Assembly (NCBI GenBank): GCA_016280895.1 | Contig: JAEEHM010000017.1 | Location: 1-54,675, forward strand | Direction of reading: 5' to 3' | DNA: 54,675 nt | From: Bacillota bacterium | GTDB taxonomy: Bacteria; Bacillota_I; Bacilli_A; ML615J-28; CAG-698 | In this document: positions 1 to 54,675 of the stretch, piece after piece | Position numbering within the stretch: position 1 is the stretch's first letter | Layout: each line of letters begins with the position of its first letter | The notes under the pieces: model-generated | Seen by the model: the letters and a program-made list of their open reading frames with translations, nothing else | Databases searched by the model: none | What the model was told of the DNA's origin: nothing | Program-made: the position numbers and the translations under genes

Positions 1-437
1 TATGTATTAATACCATTTGTAGATGCGATATTAATAATACGTCCCCATTTATTATTTATCATATATTTATATGCTCTTCTTGCAAGTATATATGCACCAA
101 TTACATTAACATCCATTGTTTTTTTGAAGTCTTCAATCTTTAAAGATGGAAAAAGAGCATAATTATCAATTGCTGCATTGTTGACTAAAACATCAACACC
201 GCCAAATTCTTCTTCAATTTCTTTAAACATCTTATCGACTGCAATCTCATCACTGATGTCAGCTTGAATTGCGAGGCATTTTACGCCACTAGCTTCTATT
301 TCTTTTTTTAATTTCAAAGCATCTTCTAAAGATGTATTATAATTAATTACGCAGTTATAGCCTTCCTTCGCAAATTCTTTAATAATAGCAGCACCGATAC
401 CTTTTGCAGAACCACTTACTAATACTGTCTTTTTCAT
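1..437 (-). CDS. SDR-family oxidoreductase (FabG-like), C-terminus beyond window
   Basis: I translated this partial gene by hand; it starts with ATG at 437-435 and runs off the left edge. The product opens with a Rossmann nucleotide-binding motif (VSGSAKGIGAA, about residues 7-17), followed by the NNAA motif near residue 90 and the IINIAS strand with the catalytic Ser near residue 138. These are classical short-chain dehydrogenase/reductase features, closest to 3-oxoacyl-ACP reductase FabG. The catalytic Tyr-x-x-x-Lys lies outside the window. It is followed by nothing visible, and efp upstream has its own terminator, so it is probably transcribed separately. The substrate cannot be fixed from this fragment; a general NAD(P)-dependent alcohol or ketone reductase is equally possible. 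Confidence 0.85.
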   Translation of the reverse strand, partial: MKKTVLVSGSAKGIGAAIIKEFAKEGYNCVINYNTSLEDALKLKKEIEASGVKCLAIQADISDEIAVDKMFKEIEEEFGGVDVLVNNAAIDNYALFPSLKIEDFKKTMDVNVIGAYILARRAYKYMINNKWGRIINIASTNGINT

Positions 438-448
438 ATTATTACCTA

Positions 449-474
449 TTAAAAAAAGAGCTTATTAAGCTCTT
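449..474 (-). terminator. Intrinsic terminator of efp
   Basis: An 8-bp perfect stem (AAGAGCTT / AAGCTCTT) with a 3-nt loop at 456-474 is followed on the minus strand by a T run (451-455 is all A on the plus strand). The efp stop codon lies inside the stem, so translation termination and hairpin formation overlap. Confidence 0.8.
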
Positions 475-1025
475 CCATTATATTTTCCATCAGCAGTACT
501 TACAATGATAACATCGCCTTCTTTGATGAATAGAGGCACTTTTACAAGCAAGCCTGTTTCAACAGTTGCATCTTTTGTAGCAGTTGATGCAGTATTACCT
601 GCAACAGCTCCTGTAGTTTCAGTAACTGTAAGTTCGATTTTTTCTGGTAAATCTACTGATAAAATTTCTGATTCGAAGAACTTAACTGACACTTCTTGTC
701 CTTCCTTTAAGAAATTGCTTTGATATCCAATAACTTCAGCACTAAATTCATACATTTCATATGATTCCATATCCATGAAATAATAAGTATCTCCAGAACT
801 ATATGAGAATTGTGCTTGTCTCTTTTCAATCATTGCTTGATCAAATCTAATATTAGTATTGAAATTTCTTTCTGTAATACTACCTGTTCTTAAATTCTTT
901 AATTTTGTTTTTAAGATAGCAGCACCTTTACCTGGTTTTACATGTTGAAACTCTAATACTTGATACAAATTGCCTTCAATTATTAAAGTCATTCCATTCT
1001 TTATTTCTCCAGCTTCAATTGGCAT
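465..1025 (-). CDS. efp: Translation elongation factor P
   Basis: EF-P binds ribosomes stalled on polyproline stretches and promotes peptide bond formation. The 186-residue product has the usual three beta-barrel domains and normal length. The tip loop HVKPGKGAA carries Lys33, which corresponds to the position that is post-translationally modified in other bacteria. A Pro two residues before this Lys resembles the Bacillus-type loop (5-aminopentanol modification), but no modification enzyme is visible here. The C-terminal signature is present, including VPLFIKEGDVI. A strong AGGAGGAATATT spacing precedes ATG 1025, and the gene ends in a terminator overlapping its stop. It is a monocistronic housekeeping gene. 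Confidence 0.97.
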   Translation of the reverse strand: MPIEAGEIKNGMTLIIEGNLYQVLEFQHVKPGKGAAILKTKLKNLRTGSITERNFNTNIRFDQAMIEKRQAQFSYSSGDTYYFMDMESYEMYEFSAEVIGYQSNFLKEGQEVSVKFFESEILSVDLPEKIELTVTETTGAVAGNTASTATKDATVETGLLVKVPLFIKEGDVIIVSTADGKYNGRA

Positions 1026-1083
1026 AATATTCCTCCTATAAATTATATATTATATTTTACTATTATTCTTTTAAAATGTCAAT

Positions 1084-1434
1084 CTATTTCGGAGCCACAA
1101 ACAACAATATTAATATAGCAACTTCCTGTTTAGTGGGATTTCCTCTTATAATAAATTCATCTAAACCACTGAATCTTCTAATTTTTTCATTATTGTATTG
1201 AAATAATATTCTACCATAAAAATCTTTGAAATATTGGCCATCAAAAAAATACAAGGTTCTTCCGTAAAAATCAGTAATTGCGTCCCCTTTAAGGAAATAT
1301 AAGATTTCTCTACTTCCCCATCTATATATAGTATCACCCTTAATGATGTACATAAATCTTCCATATGGATCAGTTATATCTTCACCATTTATTTTCGCAA
1401 TTGGACGAAATGAAATAGTACATAATTCAACCAT
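1084..1434 (-). CDS. Small protein with four YGR-type repeats, unknown function
   Basis: The product is about 116 residues with no recognised catalytic motif. It is built from short repeats of the form D-x-Y-G-R followed by a hydrophobic strand and a (K/D)G turn (DPYGRFMYIIKGD, DFYGRTLYFFDG, DFYGRILFQY). This suggests a small all-beta, blade-like fold. The C-terminus LILLFVAPK is hydrophobic. A GTG at 1443 would give three extra residues, but ATG 1434 has AGGTG at proper spacing (7 nt), so I prefer it. The gene is isolated between efp and a membrane protein. Similar YGR-repeat proteins occur as uncharacterised proteins in Bacilli. I cannot assign a function. Confidence 0.7.
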   Translation of the reverse strand: MVELCTISFRPIAKINGEDITDPYGRFMYIIKGDTIYRWGSREILYFLKGDAITDFYGRTLYFFDGQYFKDFYGRILFQYNNEKIRRFSGLDEFIIRGNPTKQEVAILILLFVAPK

Positions 1435-1501
1435 TGTAATCACCTACTCCTTAATTATATCTACATTATATCATATATTATTATTTCTTAAAATAAAACA
1501 A

Positions 1502-1535
1502 TTAAAAAATAACCACTCTTTTAAGAATGGTTATT
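1502..1535 (-). terminator. Terminator of the YwaF-like gene
   Basis: A 13-bp stem with one G-U wobble on the minus strand (AATAACCATTCTT against AAGAGTGGTTATT, AA loop) lies just after the stop codon at 1542 and is followed by a T-rich tail. Confidence 0.75.
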
Positions 1536-1541
1536 ATTATC

Positions 1542-2549
1542 TTATAACATCATAAATTCCAATATCATTGTAGCTAATCCAAGTAAAACAAAAATACTTG
1601 AACAGATAATATATTTTACTTTCTTAGATTTAATAGAATTAAATAATGTTGGAATTGAAGCAGAAAGTAACAATACTAAAAAGATTGAACATACAAATAA
1701 TCCTAATCCCTTATTAAAGATTGTGATAAAAAGACCAATTGTTACAAGTACTGCTAACACAAATGATGCATTTAGACCTACTTCTACTTTATTGAAAAGT
1801 TTTTCAAATAATTTCCATACAAAATATGCAAGAATAGGAACAATAATTGTTCCAACTGATATTATTAGAACATAGATGAATTGACCAAAATTAGCCATTT
1901 TATCAACAAGAGCTACTCTCACATTTTCTAAGAAATCAGCATTGCAATGTCTAAAATTATTGAAGTTAGTATCAATTACATTAGCAAGCGTTCCAGCAAT
2001 TACTGAATAAACTGCAAACGCAATTATTATTGTTATAATATCTCTTTTAGTATCATGCTTTACAACACTTCCAAATGCAAAGAACGCAAATGAAAATAAA
2101 GCTATATTATGGAATACTACAGAATGAAATTGGAAATAGCGATATACATCTTCTCCTTTTAAAAATGTCATCATTCCATTGACATCACCATCTGGATAAA
2201 TAAGCAGTGGATATATTGACATAAACAAGAATAAACATGCAGATATTACACCAGCAAGTGTTCTAAATATGTCTTTATATTTTCCATTGTAAAAAGATGC
2301 TAAAGGTAAGAAATACAAGAACAATGAACAAAAATGAAGTGGAATATGATATAAATCATATCCTCTAATAATACTCAATAATTGTTTGAAAAACTCCATT
2401 ACCAGCAATACGATTGTTAATATTCTAATTGGAAGCATCCTCTTATTTTCATCTTTATTCTTTATAGCTTTATAAAGGAAGAAAGATGATATAATAATCA
2501 AAATAAATACAGGTATAAGCCTAACAGCTCGATACTGTGACCAAAACAT
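1542..2549 (-). CDS. YwaF/TMEM164-family integral membrane protein
   Basis: A 335-residue polytopic protein with about eight to nine predicted membrane helices. The motif YHIPLHFCSLFLYFLPL (around residues 66-82) is typical of the YwaF (TIGR02206) family, whose distant eukaryotic relative TMEM164 is an acyltransferase using a conserved Cys. The Cys of HFCS is the candidate equivalent. Bacterial members have no established role, so an acyl transfer function in lipids is inference. Compared with the second family member in this window (30296-31135), it has an extra C-terminal block of three helices. It has its own terminator and no close operon partner. The start ATG 2549 has an AGGAG element 6-7 nt upstream. 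Confidence 0.75.
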   Translation of the reverse strand: MFWSQYRAVRLIPVFILIIISSFFLYKAIKNKDENKRMLPIRILTIVLLVMEFFKQLLSIIRGYDLYHIPLHFCSLFLYFLPLASFYNGKYKDIFRTLAGVISACLFLFMSIYPLLIYPDGDVNGMMTFLKGEDVYRYFQFHSVVFHNIALFSFAFFAFGSVVKHDTKRDIITIIIAFAVYSVIAGTLANVIDTNFNNFRHCNADFLENVRVALVDKMANFGQFIYVLIISVGTIIVPILAYFVWKLFEKLFNKVEVGLNASFVLAVLVTIGLFITIFNKGLGLFVCSIFLVLLLSASIPTLFNSIKSKKVKYIICSSIFVLLGLATMILEFMML

Positions 2550-2663
2550 AATTATCTCCTTTTATTTCTTGAAAAAAATCTTTTTTCGTGCATACACACT
2601 TTCAATATTATATCACAAACAATTCATTTATTCTATACTTTGTGTTGTTTTATAAAAAAATAA

Positions 2664-3002
2664 AAATATATACAAAATTTAGCTAAGGATTTAAAAGAAT
2701 ATGGTAAAGGTTATTCATATGAAAACTTATGTAGAATGACTAAATTTGCGAGCGAGTTTGATGAATATGAAATTATGTCGCAACCTGTGACACAAATTCC
2801 TTGGGGCACATTAGTAACTGTTATTATTCCTAAATCTAAATCTCATGAAGAAATACTTTTTTATATTAATGAAACACATAAAAATAGTTGATCTAGATCA
2901 ATGGTACTTAATCAAATAGAACTTAAAACTTATGAAAGATCTTTAATTGAAGAATTACCTGCATATTTAGAAAAGAGATTGAATAATAAAAAAATGCTTT
3001 GA
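2664..3002 (+). pseudogene. Decayed DUF1016/YhcG-like PDDEXK nuclease fragment
   Basis: Reading 2664-3002 in one frame gives a product with DUF1016 N-terminal domain hallmarks: LAKDLKEYGKGYSYENL, then MTKFASEF, then TQIPWGTLVTVI, then a helix ending HKNS-stop-SRSMVLNQIE. In intact family members the last motif reads GWSR; here the Trp position is a TGA (2889-2891), while the Trp in IPWG is TGG. There is no start codon or ribosome site (a stop lies at 2661-2663). After LNQIE the frame jumps to a short tail resembling the family C-terminus (LIEELPAYLEKRL), so the nuclease core is deleted. DUF1016 proteins are often linked to restriction systems or mobile elements. It is a remnant, one of few plus-strand features here. 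Confidence 0.7.
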
Positions 3003-3023
3003 TGTAAAAATCAAAGCTTTTTC
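2996..3023 (+). terminator. Terminator after the DUF1016 remnant
   Basis: Perfect 8-bp stem GCTTTGAT / ATCAAAGC with loop GTAAAA at 2996-3017, followed by TTTTTC on the plus strand. It overlaps the remnant's TGA stop, so the original terminator has survived the decay of the gene. Confidence 0.75.
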
Positions 3024-3032
3024 TTCAATGTG

Positions 3033-3096
3033 TTGCGTGTACAATTTTGATACGATTTGCGTACTCCTCCTAAAAAAGTGCGTACCCCTTGCGTAC
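3033..3096. repeat. Cluster of TGCGTAC direct repeats in a 200-bp gene-free stretch
   Basis: Three exact TGCGTAC copies start at 3058, 3079 and 3090; the last two are followed by CCCC and the first by TCC. A fourth, degenerate copy (TGCGTGTAC) starts at 3034. The bases stand out by their GC content against an AT-rich background. The rest of 3024-3225 is very AT-rich and I see no gene in it; open frames there look random. The cluster may be a protein-binding site or a scar of a mobile element. Confidence 0.5.
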
Positions 3097-3225
3097 CCCA
3101 TTATAGAAAGCAAATATGCAACTTTTTTCCTTTTTTCATTCTTCAATGCATATGATTTTGTATTTTATACTTCTATACATTTCAGTATCAATCCAATTAA
3201 TATTATTAATCTCTATTATCTTTTT

Positions 3226-3413
3226 TTAAATAGTATTATTTTTTAAAACATTATATATATTCATTAAAAATTGATCTTCATAATTTTCTTTTTGCCATTC
3301 ATTTAACTTTTCAATTATGCCATAATCTTTAGCATTAAATTTTTTGCCTAATGCAATTCTTTTTAGCACAGATTCATAGAATGGCCAATACAATTTCAAA
3401 TCATAATAAACTT
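3226..3413 (-). other. Displaced (-1) reading frame continuing the 3396-3704 membrane protein
   Basis: Directly after an A8-G run (slippery sequence A AAA AAG) the minus-1 frame is open for 61 more codons to a TAA at 3228-3226. It starts VYYDLKLYWPFYESVLK, contains GKKFNAKDYGIIEKLNEW, and has ordinary protein-like composition with Trp, Pro and Gly residues. Joined to the upstream frame it gives a 159-residue protein. The 0 frame stops five codons after the run. The cause could be a one-base indel in the homopolymer (real or sequencing error) or programmed frameshifting. Confidence 0.6.
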
Positions 3414-3704
3414 TTTTTTATCATTAAGATAATTCTTAATAGATTTTAAAATTAGTTGGGCTTGCTCTCTATAAAAGCTATTTACAATAAGTTCATCTTT
3501 ACTTACTTTCTTTTTCCCTTTATTTTCCCATATAATTATAACTAACGCAAAAATTAAATATACTAATACGCACGTAGCAATCACAATCCAGTTCCACATT
3601 TTAAATCCGTTTTTAAAACCATAAATGGTAGTAAACGATAAAACTATGATTTCAAGAGTCACTAAAACGCTTATTATTTTAATTATATTTTTAAACTTAT
3701 TCAT
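3396..3704 (-). CDS. Small two-helix membrane protein, apparently frameshifted at an A8 run
   Basis: The 0-frame product is 102 residues. It has two strongly hydrophobic helices (about residues 8-30 and 38-60) and a charged cytoplasmic tail with ENKGKKKVSKDEL. It ends at TGA shortly after the lysine codons AAA AAA AAG, whereas the -1 frame continues for 61 codons (see the separate entry). The start ATG 3704 has AGAGG upstream. It lies 26 nt downstream of the AAA_14/DUF4143 ATPase gene in the same direction, so the two are probably co-transcribed. A perfect ATTAAG/CTTAAT inverted repeat (3423-3440) sits just before the slippery run. I do not recognise the family. Whether the functional form is 102 or 159 residues is open. 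Confidence 0.6.
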   Translation of the reverse strand: MNKFKNIIKIISVLVTLEIIVLSFTTIYGFKNGFKMWNWIVIATCVLVYLIFALVIIIWENKGKKKVSKDELIVNSFYREQAQLILKSIKNYLNDKKKFIMI

Positions 3705-3730
3705 AACAAAACCTCTAAAAATGATTTATA

Positions 3731-5074
3731 TTACTTTAAAGCAAACAACATATAATATGGCAAAAAAGTCAAATTATCACCATAAGACAACTTCTTAATG
3801 TGGACAATATATTTTTCTCCAATTCTTTTTGCATATTTCTTTCTGAATTCATCTAAAGACTCTTTTGATGAAACATTTCGAGATTTTACTTCAAATGGAA
3901 TAGTTTTTCCATTTTTATAAATAATAAAATCTATTTCATACTTCTTTTTAACATTATTAGTATATTGTTCCCATGAATAATAATATGGTTCAAACGAATT
4001 AGCTACTAACATTTGGGCTGAAACATTTTCAAACAACATTCCTAGATTTGCTTTCAACTTATCAAAAATTAGTCTTTGATAAATGTCTTGAGTATCATTA
4101 ACTGTATTTGGATATATAATTGTGGTAAAAAGACCGACATCATTAAAATATAATTTAAAGAATCCACTATCTTTAGTAAGTGTATATCCAGATGATGGAT
4201 CATTACATTTATACACTGCAAGAACCATTTTTGATTCAATTAATTTTTCCATTGTATTAGAAAAGAGAATTGAATCAGCCCTCTCATTTGTTGAAGAAAC
4301 AATAAATCTTGTAGAGTGTTTAGATAGCATAGTTGGCATTTGTTTCCACACAATATAGCAAATAGTTCCAAACTTATTATCAATTTTTCTTAAATCTTCT
4401 TCGTATAATTTTAAAATCTTTTTCTTTTCCCTATCAACAGCATAGAAATCATGAGTGGTAATGTATGTATCGACAACTTTAGGCATTCCACCAACTGCAA
4501 GATAAGTTCTAAAATTTTGCATTAAAGATCTATGAATATCACTATCAAAAGGAACACGTTCATTAAAATGATTCAAAATCGTTTCAGCCTCATAGTCAAG
4601 CCCACAGGCCCAAAGAAATTCTTCATAATCCATAGGATACATTTTAATATTTTCTTCTTCTGATGGAATTAATATATCTAATGTATTCTCTTTTATTGAA
4701 ACCAAAGAACCAGTTTCTAAATAAAAGTATCTTCCATCAGCAACTAGAGACTTTATCGCTTGTCTTGCTTTAGGACAAAATTGTATCTCATCAAATATAA
4801 GCAAACTTCCTTTTGGTAATGCACTGATTCTTAATGCCAAAAATAATTTTTCGAAGAACTTTTCAATATCACTTAAATCATTAAAACAATTTAAAACATC
4901 TATTGATTCCTTGGAAAAATCAATTGTTCTATATTTAGGAAACTCATTTTCTCCAAAGTATTCAGCAATCATGGTTTTTCCAACTCGTCTAGCTCCTTCT
5001 ATTAAAAGTGCCGATGATCCATTGGATTCTTCTTTCCATTTTTTTAAGTCTTCATATATTTTTCTTCTAAGCAT
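3731..5074 (-). CDS. AAA_14 ATPase with C-terminal DUF4143 domain
   Basis: A 447-residue protein of the archaeal-type AAA_14/DUF4143 family. Walker A is GARRVGKT (about residues 27-34) and Walker B is LLIFDEIQF (about 91-99); the sensor-like segment YFYLETGS follows. The C-terminal half holds a PD-(D/E)xK-like nuclease signature: EIDFIIYKNGKTIPFEVKS, with the E/D, E and K of the fold near residues 380-398. Family members are widespread, often scattered and mobile, with unknown biological role; regulation or defence roles have been suggested but not proven. Two direct repeats lie upstream (5128-5179). A small membrane protein follows 26 nt downstream. Confidence 0.85.
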   Translation of the reverse strand: MLRRKIYEDLKKWKEESNGSSALLIEGARRVGKTMIAEYFGENEFPKYRTIDFSKESIDVLNCFNDLSDIEKFFEKLFLALRISALPKGSLLIFDEIQFCPKARQAIKSLVADGRYFYLETGSLVSIKENTLDILIPSEEENIKMYPMDYEEFLWACGLDYEAETILNHFNERVPFDSDIHRSLMQNFRTYLAVGGMPKVVDTYITTHDFYAVDREKKKILKLYEEDLRKIDNKFGTICYIVWKQMPTMLSKHSTRFIVSSTNERADSILFSNTMEKLIESKMVLAVYKCNDPSSGYTLTKDSGFFKLYFNDVGLFTTIIYPNTVNDTQDIYQRLIFDKLKANLGMLFENVSAQMLVANSFEPYYYSWEQYTNNVKKKYEIDFIIYKNGKTIPFEVKSRNVSSKESLDEFRKKYAKRIGEKYIVHIKKLSYGDNLTFLPYYMLFALK

Positions 5075-5127
5075 ATTATTAACCTCATCTACATTTTAGC
5101 ATAAATCATTCCATATTTCAATAATTA

Positions 5128-5179
5128 TTTGCAAAAAGTTAGGTTTTTATTTTGCTGATATTTGCAAAAAAATAGGTTT
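5128..5179. promoter_or_regulatory. Tandem direct repeats upstream of the AAA_14 ATPase
   Basis: TTTGCAAAAAGTTAGGTTT (from 5128) and TTTGCAAAAAAATAGGTTT (5161-5179) differ at only two positions. They are 33 bp apart, about three helical turns. They lie 50-105 bp upstream of the ATPase start. This spacing and position suggest a cooperative operator or promoter element; the binding protein is unknown. Confidence 0.5.
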
Positions 5180-5231
5180 ATAAAAGCTGCTATTTTTCAA
5201 TTAATTAATAATTAATTATTTATAAATTGTA

Positions 5232-5264
5232 TAAAAAAAGTGATACGAATAAATATCGTATCAC
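5232..5264 (-). terminator. Terminator of tRNA-Cys
   Basis: A perfect 9-bp stem GTGATACGA / TCGTATCAC (5240-5264) lies 16 nt after the tRNA 3' end and is followed by a run of seven T on the minus strand. Confidence 0.85.
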
Positions 5265-5280
5265 AATTGTTTAACCAATA

Positions 5281-5354
5281 TGGAGGTTCCAGTCGGATTT
5301 GAACCAACGATGAGGGTGTTGCAGACCCGTGCCTTACCACTTGGCTATGGAACC
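5281..5354 (-). tRNA. tRNA-Cys (anticodon GCA)
   Basis: The minus strand folds as a complete 74-nt tRNA. The acceptor stem GGTTCCA pairs with TGGAACC, followed by discriminator T and an encoded CCA. The D arm GCC...GGC, anticodon arm CGGGT-CTGCAAC-ACCC(T) with anticodon GCA, and T arm TTGG/TTCAAAT/CCGA-type loop are all present. A TATAAT box lies at 5377-5372, 18 nt before the 5' end, and a terminator follows. It is a stand-alone gene. Confidence 0.95.
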
Positions 5355-5411
5355 ATTTATTTGACTATATTATTATACCAAAAAAAATATAAAAAGTAAA
5401 GTAAAATATTA

Positions 5412-5443
5412 AAAAGAAAAGATTCATGAGAATTCATGAATCT
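5412..5443 (-). terminator. Terminator of the giant CvpA-family gene
   Basis: A perfect 10-bp stem AGATTCATGA / TCATGAATCT with loop ATTC (5420-5443) lies 16 nt after the stop and is followed by TTTCTTTTT on the minus strand. Confidence 0.85.
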
Positions 5444-5459
5444 CTTCTTTGTTATTAAA

Positions 5460-8400
5460 CTAATAAACTCTTTCAAGATTTTCAATAATGACATCTAGTT
5501 TATTCTTCAATAATGTACTTGCTTCTACTCTACTTAATCCATCAAAATCTGATTGAACTAATTTAACACTATTCCATGGATCTAGTGGATGTCCACTTAT
5601 TGAACCAGCAGTATATGCATAAGAATAAATAGTTGCAAGCATTCCATTGAAGAATTTTTCAATAGATGCACGATATGTTCTTGAAATCACAAAAGCATCA
5701 GCAAGTTTTGCAGTATCTAAGCTTGCTAGTGTTTCTGCAGCAGATGCAGCAGCACTTACACCAGCAGTTGCAATTGATGCAACAGCGCTATATGACAAGC
5801 CAGCAGCTTGCATTTGGTAAATTGATTCAATAATTGTTCGAGTATCATATTCACCTGCTCCAGTTAAATATAGATACCAATTAGCAGGAGATGGAACATT
5901 TAAGTAATCAGCAAGAACGCCATCACCAGTAACAATTGATTGAACAACACCAACAAATGTTTCTTCTAAGATCTTAGAATACAACATATCATAAACAGTG
6001 TTATTAGTATTAATCTTATTTGCGTCTAAACTTGGATAGAATTCAGATTTATTCAATACTTGATCAATAGAGAATGAAACAGATGTATCAAAATCGTCTC
6101 CAAGTAGGATATGAATTGATGTTACTAAGTTCCATAATTCTTTATGTTCAATTGTACGTGAATCTACAAGTTCATTAACAATGTACCAATCATATCTATT
6201 ATTGCTGCCATCAGTATTAGTTGCACTTAAGTTAATACCTGAATTTTCAACTGTTGGCATCTTAGTACTGAATAAATCAAGTTCACTGAATTTGATAGTC
6301 AATGTTTCAGCAATTAAGTATGACTTAAATAATTCAGTTCTTGTAGCCTCATTTGTAATTTTAGCATAAGCTGAGTTTATATCTAAATCAACTGATAATG
6401 TTTCTTTTTCACTATCACTTAAGATTAAACCAATAGCACTTAAGAAGTACTTAAGTTCACCATTTGCATTCCACCAATTTGTTCGATCACTTGTTAAATT
6501 AAGTCTTAAATCAGTGTCGTTAGGAACTGATATTGCATTTTCACCAATCTTTTGAATGATTGTTTCAGAAAGCAATTTAGAAGCAATCAATTTTTCTTGT
6601 GATGATGCAACGAACAAATTAGCATAATTGAATGATGTGATATTACTAAATGTTGTATCTGTATCAGCAAGTAATTCACCAATAGCAGCAAGAACTCTAT
6701 CAAGTTCTCCTAGGCTTGTTACAGTATAATTAAATTCCTTTGTAAGAGCATTGTATGTTGTATCATTATATTCATCATTCCAAGTTACAAAGTTTGGACT
6801 TGCAGATACTTCATAATTTTCAGGAAGCCTTAAAATCTTAGAATTATCTGTACTTGCATTATTAAGAATTTGCTTCTTAATAGTTGACGCAATAATAGAT
6901 GAATGAAGAATAGTCTGTCTATTATCAATTAGATTATTTAATTTAATAGTATCAACATTAATATTGTTGAAGTTAGCATCATCATCAGGACTTGTAATAT
7001 TAAGTGCATATTTAACAGCAGTTAATAGATATGCAAGCTCACCATAAGCACTAACATTTTCTTCACTATCATATGTTGATTTCCATCCTACTAAGCTATC
7101 TGTTGGAAGTGATGATGGTAATTCAAGAGTTGAATTATCCATAATCTTTTCTTTAACAACATTAGAAATCAATAATGATTTTAAGATTACATCTTTTTCA
7201 TAAATAACCTTACCTAACTTAATACTATCTGTACTGAAATCATCAAGTTTTGTAGATGAGTCAATATTTAAAATAATATTAATTGCGTCAAGTAAGTGAG
7301 CAATTTCACCATTTGTCAATACATTGCCAGAAGCATCATATGTATTCTTCCAACCACCTAAATCAGTAGTAGATAAGCTAGCATCATTTGGAACTTCAAT
7401 TGCTGGCATATTAGAGATCTTATCTTTAAATGTAGCAGTAATAACAAGTGATTTTAAGATTTCATTCTTGTTTGTTATAACATTTTCAAGATTAATATTA
7501 TCTGTTGCTAATGATTCATCTAATGTAGTGCTACTATCAACATTTAACACAATCTTAATTGCGTTCAACATTTTCGCAATTTCACCACGACTTACAATTT
7601 CTCCAGAAGCATTATATGTGTTCTTCCAACCATTTAAGTTTTCACTTGATAAGCCTTCATTTTCAGGAACAACAATTCCATCAAAGCTTGTAACCTTGTC
7701 TTTTACAGTAGCAGTAATAACAAGTGATTTTAAGATAATATCTTGATTTGTGATAATGTTATCTAAATTGATATTAGTTACATTAATATCAGTGATATTA
7801 GTATCACCTGTATCAATAATCTTATCAACTGCAGCAAGCATATTACTGATTTCACCACTTGTTTCTAGATTATCATCGACATCATATGTATTCTTCCAAC
7901 CATCTAATGTATCTGCTGGAAGTTCACTTGGCATAATAATTCCTGTACCAGCTTTTGTAGCTTGTTGTTTTACAGTTTCAGTAATAACAAGTGATCTTAA
8001 GATTTCATCTTTTTGATCGATGATATTACTTAATTTCATATTACTTGTATCTACTTCTCCACCTGCAAAAATACTCTTTAAGCCCTTAAGTAGACTTGCA
8101 GATTCATTTGCTGCTTGCCACTTAGTTCTATCAATCTTTGTAGGACTTGCTTGAAGCTCACTTGGAATATAGATAACAGCACCACTTTCGTTTGCCATAT
8201 CTTCAATCTTCTTAATTAATGATTCGTTGACAACGACTGATGCAGTAATCTTTTCAATACCAGCATTATCAATATTAGTGATTAAATCTGTTGAGAATTC
8301 AAACGAATCAGCGCCAATATCTTTGCCATTAAAGATTACAGAAATTGCACGTAATACTTTAAATAATTCACCATGTTCTAATCCATTTTCATTCCATGCT

Positions 8401-11400
8401 GTTCTATCTTTGCTACCATCAATATTTAATGCAGTCAATGCACCTTCAGGAATAGATAAGAATCCTCCATCTGGATCAGCAAATTCTTCAATCTTACAAA
8501 TAATAGTTTCAGATACTAATTTACTTGCAATTATTACAGTAATATCAGCTTCAGTTAAAGCAGTTATCTTCTTAATTATGTCATTAGATAATGTTTCACT
8601 ATTAAAGTCTGAGCCTAATAATGTTTGAATAGAAACGAATAATTTTCTGATTTCACCATTTTCTTTAGCGTAAACTTTTAATTCATCTTCGTGTCCACTT
8701 AAGCCTTCAACAGCACTTAAGTCTTTTGTGACACTTGTAGTTGATGCTACTTTCTTATCAGCTAAATAGATGTAATATTTATCAGCATCAGCAACTGGTG
8801 TAATATTAATAGTACCAGCACTTAATGTAAATGTAGTTTCAGTATTTGTATCCTTCCATTCATCATCTGCTACTAGATTTACTCCCTTAATTACTTCTAA
8901 TGTTTTTCCTTCTTGAGCATATGCTTTAATGAAAGAAATTAAAGTATTAGAAATTAATTTAGAATCTAATAGAATATCTAATTCATCTTCACTCAAGTTA
9001 ACAATTTGTGTTAAATCTTCAGTGTAGTTAACAATTAATCTTGCACCCTTAAGTAATGAAACTATTTCTACCTTTGTCCAATCTTCAGCATTTTCAAATC
9101 CATGGATTTCAATTCCATCACCAAGTTCAATATTACCAAGAAGCATATCCATTATTTCAGTTAAGTTTCTTGTTAAGAACTTAGATGCAGAAATATTAGT
9201 ACCTAATTTATCAATTGATTCATCACTTAGATTTTTAATTCCATCAGTTCCTTCTCCATTCAATAAACCACTAGTTGCGATTGTTTGAAGAGCTTTAAAG
9301 ATTGAAGAAAGCTCTGTACTTGTCCACTCATCTTCGTCTAAACTTACAAGTGTTAATGATTCTTCAGAAGAATTCATATTGTCCATAAAGTATGTAAGAA
9401 TTCCAGATAAGTTCTTTCTAATAAATTTAGAATTACTTAAATGAGTAGCTATATTATTTATGCTTTCATCACTTAATTCACCAAATGAAGCAAGTATATC
9501 ATCACTGCCAATAATTCCACTTGACACAATTTCTTTAACTGCTTTAAAGATTGAAGATATTTCAAGTTTTGTCCATTCATCAGGATTATCTAAAGCACTT
9601 AAAGCTAAACCACCAAAGATACCATCTGTAGTAGTACCATCGCCATTATCTTGTGGTCCTAATAATTTATCAATTAACGCATTTAAATTTGTTTTAATAA
9701 TTCCTGATTGAGAGAAATATTCAGATAATTGATCAATCTTGTCATCATCTAAGGCGCCAAGACGATTAGTCATTTCACCTTCTGCTTCAAACAAGCCACT
9801 TGAGAATAATACAAGTGCTGATTTCAATAATGGTTTTAATTCATTTGACCAATCAACATCGTCACCAATTGTGATGATTGTTGCATATTCTTCAGGAAGC
9901 TTTGATTTTCCAACATCTACTAGAACAGGAACAGCTTTAGAAACAACTCTTGAATTGAAGATAGCATCAACAACACCATCAACAGCTGCTATTTGTTCAT
10001 CAGTAAATGCAAAGTTCATATTTTCAAAATCTTCAGTCTTTAAGCCAAGACCTCTAAATGCTTTATAAACCTTACCAATGTTTGAAATTTCATCACTCCA
10101 TTTAATAGGTTCAGCATCTGGATCATATTTTTGTGGATTCAATAATTCATCTAAATTAATATTTAAATCTTCAAATGATTGTTGAATTGATTCCATTGAA
10201 CACAAATATTCAACAAGTAGTGGAGCAACAGCATCAACAATTCCTAACTTACTTATACGATCAAATATTGATTCTACAGTATCAGCATCGAGTGTTAGAA
10301 AATCTATTTCTAATTTACCATCTGCAAATTCTAATAATTGAACAACATCTACAAATGCAAAACCAACTTCTTTGATTTCAGCCATGTAGTCTAGACCCTT
10401 CATATTAGAAAGAGATGTTTTAATTGCTGCTCTTAAGCTTTCATTTTCAATATCAGCAAGAATTGCTTCATTAGCAAGCACGATTTCAATTCCTACAGGA
10501 ACAGCAACATTTATTAATTCAAGGCTTGTTAATTCATCAATTACTTCTTCTAATAATTCACGATCCATATTTGCTAATTTTTCCATTGAGAAATCAGATG
10601 ATAAACCACCTATTTTCATAAGAGCATTAGCTGCATGTTGTAATTCTTTTCTTAACTTAATATCATATTTATCTTCACCATTTTCTATCTTTAAAGAAAA
10701 TAGTCCATCAAATACATATTCATCAAGTGATGCTTCACTTATTTTAATACTACCAAATACTTGACCAGCTATTGTTTCTCGATAAGCACCAATTAGTTCA
10801 AATACTTGTGAATATTCATCAAAAATACTATTAGATTCATTTTCTTCTTCTGTTGATAATTTTACAAGTGTTGCAGTATCATCAATTATAACAACTGTAT
10901 ATGTATCTGTTGTATCTGATGATTCTTCTCGCATTTGCATTAGATTAGATGCAATAGATGCAGTTCCAGCAAATAAGAAACACATAAGTAATGTGTACAT
11001 CAAACCTTTTACAGCACCAATACCTAAACCACCTAGACGAGAAACCATTCCTGGTTTTACTTTCTTGCCTTCCTTATTTCTTCTTCTTGGTTTAATAATC
11101 AACCAAATAATATCAAATAATATTTTGAATACAGTAAATGATAATATAATTATTATGATAAAGTAAATGATTCTTACAATCATAATAATTAGCGCAAATA
11201 CAGTAGCTACTACAAGTGAATCTTCTGGAATCGTTCCACCAAACAATTGGTCCTTAATAACTTCAGTTAACATCTCCCTTGCTGTTGTAAGATTATATGT
11301 AGTCTCACCAACATCAAAGGACAAATTAAAGGTCGATAAGTCAATATCCAGTAAGATATTACAAACTTTGTCAGCAATTAGCCAACCACCAACAAATATT

Positions 11401-11537
11401 ATCAGTGTTGCAATCATGTAATATACTGATTTAAATGTTCCACGCAAAAAGCCAATTATCGCAAAGAGGGCCATAATTGCTAGTACAGCTATATTAAAAT
11501 ACATAATAAAATCTTGTATTGTAAATGGTAATGTCAT
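5460..11537 (-). CDS. Giant CvpA-family membrane protein with long repeat region
   Basis: A 2025-residue protein. The first 200 residues match the CvpA/colicin V production family: helices at about 10-32, 38-56, 105-145 and 168-195, with FLRGTFKSVYYMIATL after the first and a basic loop (KPRRRNKEGKKVKPG) before the last. Typical CvpA proteins are only 160-250 residues. The remaining 1800 residues are soluble, acidic and made of degenerate repeats of about 80-100 residues (pattern W-x-x-x-x-E(L/I)-x-x-(L/M)-x-A-(I/V), then an S-x-(L/I) helix). Units at about 1140-1480 are nearly identical, for example ILKSLVITATVKDKV and GWKNTYDASG. A lone EGL-type small beta segment interrupts near 925-950. 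The tail is probably extracytoplasmic. GAGGT precedes ATG 11537. Single gene with its own terminator; no reported role. Confidence 0.8.
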   Translation of the reverse strand: MTLPFTIQDFIMYFNIAVLAIMALFAIIGFLRGTFKSVYYMIATLIIFVGGWLIADKVCNILLDIDLSTFNLSFDVGETTYNLTTAREMLTEVIKDQLFGGTIPEDSLVVATVFALIIMIVRIIYFIIIIILSFTVFKILFDIIWLIIKPRRRNKEGKKVKPGMVSRLGGLGIGAVKGLMYTLLMCFLFAGTASIASNLMQMREESSDTTDTYTVVIIDDTATLVKLSTEEENESNSIFDEYSQVFELIGAYRETIAGQVFGSIKISEASLDEYVFDGLFSLKIENGEDKYDIKLRKELQHAANALMKIGGLSSDFSMEKLANMDRELLEEVIDELTSLELINVAVPVGIEIVLANEAILADIENESLRAAIKTSLSNMKGLDYMAEIKEVGFAFVDVVQLLEFADGKLEIDFLTLDADTVESIFDRISKLGIVDAVAPLLVEYLCSMESIQQSFEDLNINLDELLNPQKYDPDAEPIKWSDEISNIGKVYKAFRGLGLKTEDFENMNFAFTDEQIAAVDGVVDAIFNSRVVSKAVPVLVDVGKSKLPEEYATIITIGDDVDWSNELKPLLKSALVLFSSGLFEAEGEMTNRLGALDDDKIDQLSEYFSQSGIIKTNLNALIDKLLGPQDNGDGTTTDGIFGGLALSALDNPDEWTKLEISSIFKAVKEIVSSGIIGSDDILASFGELSDESINNIATHLSNSKFIRKNLSGILTYFMDNMNSSEESLTLVSLDEDEWTSTELSSIFKALQTIATSGLLNGEGTDGIKNLSDESIDKLGTNISASKFLTRNLTEIMDMLLGNIELGDGIEIHGFENAEDWTKVEIVSLLKGARLIVNYTEDLTQIVNLSEDELDILLDSKLISNTLISFIKAYAQEGKTLEVIKGVNLVADDEWKDTNTETTFTLSAGTINITPVADADKYYIYLADKKVASTTSVTKDLSAVEGLSGHEDELKVYAKENGEIRKLFVSIQTLLGSDFNSETLSNDIIKKITALTEADITVIIASKLVSETIICKIEEFADPDGGFLSIPEGALTALNIDGSKDRTAWNENGLEHGELFKVLRAISVIFNGKDIGADSFEFSTDLITNIDNAGIEKITASVVVNESLIKKIEDMANESGAVIYIPSELQASPTKIDRTKWQAANESASLLKGLKSIFAGGEVDTSNMKLSNIIDQKDEILRSLVITETVKQQATKAGTGIIMPSELPADTLDGWKNTYDVDDNLETSGEISNMLAAVDKIIDTGDTNITDINVTNINLDNIITNQDIILKSLVITATVKDKVTSFDGIVVPENEGLSSENLNGWKNTYNASGEIVSRGEIAKMLNAIKIVLNVDSSTTLDESLATDNINLENVITNKNEILKSLVITATFKDKISNMPAIEVPNDASLSTTDLGGWKNTYDASGNVLTNGEIAHLLDAINIILNIDSSTKLDDFSTDSIKLGKVIYEKDVILKSLLISNVVKEKIMDNSTLELPSSLPTDSLVGWKSTYDSEENVSAYGELAYLLTAVKYALNITSPDDDANFNNINVDTIKLNNLIDNRQTILHSSIIASTIKKQILNNASTDNSKILRLPENYEVSASPNFVTWNDEYNDTTYNALTKEFNYTVTSLGELDRVLAAIGELLADTDTTFSNITSFNYANLFVASSQEKLIASKLLSETIIQKIGENAISVPNDTDLRLNLTSDRTNWWNANGELKYFLSAIGLILSDSEKETLSVDLDINSAYAKITNEATRTELFKSYLIAETLTIKFSELDLFSTKMPTVENSGINLSATNTDGSNNRYDWYIVNELVDSRTIEHKELWNLVTSIHILLGDDFDTSVSFSIDQVLNKSEFYPSLDANKINTNNTVYDMLYSKILEETFVGVVQSIVTGDGVLADYLNVPSPANWYLYLTGAGEYDTRTIIESIYQMQAAGLSYSAVASIATAGVSAAASAAETLASLDTAKLADAFVISRTYRASIEKFFNGMLATIYSYAYTAGSISGHPLDPWNSVKLVQSDFDGLSRVEASTLLKNKLDVIIENLERVY
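7140..8090 (-). repeat. Near-identical 260-280 bp tandem coding repeats inside the giant gene
   Basis: Blocks such as GTAATAACAAGTGATTTTAA recur near 7440, 7702 and, with a single change, 7982. Each time they are followed about 60 bp on by related segments and about 170 bp on by CATATGT(A/G)TTCTTCCAACC-type segments. The nucleotide-level identity shows recent tandem duplication or gene conversion of units of about 90 codons. Confidence 0.75.
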
Positions 11538-11667
11538 TTTTATACCTCATCCTTCAGTCTTATTTATAGGCATATTATACCACAAAAAAATAAAAAATAA
11601 AATAGCATAATGATTTATAGTGTTTTTTTAGTTATAATTAAGGACTATTATTAAATGAATATTTCCT

Positions 11668-11700
11668 AAAATAAAAGAACTAAATATTAAAATTTAGTTC
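11668..11700 (-). terminator. Terminator of lgt
   Basis: Stem GAACTAAAT / ATTTAGTTC with a 6-nt loop (11677-11700) overlaps the lgt stop codon and is followed by TTTTATTTT on the minus strand. Confidence 0.8.
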
Positions 11701-12719
11701 TCTTTTTCTATTTTTTCTTCATCAACAGCTGGTTCAACTTTCTTATTTTTATAAATATAATTAATTAGGAATATCAAAGCTACGCCAATTGCAAGCATCA
11801 CTATTGACCAGAATTGTGATGGAGAAATATTACCAATAAAGCTTCCACGATCATCATCACGAATGAATTCTAAGAAGAATCTCCAAATTCCATATGCGAT
11901 TAAATAAACTGGCATATTATATTTAAAGTCTTTTTTAAGTATTAAAAGTGACATAATTCCAAATATAATAAATAAGAAAATTGCTTCATATAATTGAGTT
12001 GGAAGATGATAAACATGACCTGTAATTTCCCAATTAGAGTTCCAAATAGGAAAGGCCATATCCCATTTTGTACCTGTTGTTATACCATAACAGCAACCAG
12101 CAAAGAAACAACCTAAGCGCCCAAAGCCATGTGCCACTGTTATTGAACAAGGTGCAATACTTAAAATATCAATAAGCTTAGATTTGAATTGTTTTCTCTT
12201 CCAAAAATATACAGCTAAGAATGATACGACTCCACCAATTAATCCACCAATAAATGTTACTCCACCATTGAAATCAAGACCATCTGCAGAGCCTTTTGCA
12301 TAGCTAATTATTGATATTAAAATTGTTGGCGCAATAGTTCCAATAGCAACTAAATCTACTAAAATACGATCAATGAATTCTTTTCTTTCACTTGTTATAT
12401 TGATTTTCTTTGATATAAATTGAAAAGCAACAATTGATAAAATAAAGAATACTGCTAATACTAATCCTAGTATTGAACCTAAACTATTATCAAAACCTAA
12501 TTCAGGTGCAGCTAAATAATTATAGAAGCTTTGGAAAATAGCCGCAGCAGTGAAACCAAATATAATCGCAATAATAGCTAACCATTCAACAAAATCAATG
12601 AATTTATCTTCTATTTTTTTCTTCTTTGCATAAGTATGGAATACCCACAAACATACAAGTACACCAATGCCTATTAATAAACCATATGTATTTAATAAAC
12701 CAAACAATTTAGGATACAT
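11694..12719 (-). CDS. lgt: Prolipoprotein diacylglyceryl transferase
   Basis: Lgt moves a diacylglyceryl group from phosphatidylglycerol to the lipobox Cys of prolipoproteins at the membrane. The 341-residue protein has about seven to eight helices. The Lgt-type motif HGFGRLGCFFAGCCYG sits at about residues 196-211, preceded by FNGGVTFIGGLIGG, and later segments LPTQLYEAIFLF and RFFLEFIRDDDRG match the family C-terminus. The variant with CxxxGCCYG instead of GNFxN is common in Firmicutes. AAAGGAGGAAATTAT precedes ATG 12719. The gene follows a HAD phosphatase by 13 nt, an order that recalls the lgt-ppaX pairing of Bacillus. Several lipoproteins in this window (TrpX, amidase, DUF4886 protein) would be its substrates. 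Confidence 0.9.
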   Translation of the reverse strand: MYPKLFGLLNTYGLLIGIGVLVCLWVFHTYAKKKKIEDKFIDFVEWLAIIAIIFGFTAAAIFQSFYNYLAAPELGFDNSLGSILGLVLAVFFILSIVAFQFISKKINITSERKEFIDRILVDLVAIGTIAPTILISIISYAKGSADGLDFNGGVTFIGGLIGGVVSFLAVYFWKRKQFKSKLIDILSIAPCSITVAHGFGRLGCFFAGCCYGITTGTKWDMAFPIWNSNWEITGHVYHLPTQLYEAIFLFIIFGIMSLLILKKDFKYNMPVYLIAYGIWRFFLEFIRDDDRGSFIGNISPSQFWSIVMLAIGVALIFLINYIYKNKKVEPAVDEEKIEKEN

Positions 12720-12732
12720 ATAATTTCCTCCT

Positions 12733-13368
12733 TTAATTTAAATATTTCTTTATTTCTGTGATATCATCAAGGACAATATCACACACTTCTTTTAATTTGT
12801 TCTTTGAATTATGGCCTTTACAAACAAGAATGCATTTAACTTTCATTGCATCAGCTACTTTTTTATCATGAACAGTATCACCAACAAAGATGATTTCATC
12901 TCTATTTAACTTACTCATCTCAAGCCAAGATACTGCAAGTTCAACCTTTCCATGGGCATATTTATTATCCATTCCAACAACATCATCAAAATAATCAAAT
13001 AAATTGTAGTGTTTTAATTGAGCATCTAATGTTTCCTTTTTTGTGGCAGACAAGCAAACAAGTCGATATTTTCCTTTTAATTCTTCCAACAATTTATATG
13101 CATTATCAAAGATTTTGCATCTTTCAAAAACACGTTCATTATAATATTGATGGAACCTATCAGCAATAGGTGTAAACTTACCATCATCAACTTCGAATCC
13201 CCATTTTCTGTAACAATCAATTACTGGGAAATCAAATACCTCTAAATACTCATTTAAACTGATTTCTCTTGCATTAAAATCATGAGCCAGTAAATTGAAT
13301 ATTTCAAAGTTGATTTCTAAATCATCTAATAATGTTCCATTAAAATCAAAGATAATTGTTTTTACCAT
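12733..13368 (-). CDS. HAD-family hydrolase, phosphoglycolate phosphatase-like
   Basis: A 211-residue haloacid dehalogenase-fold phosphatase. Motif I is IIFDFNGTLLDD (residues 5-16), with Asn at the position that is often Asp-Gly adjacent; motif II is LVCLSATKKE near 105; Lys of motif III lies before motif IV, IIFVGDTVHDKKVA (about 160-173). The cap is of the small alpha-helical type found in Gph/PpaX proteins. It lies 13 nt upstream of lgt and is probably co-transcribed with it. No good Shine-Dalgarno is visible, but a TATAATAAGAAAGA element lies just upstream. The substrate is not predictable; PpaX-type pyrophosphatase is plausible because of the lgt neighbour. Confidence 0.8.
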   Translation of the reverse strand: MVKTIIFDFNGTLLDDLEINFEIFNLLAHDFNAREISLNEYLEVFDFPVIDCYRKWGFEVDDGKFTPIADRFHQYYNERVFERCKIFDNAYKLLEELKGKYRLVCLSATKKETLDAQLKHYNLFDYFDDVVGMDNKYAHGKVELAVSWLEMSKLNRDEIIFVGDTVHDKKVADAMKVKCILVCKGHNSKNKLKEVCDIVLDDITEIKKYLN

Positions 13369-13444
13369 AATTCATTTTTCTTTCTTATTATATATAGTAT
13401 AACATATTCTTATTAATTTTACTATAAAAATGATTAAGATGTGA

Positions 13445-13450
13445 TATAAT
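13445..13450 (+). promoter_or_regulatory. -10 box for the MBL hydrolase gene
   Basis: TGTGATATAATATT contains an exact TATAAT at 13445-13450, 18 nt upstream of ATG 13469, with AGAGG as ribosome site between them. The -35 region is poorly conserved. Confidence 0.5.
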
Positions 13451-13468
13451 ATTATAAGAGGTATAATT

Positions 13469-14410
13469 ATGAAAAATGATTTAAAAATACATTTCTTAAA
13501 CACAATATGGTCTGATGCTATTATGCTAGAATCTGAAAAACATTTTGCTTTTGTTGATACTGCAAGTGCATTCTACTATCCAATGATTAAGGACTATATG
13601 AATAAGTACAAAATTAAAGAATTAGACTTTATTTTACTTACTCATTTTCATTCTGACCACTATGGAAATATCGTCAATATCATAAATGATTTTAATGTGA
13701 AAAAACTATATTTAAAGCACTATAGTGCTAAGGAAGGAGACACAGGCAGTGGTTGTCCAACCAATGAAGAATACTTGGCTCAAGAAATTCAACATTACAA
13801 TGATATTATTTCTTGTGCAAAAGAACATAATGTAGAAATAATATATTTAGATGAAATAGATGAAGCTGAACCATACATAATTAATTTCTATGATAATGAA
13901 CTAGAATTATACAACCTAAGTAGCAATCTTGATCCTATCTATTATGACGAATCCTCTCCATATTATATGAAACATATGTTCAGTGAAAATAATAACAGCA
14001 TTGTAATATATGCATGCATCAACAATCATAAAATCTTCTTAGGAGCAGATTTAACAGAATCCGATACAGAGGAAAAGAGTTTATATAGACTTAGTGAAAA
14101 ATATCTAAAAGAGATTTATCGAATTCACAACATCTCATCAATTGATGTTTATAAATCCTGTCACCATGGTGGTTCTGGCACCAACAAAATTGAACTTGCA
14201 AAATTATTAAACACAAAATATATGATTATTACTAATACTGATAGATGGTTAGATAAATGGCCTACTATTCAAAACTTTAAAGATGCAAGAGTTGACACTG
14301 TATTTTTAAAAACAGATTATTTCCAATATGTATTTGATTTTTCAAATAAGGAAATAAAATACGAATCTATTCCTCTTACATCATTATTTATTAGCCTAAA
14401 TAAAGATTAA
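13469..14410 (+). CDS. Metallo-beta-lactamase-fold hydrolase (ComEC C-terminal-like)
   Basis: A 313-residue soluble protein with the metal-binding motif THFHSDHYGN (about residues 61-70), a later FLGADLTESD segment giving the bridging Asp, and SCHHGGSGTN (about 229-238) giving the last His. This arrangement matches the ComEC/Rec2-type MBL-fold hydrolases. There is no signal peptide or membrane segment, so it is not ComEC itself. A nuclease or phosphodiesterase activity is likely but not certain. It is one of the few plus-strand genes, divergent from the HAD-lgt operon and convergent with the acyltransferase gene. Confidence 0.85.
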   Translation: MKNDLKIHFLNTIWSDAIMLESEKHFAFVDTASAFYYPMIKDYMNKYKIKELDFILLTHFHSDHYGNIVNIINDFNVKKLYLKHYSAKEGDTGSGCPTNEEYLAQEIQHYNDIISCAKEHNVEIIYLDEIDEAEPYIINFYDNELELYNLSSNLDPIYYDESSPYYMKHMFSENNNSIVIYACINNHKIFLGADLTESDTEEKSLYRLSEKYLKEIYRIHNISSIDVYKSCHHGGSGTNKIELAKLLNTKYMIITNTDRWLDKWPTIQNFKDARVDTVFLKTDYFQYVFDFSNKEIKYESIPLTSLFISLNKD

Positions 14411-14424
14411 AAAGAAACTTGAAA

Positions 14425-15678
14425 TTATTTTTCAAGTTTCTTTCTTTTATTATATTGATATAATTCTTCTGTAGCTAAAGCCATCTTAGTTACTGAGAAT
14501 TTTTCTCCTTTTGGATAAATGTAATATGTATCTTCTAAGGTATTTAGATCTATACAATCGCCATGTTTGAATAAATATTGATATTCGATGTGACAAGAAT
14601 ATAAAGATTCAACAGGCTTTATCATTTCAAATTTATCGCCATCTTTATCAAGACCTTCTACCTTAAAGCCATTCATGTCATGGATTAATTTACCTTCACC
14701 AAGCCTAATGAATTTTTTCGCATTTGGAAGTGAATCAACGATAACATCTAATTCACCACTTGAATATGTACCTGCTTCTACTTCTTTTCTTACATTATTT
14801 CTTTCCCATTCATACCAATCAGGAATATGATTGAATTCAGTTTCTCCATCTTTTGCTTGTAGATAACCATATTCGGTTAATTCCCATTCTTTACCGCAAG
14901 ACTTACATTTTAAAGTTGATTCAAATGAATCCATTTCATATTCTTTATTACAATGTGGACATTGATATAAAACTCGGTGTAAACCCAATGCTCTATTTTT
15001 ATCAGCAATTCTAATATGATTATCTTGTTGCCATTTGAAATCATCATACACAAATTCTTTATTTATAGTATCATTGATTTCTTCAATGCTTGCTTTTTCT
15101 AAGTCTTCTTTTGAATATAATAATTTATATGTAGCCTCAGTATATTCTACGCCTCTTTCGTGCGATGTATCCCAAAATGGAGAATTCACGTGATGTCCAT
15201 GGCATATTAGTGTAACTACAGGAACATCTAAAAATTTTGCAAGCTTTCCAAGTGATTCTGGAAGTACTGCATTTGTTCCACATAATGAATAACGTGCTTC
15301 TGGATATAATACTGCTACATTTCCCATTGCGATAGAACGCTTTAATTGTTTGATCAAGATCATATCATTTGTGAATTTTCTCTTACAGATGCAGCCAACA
15401 TTTCTTAAGAGATTCTCTCTACCAATAAAGCCATCAATTGCTACTACATAATTGGCATCATTTTTACCAAGTAGAGTTGATGCCACTTTAAAATCTAGAA
15501 ATGCATTATGATTACATAATAATAAAAATGGTCCTTTTATATTTTCTGTATTAACATAAGTTATTCTTGGTTTATATTTTTTAATTGCAGGGGCGCATAA
15601 TAATTTCTTTATTGGTTTTAAATACCACTTTGTTTTACGAGGTGGCATACTCATATCAAATCTTTTAATTTCCTTCAT
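14425..15678 (-). CDS. PlsC-like 1-acylglycerol-3-phosphate acyltransferase with zinc ribbon
   Basis: The N-terminal half (about residues 30-220) is a PlsC-type acyltransferase with the HX4D motif NHNAFLD (about 55-61) and a variant of FPEG, YPEARYS (about 125-131). Residues about 239-264 form a zinc ribbon: CPHC, then CKSCG. A C-terminal beta-rich domain of about 130 residues follows. The usual PlsC has about 240 residues; this one has 417. The likely role is acylation of a lysophospholipid at the membrane surface, but the Arg-for-Gly change in YPEAR and the extra domains make substrate inference weak. AAAGGAT precedes ATG 15678. Confidence 0.75.
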   Translation of the reverse strand: MKEIKRFDMSMPPRKTKWYLKPIKKLLCAPAIKKYKPRITYVNTENIKGPFLLLCNHNAFLDFKVASTLLGKNDANYVVAIDGFIGRENLLRNVGCICKRKFTNDMILIKQLKRSIAMGNVAVLYPEARYSLCGTNAVLPESLGKLAKFLDVPVVTLICHGHHVNSPFWDTSHERGVEYTEATYKLLYSKEDLEKASIEEINDTINKEFVYDDFKWQQDNHIRIADKNRALGLHRVLYQCPHCNKEYEMDSFESTLKCKSCGKEWELTEYGYLQAKDGETEFNHIPDWYEWERNNVRKEVEAGTYSSGELDVIVDSLPNAKKFIRLGEGKLIHDMNGFKVEGLDKDGDKFEMIKPVESLYSCHIEYQYLFKHGDCIDLNTLEDTYYIYPKGEKFSVTKMALATEELYQYNKRKKLEK

Positions 15679-15719
15679 TTTTTAATCCTTTGTATTATAT
15701 TACTTTGTACTATATACAA

Positions 15720-15748
15720 TAAGAAAGAGATTTGAATTCTCTTTCTTA
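15720..15748. terminator. Hairpin between the 57-codon gene and the acyltransferase gene
   Basis: A perfect 10-bp inverted repeat AAGAAAGAGA / TCTCTTTCTT (15721-15748) lies 23 nt after the stop at 15771. The T tract is poor on the minus strand (ATTGTATATAG), so termination is likely only partial. The right arm is part of a repeated 20-mer found elsewhere in the window. Confidence 0.45.
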
Positions 15749-15770
15749 TTATATATGTATTCTTGAACAA

Positions 15771-15944
15771 TTATGCACCATCCCAATGACGATCGCATAA
15801 ATTTTCATTATTTTGTTTCTTGCTATGTTTTCTCTCTTGTAACATTGCGATATCTTCACCAGTTTTATTGATTTTTGAAGATAAGCTAGTTTTGCTTTTC
15901 TTCTTTTCCTTCTTTATTTCTTTTTTGTTTTCTTCTTTATTCAT
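15771..15944 (-). CDS. 57-residue highly charged small protein
   Basis: A small gene below the usual length cut-off. ATG 15944-15942 starts 2 nt after the stop of the phosphodiester glycosidase gene, and the frame ends at TAA 15773-15771. The first 20 residues are almost all Lys, Glu and Asn (MNKEENKKEIKKEKKKSK), then SSKINKTGEDIAMLQER, and a distinctive C-terminus NLCDRHWDGA. The protein is hydrophilic without membrane segment or signal peptide. Codon choice resembles its neighbours. Translational coupling to the upstream gene is likely since no separate ribosome site is obvious. Function unknown. Confidence 0.55.
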   Translation of the reverse strand: MNKEENKKEIKKEKKKSKTSLSSKINKTGEDIAMLQERKHSKKQNNENLCDRHWDGA

Positions 15945-15946
15945 AC

Positions 15947-17914
15947 TTATTCAAAATCAAAGAAAGATTCAATACTTGATTTTATATGTTCAAGATAAAT
16001 ATCGCAAGTTGCATTTAAATTATATTCTTCAATCTTCACTGTTCTTGTTTCACCATTGAAGGTACAATCAAATTCAAAATAAATATTAAATATTCCTTCA
16101 GTTCCTTTTTCAAAATCTAAAGTAATCTTTGAATCTCTTACATTAATACTCTTCTTCTTACCATTTACATAGATGGATGCTTTTTGTACTACTTCATCAA
16201 CATCTAATAAATCAATTTCAATCTTATATGATTTATCTTCTTGTAGCTTTATAGAAACTGAATTGATTAATGGAAAATCCTTTAAAGTTGTAAATGCACG
16301 TTTAATATATAATTCTTTATATGTGCCATCAGCTTGTTTGATACATACTTGAACACTATATTTAGTATTCTTAATCAAATTATTAAGTTCTATTGTGTCA
16401 GTATTAATGTCAATTATTTGTAGTTTTTCCTCACCATTTTCATCATGTCTAACTTTAATAGCTAATTGTCCATATTCTTTGTTCTCATCCACTACTTTTA
16501 CTTTAGCATTATTGTTATCAACATCACTAATGTCAAGACTAATACTTTCAACCTTCATTGCGATGAAATGTCCAGTCAAAACTGGTCGATATCCACCTTC
16601 ATAGGGACTTTGTGAATAATCAAGTACACCATCTTCGTTTCTACAGATTGATTGTACAGAGCCACCACCATCACATTGGAATGCATTAGTAATGCCATAT
16701 TGCAACATTAACGCATTCATTTCTTGGCCTCTCATACCATCTTTAGGTTCTGTTGACTTTTCTGTAGCAATAAAATACACTTTACCATTATCATCACAAC
16801 CAAACATACTTCTTGGATAATTTGGTGTATTATAACCATTGGCAACTTCTTGCACTTCTCCATTTAAGATATGGCATGTATGGAAGCCAGTAGCTTCTTC
16901 AATACCAGCAAAGCCATCATCAAATTCATATTGGCATCTTACATATGCACCAACTTTTAGCAATGCTTTTAGTTCTAAGTTTGTTGTTTCAATTGCGAAG
17001 CTATTTGTGTTTAAACTAATACTATTTTCTATTTTAGAAATATTACCTTTTCCAAAGAAAGCATTAACATTATAGCCACTATCAGCCTTCCAAGTCCATG
17101 CTTCTGAATTACTTACATATGATAATTCAGGATTTTCTACTACATAGAAAGAATTAGTAGATGATTTTGAAAGTGTCACTAATGATCTAGTTTCAGATGC
17201 ATAAGGTGCAATAACTGTAGTTTCATTTTCACCTAATTGATCAAGAACATTTAAATTCTTAGCAGGGAATGTACCTAATACATTCTTATTATCATCATAT
17301 ACGTAAACATATAAGCCTTTAATTGATCTATCACTTGTGCCATAGACTATTTGCACATCATCACCATTATTCTTAAAGCCTGCAATATTATTACAATTAG
17401 CATATGGAGAAATCGCAAATAAATTATCTCCATCACTAATATATGGATAATATGGTTGTGGAGCATAATAATCTGTACCATTAGAACCTAAACCAGTGCC
17501 AAAGCCTGTATAGAATTGGTCGGCATTAACACCAGCAAGTATTACCCAACCTGGATGTTTTTCTTCATAATCTTTCGCAATATCAAGTAAAGCACATCTA
17601 GTAAATCCACTATTATCTTCTCTCTTTACTGCCCATGTGACTACTTTTAATGAATCATTATTTTTAATATCAGCTACAAAAATATGATTTAATCTTCCAG
17701 GTTTTAATGTTTTTCCACTATCACTAATACCAGTACCACGATTAATGATATGTTTTACACCATTCACAATTTCAAATTCTTCTTCACTTTCTGTTGTGTA
17801 TCCATATGTTCCATTATAAACATATGTAGTTTCACTTGCTTTAGAAATTGATGCCATAAAAAATCCCATTAACACCACTATCACAAATAATAATGTTTTA
17901 ATTGCCTTTCTCAT
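15947..17914 (-). CDS. Exported phosphodiester glycosidase-family (NAGPA-like) protein
   Basis: A 655-residue exported protein. The signal peptide (residues 1-27) has a KK-positive start and LLFVIVVLMGFFMA core. The central domain resembles phosphodiester glycosidases (NAGPA, DUF2233), with VILAGVNADQFYTGFG near residue 120 and the family hallmark QCDGGGSVQS near 408. The C-terminal 200 residues look like two fibronectin- or Ig-like beta domains (for example ITLDFEKGTEGIFNIYFEF). NAGPA-type enzymes cleave phosphodiester-linked sugars; in bacteria the substrate may be a teichoic acid or other exopolysaccharide, which is inference. AAAGAGG precedes ATG 17914. A 57-codon gene follows 2 nt downstream. 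Confidence 0.85.
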   Translation of the reverse strand: MRKAIKTLLFVIVVLMGFFMASISKASETTYVYNGTYGYTTESEEEFEIVNGVKHIINRGTGISDSGKTLKPGRLNHIFVADIKNNDSLKVVTWAVKREDNSGFTRCALLDIAKDYEEKHPGWVILAGVNADQFYTGFGTGLGSNGTDYYAPQPYYPYISDGDNLFAISPYANCNNIAGFKNNGDDVQIVYGTSDRSIKGLYVYVYDDNKNVLGTFPAKNLNVLDQLGENETTVIAPYASETRSLVTLSKSSTNSFYVVENPELSYVSNSEAWTWKADSGYNVNAFFGKGNISKIENSISLNTNSFAIETTNLELKALLKVGAYVRCQYEFDDGFAGIEEATGFHTCHILNGEVQEVANGYNTPNYPRSMFGCDDNGKVYFIATEKSTEPKDGMRGQEMNALMLQYGITNAFQCDGGGSVQSICRNEDGVLDYSQSPYEGGYRPVLTGHFIAMKVESISLDISDVDNNNAKVKVVDENKEYGQLAIKVRHDENGEEKLQIIDINTDTIELNNLIKNTKYSVQVCIKQADGTYKELYIKRAFTTLKDFPLINSVSIKLQEDKSYKIEIDLLDVDEVVQKASIYVNGKKKSINVRDSKITLDFEKGTEGIFNIYFEFDCTFNGETRTVKIEEYNLNATCDIYLEHIKSSIESFFDFE

Positions 17915-17978
17915 ATTTTACCTCTTTATATGTAATTATTATACCACAAATAGTTGCTAATATAAACTAAAATAAAAA

Positions 17979-18002
17979 AGAATAATATTAAAATATTATT
18001 CT
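17979..18002 (-). terminator. Terminator at the end of the clpB operon
   Basis: AT-rich perfect stem AGAATAATAT / ATATTATTCT with a TAAA loop overlaps the GNAT stop region and is followed by TTTTTTATTTT on the minus strand. Confidence 0.65.
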
Positions 18003-18490
18003 TATTTATGAATTACATAATAAATCAAATCTCTTTCTTTTCCCAAATATTCTAATTCCTTAGCACTATAACGATTATATATCATTCCACTTTTTTCCAT
18101 GACTCGCTTTGATGCATCATTTCCCACAAAGAATGAAGCATAAATAGTACTAAATCCTTTTTCTTCAAACAAATATTTAATAAAAGCTTTGACTGCTTCT
18201 GTAACATAACCATTGTTCCAATAATTAGAACCAATTCCATAACCAATTTCACATGATTCTTGAGTTTCATCAAAATATAAAATGATACCAATTAATTTAT
18301 TTGTGGATTTCAATCTAATTGCATAAATATTTTTATTTGTTAAATAAGGACTAAAATCAAAATCTTTTATATCTTCTACGTACTTACAAATAAATGTTTC
18401 TAATACTTTTTTATCATGAGAAATATTATAAAAATAATCTTCTTTATCACTTTCTCCTATTTCATCTATTATTAATCTTTCAGTTTCCAT
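18002..18490 (-). CDS. GNAT-family N-acetyltransferase (RimJ/RimL type)
   Basis: A 162-residue acetyltransferase. It starts with METERLIIDE, typical of RimJ/RimL-like proteins, and shows the acetyl-CoA segment GYGIGSNYWNNGYVTEA (about residues 87-103) and the C-terminal NDASKRVMEKSGM signature (about 125-137). Likely substrate is an amino group of a protein or small molecule; which one cannot be told. It is the last gene of the clpB-htpG-rlmD-kinase-GNAT run; its ATG is 1 nt after the stop of the kinase gene. Confidence 0.85.
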   Translation of the reverse strand: METERLIIDEIGESDKEDYFYNISHDKKVLETFICKYVEDIKDFDFSPYLTNKNIYAIRLKSTNKLIGIILYFDETQESCEIGYGIGSNYWNNGYVTEAVKAFIKYLFEEKGFSTIYASFFVGNDASKRVMEKSGMIYNRYSAKELEYLGKERDLIYYVIHK

Positions 18491-18491
18491 A

Positions 18492-19016
18492 TTATTTCCA
18501 TTTTATATTTTTAATACTTTTTTCATAATCATCATCGATGATTATTACATCATTATATTGATTATTGAAATCATTCATATATTTTTGATTATCATTGATT
18601 AGATTTTCTATATTACAATCTGAATCATCAATTCTATTTTCAATATCAGAAGCATGGTTTATGATTTTATCATAATGAGATTTAATATAATCACTAGTCA
18701 TTACTAAGCATATTGATTTTATATTATCTAAATAGTTCTTATCAAAATCTTTATACCAATTATAAGGAATATAACAACCTTCTATTATTAAATTCTGTTT
18801 ATTTTCAATTGCAGTTTTAATTGTTTCTCTTACTATTGGCCATAAGTATTCAGTCAATTCATCATCATCTTCTACACTTAATAAAGTATTTTTACTTCTT
18901 ATCAATCCCATCTTTAAATGATCAATTGAATAATAAGGATATTTATATTCTTCTAATAATTTTTGAGCTAACATTGTTTTTCCTGTATGACTAGCTCCAG
19001 TAATGATTATAACCAT
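18492..19016 (-). CDS. Small P-loop kinase-like protein
   Basis: A 174-residue protein with Walker A GASHTGKT (about residues 7-14), a DxD-like region YYSIDHLKMG (28-37) that recalls nucleoside or 2-phosphoglycerate kinases and zeta-type kinases, and strand LIIEGCYIP near 96. No lid cysteines are present. It probably phosphorylates a small metabolite, but the substrate is unknown. AGGAG lies 7 nt before ATG 19016. It sits 9 nt after rlmD and 1 nt before the GNAT gene, so it belongs to the CIRCE-controlled operon. Confidence 0.65.
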   Translation of the reverse strand: MVIIITGASHTGKTMLAQKLLEEYKYPYYSIDHLKMGLIRSKNTLLSVEDDDELTEYLWPIVRETIKTAIENKQNLIIEGCYIPYNWYKDFDKNYLDNIKSICLVMTSDYIKSHYDKIINHASDIENRIDDSDCNIENLINDNQKYMNDFNNQYNDVIIIDDDYEKSIKNIKWK

Positions 19017-19025
19017 CTTTTTCTC

Positions 19026-20168
19026 CTATTTTTTATTTAAAACAACTACACTTTCTATATGTTTTGTGAAACAAAACATGTCTACGATACTGATATGTTC
19101 AATCTTGTATGACTTCAATAATACTTTTACATCTCTTGCAAGTGTTTGTGGATCACAAGATACATATACTACTCCACGAGGAGATAATTTTAAAACTGAA
19201 TTTAAGAATTGTGGTGTTGACCCAGTTCTTGGAGGGTCCATAATAACATAATCTATACTTTCATTTTCTAGTTCTTTAATAAATTTAGTAGCATCATCGT
19301 TTTCAAAATATACATTTCTGATATTATTATCTTTCGCATTTTGAATTGCAGCAAGATATGCTTGACGATTTTGTTCAACTGATATTACTTTCCCTACATT
19401 TTTACTCAAGATCAAACCAATTGTACCTATTCCACTATAAGCATCAATTACAGTTTCATCACCTTTGCACTTAATTGAATTAATTGCTTCCTTATACAAA
19501 TACTCTACTTGGATAGGATTTACTTGATAAAAAGACTTTGATGTGATTTTAAACTTTAATCCCATCAATTCATCTTCAATATATGGTCTTCCATATAATA
19601 CTTTTTCCTTATCGCCTAAAACTATACTAGTTTTACGATTATTCACATTTTGAATAACAGCTTTAACTTCCTTAAATTCATTTGTGATTCTTCTTATTAT
19701 TTCTTTAGAAGATGGAAAGATATCATCACTTAACACAAATGTAATCAATACTTCTTTTGTGTGTACTGCTTCTCTTATTAAAACATATCTAAGAAGTCCT
19801 GTCCTTCTATCTTCATCATAAATAGAGACATGAAAATCAATGATAAGCTTTTTAATGAAGTTTGCGATTTTATTTTGAATATCACTATGCATTATACAAT
19901 TATCTAAATCAATAATTTTGTGACTGTTTTCTTCATAAAAACCACTTATTACTTTTCCTTTATGATTTTGAAAAGCAATAATCATCTTATTACGATATTG
20001 ATAAGGTGACTTAGCATCTATCACCTTATCAATAATCACATTTATTCCTTCATTTTTAAAAGAATCAATAACATATTTCTTTTTATATTCAATTGTTTTG
20101 GGATATGTTAAATGTAGAAGTTGACAAGCTCCACATTTATCTTTTAATTTACATGTCTTATTTTCCAT
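19026..20168 (-). CDS. rlmD: 23S rRNA (uracil-C5)-methyltransferase, RlmD/TrmA family
   Basis: A 380-residue SAM-dependent enzyme. The N-terminal cysteines CKLKDKCGACQLLHL plus a later NCIMHSD supply the 4Fe-4S cluster of the RlmD/RlmCD group. The methyltransferase core shows DAYSGIGTIGLILS (about 243-256), FENDDATKF, DPPRTGS (about 313-319) and the nucleophile motif SCDPQTLARD (about 339-348). It should methylate U1939 and/or U747 of 23S rRNA; the Gram-positive enzyme RlmCD does both. No TRAM domain is visible at the N-terminus, which is shorter than in E. coli RlmD. It starts 1 nt after htpG with no ribosome site, suggesting translational coupling. Confidence 0.85.
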   Translation of the reverse strand: MENKTCKLKDKCGACQLLHLTYPKTIEYKKKYVIDSFKNEGINVIIDKVIDAKSPYQYRNKMIIAFQNHKGKVISGFYEENSHKIIDLDNCIMHSDIQNKIANFIKKLIIDFHVSIYDEDRRTGLLRYVLIREAVHTKEVLITFVLSDDIFPSSKEIIRRITNEFKEVKAVIQNVNNRKTSIVLGDKEKVLYGRPYIEDELMGLKFKITSKSFYQVNPIQVEYLYKEAINSIKCKGDETVIDAYSGIGTIGLILSKNVGKVISVEQNRQAYLAAIQNAKDNNIRNVYFENDDATKFIKELENESIDYVIMDPPRTGSTPQFLNSVLKLSPRGVVYVSCDPQTLARDVKVLLKSYKIEHISIVDMFCFTKHIESVVVLNKK

Positions 20169-20169
20169 A

Positions 20170-22080
20170 TTACTTACTTGCTTTGATAATTAAATCACAC
20201 ATTTTCTTAGAGAATTCTACTGGATTCTTAATTGGGAATCCTTCTACTAATAATGCTTGATTATACAACAAATCTGCTAAATTTGCAATCTCTTGTGGTT
20301 CTTTTAAGTAAACATCTTCAATTGCTTTGAAAAGTTCATGATTTGGATTAAGTTCTAAGATTCTTCCAGCCTTAACATCACCATTTGCGTTTGGCATTTG
20401 ATTCAATACTTTTTCCATTTCAAAGCTTACACCATCAGTACTTACTAAACATACAGCAGAATCAGTTAAACGCTTTGATATTACAACATCACTAACTTCA
20501 TCTTTTAATGCTTCTTTCATAGCATCAAGTAGCGGCTTCTTTTGTGTATTTAATTCTTTTACTTTTTCTTCTTCATCTTTATCTAATAAATCTAAATCGC
20601 CTTGATTTACTGATTGGAACTTATGTCCATCATATTCTCTTAAGATTTGGATTAAGAATTCATCTACATCATCTGGTAATATTAAAACATCATAATTATG
20701 TTTCTTAATTAAATCCATTTGTGGCATTGCAAGTACTTGTTCCTTATTTTTAGCACTTGCATAATATATTACTTTTTGATCCTTTGGCATTGCTTCTACA
20801 TATTCTTTCAAAGAAATCATCTTTTCTTGGTTTGTAGTATGATAAATAATTAAATCCTTCAACAAATCTTTCTTAGCACCAAATTCATCATATACACCAA
20901 ATTTTAAGTTGATACCAAATACTTCAAAGAATTTTAGATATGTATCAAAATCATTCTTCATTAGGTTTTCTAATTTAGATACCAATTTCTTTTCTACATT
21001 TTCCGCAATTTCTTTTAATTCCTTAGATTTTTGAAGAAGTTCACGGCTGATATTTAAGCTTAAATCACTAGAATCAACAAGACCCTTCACAAATCTAAAG
21101 TAATCAGGAACAAGCTCTTTACACTTATCCATAATGAAGACACCTTTTGAATATAATTGTAATCCCTTTTCATATTTTTCAGAATATAGATTATATGGTG
21201 CTACACTTGGCACATATAAAAGTGCAGTGTAATTAACTTTACCTTCCACATTCAATAAAATATGGAAAAGTGGTTCCTTATAATCATAATATTTCTGCAT
21301 ATAGAAATTATTATATTCTTCATCAGTTACATCATTCTTATTTTTCTTCCAAATAGGAGTCATCGCATTTAAGATTTCTATTTCTTTTTTATCTTCGTAC
21401 TCGTTTTCAGTTCCTTCTTTTTTAACTGATTTTGTGACTTCCATCTTAATTGGATAACGAATATAATCTGAATATTGTTTTACAAGAGATTTGATTGTCC
21501 ATTCATCTAAGAATTTATCATAATCATACTCATCACTGCTTTTTCTTAAGTACAAAGTGATTTCTGTACCACTATCTTCTTTTTCAATTTCATCGATAGT
21601 ATAAGTTTCTTCACCTTCAGACACAAATTTATAAGCTTTTGTGTCATATAAACTTCTTGTTTTTACTTCAACCTTATTAGCAACCATAAAAGCAGAATAG
21701 AAACCAACACCAAATTGACCGATAATATCAACATCAATCTTGTCTTTATTCTTTTCATCTTTCAATTTTTCCATGAATTCTAAAGAACCACTTTTCGCAA
21801 TAGTACCTAAAGAATTTACAAGTTCATCATATGTCATACCGATACCATTATCTTTAATTGTGAAAGTTCTTTTCTTAGTATCATAGCTTAAATTAATTTC
21901 ATAATCATTCTTTTTTGGAAGTTTATCTTCAGTTAAAGACATGTAATGATATTTATCAATAGCATCACTTGCATTAGAGATTAATTCACGCAAGAATATT
22001 TCTTTATTTGTGTAAATTGAATTAATCATTAAGTTTAATAATCTTTTTGATTCGGTTTTAAATTCTCTTACTTCACTCAT
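20170..22080 (-). CDS. htpG: Molecular chaperone HtpG (Hsp90)
   Basis: Hsp90-family chaperone of normal length (636 residues). The N-terminal GHKL ATPase motifs are clear: ELISNASDAIDK (about 32-43), DNGIGMT (about 78-84) and GQFGVGFYSAF (about 120-130). The middle domain contains the catalytic-loop Arg in NISRELLQ, and the C-terminal dimerisation region ends NPVEFSKKMCDLIIKASK. AGGAG precedes ATG 22080. It is 9 nt downstream of clpB, so both chaperones are made from the CIRCE-regulated promoter. Confidence 0.97.
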   Translation of the reverse strand: MSEVREFKTESKRLLNLMINSIYTNKEIFLRELISNASDAIDKYHYMSLTEDKLPKKNDYEINLSYDTKKRTFTIKDNGIGMTYDELVNSLGTIAKSGSLEFMEKLKDEKNKDKIDVDIIGQFGVGFYSAFMVANKVEVKTRSLYDTKAYKFVSEGEETYTIDEIEKEDSGTEITLYLRKSSDEYDYDKFLDEWTIKSLVKQYSDYIRYPIKMEVTKSVKKEGTENEYEDKKEIEILNAMTPIWKKNKNDVTDEEYNNFYMQKYYDYKEPLFHILLNVEGKVNYTALLYVPSVAPYNLYSEKYEKGLQLYSKGVFIMDKCKELVPDYFRFVKGLVDSSDLSLNISRELLQKSKELKEIAENVEKKLVSKLENLMKNDFDTYLKFFEVFGINLKFGVYDEFGAKKDLLKDLIIYHTTNQEKMISLKEYVEAMPKDQKVIYYASAKNKEQVLAMPQMDLIKKHNYDVLILPDDVDEFLIQILREYDGHKFQSVNQGDLDLLDKDEEEKVKELNTQKKPLLDAMKEALKDEVSDVVISKRLTDSAVCLVSTDGVSFEMEKVLNQMPNANGDVKAGRILELNPNHELFKAIEDVYLKEPQEIANLADLLYNQALLVEGFPIKNPVEFSKKMCDLIIKASK

Positions 22081-22089
22081 ATATTACTC

Positions 22090-24198
22090 CTATTTTATTA
22101 CTAATTGATCATTAACACAATCAATTATATATTTTCTATTTTGGTCTATTTGACCACTTACGATTGCTTTCGCAATCATTGTTTCTATAACACGTTGAAT
22201 AAATCTCTTAACTGGTCGTGCACCATATTCCATTGAAAAGCTTTCTTTGATAATATAGTCTTTTACTGCACTAGTAAATTCAACAGAGATATATTCATCT
22301 TTTATTCTTAAGCTTAATTCTCGTAACATCTTTTCCACAATCTTAACTTGTACTAATTTATCAAGTGGTTTAAACATTACCATTTCATCAATACGATTTA
22401 AGAATTCTGGTCTAAATGTATGTTTCAAAAGTTCAGTAACACTTGCTTCATCATTTGGATCTTTAAGTAGAATATCACTACCTAAATTAGATGTCATAAT
22501 GATGATAGTGTTTTTGAAATCAACTACTACTCCTTGAGAGTCAGTAAGTCTTCCATCATCTAGGATTTGAAGTAAGATATTGAACACATCTGGATGTGCC
22601 TTTTCTATTTCATCAAATAAGACGATAGAATATGGATTCTTTCTAACCTTTTCAGTTAATTGTCCACCTTCTTCATAACCAACATATCCTGGAGGAGCAC
22701 CAATCAATCTTGATACTGAGAATTTCTCCATGTATTCACTCATATCAAGTCTTATGATATGACTTTCACTGTCAAATAAAGCAAGAGCTAAGCTTTTAGC
22801 AACTTCAGTCTTACCAACACCAGTTGGACCTAAGAACAAGAATGAACCAATTGGTCGATTTTGATCCTTAATACCAGCACGTTGTCTAATGATAGCATCA
22901 CTTACAAGTTCAAGTGCTTCATCTTGACCGATAACACGCTTTTGAAGTGTTTCTTTTAAGTTTAGTACTTTTTCTCTTTCACCCTTCATTATACGAGTGA
23001 TTGGAATATTTGTAGACTTTGAAATGATTTTCGCAATCATTTCTTCTGTTACTACTTCACTTAATAGATTATTATTCTTTGTTTCTAATTCAATATCAGA
23101 AAGTTCCTTTTCAAGGGCAGGAATCTTATTATATTTAATTTCAGATGCTTGCTTATAATCACTATTATTATAAGCCTTATCTAAGTCAAATTTAGCTTTT
23201 TCTAATGTTTCCTTAGTCTTCTTAGCTTTTTCAATTAAATGTTTTTCCTTATCCCATTCAGTTCGCATTTCTGCTTCTTTTGTTTTGAAAGTGCTTAATT
23301 CTTCATTTAACTTCTTAAGTCTTTCTTTAGAATTAATATCACTTTCTTTTTCTAGTGCAACTTTTTCAATCTCAAGTTGAGTAATCTTTCTAACTACTTC
23401 ATCAAGTTCAGTTGGCATAGACGCAATTTCTACTCTAATACTAGCACATGCTTCATCAATTAAGTCGATTGCTTTATCAGGTAAGAAACGCTCTGTTAGA
23501 TAACGATTAGAAAGAGTTGCCGCAGCAACGATAGCAGCATCGGTGATTTTAACACCATGATGGCTCTCAAATCTTTCTTTTAATCCACGAAGAATTGAAA
23601 TAGTATCTTCAACACTTGGTTCCTTAACTAATACTTGTTGGAACCTACGTTCTAGGGCTCTATCTTTTTCAATATACATACGATATTCATTTAAAGTAGT
23701 AGCACCAATACAATCAATTTCACCACGCGCAAGCATAGGCTTCAACATATTACCTGCATCTAAGGCACCATCAGCCTTTCCTGCACCAACAATCAAGTGA
23801 ATTTCATCGATAAATAAGATAATCTTTCCTTCACTTTCTTTTATCTTATTTAATACGGCTTTTAATCTTTCCTCGAATTCACCTCTAAATTTAGCACCTG
23901 CAACAAGAGCTCCCATATCAAGTTCATAGATTGTTTTATTTTTTAAAGTATCTGGGACATCATCCCTCACAATTCTTTGCGCCAAACCTTCAATGATGGC
24001 AGTTTTACCAACACCAGGTTCTCCAATTAATACTACATTGTTTTTTGTTTTACGAGCTAAGATTTCAATAATTCTTCGAATTTCTTCGTCACGTCCAATG
24101 ACTGGGTCAATCTTTCCTTTCCTAGCTTCTTCTACTACGTCACGTCCAAATTTTTGAAGAATATTTTTATCTTGGCTATAATCTTCCATTCCTTCCAT
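22090..24198 (-). CDS. clpB: ClpB disaggregase lacking the N-terminal domain
   Basis: Hsp100 disaggregase with two AAA+ modules. First Walker [10 protein letters not shown] (about 58-66) and Walker B ILFIDEIH; a coiled-coil M domain at about 250-370; second Walker [10 protein letters not shown] near 447-455 and Walker [14 protein letters not shown]. The middle-domain ClpB signature and [21 protein letters not shown] pore region are intact. At 702 residues it lacks the 140-residue Clp_N domain of full ClpB. AGGAGGATAATT directly precedes ATG 24198, and the promoter and CIRCE lie just upstream, so the short form is the encoded form. With DnaK it would rescue aggregated protein in the cytoplasm. 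Confidence 0.95.
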
Positions 24199-24231
24199 AA
24201 TTATCCTCCTAAAATTTCTTTACTCATATAT

Positions 24232-24259
24232 ATTATATCACTATTTTTAGCACTGTCAA
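24232..24259 (-). promoter_or_regulatory. Sigma-A promoter of the clpB operon
   Basis: On the minus strand TTGACA (24259-24254) and TATAAT (24237-24232) are separated by 16 nt, an almost perfect vegetative promoter. The -35 hexamer overlaps the right part of the CIRCE spacer and arm. Confidence 0.85.
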
Positions 24260-24273
24260 GTGTAGAGTGCTAA
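24247..24273. promoter_or_regulatory. CIRCE element (HrcA operator)
   Basis: TTAGCACTG, 9-nt spacer, GAGTGCTAA (24247-24273) matches the CIRCE consensus TTAGCACTC-N9-GAGTGCTAA with one mismatch. It covers the -35 box of the clpB operon, so HrcA binding should block RNA polymerase and heat should relieve it. Confidence 0.93.
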
Positions 24274-24319
24274 TTATTTTAAAAAATTTTAGCTAGTCTT
24301 AAAATATATTTAAGATTAG

Positions 24320-25003
24320 CTAAATTAATATCTTTAATAGTTCATCATAATTTTTAATTATATATTTTATCTTTAAATCACTTGATTCATTTTTCTCATT
24401 AAACCAACATGTATCAACATTAGAATTGATTCCTAACATAATATCACTTGATAATGAATCCCCAATTATCAACATCTCTTCTTTCTCTAATTTTGTTTTT
24501 TCAATAATACGATCAATAAAGACTTTATTTGGTTTTACGCAATTTAGTTCTTCAGATATAAAGATACCATCAAATAAATTATTAATCTCATTTGCGATTC
24601 TCATTCTTTTTTCTTGAACTTGTTTTAGCCCGTTAGTAATTAGATATATTTTATATTTCTTTTTCAGTTCTTTTAAAGCTTCAACTGCTCCATCGATATA
24701 AAATACTTTTGATGTTAAGTAATGGAAATATATATCATTCGCGTCTTTAATATCCATTCCTTGATATTGATAATTTATTCTTTCAAAAAATTCTTTAAAC
24801 CTATTATCCAATATATCTTGTCTTGTTATTTCTTTTTTCTCAAGTCGATGCCAATAACTTAAATTGATTTTTTTATATAATTCTATATATTCTTCTTTTT
24901 CTTCTATTTTGTATTCATTAAACAACTTTTTTAACGCATATTCTTCTGCTTTTGAAAAAGATAAAATAGTATCATCTAAATCGAATAGTAAAGCTTTATA
25001 CAT
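24320..25003 (-). CDS. HAD-family hydrolase, YjjG type
   Basis: A haloacid dehalogenase-fold phosphatase of 227 residues. Motif I is ALLFDLDDTILSF (about residues 4-16), motif II LITNGL near 118, motif III Lys in CVKPNK, and motif IV MLIIGDSLSSDI near 178. The alpha-helical cap and LDDTI motif resemble YjjG-type 5'-nucleotidases. An in-frame upstream GTG/ATG would extend it, but the SD AGGAGGTATT directly before ATG 25003 fixes this start. A terminator hairpin ends right at this SD, so expression may be controlled by an attenuator-like leader (25004-25177). Confidence 0.85.
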   Translation of the reverse strand: MYKALLFDLDDTILSFSKAEEYALKKLFNEYKIEEKEEYIELYKKINLSYWHRLEKKEITRQDILDNRFKEFFERINYQYQGMDIKDANDIYFHYLTSKVFYIDGAVEALKELKKKYKIYLITNGLKQVQEKRMRIANEINNLFDGIFISEELNCVKPNKVFIDRIIEKTKLEKEEMLIIGDSLSSDIMLGINSNVDTCWFNEKNESSDLKIKYIIKNYDELLKILI

Positions 25004-25010
25004 AATACCT

Positions 25011-25050
25011 CCTAAAAAAAGAAAGGGGCTCATATGAAAATCTATGAGCC
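25011..25050 (-). terminator. Terminator abutting the HAD ribosome binding site
   Basis: Perfect 8-bp stem GGCTCATA / TATGAGCC with an 8-nt loop (25050-25027), followed by CCTTTCTTTTTTT and then immediately AGGAGG of the HAD gene. It may end iclR transcription or act as a regulated terminator in the HAD leader. Confidence 0.75.
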
Positions 25051-25177
25051 ATACACAATGATATAGGATTAACGATAATAAATCCTATACCAATGTGAAT
25101 TCCAGGAGAAGGATTATTACTTTATTATCGTGACATATATATAATAGATAGATTTCCCAACATTCTATCCTATGTCC
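25027..25177 (-). ncRNA. Candidate structured RNA or riboswitch-like leader, class unknown
   Basis: The 130 nt between iclR stop and the HAD gene are unusually rich in pairing. From 5' to 3' on the minus strand: GACATA (25176-25171) pairs with TATGTC (25137-25132) around an inner GATAGA/TCTATC stem; ACGATAATAAA (25131-25121) pairs with TTTATTATCGT (25082-25072) around a TCCT/AGGA stem; then the terminator hairpin. An alternative stem AATCCTAT / ATAGGATT competes with the second helix. I matched it to no known riboswitch by eye. It could be a leader, a stable ncRNA or an iclR 3' end. Confidence 0.45.
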
Positions 25178-25179
25178 AG

Positions 25180-25947
25180 TTATTTAGATATGCCATAGCC
25201 TAAGTAATGTGAAATACGACTTGAAATCTCTTTAAGTTCATTAATTTGATCATCAATTAATTTTTCATCTTTGTTGTTGATGATACGGCAAGCACTGATT
25301 ACACCAACCATCTTATTTTCAAAATTGAAAATAGGGAAAGCAAGTGCAAACACAAAAGCTTCTGTCTTACCATGATCAAATAAATAACCGAGCTTTCTTG
25401 ATGATAGAATTACATCCATCAATACTTCGTATTCTGAATTTTCTTTTCCATCAAAGTATTGATTAAGAATCTCTTCCTTTAATTCATCATCAGTCTTATT
25501 AAACTCAAAGGCTAAATAGCATTTACCATCAGGGCACTCTGTTATCGGCATTTGAACACCGATGCCCTTTGTTGACAATCTTACTTCAGGACCAACACAC
25601 TTATAAGTGTATACTATTTGATCCTTCATTCTTGTAGATGCAAAGATTGTCATATTATATTTATTAGCATATTCGTTTAGACTATGTTTTTCTGGGTCAA
25701 TGAAGTTCGTATTATTCGCAAAAGCTTGACCGATTGAAAACATCTTAGGACCAATTGCATATTTCTTAAGGTGATAATCACGATAATATAATGCTTCTTG
25801 GGCATAAAGGCGCTTTAAAATATCATAAACAGTAACTTTAGGTAGATCTAACTCCTTATAAATTTCTGTTAATGTTAGCCCTTCCGGATATTTTGATATT
25901 AGTTGCAAAATATCCATAGTCTTCTCAACCGTCTTCGCTGATGCCAT
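25180..25947 (-). CDS. IclR-family transcriptional regulator
   Basis: A 255-residue regulator. The N-terminal winged helix-turn-helix spans about residues 4-60, with GLTLTEIYKELDLPKVTVYDILKRL as the HTH pair region (shown in part), and the effector-binding GAF-like IclR domain spans about 75-250 with FASTRMKDQIVYTYK and KLGYLFDHGKTEAFVFALAFPIF segments. I choose ATG 25947, preceded by GAGGAGAGGACT, over an upstream in-frame start. Target genes are not indicated by neighbours. The promoter has a 13-bp inverted repeat over its -35 box, consistent with autoregulation. Confidence 0.88.
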   Translation of the reverse strand: MASAKTVEKTMDILQLISKYPEGLTLTEIYKELDLPKVTVYDILKRLYAQEALYYRDYHLKKYAIGPKMFSIGQAFANNTNFIDPEKHSLNEYANKYNMTIFASTRMKDQIVYTYKCVGPEVRLSTKGIGVQMPITECPDGKCYLAFEFNKTDDELKEEILNQYFDGKENSEYEVLMDVILSSRKLGYLFDHGKTEAFVFALAFPIFNFENKMVGVISACRIINNKDEKLIDDQINELKEISSRISHYLGYGISK

Positions 25948-25972
25948 AGTCCTCTCCTCATTACCGATAATA

Positions 25973-26001
25973 ATTATATCATAACTAAGTTTAAAAATCA
26001 A
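25973..26001 (-). promoter_or_regulatory. Promoter of iclR
   Basis: TTGATT (26001-25996) and TATAAT (25978-25973) are separated by exactly 17 nt; the -10 box ends 25 nt before ATG 25947. Confidence 0.7.
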
Positions 26002-26031
26002 GCGAAATTTTTATGAAATCGCTTGATTTTT
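25993..26031. promoter_or_regulatory. 13-bp inverted repeat over the iclR -35 box; also rimO terminator-like
   Basis: AAAAATCAAGCGA (25993-26005) and TCGCTTGATTTTT (26019-26031) are perfect inverted copies 13 nt apart. It can serve as an operator for the IclR protein because it includes the -35 box, and as a terminator hairpin for rimO because a T run follows on the minus strand. The two roles are not exclusive. Confidence 0.6.
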
Positions 26032-26113
26032 AAGTCAACATATAAAAAATATTTGTTGTTTTTTAATTATTCGAAATTAATGTCAAACTTGGTTCTTATA
26101 TAAGAACTTTCGC

Positions 26114-27421
26114 CTATTCCCACTCTGCTTTTAAATCATAGAAATCAGCATCAATTATTCTAACCTTCTTAAAAGTAGAAATAATATCTTGATTATATAT
26201 GTGCTTGTTATCAATTATTACCATTCCATCAATATCATCAGGCGCAAATGCGTAAGTTCTTCCATAGAATTTATCTTCTTCACTATCATATTTTTCAATT
26301 ACACAATCATATGATTTACCAATCATTTCTCTATTTAAAGAAAATGATATCCATCTTTGTTTATCCATCAAGATATTTAATCTTTCTTTTTTTATTCTTT
26401 CACTTACTTGACCACTCATTTCATAACTTAAAGTATCTTCTTCCCTTGAATAAGTGAAAGCACCTAAGTGATTGAATTTATATTCATCAATAAAATCTAA
26501 CAAGATCTTAAAATCTTTTTCACTTTCATGAGGGAAACCAACCATCATAGTAGTACGTAATATTGCGTTTGGAATTTCGTCTTTAATTTTAGTAAGTAAG
26601 TTTTTGATTGAAGCTAAATCGCCAACTCTTTTCATATATTTTAATATCTTATCAGATGCATGTTGTAAAGGAATATCAAAATAAGGAATGATTTTATCAT
26701 TTTCTTTAATCAATTGAATTAAATCATCCTTGATTTCACTTGGATATAGATATAATAATCTAAACCACTTAACTCCATCGATTGTAATCAACTTTTTCAA
26801 AAGCGATGTTAGATTTGTTTTTAGATCATAACCATAAGCACTAGTGTCTTGGCTTATCAAACAAATCTCACTTCTTCCTTCTTTTGCATATTTTTTAACT
26901 TCTTCTACAATTTCTTCTTCGCTTCTGCTCTTTAATTTTCCTCTAATTAAAGGGATTGCGCAATATGCACAGCGATGCAAGCAGCCATCCGCAATTCTTA
27001 CATATGCCATATGAGGAGGAGTTGATATTAATCTAGAATCCATCTTTAAATATTCTTTAGCTAAAGAATCATCTCTTAGGTATTTTTTAATAATATCACC
27101 AAAGCGATAATAATCCTTAATAGGAATCCATTCATCAACTTCCTTTATTTCTTTCTTTAATTCTTCTAAGTATCTTTCAACCAAGCATCCGCAAACAATA
27201 ATCTTTTTTCCATCTTTTTTAAAATCTAAAGCGTCAAAGATTGTGTTGATTGCTTCTTCTTTAGCACTTGTGATAAAACCACAAGTATTGATAATAATGA
27301 TATCAGCTTCTGCCATCTCATCTACTATTTCTACTTCAGACTTCTTTAGCATGCCTAATATCATTTCACTATCTACTAAATTTTTCTCACAGCCTAGTGA
27401 TACGAGTGCTATTTTTTTCAT
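26114..27421 (-). CDS. rimO: Ribosomal protein S12 methylthiotransferase RimO
   Basis: Radical-SAM enzyme that adds a methylthio group to an Asp of ribosomal protein S12. The 435-residue protein has all three RimO regions: the N-terminal UPF0004 domain (KKIALVSLGCEKNLVDSE, NTCGFI, VCGCLVERY) supplying the second iron-sulfur cluster, the radical SAM motif CLHRCAYCAIP (about 146-156), and a C-terminal TRAM domain with FYGRTYAFAPDDIDG. It is the last gene of a five-gene unit with methyltransferase, nucleotidyltransferase, PqqD-like and S24/S26 genes; 7 nt separate it from the peptidase gene. The start ATG has only a weak ribosome site (GTAG), suggesting coupling. Confidence 0.93.
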   Translation of the reverse strand: MKKIALVSLGCEKNLVDSEMILGMLKKSEVEIVDEMAEADIIIINTCGFITSAKEEAINTIFDALDFKKDGKKIIVCGCLVERYLEELKKEIKEVDEWIPIKDYYRFGDIIKKYLRDDSLAKEYLKMDSRLISTPPHMAYVRIADGCLHRCAYCAIPLIRGKLKSRSEEEIVEEVKKYAKEGRSEICLISQDTSAYGYDLKTNLTSLLKKLITIDGVKWFRLLYLYPSEIKDDLIQLIKENDKIIPYFDIPLQHASDKILKYMKRVGDLASIKNLLTKIKDEIPNAILRTTMMVGFPHESEKDFKILLDFIDEYKFNHLGAFTYSREEDTLSYEMSGQVSERIKKERLNILMDKQRWISFSLNREMIGKSYDCVIEKYDSEEDKFYGRTYAFAPDDIDGMVIIDNKHIYNQDIISTFKKVRIIDADFYDLKAEWE

Positions 27422-27428
27422 ATTCTAC

Positions 27429-27896
27429 CTACTTAAATAATATGTGTTTTATTAATCTCAATGGTTTTAATAAATAATATTTAATTCTTCTTAAAGGTCT
27501 AAAGAATACTCTTAGATGATAATATACTCTATACCAAAAAGCAGTAATTGGTATATATTTCTCTTTTCGATAAAAACCATCTAATATAGCTAATATATCA
27601 TCTTGAGTAATATCATATTCTTTTTGAAATAAATTATCACCACAGATAATTAAACTTCCATCTTTTTTTATTTTTATAATTCTATGCAAAACATATTTAT
27701 TTGTGCTTCTTCTTTTATATAAAACACAATCATATTTTCTTAATTCCCTATCTTTTTTCTTTAACACAATCGAGTCAATGCCACTCCTAATCATAGGACG
27801 CATGCTTGTACCCTCAGTAGTGCCAACATAGATGCCAAATTTATCTAAAGCATCAAGATATGGATCTTTATAATCATCATTCTTCAAGGATTCCAT
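27429..27896 (-). CDS. S24/S26-family (SipW-like) peptidase
   Basis: A 155-residue protein with the signal-peptidase-like nucleophile motif EGTSMRPMIRSG (Ser31) and, 40 residues on, KYVLHRIIKI where His71 takes the place of the Lys of typical bacterial enzymes. This Ser-His arrangement matches ER-type/SipW-like signal peptidases. A CGDNLFQKE segment (about 85-93) corresponds to the GDN box. The C-terminus is basic with a possible membrane-associated segment. Its start overlaps the end of the PqqD-like gene by 20 nt, so the two are translationally linked. A processing role on a peptide partner of the PqqD-like protein is inference. Confidence 0.78.
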   Translation of the reverse strand: MESLKNDDYKDPYLDALDKFGIYVGTTEGTSMRPMIRSGIDSIVLKKKDRELRKYDCVLYKRRSTNKYVLHRIIKIKKDGSLIICGDNLFQKEYDITQDDILAILDGFYRKEKYIPITAFWYRVYYHLRVFFRPLRRIKYYLLKPLRLIKHILFK

Positions 27897-28161
27897 TATC
27901 TTCTAGTACCTTCAAAAAATTATTAATGTCATCTCTTGCTGTTTCAGCATCAATATTGTAGATTTCCATCATCTTTTCAACAAGTTCATCTAAGCTATGA
28001 TATTGTAATACTAATTTCCAAAGACTAGCACCGCTTTCATTTAAACTAATCATACCATTAAACTTACTTGCTTTTCCAACAGCAACTACAATATAATTAT
28101 CACCAATTTGACGAAGCATAAAGCCTTCTTTGATTTTATATGTTTTTTCCATATTATGCAC
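27877..28161 (-). CDS. PqqD-family protein (peptide-binding RRE-like)
   Basis: A 94-residue protein of the PqqD family. The fold is indicated by KIKEGFMLRQIGDNYIVV (beta hairpin), then MISLNESGASLWKLV, and helices with DELVEKMMEIYNIDAETARDDINNFLKVLEDNGIL. PqqD-like domains recognise leader peptides of ribosomally made modified peptides and present them to enzymes. It ends with TGA inside the peptidase gene (20-nt overlap) and begins within the last 8 nt of the nucleotidyltransferase gene. AGGTG precedes the start. No precursor peptide gene was found next to it. Confidence 0.88.
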   Translation of the reverse strand: MHNMEKTYKIKEGFMLRQIGDNYIVVAVGKASKFNGMISLNESGASLWKLVLQYHSLDELVEKMMEIYNIDAETARDDINNFLKVLEDNGILEE

Positions 28162-29344
28162 CTACATCCTCATGTACTTTCTTATTTTTTTCAATATCAG
28201 CATCACTTGCATTTTTTGTAGTAGCCAGTTCTGCATCAATGTTCTTGTTTTTCTTAAAAATAAACTTCAATAATCTCGTGAAATAAAACCAAGGAAGTAA
28301 TATTTTCCATTTCTTCAAACTTGGATTTCTTCCCACCATTACTGAATAAGGTGGAAAAGCACGATTCAACAAATATTTAAATTTATTAGCTTTAATGCTT
28401 TTATAAGTTGCTTCACCCATCAATTTATTTAAGACACTATGACTAACAGTACCATATGTACCACTTTCAATAATAAAGTCTCCCATTAAATTGATTGTTT
28501 CTAAATCTTCTTCATTTATTTTTTCTTCACTAAGCCAGCATTTAGCTAGTTTTTTAAGATTAGATTCAAATTTATTTAATCCTAGTTTTTCTAATTCAGT
28601 ATCAATATAATTGTAATCTAAACTATTCTCATATGCATTTAGATAAATATATTCATCAATTACATTTCTAATGCCCATTCCTCCATTAGAAAAATGTTTG
28701 GCAGCATGAGCAATCATATAAATATAATAATCTTCTTGCGAAAATACATATTCAAAATTACTATTTTCCTTTAAATGTAATCTTTTAAAGAAATCTTTAT
28801 AATATACATGATAGCTGTAACATTCATTCATTAAATCACGATGCATTTCTACATTCATAAAAGGAACTTTCATATAAGCATCATGATTTCCTATTAAATA
28901 TGATTCTACATCATATCCTAAGTCTATCATCATTTTTTTGATTTCCTTTGATTTTTCTTTATCAATATAAATATCAATATCAGCCATAGATCGCATATCA
29001 TATGATGGATACATATATTTGATTACAGATCCTTTTAAAATGGCATATCTAATACTTCTTTTTTCTAATTCTTCTTTTAATATTTCCATTTCACATTCTT
29101 GAGTAGCTGATTTGCTTAATTCTAACTTGTTTGCTTTATTTAATGCTTCAATTATTTTAGAATCAATATTTAAAGAAGTATTCTTATCAATATATTTCAT
29201 CAATGCATAATAAAGAATATTAGTTAAAGAATGAAATTTTGCTATTTTATATAATGCATCAAAATTAGGATTATCCAATTTTACATCTTCATTTATCAAT
29301 AATAGCCTAATTAATGATATTAAATCACTTGCGTTTTTATCCAT
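28154..29344 (-). CDS. Nucleotidyltransferase-family protein (NTP_transf_5)
   Basis: A 396-residue protein of the uncharacterised nucleotidyltransferase family seen beside PqqD-like proteins and in lasso-peptide-type clusters. The signature is YAILKGSVIKYMYPSYDMRS followed by MADIDIYID with the metal-binding DxD (about residues 98-128). A His-rich segment EMHRDLMNECYSYHVYY follows. The C-terminal region ends with basic and Lys/Asp-rich residues after a possible amphipathic segment. It presumably transfers a nucleotide to an acceptor; the acceptor is not known. AGAAGGG precedes ATG 29344; it overlaps the PqqD-like gene by 8 nt. Confidence 0.8.
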   Translation of the reverse strand: MDKNASDLISLIRLLLINEDVKLDNPNFDALYKIAKFHSLTNILYYALMKYIDKNTSLNIDSKIIEALNKANKLELSKSATQECEMEILKEELEKRSIRYAILKGSVIKYMYPSYDMRSMADIDIYIDKEKSKEIKKMMIDLGYDVESYLIGNHDAYMKVPFMNVEMHRDLMNECYSYHVYYKDFFKRLHLKENSNFEYVFSQEDYYIYMIAHAAKHFSNGGMGIRNVIDEYIYLNAYENSLDYNYIDTELEKLGLNKFESNLKKLAKCWLSEEKINEEDLETINLMGDFIIESGTYGTVSHSVLNKLMGEATYKSIKANKFKYLLNRAFPPYSVMVGRNPSLKKWKILLPWFYFTRLLKFIFKKNKNIDAELATTKNASDADIEKNKKVHEDVGA

Positions 29345-29356
29345 AAAATTTCCCTT

Positions 29357-30217
29357 CTATAAATATAATTTTATTGTTTTTTCTATCCAATAGCGCCAAA
29401 CGATGTTTTTGTGCTTTTCTTCGATTGTTTTTATTCTCTTATATGCTTCCATTGCATCACTGACATCATGATATATATCAACAAATAAATAATCAATATC
29501 ACTTAAATCTTGATTTAAATATTCATAAGCATCCATATTGATTATTTCAATCTTATCTTGAATATTCTTTTCAAATTTAGTTAATATTTCTTTTTTGAAT
29601 AAAGAAATAACATCCTTATCAAGTTCAATTATTCTTACCTTTTTTACATTATCTTTGATAGCACACATATATGCGAAATAGCCCATGCCAAGGCCTAGGG
29701 TGCAAACATTGCCAAATGCGTCATCAATATCTTTCTTCATCGTATTGATTTCATTGGGTGTGATGCTCATCCATAAACGATCATTTTGATAGATACTATC
29801 ATATTTGAAGATTTTGTTGAAATAGCCAATTCTTGGAATTATTTTACCATCTATTTTTTTCATATCATCGCATACAAATAATTGATATGCTTTATAATGG
29901 TCTATTTTGATTTGCCAGTTATGATATTTCTTATAATTTAGCTTGATATTTTGATAGTATGGATTATTAACATATTTAGTTTCATCTTCTAATATAAGCA
30001 TATTTTTGATATATTCATTATATAAGATTTTGTCTTCCATATTATCATTGATATCAAGGCCTAGGTAAGTTGCTAAAAAAATTGCGACTGCTTCAGTTTC
30101 GGATAAGCCAAGGCTTGTAATTTTCTTTACTTCATCTTCTTTTATCATATCACTATAATCGTTTAAATATAGTGATAATAATCTTAATATTCTTTGATTG
30201 TATTTTTCTACTTCCAT
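29357..30217 (-). CDS. Spermidine synthase-like SAM-binding methyltransferase-fold protein
   Basis: A Rossmann-fold protein with VCTLGLGMGYFAYMCA (glycine-rich SAM loop), VRIIELDKDVISLF (acidic residue binding the ribose) and INMDAYEYLNQDLSDIDYLFVDIYHD, in the order found in spermidine synthase-like methyltransferases. The N-terminal 150 residues are helical and unrecognised. I choose ATG 30217 (286 residues). An ATG at 30244 would add nine residues, but TATAAT at 30230-30225 lies within that stretch and leaves only 7 nt to ATG 30217, so the transcript may be nearly leaderless. It is the first gene of the operon that continues with nucleotidyltransferase, PqqD-like, S24/S26 and rimO. Confidence 0.7.
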   Translation of the reverse strand: MEVEKYNQRILRLLSLYLNDYSDMIKEDEVKKITSLGLSETEAVAIFLATYLGLDINDNMEDKILYNEYIKNMLILEDETKYVNNPYYQNIKLNYKKYHNWQIKIDHYKAYQLFVCDDMKKIDGKIIPRIGYFNKIFKYDSIYQNDRLWMSITPNEINTMKKDIDDAFGNVCTLGLGMGYFAYMCAIKDNVKKVRIIELDKDVISLFKKEILTKFEKNIQDKIEIINMDAYEYLNQDLSDIDYLFVDIYHDVSDAMEAYKRIKTIEEKHKNIVWRYWIEKTIKLYL

Positions 30218-30224
30218 ATTGTAT

Positions 30225-30230
30225 ATTATA
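30225..30230 (-). promoter_or_regulatory. -10 box, possible leaderless promoter of the PqqD operon
   Basis: TATAAT on the minus strand is followed by ATACAAT and then ATG 30217, placing the expected start of transcription at the start codon. The -35 region (TTTTTT) is poor, and no Shine-Dalgarno is present. Confidence 0.4.
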
Positions 30231-30261
30231 ACATATTTTCCCATTTTAAAAAAGGAGAATA

Positions 30262-30289
30262 TAAATAAAAGCTGATATAAATATCAGCT
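30262..30289 (-). terminator. Terminator of the second YwaF-like gene
   Basis: Perfect 8-bp stem AGCTGATA / TATCAGCT with a TTTA loop (30289-30270), followed by TTTATTTATATT on the minus strand. Confidence 0.8.
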
Positions 30290-30295
30290 AATATT

Positions 30296-31135
30296 TTATG
30301 CATTTTGTTTTGCACGTTTTTTTGATGTTTGTGCTAAGCTTGCACCTATCAATCTAATTAATCTTACACTGCCCCAAATAGCACTAATTCCTAAGAAGAA
30401 TGCTAAGAAATAGCAGAATAAGAATACAAGATATGGCACCTTAAGATAAATAATTGAAAGTATTGGTAATGAACAATTATAATATGGTGAAATATAGAAC
30501 ATATTTAATGATTGTCCATATACATTTAATTCTGTACTGAAATATAATTTATATGAAACAATATTTCCAATTAATGCGAATGCAACAATTACCAAGAATA
30601 CAATAAATCCTGGGAATAAATCTTTGAAATAATTATCAGTATAATTTCTAGATCTTTGTAAGTAAATACCCATTACTACCATTGATGAATGCCAAAGCAT
30701 TGTATGAATTAGAATTGTAACATATGATGTGCCGAAGCAATCGCCCGGATAAGTCATAACTGCTAGTCCAGCAATTAAACCAAAGAATGCTAAGAATTTA
30801 TATAACGCTTCTTTTACTTTTCCTTCTTTTAATAATGGCGCAAAAAATGCTACAAACATCGGTACAGAACAGAATTGGTATGGGAATGCATGCCATTGAT
30901 AATATCCTGCATCTAAAGTATAGAAGATTTGTTTGTAGATTTCTGCTATCATCAAAATAGTTCCAATAGTAAATACTACAACATTATCTTTCTTTCGATC
31001 GTGCTTGCTAGCAACGAATTTACACAATATAATTGTGACTATAATCATAATTGCGACCCACATCAAATGGTACCAACCATATGATACTGGTCTTTCACCT
31101 GGCCATAGCCAGTTTGTAACTAAATTTATTAACAT
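30296..31135 (-). CDS. YwaF/TMEM164-family integral membrane protein (second copy)
   Basis: A 279-residue protein with about seven membrane helices. The motif AFPYQFCSVPMFVAFFAPLL (around residues 82-101) parallels LHFCS of the paralogue at 1542-2549, with Glu and Lys before it (EIYKQIFY) and a conserved His in LIHTMLWH further on. The TIGR02206/YwaF family and its relative TMEM164 share the conserved Cys; an acyltransferase function is inference. AGAGGATATAAAA precedes ATG 31135. It is monocistronic with its own terminator, lying between the peptidase-linked operon and the amidase gene. Confidence 0.75.
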   Translation of the reverse strand: MLINLVTNWLWPGERPVSYGWYHLMWVAIMIIVTIILCKFVASKHDRKKDNVVVFTIGTILMIAEIYKQIFYTLDAGYYQWHAFPYQFCSVPMFVAFFAPLLKEGKVKEALYKFLAFFGLIAGLAVMTYPGDCFGTSYVTILIHTMLWHSSMVVMGIYLQRSRNYTDNYFKDLFPGFIVFLVIVAFALIGNIVSYKLYFSTELNVYGQSLNMFYISPYYNCSLPILSIIYLKVPYLVFLFCYFLAFFLGISAIWGSVRLIRLIGASLAQTSKKRAKQNA

Positions 31136-31206
31136 TTTTATATCCTCTTTTCAAACCTTATATATTATAACACATTCTTTTAAAAAAGTCCAATTTATAG
31201 GCTGAT

Positions 31207-31237
31207 AAGAAAAGAACTCCAAAAATGGAGTTCTCTT
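31207..31237 (-). terminator. Terminator of the amidase gene
   Basis: Perfect 8-bp stem GAACTCCA / TGGAGTTC with a TTTT loop (31233-31214), followed by TTTTCTT on the minus strand. The base of the stem extends through AAGAAAGA and TTTTCTT. The left flank carries a repeated 20-mer. Confidence 0.8.
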
Positions 31238-31264
31238 TCTTATTATATATAGCAATTCTAATTA

Positions 31265-34111
31265 CTATTCATTTAATGAAAAATGTCCCTTATTCCAAAT
31301 TACTGATGAAGCATATGTACCACTCCATTGTTCCCAAGTAGTTGTACCAGGAATAACAGAATATAATGTGATAGTCTTAGATGTTGAACCTAATGAAACA
31401 GTTACATCATAACTTACAGTTGTAGTGATTTCTGGGGCCTTAACTACACGTCCATCATTACCGATGATTGTTGGATTATTAGATTTGAAAGAAATAGTAA
31501 CATCTTTATATTCTGTTTGAAGAGTATATTCTAAATTAACCATTTCCATAAATCTTGGCCAAATTTCACCAGACAAGAATACTTGTGCACAGTTCTTACC
31601 ACTGAATGTATTATGCATTTGTACTCTTGTAGTATCAATGTTATTTCTTACACAAATGTCAGCTACTAATTTAGCAGTTCTTTGCCATGTATCATAGCTA
31701 TCATCTGATGTATTAACGTTCATTTCAATACCGATTGAGTTATTGTTTCCACCATGAGATGAAATCTTACCATAAGATGAACTCCACCAAGTAAGCCCCA
31801 TATAATACTTACCATTTTCAATCTTCCAAGTAGGTCCTAAATATGTAAGTAATGCATCTGTAGTTGGAGTTGAGCCTGTATCAGGAACAACGATTGAAGT
31901 TGCAGTGCCATTACATGCATAAACATAGCCGCTTCCTTTTGGAACAATTGTAAACTTAGGTTTAACGCCTTCTGTTGCAGCAACGCCTGTATCGTACCAA
32001 GTAAATGTAGAGCCTGTACCATCACCTGCATGATAAGCAATATATTTTTCAGGAACAACGCCCCATACTAAATCATTACCTACTGTATAGTGAATTGATG
32101 TTTCACCACTACTCATACCAGATGCAATACTTTCTGAAGTACCAGTTAATGTTGCAGTATCATGAACACATACAAATTCAACTGTATCTACAGAACGTCT
32201 TGATTTATGGTTGTTAGGATTTCCTTCAGATGTAGCATAATATTTTTCATTAATTACAAGTGGTGTAGCTAAGAATCTATTAACTGAACCATAAGTTGCT
32301 TTATAATATCTTTCTCTACCATCATTATATAAGCAAGCATTACCAATATCAACAACAGCAAAGTTGTTTTCCGCAATTAATTTAATTACTTCATCAACCT
32401 TATTAGCTGTATTTAAGTTATTAACTGTGAAGCCTACATCAAGTTTAGTAGAACCAACTGCAATAGTAACTACAGCATTTCCTTCTTTAAGGGCTTTTAC
32501 TGTACCACTAGCATCTACTGTTAAAACACTTGAATCACTGCTTGTATAAGTGATATTGCCACTTAAAGCACCAATAAGTGTAGGTTGTAATTGGTATGTT
32601 TCATTAATAGCTAAAACACCATCAAAGCCTGATTTGAATGTAATATCAATTGACGAAATTGAATTTACAGTAATTTCAAATTTCTTCACAAACTTACCAA
32701 CATAATCCTGAACTGTGATAGTTGCTGTACCAGCATTAACAGCTGTTATCTTACCAGTATTTGTGATATCAACAATATCTTTATTAGATGTTGCATATAA
32801 TACTTGTTTGAAATAAGCATCTGATGGGCTAACACTAGCAGTAATTTGAAGAACATCACCAGTTGTAATTGTAGTATCAAAATCATTAATATTAAGTGCT
32901 GTAACTGGATTTAATTCATGCCATGATGCATAAACATTTGTAGTACCAATAATTGTACTTGGTCCAGATGTAACAGCATTACCATCTTTATCAACCCAAC
33001 CTAAGAATTCATTACCTAATTTAGTTGGAGTAGGGAATACTACAGCATCACCTTGTTTATAAACAATCTTATCGACACTTACATTTTGCTTGTAGAATTT
33101 AACAGCAACAGGTTTGCTTTGACTTGCTTGTTTGATATTATCAAAGAATACGACATCACCAATTTCTACAAGTTCAACTTGTGGATGAACGGCAGCAAAA
33201 GATTTATAAGAATTAGAAATTGTTAATACATATTCAGCACCTGATGGCCATTTAGAACTACCAGATTTTAAGATATTAATAACTTCATAATACTTAGTTT
33301 CACTGTTCTTACCGATATAAATACGATCTGAGAATGTAGCAGTAGGATCTGAAGATTGAGTACTCATGAAAATATCACTAGCATAAGCACCACCCCAGAA
33401 ATTACCATTATATGAAGTTACATTAATAATAGCATTAGCACCACTTGCTTCATATAATTCTTTACAAGCTCCACCATTGAAGTTCAATACATATTGATTA
33501 GGAGCCTTAGTAATTTTAAGCACAAATTCAGCTTTAATGTTATCAGCTTTTGCAGTAATAACAACTGTACCTGCAACTTTAGCAGTAACTAAACCATTTT
33601 GATCAACACTAGCTAAAGTATTATCTAATGATTCCCATGTAAAAGTTGTAGTACTATTATCAGAAATAGTAGCTGTCAATTGAAGAGTTTCATTAGTATA
33701 AACTTCTTTTGCATCACCTTCAGCTGAAATAGTGATTGTTGGAAGTTCTTTTACTTCTACAGTCAATGTTATTTTATTATCAGAATAATCTTTTAAATAA
33801 GCAGTAATAGTAGCATTACCTGCATTTAAAGCATTAATTTTACCATTTTCTACTTTTGCGACATTTTCATCACTTGATTCATAAATGATATCAAGAGCCA
33901 CTTCAGAATCATTAATTATAGCACTAATCTTTTCATTAGATCCAGCTAACAATTCATAATTCTGTTTTGAAATAGCAAGACTTGGAGTTTTCTTATTATC
34001 TTCTCCTTGTTCTTCTTTTCCTCCGTTTTCTTCTTCCTTACCACAAGCTAGCGCAAATACGCTTAAGAATAAGAATAAGAAAACAAATAAGAATTTCATA
34101 ATTTTATTCAT
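31265..34111 (-). CDS. Lipoprotein with Ig-like (BIG2) domains and N-acetylmuramoyl-L-alanine amidase domain
   Basis: A 948-residue cell-surface lipoprotein. The signal peptide ends in the lipobox FALAC (Cys about residue 23). A Gly/Glu-rich linker follows, then bacterial Ig-like 2 domains (about 45-125 and 130-205, with NAGNATITAYLKD and VAGTVVITAKAD), a middle domain of about 200 residues ending in an InlB-type GWVDKDGNAVTSGP segment, two more BIG2 units (about 400-565), and an amidase_2 domain (about 600-850) with FVCVHDTATLTGT, SIHYTVGNDLVW, YHAGDGTG, NSIGIEMNV and the late VQMHNTFSGKNC. It should cleave the amide bond between muramic acid and L-Ala in peptidoglycan. AGGAGGAAAAT precedes ATG 34111. 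Confidence 0.88.
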   Translation of the reverse strand: MNKIMKFLFVFLFLFLSVFALACGKEEENGGKEEQGEDNKKTPSLAISKQNYELLAGSNEKISAIINDSEVALDIIYESSDENVAKVENGKINALNAGNATITAYLKDYSDNKITLTVEVKELPTITISAEGDAKEVYTNETLQLTATISDNSTTTFTWESLDNTLASVDQNGLVTAKVAGTVVITAKADNIKAEFVLKITKAPNQYVLNFNGGACKELYEASGANAIINVTSYNGNFWGGAYASDIFMSTQSSDPTATFSDRIYIGKNSETKYYEVINILKSGSSKWPSGAEYVLTISNSYKSFAAVHPQVELVEIGDVVFFDNIKQASQSKPVAVKFYKQNVSVDKIVYKQGDAVVFPTPTKLGNEFLGWVDKDGNAVTSGPSTIIGTTNVYASWHELNPVTALNINDFDTTITTGDVLQITASVSPSDAYFKQVLYATSNKDIVDITNTGKITAVNAGTATITVQDYVGKFVKKFEITVNSISSIDITFKSGFDGVLAINETYQLQPTLIGALSGNITYTSSDSSVLTVDASGTVKALKEGNAVVTIAVGSTKLDVGFTVNNLNTANKVDEVIKLIAENNFAVVDIGNACLYNDGRERYYKATYGSVNRFLATPLVINEKYYATSEGNPNNHKSRRSVDTVEFVCVHDTATLTGTSESIASGMSSGETSIHYTVGNDLVWGVVPEKYIAYHAGDGTGSTFTWYDTGVAATEGVKPKFTIVPKGSGYVYACNGTATSIVVPDTGSTPTTDALLTYLGPTWKIENGKYYMGLTWWSSSYGKISSHGGNNNSIGIEMNVNTSDDSYDTWQRTAKLVADICVRNNIDTTRVQMHNTFSGKNCAQVFLSGEIWPRFMEMVNLEYTLQTEYKDVTISFKSNNPTIIGNDGRVVKAPEITTTVSYDVTVSLGSTSKTITLYSVIPGTTTWEQWSGTYASSVIWNKGHFSLNE

Positions 34112-34179
34112 ATTTTCCTCCTATGAATTACGTAAATATTATATCACATATTGTTGAAAAAAGAAAGCCTTTACAACAC

Positions 34180-35157
34180 TTAGAATAATTTATCGAAATC
34201 TTTTGGAATACTTGCTTTAAATTCGTATATTTTATCATTCATTGGATTTTTTAATACTAATTTACTTGCATGTAAACCTAGTCTATTTATTGGATTAGTA
34301 GGAGATCCATATTTATCATCACCAATTATTGGATGACCCATATCATTCATTGCTACTCTTATTTGATTCTTCTTTCCAGAATCAATATTTACAAGCAATA
34401 AACTATATTTATCATTTTCTTTCATTACCTTATAATGAGTAATTGCAAGTTCTCCTTTTTTTGATTTAGATGTATACATTAGATTTGTTTCTGCCTTCAT
34501 TAAATAAGATTTAATGCTTCCACTCTTTTCATCTAATGTTCCATCAACAACTGCAACATATTCTCTTAAGCTAACGAGTTTATTCCAATCTTTTTTCAAA
34601 ACTTCATTTAATTTATAATCTTTTGTGAAAAGTAAGACACCTGATGTATTTTTATCAATACGATGCACTCGGAAACATCTTGCAGTTTTATTTTTAGATT
34701 GTAGATATTCTAATACTTGTTTATATGCTGTATCTACTTTTTCTTTATCACTTTCAACTGATAGTAAACCAGAAGGTTTATTAATTGCGATGAAGTCATC
34801 ATCTTCATATATAATATCTAAATGTTTCTTAACAGTTTCTTTTTGTTTTTTCATTTTTTCTAAACCGATTATTGGTTTAGGAGATACCATAACAACATCA
34901 CCACGATATAATTTATAATTGTATTGTGAACATACAAGCCCATTTACTGCAACACATTTTTTTGAAAGAATAGCTTTTACATTATTTCTTGATTCTTTTG
35001 ATAATGTTGTCAATAAAAATTCAAACAATTCGATTTCTTTATTAACATTGTATTCTTTAATAGTAGCCATTTGCATTAAATAGCGTTTCTTTTGCATATA
35101 TTCATCATGTTTGTTTTTTCTATCTTCAAAATATTTTTGCTTTGATTGTTTACTCAT
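34180..35157 (-). CDS. RluA-family rRNA/tRNA pseudouridine synthase
   Basis: A 325-residue enzyme with an N-terminal S4-like RNA-binding domain (about residues 40-90) and the RluA catalytic core. The catalytic motif HRIDKNTSGVLLFTKD contains the active-site Asp; upstream DFIAINKPSGLLSVES and downstream IDSGKKNQIRVAMNDMGHPI are the other family boxes. It converts specific uridines of 23S rRNA or tRNA to pseudouridine; the site cannot be fixed. I choose ATG 35157 over the in-frame GTG 35166 because AGGTG lies 7 nt before it. It stands alone upstream of the amidase gene. Confidence 0.88.
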   Translation of the reverse strand: MSKQSKQKYFEDRKNKHDEYMQKKRYLMQMATIKEYNVNKEIELFEFLLTTLSKESRNNVKAILSKKCVAVNGLVCSQYNYKLYRGDVVMVSPKPIIGLEKMKKQKETVKKHLDIIYEDDDFIAINKPSGLLSVESDKEKVDTAYKQVLEYLQSKNKTARCFRVHRIDKNTSGVLLFTKDYKLNEVLKKDWNKLVSLREYVAVVDGTLDEKSGSIKSYLMKAETNLMYTSKSKKGELAITHYKVMKENDKYSLLLVNIDSGKKNQIRVAMNDMGHPIIGDDKYGSPTNPINRLGLHASKLVLKNPMNDKIYEFKASIPKDFDKLF

Positions 35158-35219
35158 AGTTTTCACCTACATTATTATAACATAATATTGAAAAAAACTA
35201 AATATTTTTTCTTTTTCTA

Positions 35220-35249
35220 TTGCACTTTCAAATATTAGTATGGTATAAT
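35220..35249 (+). promoter_or_regulatory. Promoter of the T-box-trpXYZ operon
   Basis: TTGCAC (35220-35225) and TATAAT (35244-35249) are 18 nt apart, and transcription should begin near 35256, just before the T-box. Confidence 0.7.
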
Positions 35250-35255
35250 TTATTC

Positions 35256-35531
35256 AACAAAACCTATGATAAGGAAATAAAACTAATGGTGCATTCCAAG
35301 AGAGTCTGAGATGGTGGAATTCAGATAAAACGCAAATTAGTAAATGGACCTTTGAGGGCAAGCTGAAAAGTAATGAGTAGGACTTGACGGAACTCCCGTT
35401 ATCGAGGAATAAATGTGATGGCATTTATAAGTGGTTCAATTTTTGAACAATAAAGGTGGTACCGCAGGCGGTGGTATATAGAAATGATATTTAACGCTTG
35501 TCCTTTTAATATAAGAGGACTAGCGTTTTTT
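35256..35531 (+). promoter_or_regulatory. T-box riboswitch, tryptophan specifier
   Basis: The leader has the T-box parts in order: stem I with AGAGAGTC and GATGGTG loop sequences, the specifier region AAATGGACC with TGG at 35345-35347, the conserved AAAGGTGGTACCGC box (35452-35465), and a terminator AACGCT-TGTCCT / AGGAC-AGCGTT followed by seven T (35492-35531). Uncharged tRNA-Trp should stabilise the antiterminator and switch on the downstream transporter genes. The tryptophan assignment agrees with the trpXYZ-type products. Confidence 0.9.
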
Positions 35532-35549
35532 TATTACAAGGAGGTCTAT

Positions 35550-35573
35550 ATGTTGTATTTTAAACCGACATGA
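35550..35573 (+). CDS. Possible 7-residue leader ORF after the T-box
   Basis: ATG 35550 is preceded by an ideal AAGGAGG at 5-nt spacing and encodes MLYFKPT, ending in TGA at 35571-35573. It lies between the T-box terminator and trpX (ATG 35633). The ribosome site is stronger than that of trpX itself (AAAGGAAG). It contains no Trp codon. If TGA were read through, the frame would run to the overlap with the trpX start. It could be a leader peptide affecting trpX expression, or a fortuitous match. Confidence 0.35.
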   Translation: MLYFKPT

Positions 35574-35632
35574 ACTTTTTCTTATTTTTTAATCAATAAC
35601 AATAATAATAAAAATAGAAAGGAAGTAAAAAT

Positions 35633-36598
35633 ATGAAAAAAGTTATTAAATTATTATCATTAGTTTTAGTATTTGTTTTAAGTTTATGTTTATTTGGCTG
35701 TAAAAAAGGTGACAAAGTACAAATTGCGATTGTGCAATACGTATCACATGCATCACTTGACACAATTAGAGATGCAACTGTAGAAGCTCTAAAGGCTGAA
35801 GGCTTTGAAGATGGAAAGAACTGCAAGATTATTTTTGAAAATGGTAATGGACAAGCAGCAACAATTGCGTCTATTATGAGTTCTTTAAAAGCAAAAAATG
35901 TTGATATAATCATTGCTATTGCTACTCCTACTGCAGCTGAGGCTATCAAATATAGTGAAGATATTCCTGTAATATTTGCAGCTGTTAGTGATCCTACTGA
36001 TATTTTAAAAGCAGGAAAACAAGTTACAGGTACAAGCGATGCTATTCAAGTAGAATTAATTCTTGATTATATTCAAAAGATGATGAAAGATAATACTAGA
36101 GATTTAAATAAATTAGGTTTTATTTATAATCCAGCTGAGGCTAATTCAGTAACAAATCTTGCTAAAATTCAAACATATTTAAATAATACAAGCATTGAAT
36201 TAGTTGCTAAAACTATTTCTGCATCATCAGAATTAGAATTAACTTCAAAAGCACTTGCTAGTCAAGTAGATGCTATCTTTATTACTGATGATAATACTGT
36301 TGCATCAGCAATGTCAGTTCTTGCAAATGTTGGTATTGAAAATAACATTCCGGTATTCTGTGGAGTTGATAGTGAAGTAAATGATGGTGGCCTTGCAACA
36401 ATTGGTATTAATTATTACAATCTAGGAATTGAAACTGGAAAAATGGCTGCACGTGTGTTAAATGGTGAAAAAGCTGAAGAAATTCCTTATAAAGTATTTG
36501 ATTCTGGCTTAAAACTATTTGTGAACAAACAAACACTAAATGCACTTAAGATGACAGTTAGTGAATATGATGGAGATTTAGTATATTTAAACGAATAA
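35633..36598 (+). CDS. trpX: ABC transporter substrate-binding lipoprotein, tryptophan (TrpX)
   Basis: A 321-residue solute-binding lipoprotein of the TrpX family (COG2984-like). The signal peptide ends in lipobox LFGC (Cys about residue 23). The mature part has IAIVQYVSHASLDTIRDATVEAL, a region with DIIIAIATPTAAEAIK, and PVIFAAVSDPTD, characteristic of the periplasmic-binding fold of this family. Lgt would lipidate it. It is the first gene of trpXYZ (trpY follows 20 nt later) and lies behind a Trp T-box, so it most likely brings tryptophan or a Trp precursor to the permease at the membrane. Confidence 0.9.
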   Translation: MKKVIKLLSLVLVFVLSLCLFGCKKGDKVQIAIVQYVSHASLDTIRDATVEALKAEGFEDGKNCKIIFENGNGQAATIASIMSSLKAKNVDIIIAIATPTAAEAIKYSEDIPVIFAAVSDPTDILKAGKQVTGTSDAIQVELILDYIQKMMKDNTRDLNKLGFIYNPAEANSVTNLAKIQTYLNNTSIELVAKTISASSELELTSKALASQVDAIFITDDNTVASAMSVLANVGIENNIPVFCGVDSEVNDGGLATIGINYYNLGIETGKMAARVLNGEKAEEIPYKVFDSGLKLFVNKQTLNALKMTVSEYDGDLVYLNE

Positions 36599-36618
36599 TT
36601 TCGTAAGGAGGGCTCATT

Positions 36619-37530
36619 ATGAGCGTTGGTTTAATTTTTACTTGTATTCAAATAGGCCTATGTTTTGGTATAATGGCAATGGGTATTCATATATCATTTC
36701 GTACCTTAGGTGTTCCCGATTTAACAATCGATGGTTCATTTACCCTAGGTGCAGCTACAAGTGCGATATTTTGTTTGTACAACTTGCCAATTTTAGGGCT
36801 TATCTTAGGAATGATATTTGGTGCTCTTGCTGGTATAGTAACAGGTATTCTTCATACTAAGCTTAAAATTCAAGCAGTACTTGCTGGTATATTAACAATG
36901 ACAGGTTTGTATTCAATTAATTTTTGGATTACAAAGCGTCGTCCTTCAATTACTCTTTACCAAAACAAAACTATCTTTTCATTTTTAAGTAATTTAAAAA
37001 AGGTTGATTTCTTAGGTTCTAACTTAAAAGAAGCATTAACATTATTAATTCTTTTAATCATTGCGATAATTATTATCATATTGTTAGATCGTTTCTTTAG
37101 AACTAATATCGGTCTTGCAATTAGAGCAACAGGCGATAATGAAGAAATGGTAAATGCTTCTTCTATCAATACTGATTCAATGAAAATTATAGCTTTCGCA
37201 ATGAGTAATGCTTTAGTTTCTTTAGGTGGAAGTTTATATGTACAGCTTCAATCAAATTATGATAATTCTTATGGTAATGGTATGATGGTAATTGGTGTTG
37301 CAGCAATCATCATTGGTGAAGCTTTATTTAGAAAAAGAAAACTTGCAAAAGCTTATATTATCTCAGTTGTAGGAGCTATCATTTATGAATTCATCTTTAT
37401 GCTTGCTCTATTAATTGATAATGTTAATCCAATTGATATCAAGATTATTACAGCAATCATTATTGTTTTATCTGTATGCCTACCTATGCTTTATAAAAAA
37501 ATAAAGAAAGGAAGTAAGAAAGATGCTTGA
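36619..37530 (+). CDS. trpY: ABC transporter permease, tryptophan (TrpY)
   Basis: A 303-residue permease with about eight to nine helices. GIHISFRTLGVPDLTIDGSF (about residues 23-42) is the start motif of this family of TrpXYZ/COG4120 permeases, followed by the GILTMTGLYSINF helix and RATGDNEEMVNAS (about 174-186) coupling loop that contacts the ATPase. GGAGGGCTCATT precedes ATG 36619. Its stop TGA (37528-37530) overlaps the trpZ start by 8 nt, indicating coupled translation. Confidence 0.9.
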   Translation: MSVGLIFTCIQIGLCFGIMAMGIHISFRTLGVPDLTIDGSFTLGAATSAIFCLYNLPILGLILGMIFGALAGIVTGILHTKLKIQAVLAGILTMTGLYSINFWITKRRPSITLYQNKTIFSFLSNLKKVDFLGSNLKEALTLLILLIIAIIIIILLDRFFRTNIGLAIRATGDNEEMVNASSINTDSMKIIAFAMSNALVSLGGSLYVQLQSNYDNSYGNGMMVIGVAAIIIGEALFRKRKLAKAYIISVVGAIIYEFIFMLALLIDNVNPIDIKIITAIIIVLSVCLPMLYKKIKKGSKKDA

Positions 37531-38302
37531 AATTAAAGATTTAAAAGTTATTTTTGAACAAAATACTGTAAATGAAAAAATAGCCCTTGATGGACTAAAT
37601 CTAAAACTTGAGGATGGTGATTTTCTTACTGTTATTGGTTCTAATGGTTCAGGTAAAACAACTCTTCTTAATGCTATCTTAGGTCTTGTTGAAAAACAAG
37701 CTGGTACAATTATCTTAGATGATGAGGATATTACTAAGAAACCATCTCATAAAATCGCAAAAGATGTTGGTGTAGTTTTCCAAAATCCACTTCGAGGAAC
37801 TGCACCTAATATGAGTATTGAAGAAAACCTTGCTTTGTCTTCTGCTAAAGGTAAATTTGGTGTATTTTCTAATGGCACAAGCAAAAAAAACAAGCAAAAA
37901 TTTAGAGAAGCACTTAGCACATTGAACCTAGATTTAGAAAATCGATTAGAAACTAATGTTGCATTACTATCAGGTGGTCAAAGACAAGCATTAACCTTAC
38001 TCATGGCCACAAACGAAAAGCCAAAATTACTACTTCTTGATGAACATACTGCTGCACTTGATCCAAAAACAGCAGCAAACATCTTAAGTCTTACTGATAA
38101 AATTGTAAAAGAAAAAAAGATTACCACAATAATGATTACTCACAACGTGAAAGATGCTATCACTTATGGTAATAAATTAGTTCTTTTAAATGAAGGAAAG
38201 ATTAAATTATATTTTGATAAAGAAGAAAAAGAGAAATTAACAGTTGAAAAAATTCTTTCTTTATACAACTACAATTTATCTGACACCCAGATATTTAATT
38301 AA
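37523..38302 (+). CDS. trpZ: ABC transporter ATP-binding protein, tryptophan (TrpZ)
   Basis: A 259-residue ABC ATPase. Walker A is GSNGSGKTT (about residues 38-46), the Q-loop is VVFQNP, the signature is LLSGGQRQA (about 147-155) and Walker B is LLLLDEHTAALDP (about 168-180), with the switch His in MITHN. It couples ATP hydrolysis to uptake by TrpX-TrpY. It begins inside the last codons of trpY and is the last gene of the T-box operon, ending at a bidirectional terminator. Confidence 0.92.
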   Translation: MLEIKDLKVIFEQNTVNEKIALDGLNLKLEDGDFLTVIGSNGSGKTTLLNAILGLVEKQAGTIILDDEDITKKPSHKIAKDVGVVFQNPLRGTAPNMSIEENLALSSAKGKFGVFSNGTSKKNKQKFREALSTLNLDLENRLETNVALLSGGQRQALTLLMATNEKPKLLLLDEHTAALDPKTAANILSLTDKIVKEKKITTIMITHNVKDAITYGNKLVLLNEGKIKLYFDKEEKEKLTVEKILSLYNYNLSDTQIFN

Positions 38303-38307
38303 AAAAA

Positions 38308-38335
38308 GATACATAGTATTACTATACTATGTATC
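38308..38335. terminator. Bidirectional terminator between trpZ and ybaK
   Basis: Perfect 11-bp stem GATACATAGTA / TACTATGTATC with a 6-nt loop, flanked by an A run on the left and TTATTTTT on the right, so it can end both the plus-strand trp operon and the minus-strand chrA-ybaK unit. Confidence 0.85.
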
Positions 38336-38343
38336 TTATTTTT

Positions 38344-38805
38344 CTAGCATATATCAGCATAATTTGCATCAATTAGTTTTATTAAATCATCTGATGCTAA
38401 TTCTATTTGTGTTCCCTTTTTTCCACCAGATACACAAATACTATCATATAGCATTGCATCTTCATAAATAAAGGTTTTGAATTGCTTCTTCATTCCTATT
38501 GGACTACATCCACCATGTACATAACCTGTTAGAGGAAGTAAATCTTTCATAGCTAGCATTTCTATTTTCTTTTCACAAGCAGCCTTAGCTGCTTTTTTTA
38601 AATCTAATGTTTTATTAACAGGGATACAAAATACATAATTATGCTTTGAATTAGATATTGTAACCAATGTTTTATAGACTCTATTAGGATCAATTCCTAC
38701 AAGCCTTGCGACACTTTCTCCATCTGTTTCATTACTGTCATAAAAGTGAGGCACATATTTAATATTTTCATAATCTAAAATACGCATTACATTGGTTTTA
38801 TCCAT
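38344..38805 (-). CDS. ybaK: Aminoacyl-tRNA deacylase, YbaK/EbsC family
   Basis: A 153-residue protein matching Cys-tRNA(Pro)/Cys-tRNA(Cys) deacylase YbaK. It starts with KTNVMRILDYENIKYVPHFYD, shows RLVGIDPNRVYKTLV, and ends with GYVHGGCSPIGMKK and CVSGGKKGTQIELASDDL, all family signatures including the active-site Lys region (YKTLV). It hydrolyses mischarged Cys-tRNA(Pro). It is the last of a five-gene unit; its ATG is 1 nt after the HEPN-like gene. Confidence 0.93.
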   Translation of the reverse strand: MDKTNVMRILDYENIKYVPHFYDSNETDGESVARLVGIDPNRVYKTLVTISNSKHNYVFCIPVNKTLDLKKAAKAACEKKIEMLAMKDLLPLTGYVHGGCSPIGMKKQFKTFIYEDAMLYDSICVSGGKKGTQIELASDDLIKLIDANYADIC

Positions 38806-38806
38806 C

Positions 38807-39214
38807 TTAATTACCTAAAATCTTTATTTTCTTTTCTTCTATCATATTTTGTAAATCAGCAAGTGTTTTAATATCAGCTTCTAATCTAAGTGCAGCTTGC
38901 TTAAATTTGTTTTCATCATCATCGTATGCGAAATTAGCATAAACAGAATGAGCATAATAATTTCTAATCTTAGTGATTTGTTTTAAAGAAAGATATTCAT
39001 CTATTGAAAATGTATTTAATTTACGACGTATATCAAATTCTTGAATATTAAGAAGCGTTTCTCCTAAGGTCATCATCTTAATAGCATCAGCATTTTCAGA
39101 AGAACCATTTCCCAAAATATTTAAATATATTTCTTTAATATCATGCTCAATAAATTGAGCATACATCATTACTTCACCAAGAGATCTATTGAAATCATTG
39201 AGATTGCTGATCAT
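38807..39214 (-). CDS. HEPN-like small helical protein, unknown function
   Basis: A 135-residue, all-helical soluble protein. RNYYAHSVYANF (about residues 84-95) carries the R-x4-H motif of HEPN ribonuclease domains, placed after two helices as expected. The N-terminal half (RSLGEVMMYAQFIEHDIKEI) is typical of helix-bundle proteins. HEPN proteins are often toxins or RNA-cleaving defence effectors, but many are inactive or housekeeping. Its start overlaps the end of the membrane protein gene by 20 nt. The operon context with YbaK gives no clear role. Confidence 0.6.
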   Translation of the reverse strand: MISNLNDFNRSLGEVMMYAQFIEHDIKEIYLNILGNGSSENADAIKMMTLGETLLNIQEFDIRRKLNTFSIDEYLSLKQITKIRNYYAHSVYANFAYDDDENKFKQAALRLEADIKTLADLQNMIEEKKIKILGN

Positions 39215-39737
39215 TTTTCTTATCCTTTGTTAATTTAAAATAATTTATATCCATATTAGCCAAACTAACATAACGTTTATTTGCGATAAATATTGGTCTT
39301 CTATCAATAAAGAATATATGTAATGATTCCCAAATAAATACCCATGAGAAGATTTGAATTAATTGATTCCATAATTCCAAACTATAAAATCTTTGATAGA
39401 TTGCCATGATAACAAGTCCAGCGAGTCCAATCAACATAAATGTTGCAGCAACAAATAATTTTTGACGCATTTGTTGATGCAAATCACTAATCTTTAAACT
39501 GTAATAATTATGAACTGCCTTTCTATATACTGATTTATCCTCATCCCAAATAGTATCACTATATATATTTAGAATAAATTTGTCATAAGGTCCATACTCT
39601 CTTGCCGTGTTTTCTAAGAAATCGGCTACTTCCGATGATATTACTGGTTTATCTTTTAGTGAATACATTGATAAAAAGTAGGTATCATCAATTACCGTCA
39701 TGTTAATTTCCTTTACTGATTCAATCTTTTTCTTCAT
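39195..39737 (-). CDS. Unknown protein with two membrane helices
   Basis: A 180-residue protein. The first 100 residues are soluble and helical (includes HNYYSLKISDLHQQMRQKL). Two membrane helices follow at about 95-115 and 122-142 (FMLIGLAGLVIMAIY, FSWVFIWESLHIFFI), then DRRPIFIANKRYVSLANMDINYF. It ends with TGA inside the HEPN-like gene. There is no good Shine-Dalgarno before ATG 39737 beyond AAAGG. It begins 18 nt after the second chromate-transport gene. I do not recognise the family; coupling to the HEPN-like protein suggests a shared function. Confidence 0.65.
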   Translation of the reverse strand: MKKKIESVKEINMTVIDDTYFLSMYSLKDKPVISSEVADFLENTAREYGPYDKFILNIYSDTIWDEDKSVYRKAVHNYYSLKISDLHQQMRQKLFVAATFMLIGLAGLVIMAIYQRFYSLELWNQLIQIFSWVFIWESLHIFFIDRRPIFIANKRYVSLANMDINYFKLTKDKKNDQQSQ

Positions 39738-39755
39738 TTTATATTTTTAACCTTT

Positions 39756-40325
39756 CTAAATAAGTATTGAAAATAATATACCTAATACTGCACTAAGTGC
39801 AATAAATATTATATTATTCAGCTTCTTCTTGAATATTAATCTATATAATACCAAGATAACAATTAAAACTAGAATTATCACAAAGCTTACGAGATTAAAA
39901 TTGAATACTTGAATATTTTCATAAACTAAAGCCTTGAATAATAATACTAAGCCTGTCGCACTGATAAGACCAATAACTACTGGTTTTACGCCTGTAAAGA
40001 AATTTTTTACACCTTTTCTTTCTAAAAATTTCTTTAAGATAGATGCAACAAGCACAATAATTATAAACGATGGTAAAACAACACCAAAAGTTGCAACAAT
40101 AGAGCCTAATACTCCAGCTTGAGTAAAGCCAACAAAGCTTGCCATATTAATCGCAATTGGTCCAGGAGTTGCTTCACATAAACCGATAAAATCATAAAAT
40201 TCTGCTTCCGCAATCCATTCATGGAATAGAACAGTTTCTTTTATCAGTGGTATCATTGCATATCCACCACCAAAGGTGAATAAGCCAATTTTAAAGAATT
40301 CCAAAAATAATAGCACGTAAATCAT
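39756..40325 (-). CDS. Chromate transporter family half-protein, second of a pair
   Basis: A 189-residue protein with six predicted helices, matching one half of the ChrA family. FKIGLFTFGGGYAMIPLI (residues 9-26) and EATPGPIAINMASFVGF (about 51-67) are the family signatures. Short CHR proteins work as pairs of homologous halves with opposite topology, so it should pair with the neighbour at 40322-40879. ATG 40325 overlaps the stop of that gene (ATGA). The transported ion in this organism may not be chromate. Confidence 0.9.
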   Translation of the reverse strand: MIYVLLFLEFFKIGLFTFGGGYAMIPLIKETVLFHEWIAEAEFYDFIGLCEATPGPIAINMASFVGFTQAGVLGSIVATFGVVLPSFIIIVLVASILKKFLERKGVKNFFTGVKPVVIGLISATGLVLLFKALVYENIQVFNFNLVSFVIILVLIVILVLYRLIFKKKLNNIIFIALSAVLGILFSILI

Positions 40326-40879
40326 TCTTGTTTACCTGCTTTCTTGATACTACCACACACAATTCCTATTATTCCTCCAATTAGAATAATGAAGATTGTA
40401 GAAAAACTCCATGAAAAGATTTCAATGCATAACATCAATATTATAGTAAGAACTAACAATATAATAAATAATGCTTTTTTCTCAGCTTTAATTATCATAT
40501 TGATTCCTGCTTTTAAAATAAGGATAGCAACAGCACATTTTATACCAACAAAAGCATATTTAACATATTGGTTTTGAATGAAACTGTTGTAAATGAGAGA
40601 TATTAGAATAATTATTACCATTGATGGTAATACAACTCCTAATGTAGCAAAAATACTTCCAAGTATTTTTCTATTTTTGTAACCAATATAAGTTGCCATA
40701 TTGATGGCAATCGGTCCAGGAGTGCTTTCTGCAATAGCAATTATCTCTAGCATCTCATCATTACTTATCCATTTCTTCTTTTCAACAATCTCTTCCTTTA
40801 TTAATGGTATCATTGCGTATCCACCACCAAAGGTAAAGAGACCTATTTTTAAAAATGTGATAAACAATTTAAATAACAT
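40322..40879 (-). CDS. Chromate transporter family half-protein, first of a pair
   Basis: A 185-residue protein with about six helices and the same signatures: LKIGLFTFGGGYAMIPLI at the N-terminus and AESTPGPIAINMATYIGYK near 51. It is the first gene of the chrA1-chrA2-membrane protein-HEPN-ybaK unit. ATG 40879 is preceded by TATAATAAGAAAGAGAATTATT, in which TATAAT could be the -10 box and the rest the short leader. The same 20-mer occurs upstream of other minus-strand genes. Confidence 0.9.
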   Translation of the reverse strand: MLFKLFITFLKIGLFTFGGGYAMIPLIKEEIVEKKKWISNDEMLEIIAIAESTPGPIAINMATYIGYKNRKILGSIFATLGVVLPSMVIIILISLIYNSFIQNQYVKYAFVGIKCAVAILILKAGINMIIKAEKKALFIILLVLTIILMLCIEIFSWSFSTIFIILIGGIIGIVCGSIKKAGKQE

Positions 40880-40944
40880 AATAATTCTCTTTCTTATTAT
40901 ATATTATACCACAATTAACCTTATTTGGCAAATTGGCCTAAATT

Positions 40945-40967
40945 AAAAGCACCTTATAGGTGCTTTT
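40945..40967 (-). terminator. Terminator of the MATE-pcp-hydrolase operon
   Basis: Perfect 9-bp stem AAAAGCACC / GGTGCTTTT with a 5-nt loop overlaps the stop region of the hydrolase gene; the minus strand continues into AATT T-rich sequence, so it serves as the operon end. Confidence 0.75.
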
Positions 40968-40968
40968 A

Positions 40969-41907
40969 TTAGAATATTTCTTTTAAAAATGAATCTATTT
41001 TCTTTTCATATTTTTCTGTATCTACTAAATTACTTTCAGCATGTAGAGCACAATCAATTAATAATAAATCTTTTTTTGAAGTGCATGCATCATAATTCAT
41101 TTTAGAGAAAAATGTAGGTACAAAGCGATCAAGGCTTCCATGAATAAATAAAATTGGATATTTAGAATTAGCTACTGTTTTAAGGGTGCTTGTTTTAATA
41201 TCACGGTGCCAGATTAGTTTTAAAAATGTGCGGAAACAGTTTACTATTAATTTATTTCCTTTTAATAAATACATAAATTCATCGTAGCATGATGTGTATC
41301 CACAATCAGCTATTATGCATTTCACATTTTCAAGTTCTAAATTGGCATCAAGTAAGACTGTATTAGCTCCCATTGATACGCCAGCTAAAATAATATCAAC
41401 ATTATGATTATAGATCTTATTCATATAATCAATCCATTCAAGAAGGTTTTCTGAATCCAGAATACCTAGACCCATTCTTTTTCCTTCACTATTTCCAAGA
41501 CCTTCTTGATCTATTAAAAGTGTATCATATCCCTTCTTTAACATCCATGAATTGACATGTAATATTTCTACTTCATGGCAAGATTTATAGCCATGGACAA
41601 AAATACATAATTTGGGTCTCTCACTTTTATCTTGTTTTATTAGATAAGCCTTTAAATTAATTCCTCTTTTATTTTTTAAAGTCAATTCTTCTTGATATTT
41701 TTCATATTCTTGAAATTCTTTTCTTCTCTTCAACAATTCTTCTTTAAATACAAACCAATGACTATCTTCCTCAATTTCATCTATATTTGGTCTCTTTTTA
41801 CATATCATCAAGATATTATAAGCATACAAGCCACATGCTAACCAAAATATAATGAACAATAATAAAATTGATGCTAAGATAATTAAAATAATAAGATATA
41901 ATTCCAT
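40969..41907 (-). CDS. Alpha/beta hydrolase with N-terminal membrane anchor
   Basis: A 312-residue protein. The first 25 residues are one hydrophobic helix (LIILIILASILLLFIIFWLA), an anchor. The hydrolase core shows LCIFVHGYKS (oxyanion region), the nucleophile elbow GVSMGA (Ser), ILFIHGSLDRFVP with the acid, and CALHAESN with the His. It resembles BEM46/peptidase S9-like esterases. Substrate unknown. Start and stop of the neighbour overlap (TAATG with pcp), so it is the last gene of the MATE-pcp-hydrolase operon. Confidence 0.85.
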   Translation of the reverse strand: MELYLIILIILASILLLFIIFWLACGLYAYNILMICKKRPNIDEIEEDSHWFVFKEELLKRRKEFQEYEKYQEELTLKNKRGINLKAYLIKQDKSERPKLCIFVHGYKSCHEVEILHVNSWMLKKGYDTLLIDQEGLGNSEGKRMGLGILDSENLLEWIDYMNKIYNHNVDIILAGVSMGANTVLLDANLELENVKCIIADCGYTSCYDEFMYLLKGNKLIVNCFRTFLKLIWHRDIKTSTLKTVANSKYPILFIHGSLDRFVPTFFSKMNYDACTSKKDLLLIDCALHAESNLVDTEKYEKKIDSFLKEIF

Positions 41908-42467
41908 TACTTTTCTCCTTTAAGTAATTTAATAATTTCTTTTATTGCGCTTACCAAAAAGAATATATTTTTCCCATTATCTTTCATTGTATCAAGTGGT
42001 GGAATATGAATAAATAAAGCATTGCCATCCATCTCTTGAAGCGATAAATAATATACTTCATTACAAATGAATCTACCAGCATCATCACTTTCATATAAAT
42101 GATAATTATTTAGTTCATTTATAATTCTATTTATATCAATTTTTGTGTATAAATAATCAGTACCTTGATTATCTATCTTTTCACCATTTTTAAAAACACC
42201 ATCATTATCAGCAATGCTAGCTTTCATTTCATTGCATGCACGTTTTTCTATTGATATTTCATTTCTTGATGCTGCATATCCAAGTGATAAAATAAAATCA
42301 ATTTTATCTTTTTTTATTTTCTTAAGCAGTATTTCTTTTGCGTGTGCATATGATACTGGAAGCAATATTTTTTCTACATCACAATCTTCTATATTTTTTA
42401 ATATTTCTTCACTAGGATTAATTCTATCATTATTAAAGGCTTCAAATGCTGTTAAAAGTATTCTCAT
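41907..42467 (-). CDS. pcp: Pyroglutamyl-peptidase I family protein
   Basis: A 186-residue cysteine peptidase of family C15, somewhat shorter than the usual 200-215 residues. The start MRILLTAFEAFNNDRINPSEEIL is diagnostic (shown as LLTAFEAFNN). The catalytic triad can be placed: Glu in SIEKRACNEMKASIADNDG, Cys in AGRFICNEVYY and His in LFIHIPPL. It removes N-terminal pyroglutamate from peptides. It overlaps the MATE gene (ATGA) and the hydrolase gene (TAATG). Confidence 0.88.
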   Translation of the reverse strand: MRILLTAFEAFNNDRINPSEEILKNIEDCDVEKILLPVSYAHAKEILLKKIKKDKIDFILSLGYAASRNEISIEKRACNEMKASIADNDGVFKNGEKIDNQGTDYLYTKIDINRIINELNNYHLYESDDAGRFICNEVYYLSLQEMDGNALFIHIPPLDTMKDNGKNIFFLVSAIKEIIKLLKGEK

Positions 42468-43831
42468 ATTTTACTCTCCTTTTCAAAGCCATGAATCCAA
42501 TCACTAAAATGATAATAAAAGAAATAAAAGATAGAACTTATCGACCAAGTAATTGGATATGCCCAATATATTAATTTAATATCATATGATATTGACAGTG
42601 CAATATTGATATATGTTACTCTTAATACGCACCATACTATTAACATAACCAGCATTGGTACTACTGCTTTTCCTGCTCCTCTACAAACAGCACTAATTGA
42701 ATGTGAAAAAGATAGTAAGAAATAGAATAAGCAAGCAACTAATGCTTGGTCCTTCGCATATTGGATTACATTTGCATCATTAGTGAATATTAGTGCGATG
42801 TATTGAATAAAGAAATATATTATTAAACCAACAATTTCCGCTAAAATCATTGAACAAATAATTCCAAATCTTGAACCATTTCTAGCTCTATCATATTCTT
42901 TAGCACCCAAGTTTTGACTGATAAAAGTAGTTAAAGCTAAATTGAATGATGTAATAGGTAAGAATGCAAAGCCTTCTATCTTACCATATATTCCGTATCC
43001 TGCTTGTGCAATACCACCAAATGAATTGATATTTGATTGTACAAAAACATTAGCAAGACCAATCACAGAATTTTGAATACCAGATGGCACTCCATATTTT
43101 AAGATACAGATTAGCATATCTCTATGTATTTTTACTTCTTTTATTTTTAATTGATAGATTGTACCTTTTTTAAGCAAAAATAACAAGCAAAGTCCCATAC
43201 TTACAAAATGACTAATGCCAGTTGCAAGAGCTGCAGATGCTACTCCTCCTTTAAATACAGCAATAAATAATACATCAAGGGCAATATTTAAAAGCGATGA
43301 AATAATTAAATATAAAAGTCCTCTTCTACTATTACCAACTGCTTGTAGGATATTATTTAAGAAGTTGTACATTACAGCACCACCAATACCTAAAAAATAC
43401 ACTTGAAAATAAGCAGTAGCCTCAGGAAGTACATCTTTATCAGTATTCATCCATACTAGAATATATGGTGATAAGAAATAACCTAAGATAGATAAGAAAA
43501 TTGCAGATATTAGACCAACTGCCACATTTGTGTGAATAACACGGCGCATGTTGTCAAAATCTTTTTCACCAAAGAATTTCGCAATTATTACTCCTGCCCC
43601 CATTGCAGCACCAATAAAGAATGAGTTAAATAAGAATATTAAATTACCAGACGATGATACTGCAGCTAAAGCATTTGTACCTAAGAATTGACCAACAATA
43701 GCACTATCAGCAGAATTGTATAACTGCTGAAACAAATTACTCAAAAATATTGGTAATGCAAATGTTATAATCAATTTCCAGGTATTTCCCTTAGTCATAT
43801 CAATGGTTTTTGCATGATGTACATGATTCAT
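42464..43831 (-). CDS. MATE-family efflux transporter
   Basis: A 455-residue multidrug and toxin extrusion type transporter with twelve predicted helices. PIFLSNLFQQLYNSADSAIVG (about residues 27-47) is the classic MATE motif, and the pseudo-twofold counterpart is GVPSGIQNSVIGLANVFVQS near 250. It probably exports cationic compounds by Na+ or H+ antiport. It is the first gene of the MATE-pcp-hydrolase operon. ATG 43831 is preceded by AAACGTAAAG, with a weak ribosome site. Confidence 0.93.
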   Translation of the reverse strand: MNHVHHAKTIDMTKGNTWKLIITFALPIFLSNLFQQLYNSADSAIVGQFLGTNALAAVSSSGNLIFLFNSFFIGAAMGAGVIIAKFFGEKDFDNMRRVIHTNVAVGLISAIFLSILGYFLSPYILVWMNTDKDVLPEATAYFQVYFLGIGGAVMYNFLNNILQAVGNSRRGLLYLIISSLLNIALDVLFIAVFKGGVASAALATGISHFVSMGLCLLFLLKKGTIYQLKIKEVKIHRDMLICILKYGVPSGIQNSVIGLANVFVQSNINSFGGIAQAGYGIYGKIEGFAFLPITSFNLALTTFISQNLGAKEYDRARNGSRFGIICSMILAEIVGLIIYFFIQYIALIFTNDANVIQYAKDQALVACLFYFLLSFSHSISAVCRGAGKAVVPMLVMLIVWCVLRVTYINIALSISYDIKLIYWAYPITWSISSIFYFFYYHFSDWIHGFEKESKI

Positions 43832-43914
43832 ATTATTATACCAACTTTACGTTTAAATATTATAACACAATTATAATTATTTTGAAATAAAAATGCTTAT
43901 ACATATAAGAAAAA

Positions 43915-43935
43915 ATGCATCAATATTTGATGCAT
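43915..43935 (-). terminator. Terminator of the pepT-pepF-GNAT operon
   Basis: Perfect 9-bp stem ATGCATCAA / TTGATGCAT with a 3-nt loop lies 5 nt after the GNAT stop and is followed by TTTTTTC on the minus strand. Confidence 0.85.
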
Positions 43936-43940
43936 TCTTC

Positions 43941-44411
43941 TTATAATTTTTCTTCTAATATTCTTTTTTGTTCTTTTAGGCCTAAATGCTTGTAAAAATT
44001 ATAAGCATTATCATTGCCTTCCCATACATTTAAGGTAATGTAATCACAATTCATCATCTTTGCGTACATTTTTACGTATTCATATAAATGAGTACCAATT
44101 GATTGATGTAATAAATTCTTATCTACGCATAAATCATCAATATATAATGATCGATGTTGCACCTTAGATTTATTCTTTTCTTCTTCAATTATGCAAAAAC
44201 AATATCCTTTCACTACATCATTTTCTGTATATACAAAGATTGGTTTTTTCGGATTTTTCATTATTGATACTATTTCTTTATCAGTGTACTTTTTGACTCC
44301 ATCTACAAATAAATCTGGTCTTATTTTTACATGTAGTTCATGCACCTGATATAACAATTCATTTATAGCATCAATATCTTCTAGTTTTGCTTTTCTTATT
44401 ACATATGCCAT
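43941..44411 (-). CDS. GNAT-family N-acetyltransferase
   Basis: A 156-residue acetyltransferase. The N-terminus MAYVIRKAKLEDIDAINELL is typical, the acetyl-CoA region is LCVDKNLLHQSIGTHLYEYV (about 94-113) and the C-terminal box is NVWEGNDNAYNFYKHLGL (about 128-145). It starts 3 nt after the pepF stop, forming a pepT-pepF-GNAT operon. The substrate is unknown; an amino group on a small molecule or peptide would fit the context. Confidence 0.85.
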   Translation of the reverse strand: MAYVIRKAKLEDIDAINELLYQVHELHVKIRPDLFVDGVKKYTDKEIVSIMKNPKKPIFVYTENDVVKGYCFCIIEEEKNKSKVQHRSLYIDDLCVDKNLLHQSIGTHLYEYVKMYAKMMNCDYITLNVWEGNDNAYNFYKHLGLKEQKRILEEKL

Positions 44412-44414
44412 AAT

Positions 44415-46187
44415 TTAAATCATCTTTGTTTCTTTTAATAATTTTTCAAATAAATCAATGTCTTCTTCAATAAATTTAAGACTTGATAACCAGAAATCTT
44501 TCTTTGTGATGTCAACACCCATAGTAGCAGCTACTTCTTCAACATTCATAAGGGCTGTATTCTTCAACATTTCATCATATTTAGCTACAAATCCAGCCTT
44601 GTCATCTAAATATTTCTTATATAATCCTTTAGCATATAACAAGCCAAAAGCATATGGCCAATTATAATAATTCAAGTCAGCGCTATAATAATGACCTTTG
44701 CATAACCACATATATGGATGTCTATATTTCTTATCTAGGCCATCACCATAAGTTTGATCTTGAGCTTTTAGCATCATCTTGCACATGTCTTTAGCGTTTA
44801 GTGGTTGTTCAATTGGAGTTTCTAATACTGATTTTTCAAATAAGAATCTTGATAAAATATCTACTACACATTGACTATCTTCTTGAAGTGATTCTTCAAC
44901 AACTGTCAATTTTTCAAATGGATCATCAAGTTCATTGATCATTTTCTTAGCCATTAAAGTTTGACAGAATATTGATGCAGTTTCAGCAAGTTGCATTGGA
45001 TAATCTCTATTTAATATCTTATTTTCTAAACATACTTTACCATGATATGCATGGCCTAATTCATGAGCTAGAGTTTGTACATCACCTAATGAACCAGTAA
45101 AGTTAGTTAAAACACGAGACTGCTTATGATTATCAATGCCAGCACAGAAGGCACCACCTTGTTTACCTGCTTTTGGATATACATCAATCCATCTATTTTC
45201 AAATGCATCTTTTCCCATTTCATATAATGAATTAGAAAATGATTTATAAACATCTAATACCAAGTCTTTAGCTTCTTCAAAAGTATAAGTCTTTGTTAAT
45301 TTACCCATTGGTGCGAACAATTCATAGAATGGAAGACCATTTTCATATCCTAATGCCTGTGCTTTTAGTTTGAAATATCTTCTAAAATTCTCTTGTTCTT
45401 CTTTTAGTGCTTCAATTAAAGCATCTAAACTAGCCTTTGTCATATTAGATTGGCTTAATGTTTTTTCTATTGCATCTTTATAGCCTCTTAAATCATCCAT
45501 AATATTAACTTCTCTTTTAATATTATTAAGAGCCATAGCGATACTTGTATCAATTTGTTTGTAAGCCTTAAGTTCGGCTTTATATGCATTAAATCTAACA
45601 TCTTTATCGTTATCATAAGCTAAATTTCTAGCTTCTGATAAAGGCATTTTTTTACCTTTAACTTTTACGAGTAAATTAGAAGTAAGTAAGTCTTGTAAAT
45701 AAGACCAAGAATCACTTGCAACCATTCCAAACTTGCTTGCCATTACTTCTTCTTTATCGCTTAGCATATGCTTAGCTTCTTCCTTGATATTTTTCAAATT
45801 AAAAAGATAATCTTTAATGATATTTGATTTTTTTGCACATTCATCTAAATCAAGGTCTTTTAATCTTTTCTTAAGTTCTACCTCAGGTAGCACTAATTCT
45901 TGAAGCATATAATCAATTTTACTTTCTTCACTTTGAGCCTTATTATCATTAGTATTTACAGCTAAGCGAAGACCATTATAAGAATATAATTCACTTATTA
46001 AAGCTTCTATTTCTTCATCTAATTTTAAATATCCTTCAACAAAAGCTAAATCATCTAATTTATTATTTGAAGTAAGTTTCTTTACTTCTTCTATTTTTTT
46101 CTTTAGGACTTTAAAGTCTGCTTTATATTTAGGATCATTATGCCCCTTATACATTATCTCTAAATCCCAAGTCATATTTTCATTCAT
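44415..46187 (-). CDS. pepF: Oligoendopeptidase F
   Basis: A 590-residue M3-family zinc metallopeptidase. The catalytic motif is HELGHAYHG (about residues 378-386), with the third ligand Glu about 25 residues later in AETASIFCQ. The N-terminal helical domain and the helical active-site cleft of the family are conserved. It cleaves oligopeptides of about 7-17 residues in the cytoplasm. AAAAAGGAGAATAATATT precedes ATG 46187. It follows pepT by 4 nt; together they degrade imported or internally produced peptides. Confidence 0.95.
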   Translation of the reverse strand: MNENMTWDLEIMYKGHNDPKYKADFKVLKKKIEEVKKLTSNNKLDDLAFVEGYLKLDEEIEALISELYSYNGLRLAVNTNDNKAQSEESKIDYMLQELVLPEVELKKRLKDLDLDECAKKSNIIKDYLFNLKNIKEEAKHMLSDKEEVMASKFGMVASDSWSYLQDLLTSNLLVKVKGKKMPLSEARNLAYDNDKDVRFNAYKAELKAYKQIDTSIAMALNNIKREVNIMDDLRGYKDAIEKTLSQSNMTKASLDALIEALKEEQENFRRYFKLKAQALGYENGLPFYELFAPMGKLTKTYTFEEAKDLVLDVYKSFSNSLYEMGKDAFENRWIDVYPKAGKQGGAFCAGIDNHKQSRVLTNFTGSLGDVQTLAHELGHAYHGKVCLENKILNRDYPMQLAETASIFCQTLMAKKMINELDDPFEKLTVVEESLQEDSQCVVDILSRFLFEKSVLETPIEQPLNAKDMCKMMLKAQDQTYGDGLDKKYRHPYMWLCKGHYYSADLNYYNWPYAFGLLYAKGLYKKYLDDKAGFVAKYDEMLKNTALMNVEEVAATMGVDITKKDFWLSSLKFIEEDIDLFEKLLKETKMI

Positions 46188-46191
46188 AATA

Positions 46192-47439
46192 TTATTCTCC
46201 TTTTTTATAATTGCTTAATCGCTTAACTAAATTAATCAATATTTCTGTTATTTTTTCCATTGATTGAACAGGCACATATTCAAATCTTGAATGTCCATTT
46301 TCATATCCTGCAGAAATATTAGGGCAAGCCAATCCTCTTGAACTAATTGATGAACCATCAGTTCCCCCTCTAAAAGCAAGGTGTGTTGGTTTTATATTTG
46401 TATCTTTAATAGCCTCTACTAATTCTTTTGTCATAAAAGGATATTTATCAACTACCTTTTTCATTGATGAATATGAATTAGCCCATTTCAAAGAAACTGT
46501 ATTCTCTCCATATTTTTCATTCATGAGATCTTTAATTCTTTCTAATGTTTGTTTCTTTTCATTAAATAAGCCTTCATCATGATCTCTAATCAAACAATAC
46601 AAATTAGCTTTTTCTACATTTCCATCTAAATAGTGAGGATGATAATATCCAACTCTACCTTCAGTATTTTCTGGTCTAAATGGTGGAATTTGATTAAAAA
46701 TGTCGTTTGCAATCGTTAGTGCATTTTTCATAATACCCTTAGCAGTACCTGGATGAACATTTTTACCAATAATTGTGAATTGGGCTTCACTAGCGTTAAA
46801 TGTTTCATCGCTGTAATAACCGACATAATCACCATCTAAGGTATACGCAATATCAGCACCTAAAATATTAAAATCTAAGTCTTTAGCAAGTCCTCCCACT
46901 TCTTCATCTGGAGTAAATGCTAAACAAATATCACCATGTTTAATTTCTTGATGTTTATTGATATAATCTGCCATTGTGATTATTTCAGCAATACCGGCCT
47001 TATCATCGCCACCAAGTAGAGTAGTACCATCAGTAAAAACAATATCCTCACCAATATATTTTAAAATATTAGGGAATGTTTTTACATCAAAAATAATTTT
47101 TTCTTTTTCATTCAATACTACATCTTCGCCTTGATAATTTTTGTACACAAATGGTTTAACATTAGATGCACATACATCAGGAGATGTATCCATATGCGCA
47201 ATAAATGCTACACTTAATGCACCTTCTACATTAGCTTTTACCTTAGCATATACTATACAATTCACTTCATCATAATAACAATCACTAAATCCTAAATTCA
47301 TGCATTCTTCATATAAGATTTTTGCTAAATCAAATTGACATTGTGTTGATGGAGTGCATGTAGCATTTGCTTTTGATTGTGTATCGACCTTTACATATTT
47401 AATAAATCTTTCTAAAACGTCATTATAAAAATTACTCAT
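46192..47439 (-). CDS. pepT: Peptidase T (tripeptide aminopeptidase)
   Basis: A 415-residue M20B zinc aminopeptidase of normal length. The first metal site is AHMDTSPDV (about residues 79-87), the dinuclear core is GGDDKAGIAEI (about 145-155), the catalytic Glu is in TPDEEVG, and RGGTDGSSISSRGLACPN (about 366-383) supplies the late metal ligand region. It releases N-terminal residues from tripeptides. AGGTGATGTT precedes ATG 47439. It is the first gene of the pepT-pepF-GNAT operon. Confidence 0.96.
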   Translation of the reverse strand: MSNFYNDVLERFIKYVKVDTQSKANATCTPSTQCQFDLAKILYEECMNLGFSDCYYDEVNCIVYAKVKANVEGALSVAFIAHMDTSPDVCASNVKPFVYKNYQGEDVVLNEKEKIIFDVKTFPNILKYIGEDIVFTDGTTLLGGDDKAGIAEIITMADYINKHQEIKHGDICLAFTPDEEVGGLAKDLDFNILGADIAYTLDGDYVGYYSDETFNASEAQFTIIGKNVHPGTAKGIMKNALTIANDIFNQIPPFRPENTEGRVGYYHPHYLDGNVEKANLYCLIRDHDEGLFNEKKQTLERIKDLMNEKYGENTVSLKWANSYSSMKKVVDKYPFMTKELVEAIKDTNIKPTHLAFRGGTDGSSISSRGLACPNISAGYENGHSRFEYVPVQSMEKITEILINLVKRLSNYKKGE

Positions 47440-47512
47440 AACATCACCTATTGATTATTATACCAAAAATTATACTTTTTCACAATTGATATATAAATAT
47501 TAATCAAAATTA

Positions 47513-47541
47513 TTGAAATTTAAAAAATTTAAATGTATAAT
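47513..47541 (+). promoter_or_regulatory. Promoter of mscL
   Basis: TTGAAA (47513-47518) and TATAAT (47536-47541) are separated by exactly 17 nt; AAAGGAG follows before ATG 47571. Confidence 0.75.
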
Positions 47542-47570
47542 AATAATGTATATGAGGAAAGGAGATTCAT

Positions 47571-48218
47571 ATGGCAAAAGAAAAAAAGGAAAAGAAAGAA
47601 AAGGGCGCATTAAAGAAAGAGTTTATGGCCTTTATTGCTAGAGGCAATGTCTTAGACATGGCTGTCGGCGTTATTATAGGTGGTGCATTCAATGCCATCG
47701 TTACAGCACTTGTTAACATCTTAATGAGCGTTTGTACATGGTGGGTACCTGGTGGTATTAAAGGTTTAGTTACTGTACTTCCTGCTGCTAACAATGCACA
47801 AAAAGGTTTAAATGAAGCTATCGGCTTAGGTCAAAAATTTGCTGCTGCAGATTTACAAACTTTAGGTACTGAATTAGCAAAAGCAAATTATGCTGATCAA
47901 ATCGCTAATAACCCAAATTATTTACTTGAAAACCCTAACTTAATTGAAGCAGCTAAAACTACAATTTTAAGTAAGTATACATTACATGGTACTGTTTACA
48001 CTTATAATTTATCAGCTGTTATCGATTGGGGAACATTCATCAACGCTATTATTTCATTCATCTTAATTGCAATCACATTATTCATTATTGTTAAAGTTGC
48101 AAATAGAATGGCTAAAGCTAGAGAAGAAATGAAAGCAAAAGCTGCTGCTGAAGCTGCTAAATTATTAAAGAAGGAAGAAGCTCCTGCTGAAGAAGCTGAA
48201 GAAAAACCTGCTGAATAA
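47571..48218 (+). CDS. mscL: Large-conductance mechanosensitive channel MscL, enlarged loop and tail
   Basis: MscL opens under membrane tension to release solutes on osmotic downshock. The N-terminal signature [22 protein letters not shown] (about residues 16-37, in part) and the first helix are clear; the second helix is [28 protein letters not shown] near 145-172. The protein has 215 residues, against about 130-150 usually. The extra length lies in the external loop between the helices (about 85 residues, with [20 protein letters not shown]) and an Ala/Glu/Lys-rich C-terminal helix ([14 protein letters not shown]). AAAGGAG precedes ATG 47571. It is a single gene convergent with the DUF1295 gene. 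Confidence 0.92.
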
Positions 48219-48227
48219 TAAAAAAAT

Positions 48228-48255
48228 AAAAATCATACCGCGAGGTATGATTTTT
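48228..48255. terminator. Bidirectional terminator between mscL and the DUF1295 gene
   Basis: Stem AAAAATCATACC / GGTATGATTTTT with a GCGA tetraloop (48228-48255); the A tract on one side and T tract on the other fit termination from both directions. Confidence 0.85.
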
Positions 48256-48259
48256 TATT

Positions 48260-49207
48260 TTATCCATTATATTTCCAAAGTGGAAAATACTTTGAAGTTT
48301 TCTTTTGATATTCTTTATATTCAGGATATTTCGATGCAGAAATTGCTTCTCCAAGGGTAGATGATCCCAAGAATAATAGAATTAAAAGCAAACATGCAAA
48401 TATTGTCCAATTAAATAAGAATAAATGGTTTGTTCCTATTCCTAATGTAAAGATATAAATAGAAACCCAAAATCCTTGTTCTCCTAAATAATTAGGATGT
48501 CTTGATCTATTCCATATACCAGTTGTATTGAATCCCTTATTATATGGTGCTTCAATTTCTTCAAGTTTAGCTCCAGTTGCAAGTAATTCTTTTTTCTTTT
48601 TATGAAAATTCCATTGTTGAATATCAGCAATAGTTTCAATTCCTAAAAATACAAGTGCAAATATTAAAGCTACACAATCAAAAACATTAAAGGCATTTGC
48701 TGCATTCATTGCGACAACTGCAGGGAATGTAATTGCAAGCACTAAGAAGTTTTGATAGAGAGAAATAAATAATAAATTGAATAATGCCCAAACGAATTTA
48801 TTTTGAAAAATCTTCTTTTTTCTCAGTATTGCCCATCGATAATCTTCTTCACCTTCCCAGAATTTCCATTTATATGCACCTTTTAAGGCGAAATTATAAG
48901 TTAATCTAATTCCCCATAAAGTAACAAGGAAAGCAATAATTACAAGTCTTATTTGGAAATTACCCATTATCATAATAATCCAAGAATAAACTATTGGAAG
49001 AATTGACCATAACTTATCCATTTGGGAATTGTTTCTTGATATTTCTCCCACAATAAAACAATATGCAATACTTATTATACAAACAATACTAATAATTTTT
49101 ATTGTTTGAAGTTGGATTTCATTTAAATTAATTCCTTTAATAAAGCCTAATATTATTCCAGCAAGGCATATTAACACAACTAATACTATTTCTAAATATT
49201 TTTTCAT
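48260..49207 (-). CDS. DUF1295-family membrane protein (steroid 5-alpha-reductase-like)
   Basis: A 315-residue polytopic protein with about eight to nine helices. GIWNRSRHPNYLGEQGFWVSI (about residues 230-250, in part) is the hallmark of the DUF1295/isoprenylcysteine methyltransferase-like superfamily, and LWGIRLTYNFALKG precedes a WxGEEDYRW segment. Bacterial members are uncharacterised; reduction or methylation of a lipid substrate is inferred from the superfamily. It starts 3 nt after the DUF4886 lipoprotein gene and ends at the shared terminator. Confidence 0.82.
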   Translation of the reverse strand: MKKYLEIVLVVLICLAGIILGFIKGINLNEIQLQTIKIISIVCIISIAYCFIVGEISRNNSQMDKLWSILPIVYSWIIMIMGNFQIRLVIIAFLVTLWGIRLTYNFALKGAYKWKFWEGEEDYRWAILRKKKIFQNKFVWALFNLLFISLYQNFLVLAITFPAVVAMNAANAFNVFDCVALIFALVFLGIETIADIQQWNFHKKKKELLATGAKLEEIEAPYNKGFNTTGIWNRSRHPNYLGEQGFWVSIYIFTLGIGTNHLFLFNWTIFACLLLILLFLGSSTLGEAISASKYPEYKEYQKKTSKYFPLWKYNG

Positions 49208-49210
49208 TAT

Positions 49211-50485
49211 TTATTCTCCTATACCAGCAGATGAAGTTTTATATTTATCTTCAACAATGCTTCCACCAAAGGCAGCACGCTCTGCATATTCTTCTATTTC
49301 TCTTTGTAAACTAGAACTTATTGCACTTCTTGTTGTATCTCCATGCCATTCGATGTTTTCATTTTTAATATAATCATTATAAGTATATTTAATGCCAACA
49401 GGACTTCTTCCATAAATCACAGAATAATGTACAAGTGCAGCAATATATGTACCCAAAGAAGTTGGATGACTTCCATCAGATTCCTTATTTAAATTAATTT
49501 CTGGATGGTTTTGATACATAAAATAGAATGCGTTACCAACTTTTGATGTTCCTAAATTAAGTTCATCTGCGATTGCTTCATATCCTGCTGCTAATTTTTG
49601 TGTCATTTCATAATAGTTCATACCAGCATATCCATCACGATAGCTCCATGTTTGATACATTATTACTCTTGTATCATATAAATCTACGTATGAGCATATT
49701 TCTCTAACAGCTTTATAAAAATTAGGTCTTGCAAGTGCTGGTTCATTACTTTGTGCTTGTAAGAAAATAATATCATATGTTTTTAGTTTTAATGCATCCA
49801 TTAAATTCCTATGATATGTGCCATTTTCTCCTTCACAATAATTATATAAATATTGTCCTCCATATGCACATTTTTTAATATTTACATTAATTCCTTCAGC
49901 CTTAATCATTTCTTCAAGTAGTGTGTACAAGCAATTATAATTAGTAAAGCTATTACCAACCATTAATATATTTAAGTCTTCCATATATTTTTCTTCTCTA
50001 TTTAACGCATTTCCATATTCTTTGTATTCTTTTCCGCATATATCACATTTACATGTTCTTACTTCACACATTGAGTTAGTTCTTTCTTGTGTAGAAAGTA
50101 CTGTACCTGTATGTATATGATCAAGTTTAGGGTAAATTTTCATATCTTTAATATCTCCACATCTTTTACACTCATAATAATCTGAGCATCCATCTGCTTT
50201 TAATGTTGCCATCTTACCTTTTTTTAATACATAATCATGTCCTAATGCTTCAATTTCTTGATAATCTTCACTATATCCACATATTACGCATTTATGATAT
50301 CCTTGATATCCAGGCTCAGTACATGTTGCAGCCTTTCCCTTTACTTTTTCAAATATATGATCGCATACTTCTACTTCAGGTTCTTTATCTTTATTATTGT
50401 CCTCATCTTCTTTTTTACATGCCACTAATATTAATGAAAATATTATTATTATTATTGTTAAAATCTTTTTAATTTTTTCATTCAT
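49211..50485 (-). CDS. Lipoprotein with Cys-rich repeats and DUF4886 SGNH-like domain
   Basis: A 424-residue surface lipoprotein. The lipobox LVAC puts the Cys at about residue 23. Residues 40-150 are three Cys-rich repeats of the pattern C-x(n)-G-x-x-x-x-x-C-x-x-C-G, such as ATCTEPGYQGYHKCVICG. The C-terminal domain (about 168-400) is DUF4886-like: LNILMVGNSFTNYNC, then IIFLQAQSNEPALAR, and a late SDGSHPTSLGTYIAAL with the Asp/His pair, as in SGNH esterases. The nucleophile Ser is in GNSFT. It probably deacylates an extracellular glycan, which is inference. GAGGT precedes ATG 50485; it is co-transcribed with the DUF1295 gene. Confidence 0.82.
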   Translation of the reverse strand: MNEKIKKILTIIIIIFSLILVACKKEDEDNNKDKEPEVEVCDHIFEKVKGKAATCTEPGYQGYHKCVICGYSEDYQEIEALGHDYVLKKGKMATLKADGCSDYYECKRCGDIKDMKIYPKLDHIHTGTVLSTQERTNSMCEVRTCKCDICGKEYKEYGNALNREEKYMEDLNILMVGNSFTNYNCLYTLLEEMIKAEGINVNIKKCAYGGQYLYNYCEGENGTYHRNLMDALKLKTYDIIFLQAQSNEPALARPNFYKAVREICSYVDLYDTRVIMYQTWSYRDGYAGMNYYEMTQKLAAGYEAIADELNLGTSKVGNAFYFMYQNHPEINLNKESDGSHPTSLGTYIAALVHYSVIYGRSPVGIKYTYNDYIKNENIEWHGDTTRSAISSSLQREIEEYAERAAFGGSIVEDKYKTSSAGIGE

Positions 50486-50546
50486 AATTTACCTCGCTTA
50501 TATATTGTATCATTTTTTTATTTTAATTACAATTGTTGTAAGCATT

Positions 50547-50574
50547 AAAAAAACTTTGATAAATAGTATCAAAG
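50547..50574 (-). terminator. Terminator of the flavin reductase gene
   Basis: Perfect 7-bp stem CTTTGAT / ATCAAAG (50554-50574) follows the stop by 8 nt, with TTTTTTT on the minus strand. Confidence 0.8.
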
Positions 50575-50582
50575 CATTTTTA

Positions 50583-51203
50583 TCAGTGTATGAAATTTGT
50601 GGAAGTTCTTTTTTCTTCTTCTAATAATTCCTTGTAATTATCTTTAGCATCTTTAATAGCTTTAATTAAAAATACCATTCTTTTTGCAACTATTCTTGCA
50701 TTTCTTAAGCCTTCTTTATCTTCCTCTATTTCACCCTTATTCATACCAAAAGCATTATTCCAATAATCACCAGATGCAATTGGCATACCAGTTATCGTAA
50801 AATATTTACACAAAACATCGAATGATGCTGTTGTACCACCTCTTCTTGCCACTGCAAAAGCTGCTCCAACCTTATATCTTTTATCAAATCTTGAACTTTG
50901 AAATAATCTATCTAAGAAAGATATAATAGTACCATTAGGAGATGCATAATATACAGGTGATACTAAGATAAGGCCGTCTGCTTCTTTAAATAATCTTGAT
51001 GCAATATTAACTTCATCATCAAAGACGCATTTATTATTATCATGGCAATATCCACAAGCGAGACATCCTCTTATATCTTTATTACCAATATTTAAAACAT
51101 CATAGTTTGCGCCTAAATCATCAAAAACCTTTGTTATTTCTTTTATTAATATTTCACTATTTCCACCTTGGCGTGGAGAACCATTTATTATTAATATTTT
51201 CAT
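50583..51203 (-). CDS. NAD(P)H-dependent flavodoxin-fold oxidoreductase
   Basis: A 206-residue protein of the NADPH-dependent FMN reductase (flavodoxin-like) family. The FMN-phosphate loop is INGSPRQGGNSEIL (about residues 5-18). A Cys-rich segment GCLACGYCHDNNKCVFDDE follows near 50, typical of the iron-sulfur flavoprotein-like group, and LVSPVYYASPNG (about 80-91) and ARRGGTTASFD (about 119-129) complete the flavin site. It is likely a soluble electron-transfer enzyme. AAAAAGGAGTATTT precedes ATG 51203. It follows the small membrane protein gene by 14 nt. Confidence 0.85.
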   Translation of the reverse strand: MKILIINGSPRQGGNSEILIKEITKVFDDLGANYDVLNIGNKDIRGCLACGYCHDNNKCVFDDEVNIASRLFKEADGLILVSPVYYASPNGTIISFLDRLFQSSRFDKRYKVGAAFAVARRGGTTASFDVLCKYFTITGMPIASGDYWNNAFGMNKGEIEEDKEGLRNARIVAKRMVFLIKAIKDAKDNYKELLEEEKRTSTNFIH

Positions 51204-51217
51204 AAATACTCCTTTTT

Positions 51218-51718
51218 CTATATACTCGTAATCATAAACAATGATAAAGCTACAATAATTAAAACAAGCGATATAATTATCGATGCACCTGCCATATATT
51301 TATTTTTGTTCATCATCTTCATTTTATTTCCTTCACACTCTATCTTATTGTGATGCATACTTATAATTGAAATAATAATAATCATCAAGGACAATATAAT
51401 TACACCTATTTTAATCACAACAAATAAAATATGATTATATTCAAGGTCCTTATTGCCCTTATACATATTTTCTATCAAATCCAGAACAATAGTAAAAGGC
51501 CAAAAACCATGCTTATTCAATAAATTAAAACCAAACACGAGAACGATGGATAACACAAACGCGAATATAAGAATCATGAATACTAATACTACAATTATTC
51601 CACAAACCAAAGTAGCTAAAAGTTGCTTGTAAAAGATTGCAATATCAAATATTAAAGCTAATACCAGCAGAGCACTAGCACTTATAATAGCTATTTTAGC
51701 ATATTTATTAGCATTCAT
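51218..51718 (-). CDS. Small membrane protein, unknown function
   Basis: A 166-residue protein with four predicted helices at about 6-28, 32-60, 90-115 and 135-160, with short loops. No recognised motif or charged active-site cluster. I choose ATG 51718 because GGAGGAAAAGTT lies immediately before it; an upstream ATG at 51742 lacks a ribosome site. It is co-transcribed with the flavodoxin-fold oxidoreductase downstream. Confidence 0.7.
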   Translation of the reverse strand: MNANKYAKIAIISASALLVLALIFDIAIFYKQLLATLVCGIIVVLVFMILIFAFVLSIVLVFGFNLLNKHGFWPFTIVLDLIENMYKGNKDLEYNHILFVVIKIGVIILSLMIIIISIISMHHNKIECEGNKMKMMNKNKYMAGASIIISLVLIIVALSLFMITSI

Positions 51719-51839
51719 AACTTTTCCTCCATCTAGATACATTATAATACAAATATTTAATTAAGTAAAAAGTTTTTTAAAATAAGTGTTTTAATTTTGA
51801 AATTATTATGATAAAATATAAGGTATTAGAGGTGAGAGT

Positions 51840-52967
51840 ATGCAATTTTTTAATTCTTACATCATTACAAACTTTATTCTTTTATGCTTAAGTGCTGTAA
51901 TGACATTAATTGCACTTCAAAAATGGAAAGAACATCGAAAAACAAGTATTTATATGCTTGCTATTATTGGGACAACAATAATAATATCAATATTTGATAC
52001 TTTTATTAAGATTGCTCAATATGAATGGAAAAGTGTTTTTCTAACAACTTTATTCTCATGTATCAATTATGTATTAAGACCTTCATGTATTTTACTGTTT
52101 ATTTTCTTTAGTGGTTATAAGAAAAATAAATATATGTATTTGTTGTTTATTCCATTGGCAGTAGATTTTCTTATCTATATCTTGCCACTTATTCCAGCAA
52201 CAAGTCATCTGGTTTTCCGCTTTTTATTAGGAGAAGATGGTGGCATTTACTGGTTTAGTGGAAACACAATTCTAAGATATACTTCACATATTATATCTGC
52301 TATATATTTAGCTTATTTATTATATCAATCAGTATTTTCAATTCAAGCTAAGCATATGTCATATGCACTTGCTCTTATAATTTGTGCAGTTGTCGTAATA
52401 ATTGCAGTATTAATCGAAACATTCATTGATTCTACTGGAGATATTCATCTATTGAATACATCAATTGCGATAAGTGTAATCTTCTATTATTTATATATTG
52501 TAACTGAAAGAACTAAATTTGATCCACTTACTAATTTGTTTAATCGTGCAATGTTCTATTCAGATATGCCAAAAATGAAGAAAGATATTACAGGACTTAT
52601 TCAAATAGATATGAATGGACTTAAATATATCAATGATAACTTTGGTCACTTAGAAGGCGATAATGGTTTAATCGCAATTGCTGATACATTAAAGAGATGT
52701 GCTACAAGAAAAATGTATGTTTATCGTTTAGGTGGAGATGAATTCACTATTCTAGCTACAAATGAAAGTGAAGAAAGAATTATCGAAACTATTAAGGATA
52801 TCAAAAATGAACTTGCTAGAACTAAATATTCTGCAGCTATTGGTTTTGCATATCGCATTAGAAAAGATGATGATTTAAATACATTAATTAAGCTTGCTGA
52901 TAATAGAATGTATGAAGATAAAGCATTATATTATAAGAATACAGGCTATGATCGAAGAAAAGCATAA
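51840..52967 (+). CDS. Membrane-bound diguanylate cyclase (GGDEF)
   Basis: A 375-residue protein with about seven N-terminal helices (residues 1-210), probably a membrane sensor, and a C-terminal GGDEF domain (about 220-370). DPLTNLFNRAMFY starts the domain, QIDMNGLKYINDNFGH holds a metal-binding Asp, and LGGDEFTIL is the intact catalytic motif, so cyclic di-GMP synthesis is expected. No RxxD inhibitory I-site lies five residues before GGDEF. GAGGTGAGAGT precedes ATG 51840. It stands alone on the plus strand, convergent with the GNAT gene. Confidence 0.9.
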   Translation: MQFFNSYIITNFILLCLSAVMTLIALQKWKEHRKTSIYMLAIIGTTIIISIFDTFIKIAQYEWKSVFLTTLFSCINYVLRPSCILLFIFFSGYKKNKYMYLLFIPLAVDFLIYILPLIPATSHLVFRFLLGEDGGIYWFSGNTILRYTSHIISAIYLAYLLYQSVFSIQAKHMSYALALIICAVVVIIAVLIETFIDSTGDIHLLNTSIAISVIFYYLYIVTERTKFDPLTNLFNRAMFYSDMPKMKKDITGLIQIDMNGLKYINDNFGHLEGDNGLIAIADTLKRCATRKMYVYRLGGDEFTILATNESEERIIETIKDIKNELARTKYSAAIGFAYRIRKDDDLNTLIKLADNRMYEDKALYYKNTGYDRRKA

Positions 52968-52969
52968 AA

Positions 52970-52999
52970 AAGGAACTTCAAATTTGAAGTTCTTTTTTC
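52970..52999. terminator. Bidirectional terminator between the GGDEF and GNAT genes
   Basis: Palindromic stem GAACTTCAAATTTGAAGTTC (52973-52992) flanked by AAAAAA and TTTTTT works in both directions. Confidence 0.8.
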
Positions 53000-53005
53000 T
53001 TTATA

Positions 53006-53812
53006 TTATTTTTCATCTTTTATTATATGATATACACCTTGAGAAAATAATTTTTTAAAGCCAAGCGATACATATAAATGATTAGATATTGGATTTTTCT
53101 TATCTACATTTAAAGTTGCAACTTCATTCATATCTAGAATTTCATTTTTAATTGTGTTTACTATTTTACGAGCATAGCCAAAGTTTCGATATTCATCTCT
53201 TGTATATACTTCTGTTATATGATAAGAATTTATACTTTTATTAAATATCGCCATCGAAACAATCTTTCCATCTTTTTTGATAATTCGATATTTATCAATA
53301 TTTTTCTTTATGCTTTCGATGTTTGCTTCATCATCCAAATTACAATCTTTAATAAATTTTACCTGCATTTCATATATTTCATCTACATCTTCTATTTTTG
53401 CATGCATTACATCTTTTGAAGATACTTCTGTATAATCCCTTGCTTCCATAAAATCCATAGCTAAAAATTCGAAGTATCTTTCATTTAATACTTCTTTTGA
53501 TATTTTAAATAATTCATCTGCAATTACTGAAGATGTCATGATTTTATCGAAGTAATAATCTTTATTTTTGATATATCTAAGTAAAGAAGATAATAATTGA
53601 GGATTTCCATACAACATGAGTGCAAAATCACTGACCTTAAGTGCAAGTAATTTTTTATTATCTTCTTCTATCTTTATTGCGTAATTCTTTTTATTTATTT
53701 CTTTTAATAATTTAGCATCTAAATAAAAGAATTGGGTTAAATATTTATTTTCACTTAAGTAATTATCATTTTCTTTAATAAATGTATCTCCATTACTATA
53801 TTCTTTTATCAT
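53006..53812 (-). CDS. GNAT-family N-acetyltransferase with extended N-terminus
   Basis: A 268-residue protein. The C-terminal part (about residues 130-265) is a GNAT fold: YEMQVKFIKDC, ITEVYTRDEYRNFGYARKIV with the acetyl-CoA loop, and NVDKKNPISNHLYVSLGFKK. The N-terminal 125 residues are a helical domain, as in FR47-like or DUF-type acetyltransferases. I choose ATG 53812 because GAGGTTGATT precedes it; an upstream in-frame ATG lacks a ribosome site. Substrate unknown. Confidence 0.8.
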   Translation of the reverse strand: MIKEYSNGDTFIKENDNYLSENKYLTQFFYLDAKLLKEINKKNYAIKIEEDNKKLLALKVSDFALMLYGNPQLLSSLLRYIKNKDYYFDKIMTSSVIADELFKISKEVLNERYFEFLAMDFMEARDYTEVSSKDVMHAKIEDVDEIYEMQVKFIKDCNLDDEANIESIKKNIDKYRIIKKDGKIVSMAIFNKSINSYHITEVYTRDEYRNFGYARKIVNTIKNEILDMNEVATLNVDKKNPISNHLYVSLGFKKLFSQGVYHIIKDEK

Positions 53813-53862
53813 AATCAACCTCGTTTTTTTATTATACAATAAGTATCATTTATTATCAATAA

Positions 53863-53886
53863 AAGATGTGCTTTTTTGCACATCTT
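53863..53886 (-). terminator. Terminator of the CASTOR/POLLUX-like gene
   Basis: Perfect 9-bp stem AAGATGTGC / GCACATCTT with a 6-nt loop overlaps the stop codon and is followed by TTATTG on the minus strand. Confidence 0.75.
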
Positions 53887-54675
53887 AATATTTTATGAAG
53901 ATGAAAGCATCTTCTGGATTTAATATGATTTCTTCATCGACATCTTGATTTTTAGGGATAAAATAGATTTCATCATTCTTTATATAACCAAGAAGCATAT
54001 ATTTTTTATCAAAACTTAAATAGAAGGATTGAATTAATTCTCTCTTATTTTTAAATCTTAATTCTTTTTCATCAATCATATCTTTCACATCTTCAATCTT
54101 GATATCAAAATAATCTCCACCTTCCATACTATCGATAGTAAGTAAACCATCAAAGAATTTTTTTGATTCTTTATTTAATGCTAATTGACTTAGAAGGAGA
54201 CTCATCATTCTATTACTGATAATTGCATTTTTAATATTAAAATCATTGATGCTATTTAAATTCTTTGAATCTAATAGTTCGGTGATAAATGATAATTCAT
54301 GGCGATCTCGATTTTTAAATGCAGTTTGTAGCGCAATCAATGTTACAAAAACATTAGCATCATAGCTATCACTATCTACTGTATCATCAGATAAGATTAA
54401 TACTTTCTTTAATCCTTCTGTTTTTTTAATATCTTCAATTAATTTTGCTGTTTCATTCTTTTCATAATTAAATACTTTGAAATTAGATCCATAGCCTTCA
54501 CTTGCGTAAGCTAGATTTTCACGAATGAACTTTCCTTTTTTATTATCACCGATCACAAAAATAGTACTATTTATACTTAAATCAACATTCTTTATGTTTA
54601 ATAATTTAACTTTAGATAAATCACTTTTTTCTGTTCTCTTTATTTTTATATCTTCTTCTTCATCAGCAAGTACAA
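53885..54675 (-). CDS. CASTOR/POLLUX-like ion channel regulatory protein, N-terminus beyond window
   Basis: The frame is open from the right edge (54675) to the stop at 53885, giving at least 263 residues. A GTG at 54556 is internal, since the upstream sequence (VLADEEEDIKIKRTEK, then IFVIGDNKKG) reads through without a break. Features are a nucleotide-binding type loop at IFVIGDNKKGKFI, KKVLILSDDTVDSDSYDANV with a switch to NVFVTLIALQTAFK, and a C-terminal RCK-like segment ending ILNPEDAFIFIKY. These match the cytoplasmic RCK-like tail of CASTOR/POLLUX-related channels. The pore helices would lie outside the window. Family membership is by motif resemblance only. Confidence 0.7.
   Translation of the reverse strand, partial: VLADEEEDIKIKRTEKSDLSKVKLLNIKNVDLSINSTIFVIGDNKKGKFIRENLAYASEGYGSNFKVFNYEKNETAKLIEDIKKTEGLKKVLILSDDTVDSDSYDANVFVTLIALQTAFKNRDRHELSFITELLDSKNLNSINDFNIKNAIISNRMMSLLLSQLALNKESKKFFDGLLTIDSMEGGDYFDIKIEDVKDMIDEKELRFKNKRELIQSFYLSFDKKYMLLGYIKNDEIYFIPKNQDVDEEIILNPEDAFIFIKY

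Follow-up and report, generated by a model that had tools for sequence, protein, structure and literature searches.

Do five tightly packed genes in a 54,675-nucleotide contig of a Bacillota bacterium (the window) act together on a peptide, and if so, where is that peptide encoded? The original prediction saw in them a peptide-modification module, and its description of five co-directional genes with short spacers and overlaps was confirmed, with the same gaps. The five ORFs are all on the minus strand and tightly packed between 26114 and 30208, and the junctions, in gene order from the methyltransferase to rimO, are a 12 nt spacer, overlaps of 8 and 20 nt, and a 7 nt spacer:

30270-30289, minus strand: terminator-like hairpin, located between the operon and the TMEM164-like gene upstream of it (consensus scan only)
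29357-30208 (alternative start 30244), minus strand: SAM-dependent methyltransferase, weakly spermidine-synthase-like (weak family matches)
28154-29344, minus strand: NTP_transf_5 nucleotidyltransferase-like protein, LppN-like, 396 aa (PF14907)
27877-28161, minus strand: PqqD-like RiPP recognition element (RRE), LppB-like, 94 aa (PF05402)
27429-27896, minus strand: soluble Ser-His signal-peptidase-like putative leader peptidase, LppS-like, S24/S26-type, 155 aa (TIGR02228, below cut-off)
26114-27421, minus strand: rimO, 30S S12 methylthiotransferase (TIGR01125, above cut-off)

The hairpin, read from 30289 to 30270, may set the operon apart from the TMEM164-like gene. A defence system was also considered and was dropped when PADLOC returned no defence-system match.

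The three middle genes encode proteins with recognizable active or binding sites. The NTP_transf_5 protein matches PF14907 at 157 bits (cut-off 31, E = 6e-46) and carries the motifs K104-G105-S and D122-I-D124, of which K104, G105, D122, and D124 are invariant in 12 relatives. Its AlphaFold model (pLDDT 90) gave weak, partial nucleotidyltransferase matches in Foldseek. It is the single PF14907 protein detected in the host genome; a direct protein scan of the genome contigs for NTP_transf_5 gave no matches, and PDB sequence-profile searches returned none for this protein or for the kinase described below. The PqqD-like protein, likewise the only one detected in the host genome, matches PF05402 at 64 bits (cut-off 23, E = 1e-17) and aligns without gaps over 55 residues to LppB (PDB 9x8z_B). 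LppB residues N33, Y60, D70, and F74 are all kept, as N41, Y68, D78, and F82, and the RRE residues that grip the tyrosine and proline of the YxxP motif in LppB are retained. The peptidase falls below the Pfam S24 cut-off and resembles archaeal or SipW-type signal peptidase I (TIGR02228, likewise under its cut-off at E = 1e-8), and its model (pLDDT 86) has type I signal peptidases and LexA as top Foldseek matches, with E values near 1e-3. Residues S31, H71, and D87 are invariant in 10 relatives, and D87 would correspond to D93 of LppS, judging from the GD(N) motif.

No precursor gene was found across the whole window, in agreement with the original prediction that none lies nearby, but this does not hold for the genome as a whole. 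Profile searches recovered two clear precursors and one possible one (on contigs C84, C87, and C38, respectively), unlinked to the operon, a count that may be incomplete in a genome that is 84% complete. These peptides are 37 to 45 aa long and share a leader of the form KKEYxKPxVxxxKF. The wider leader consensus is KxYxKPxIxIxxFxxEDIITxS; a sister species has F or L variants, the G019 leaders carrying F or L at the place of the Tyr. Two G019 precursors have an identical 24-residue leader followed by unrelated C termini, which is a RiPP leader/core signature. The leader motif occurred in 13 of 4365 short ORFs in the fetched DNA, from loci that were not chosen blind, versus none in reversed sequences. 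The precursors match no curated family, and the NCBIfam models that they hit below threshold are without exception RiPP precursor models. An HprK-like kinase is encoded on another contig (C15:46684-47376), with the P-loop SAPSGTGKST and an NDDKP motif; it has weak ScmC/HprK matches, and the best NCBIfam model, ScmC (6.5e-7), is far under its curated cut-off.

The conserved unit among relatives is a three-gene core, not five genes. NTP_transf_5, the PqqD-like gene, and the peptidase occur together in G020, G024, G041, G042, and L100, often overlapping, and in G019 the peptidase and NTP_transf_5 form one fused protein. Kinase, PqqD, peptidase, and NTP genes are contiguous in L100, and a Eubacterium callanderi locus (L099) has the order precursor-kinase-PqqD-ABC exporter-NTP. 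By the refuting condition set in the original prediction, the module stands for these three genes, which stay together, and fails for the five-gene unit, as rimO and the methyltransferase lie elsewhere in relatives. A SPASM radical SAM was found in G016, G018, and G026; the window operon has none. Across 28 same-family genomes, PqqD is present in 7, and all 7 of these also have the kinase (1 of the 21 others), NTP_transf_5 (2 of 21), and a precursor (0 of 21). When the genomes whose precursors built the model were set aside, the precursor association was 3/3 versus 0/21 (p = 5e-4). Gene content, conserved residues, co-occurrence, and the leader/core pattern are all direct observations.

These features point to the linear polyphosphorylated peptides (LPP), a family published in Nat Commun in May 2026 and represented by lppAKBSDN of Paenibacillus alginolyticus DSM5050, in which deletion and in vitro cleavage experiments established what the kinase and the peptidase do (PMC13381572). 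The core three genes match lppN-lppB-lppS (PMC13381572). Common to both systems are a discrete PqqD-like RRE, a soluble SpI-like Ser-His-Asp leader peptidase, an HprK-like kinase, and an NTP transferase, together with short precursors whose N terminus is conserved (YxxPx[VI]) and whose C terminus varies. In contrast to the clustered LPP genes, the host kinase lies outside the operon, and enzymes, kinase, and precursors are spread over four or five contigs. The MsbA-like exporter of LPP clusters is absent from the host operon and its neighbours, whereas the E. callanderi locus has one. The LPP leader consensus is YxxPxVLxHQxIxFETxxS (PMC13381572); host leaders keep YxKPx[VI] but replace HQxIxFET with xIxxFxxEDIIT, and the conserved Ser sits at Tyr+19, one residue later than the Tyr+18 of LPP. 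Next to the precursor in relatives there is usually a secreted repeat protein and then often a GH18(-amidase) enzyme, versus capsule loci for LPP. Because the leader departs after YxxPx[VI] and the operon lacks an exporter, we regard the system as an LPP-like, dispersed variant and not LPP itself. In our assessment, the genes at 27429-29344 are likely to form the core of an LPP-like RiPP pathway acting in trans, responsible for tailoring and processing, with chemistry predicted from homology and with RimO and the methyltransferase as bystanders. Counting against this reading are the missing precursor, kinase, and exporter genes in the operon, the diverging leaders with their shifted Ser, the F or L of the G019 leaders, and an RRE profile comparison in which the lasso B1 protein TfuB1 scores better than LppB does (3.5e-9 versus 1.5e-4).

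Other known systems share parts of this gene set. Paeninodin and pseudomycoidin clusters also combine an HprK-like kinase, an NTP transferase, and a PqqD-like B1 protein, and a lasso cluster of this type lies near a PqqD-S24/S26 pair on the Butyrivibrio plasmid pNP243. On these grounds the host genes could be tailoring genes left over from a phosphorylated lasso cluster. We think this very unlikely: no B2 protein (PF13471) was matched in the 84% complete genome, for which reason a lasso cluster was dropped, no cyclase was seen in the fetched same-family loci, the leaders carry YxKP where lasso precursors of Bacillota typically have WxxP, and an SpI-like peptidase stands in place of B2. The SynChlorMet cassette (NCBIfam TIGR04248-TIGR04251) and the HPr-rel-A system (TIGR04352, TIGR04353) likewise pair a PqqD-like protein with an ScmC/HprK-related protein, but all host matches to them are far under curated cut-offs, and the operon lacks a SPASM radical SAM.

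The resemblance of the peptidase to SipW and archaeal signal peptidase I, along with secreted proteins with "TYSWFA" N termini that adjoin the kinase gene, raises the idea that it works as a SipW-like signal peptidase on exported TasA-like proteins and that its neighbours do other things. This is highly improbable, given that the peptidase has no transmembrane-like stretch, that its gene and the PqqD gene share 20 nt, that it is fused to NTP_transf_5 in G019, and that LppS, as published, is a leader-cleaving protein of the same type.

For the LPP-like pathway, homology suggests the chemical steps, their order, and an extracellular role. The PqqD-like protein would bind the KKEYxKP leader of the precursors on C84, C87, and perhaps C38, and the C15 kinase would phosphorylate the peptide; its most likely target is the conserved Ser/Thr that follows the leader Tyr by about 19 residues. 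NTP_transf_5 may then add a nucleotidyl or sugar-phosphate group to the phosphate; the pseudomycoidin NTP transferase attaches hexoses to phosphate (PMC8498205). PqqD would then present the substrate to the Ser-His peptidase, which would cut the leader off. Such a scheme implies cooperation of operon, kinase, and precursors across contigs. Large secreted proteins (repeat proteins, GH18/amidase, nuclease) would be expressed along with the precursors, and an extracellular site of action in that setting is therefore probable for the product. More speculatively, and as a tentative idea at best, the decorated peptide could be made to work with the secreted protein whose gene follows its own: in an exported GH18/amidase repeat-protein machine it would serve as companion, tag, or surface linker, and a single central enzyme set would modify several scattered precursors. 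The position of most precursors directly beside secreted repeat proteins, next to glycan-degrading GH18/amidase genes, offers a testable hint at function. An LPP-like family of this kind would extend beyond the Paenibacillus-type capsule setting and use one enzyme set for several unlinked precursors, and cluster-based mining overlooks precursors encoded in trans.

What, then, of the two flanking genes? RimO scores 476 bits against TIGR01125 (cut-off 357) and has the domains UPF0004 (PF00919), radical SAM (PF04055), and TRAM (PF18693). A second rimO was sought and none was found, the two other homologues in the host genome being MiaB and MtaB. Its S12 job is needed in the host, given the full equivalog match and its being the sole RimO, and it shows no difference from known RimO. 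A single operon of five genes, RimO included, is scarcely credible: the co-directional, tightly spaced layout and slightly commoner RimO (p = 0.08) and methyltransferase (p = 0.04) in module-bearing genomes speak for it, but rimO lies on another contig than the module in G019, G020, and G024 and is present without PqqD in G001, G002, G021, and G023. PqqD is absent from 4/8 rimO-bearing genomes and rimO from 3/7 PqqD genomes (E<=1e-100), and on this profile and the disagreeing neighbourhoods the proposed RimO-PqqD link was dropped. We judge rimO, last in the operon, to be an ordinary S12 methylthiotransferase gene and a passenger, as had been suspected. The methyltransferase, a weak family match (Spermine_synth, 25.3 bits, cut-off 22.9), we judge a passenger too; both would be bystanders on a common transcript. 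In the 28 same-family genomes the two co-occur weakly with the module and never adjoin it, and among the genomes examined only the host has either next to the three-gene core. The methyltransferase was dropped as a module member on the location of its homologues, which in G019, G020, and G021 are on contigs other than the module's, adjoining a second methyltransferase-like gene.

The five genes form a minus-strand operon (26114-30208), and rechecking their ORFs, gaps, overlaps and family matches returned the order and spacing of the original prediction. In order of transcription they are:

29357-30208, minus strand, methyltransferase
28154-29344, minus strand, NTP_transf_5 protein
27877-28161, minus strand, PqqD-like protein
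27429-27896, minus strand, S24/S26-type Ser-His peptidase
26114-27421, minus strand, RimO

Successive genes are separated by a 12-nt gap, an 8-nt overlap, a 20-nt overlap and a 7-nt gap. Directly upstream is a gene for a TMEM164-like membrane protein (30296-31135), set apart from the operon by a terminator-like hairpin (30289-30270).

PqqD-like proteins occur in 7 of 28 genomes of the same family, where NTP_transf_5 and peptidase genes repeatedly accompany them. The three are contiguous in G020 and G024 and have extra genes among them in G018 and G026; in G019, from the same genus as the window's genome, peptidase and NTP_transf_5 are fused into one 518-aa protein, and in G016 PqqD and peptidase are together with NTP_transf_5 at another place. 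The three genes, slightly overlapping, also occur together in G041 and G042, which belong to a different family of the order. No rimO or methyltransferase was found at the module loci of any of these genomes (G016, G018, G019, G020, G024, G026, G041, G042), so the proposal that all five genes are one conserved unit fails: the five-gene unit is private to the window's genome.

Both end genes are passengers, because the module loci of relatives lack them and their homologs lie elsewhere: rimO, counted at E<=1e-100, in other settings in G001, G002, G019, G020, G021, G023 and G024, and the methyltransferase homologs of G019, G020 and G021 on other contigs. The window's RimO is also a full TIGR01125 equivalog match and the only RimO in its genome, where a search for a second copy returned only MiaB and MtaB as further homologs. 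The suspicion that RimO was a passenger is thus borne out; rimO is ordinary, and the methyltransferase is unrelated to the RiPP core that the two flank. Just downstream of rimO in G002 (L082:3-953) are genes for a 71-aa Cys-rich peptide (MENYVTPDMAVYEG...) and an apparent radical SAM maturase, placing rimO beside a RiPP-like cassette again, of a different kind.

An HprK/ScmC-like kinase goes with the core in relatives, and the window's genome has one (contig C15:46684-47376). With genomes treated as independent, though some are related, the kinase occurs in 7/7 PqqD genomes versus 1/21 others (p=7e-6) and NTP_transf_5 in 7/7 versus 2/21 (p=3e-5), with RimO at p=0.08 and the methyltransferase at p=0.04. 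Precursors at E<=1e-3 are found in 7/7 versus 0/21, but the precursor model was built from four of these genomes, and a fair figure leaves them out (3/3 versus 0/21, p=5e-4). A borderline match in G023 (0.00126) lay in a 228-aa reading frame of an unrelated protein and was not counted. The kinase gene on C15 is preceded by three secreted proteins (276, 755 and 1598 aa; L022:10554-18611) that carry "TYSWFA" at their N termini; in the larger two this region is near-identical. In G018 and G026 (L016:9826-12120, L014:7582-9879) the module is enlarged by a SPASM radical SAM enzyme, one further HprK-like kinase and one further S26 peptidase, and in G016 only the radical SAM-kinase-PqqD-S26 set is present.

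In the clusters of G018, G024 and G026 there are ORFs of 41-43 aa with an N-terminal KxYxxP, and one of these, as a query, matched C84:10563 and, weakly, C87:5888 in the window's genome. The original prediction saw no precursor nearby; none was found within the window, and the candidates are instead on C84, C87 and possibly C38. Searches of this genome turned up a single PqqD and a single NTP_transf_5, so any RRE-dependent (RiPP recognition element) precursor has only this PqqD to use.

Precursor candidates and their position relative to secreted protein genes
C84:10563, MKKEYTKPTVIVEKFSEEEVITTSVLGSYDPNGVLNDPNAVPWNW, E=0.003; follows a secreted Big_2 protein at a distance of 11 nt
C87:5888, MKKEYEKPIVMIEKFDEDSKVTTNTSELNVPFDELLM, weak match, E=0.14; a secreted protein of 869 aa follows after 9 nt
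C38, possible precursor, MKKEYVKIKIEIYKFEDDITTTLSNVNQQDYDLLVEGLLND, without the proline; overlaps the gene of a secreted Endonuclease I protein by 8 nt
G018, 4- and 8-nt overlaps with a secreted protein
G024, 4-nt overlap with a secreted protein
G026, 5 and 9 nt before a secreted protein
G019, 1 to 41 nt before a secreted protein

Fifteen candidates align gap-free on an aromatic residue (position 0), with K at -2 in 15/15, Y/F/L at 0, P at +3 in 14/15, I/V/L at +5 and +7, F/I/L at +10 and acidic residues at +13/+14; S stands at +19 in 11/15, with no shared residues further on. In two G019 precursors an identical 24-residue leader, MKKEFKLPQIELVLINEEDIIKTS, continues into either TTTNYEEIPYGG or GEVQWWPEGDPGLGA. 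Among 4365 short ORFs of the fetched DNA, from loci not chosen blind, 13 have the leader motif, versus 0 in reversed sequences. In G019, contigs C37 and C82 (L118:38-157, L045:38-157) start with one and the same precursor, after which their secreted proteins diverge, and its leader recurs at two further contig ends (C96, C103); this suggests that a repeated leader/secreted-protein family broke the assembly.

This gene set resembles that of the linear polyphosphorylated peptides (LPPs), which comprises the precursor LppA, the HprK-like kinase LppK, the discrete RRE LppB, the SipW-like soluble peptidase LppS, the exporter LppD and the NTP transferase LppN (PMC13381572, 2026). In B. subtilis, phosphorylation disappeared without lppK, and the leader was no longer removed without lppS; cleavage by LppS requires LppB, and no effect of LppN was seen (PMC13381572). 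In the LppB structure, D70 holds the Tyr of YxxP, and the Pro sits between V35 and F74, with N33 (PMC13381572). The window PqqD aligns with LppB gap-free over 55 residues (14 identical) and retains N, Y60, D and F at positions N33, Y60, D70 and F74. In the peptidase S31, H71 and D87 are invariant, no transmembrane-like stretch was found in its sequence, and its predicted fold is closest, with modest scores, to signal peptidases and LexA. The NTP_transf_5 structure is predicted with confidence (pLDDT 90) and resembles nucleotidyltransferases weakly and in part; a homologous-type enzyme adds hexoses to phosphoserine in pseudomycoidin (PMC8498205).

Judged from sequence, NTP_transf_5, PqqD and peptidase are a real RiPP enzyme core, which would work like the LPP pathway. 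By homology, the PqqD-like RRE would bind the YxKP leader, the kinase may phosphorylate Ser/Thr near +19, NTP_transf_5 may decorate the phosphate, and the peptidase would take off the leader. We file the system as an LPP-like variant, not as LPP, because its leaders depart from the full LPP consensus and the operon has no exporter. Its precursors are mostly beside secreted proteins and its genes split over contigs, whereas published LPPs lie near capsule loci. In Eubacterium callanderi an MsbA-like exporter sits between PqqD and NTP_transf_5. The Butyrivibrio fibrisolvens plasmid pNP243 carries a 57-aa MKKAYVKPEL... peptide ahead of a PqqD-S24/S26 pair (L080:20269-20442) as well as a WxTP lasso-type precursor clustered with B2, cyclase, HprK-like protein and NTP transferases (L080:9597-9746), hence both RiPP types on a single plasmid.

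Most precursors stand directly ahead of a secreted protein gene; G016, with two tandem precursors among housekeeping genes, is an exception. Several of the precursor-linked secreted proteins have a common N-terminal module (GAxxRT...GLRF), present in 5/7 module genomes versus 1/21 others. GH18 or GH18-Amidase_2 proteins come after such secreted proteins in the window's genome (C87), G019, G024 and G026 (C25), and GH18 proteins flank the enzyme genes in G018, G020 and G026 (C13). Upstream of the possible C38 precursor are membrane protein genes (L116:3217-4765) that look similar to the TMEM164-like gene. Near the operon, window positions 31265-34111 encode a lipoprotein with four Big_2 domains and one Amidase_2 domain, which in its amidase part is similar to the precursor-coupled GH18-amidase proteins of other loci.
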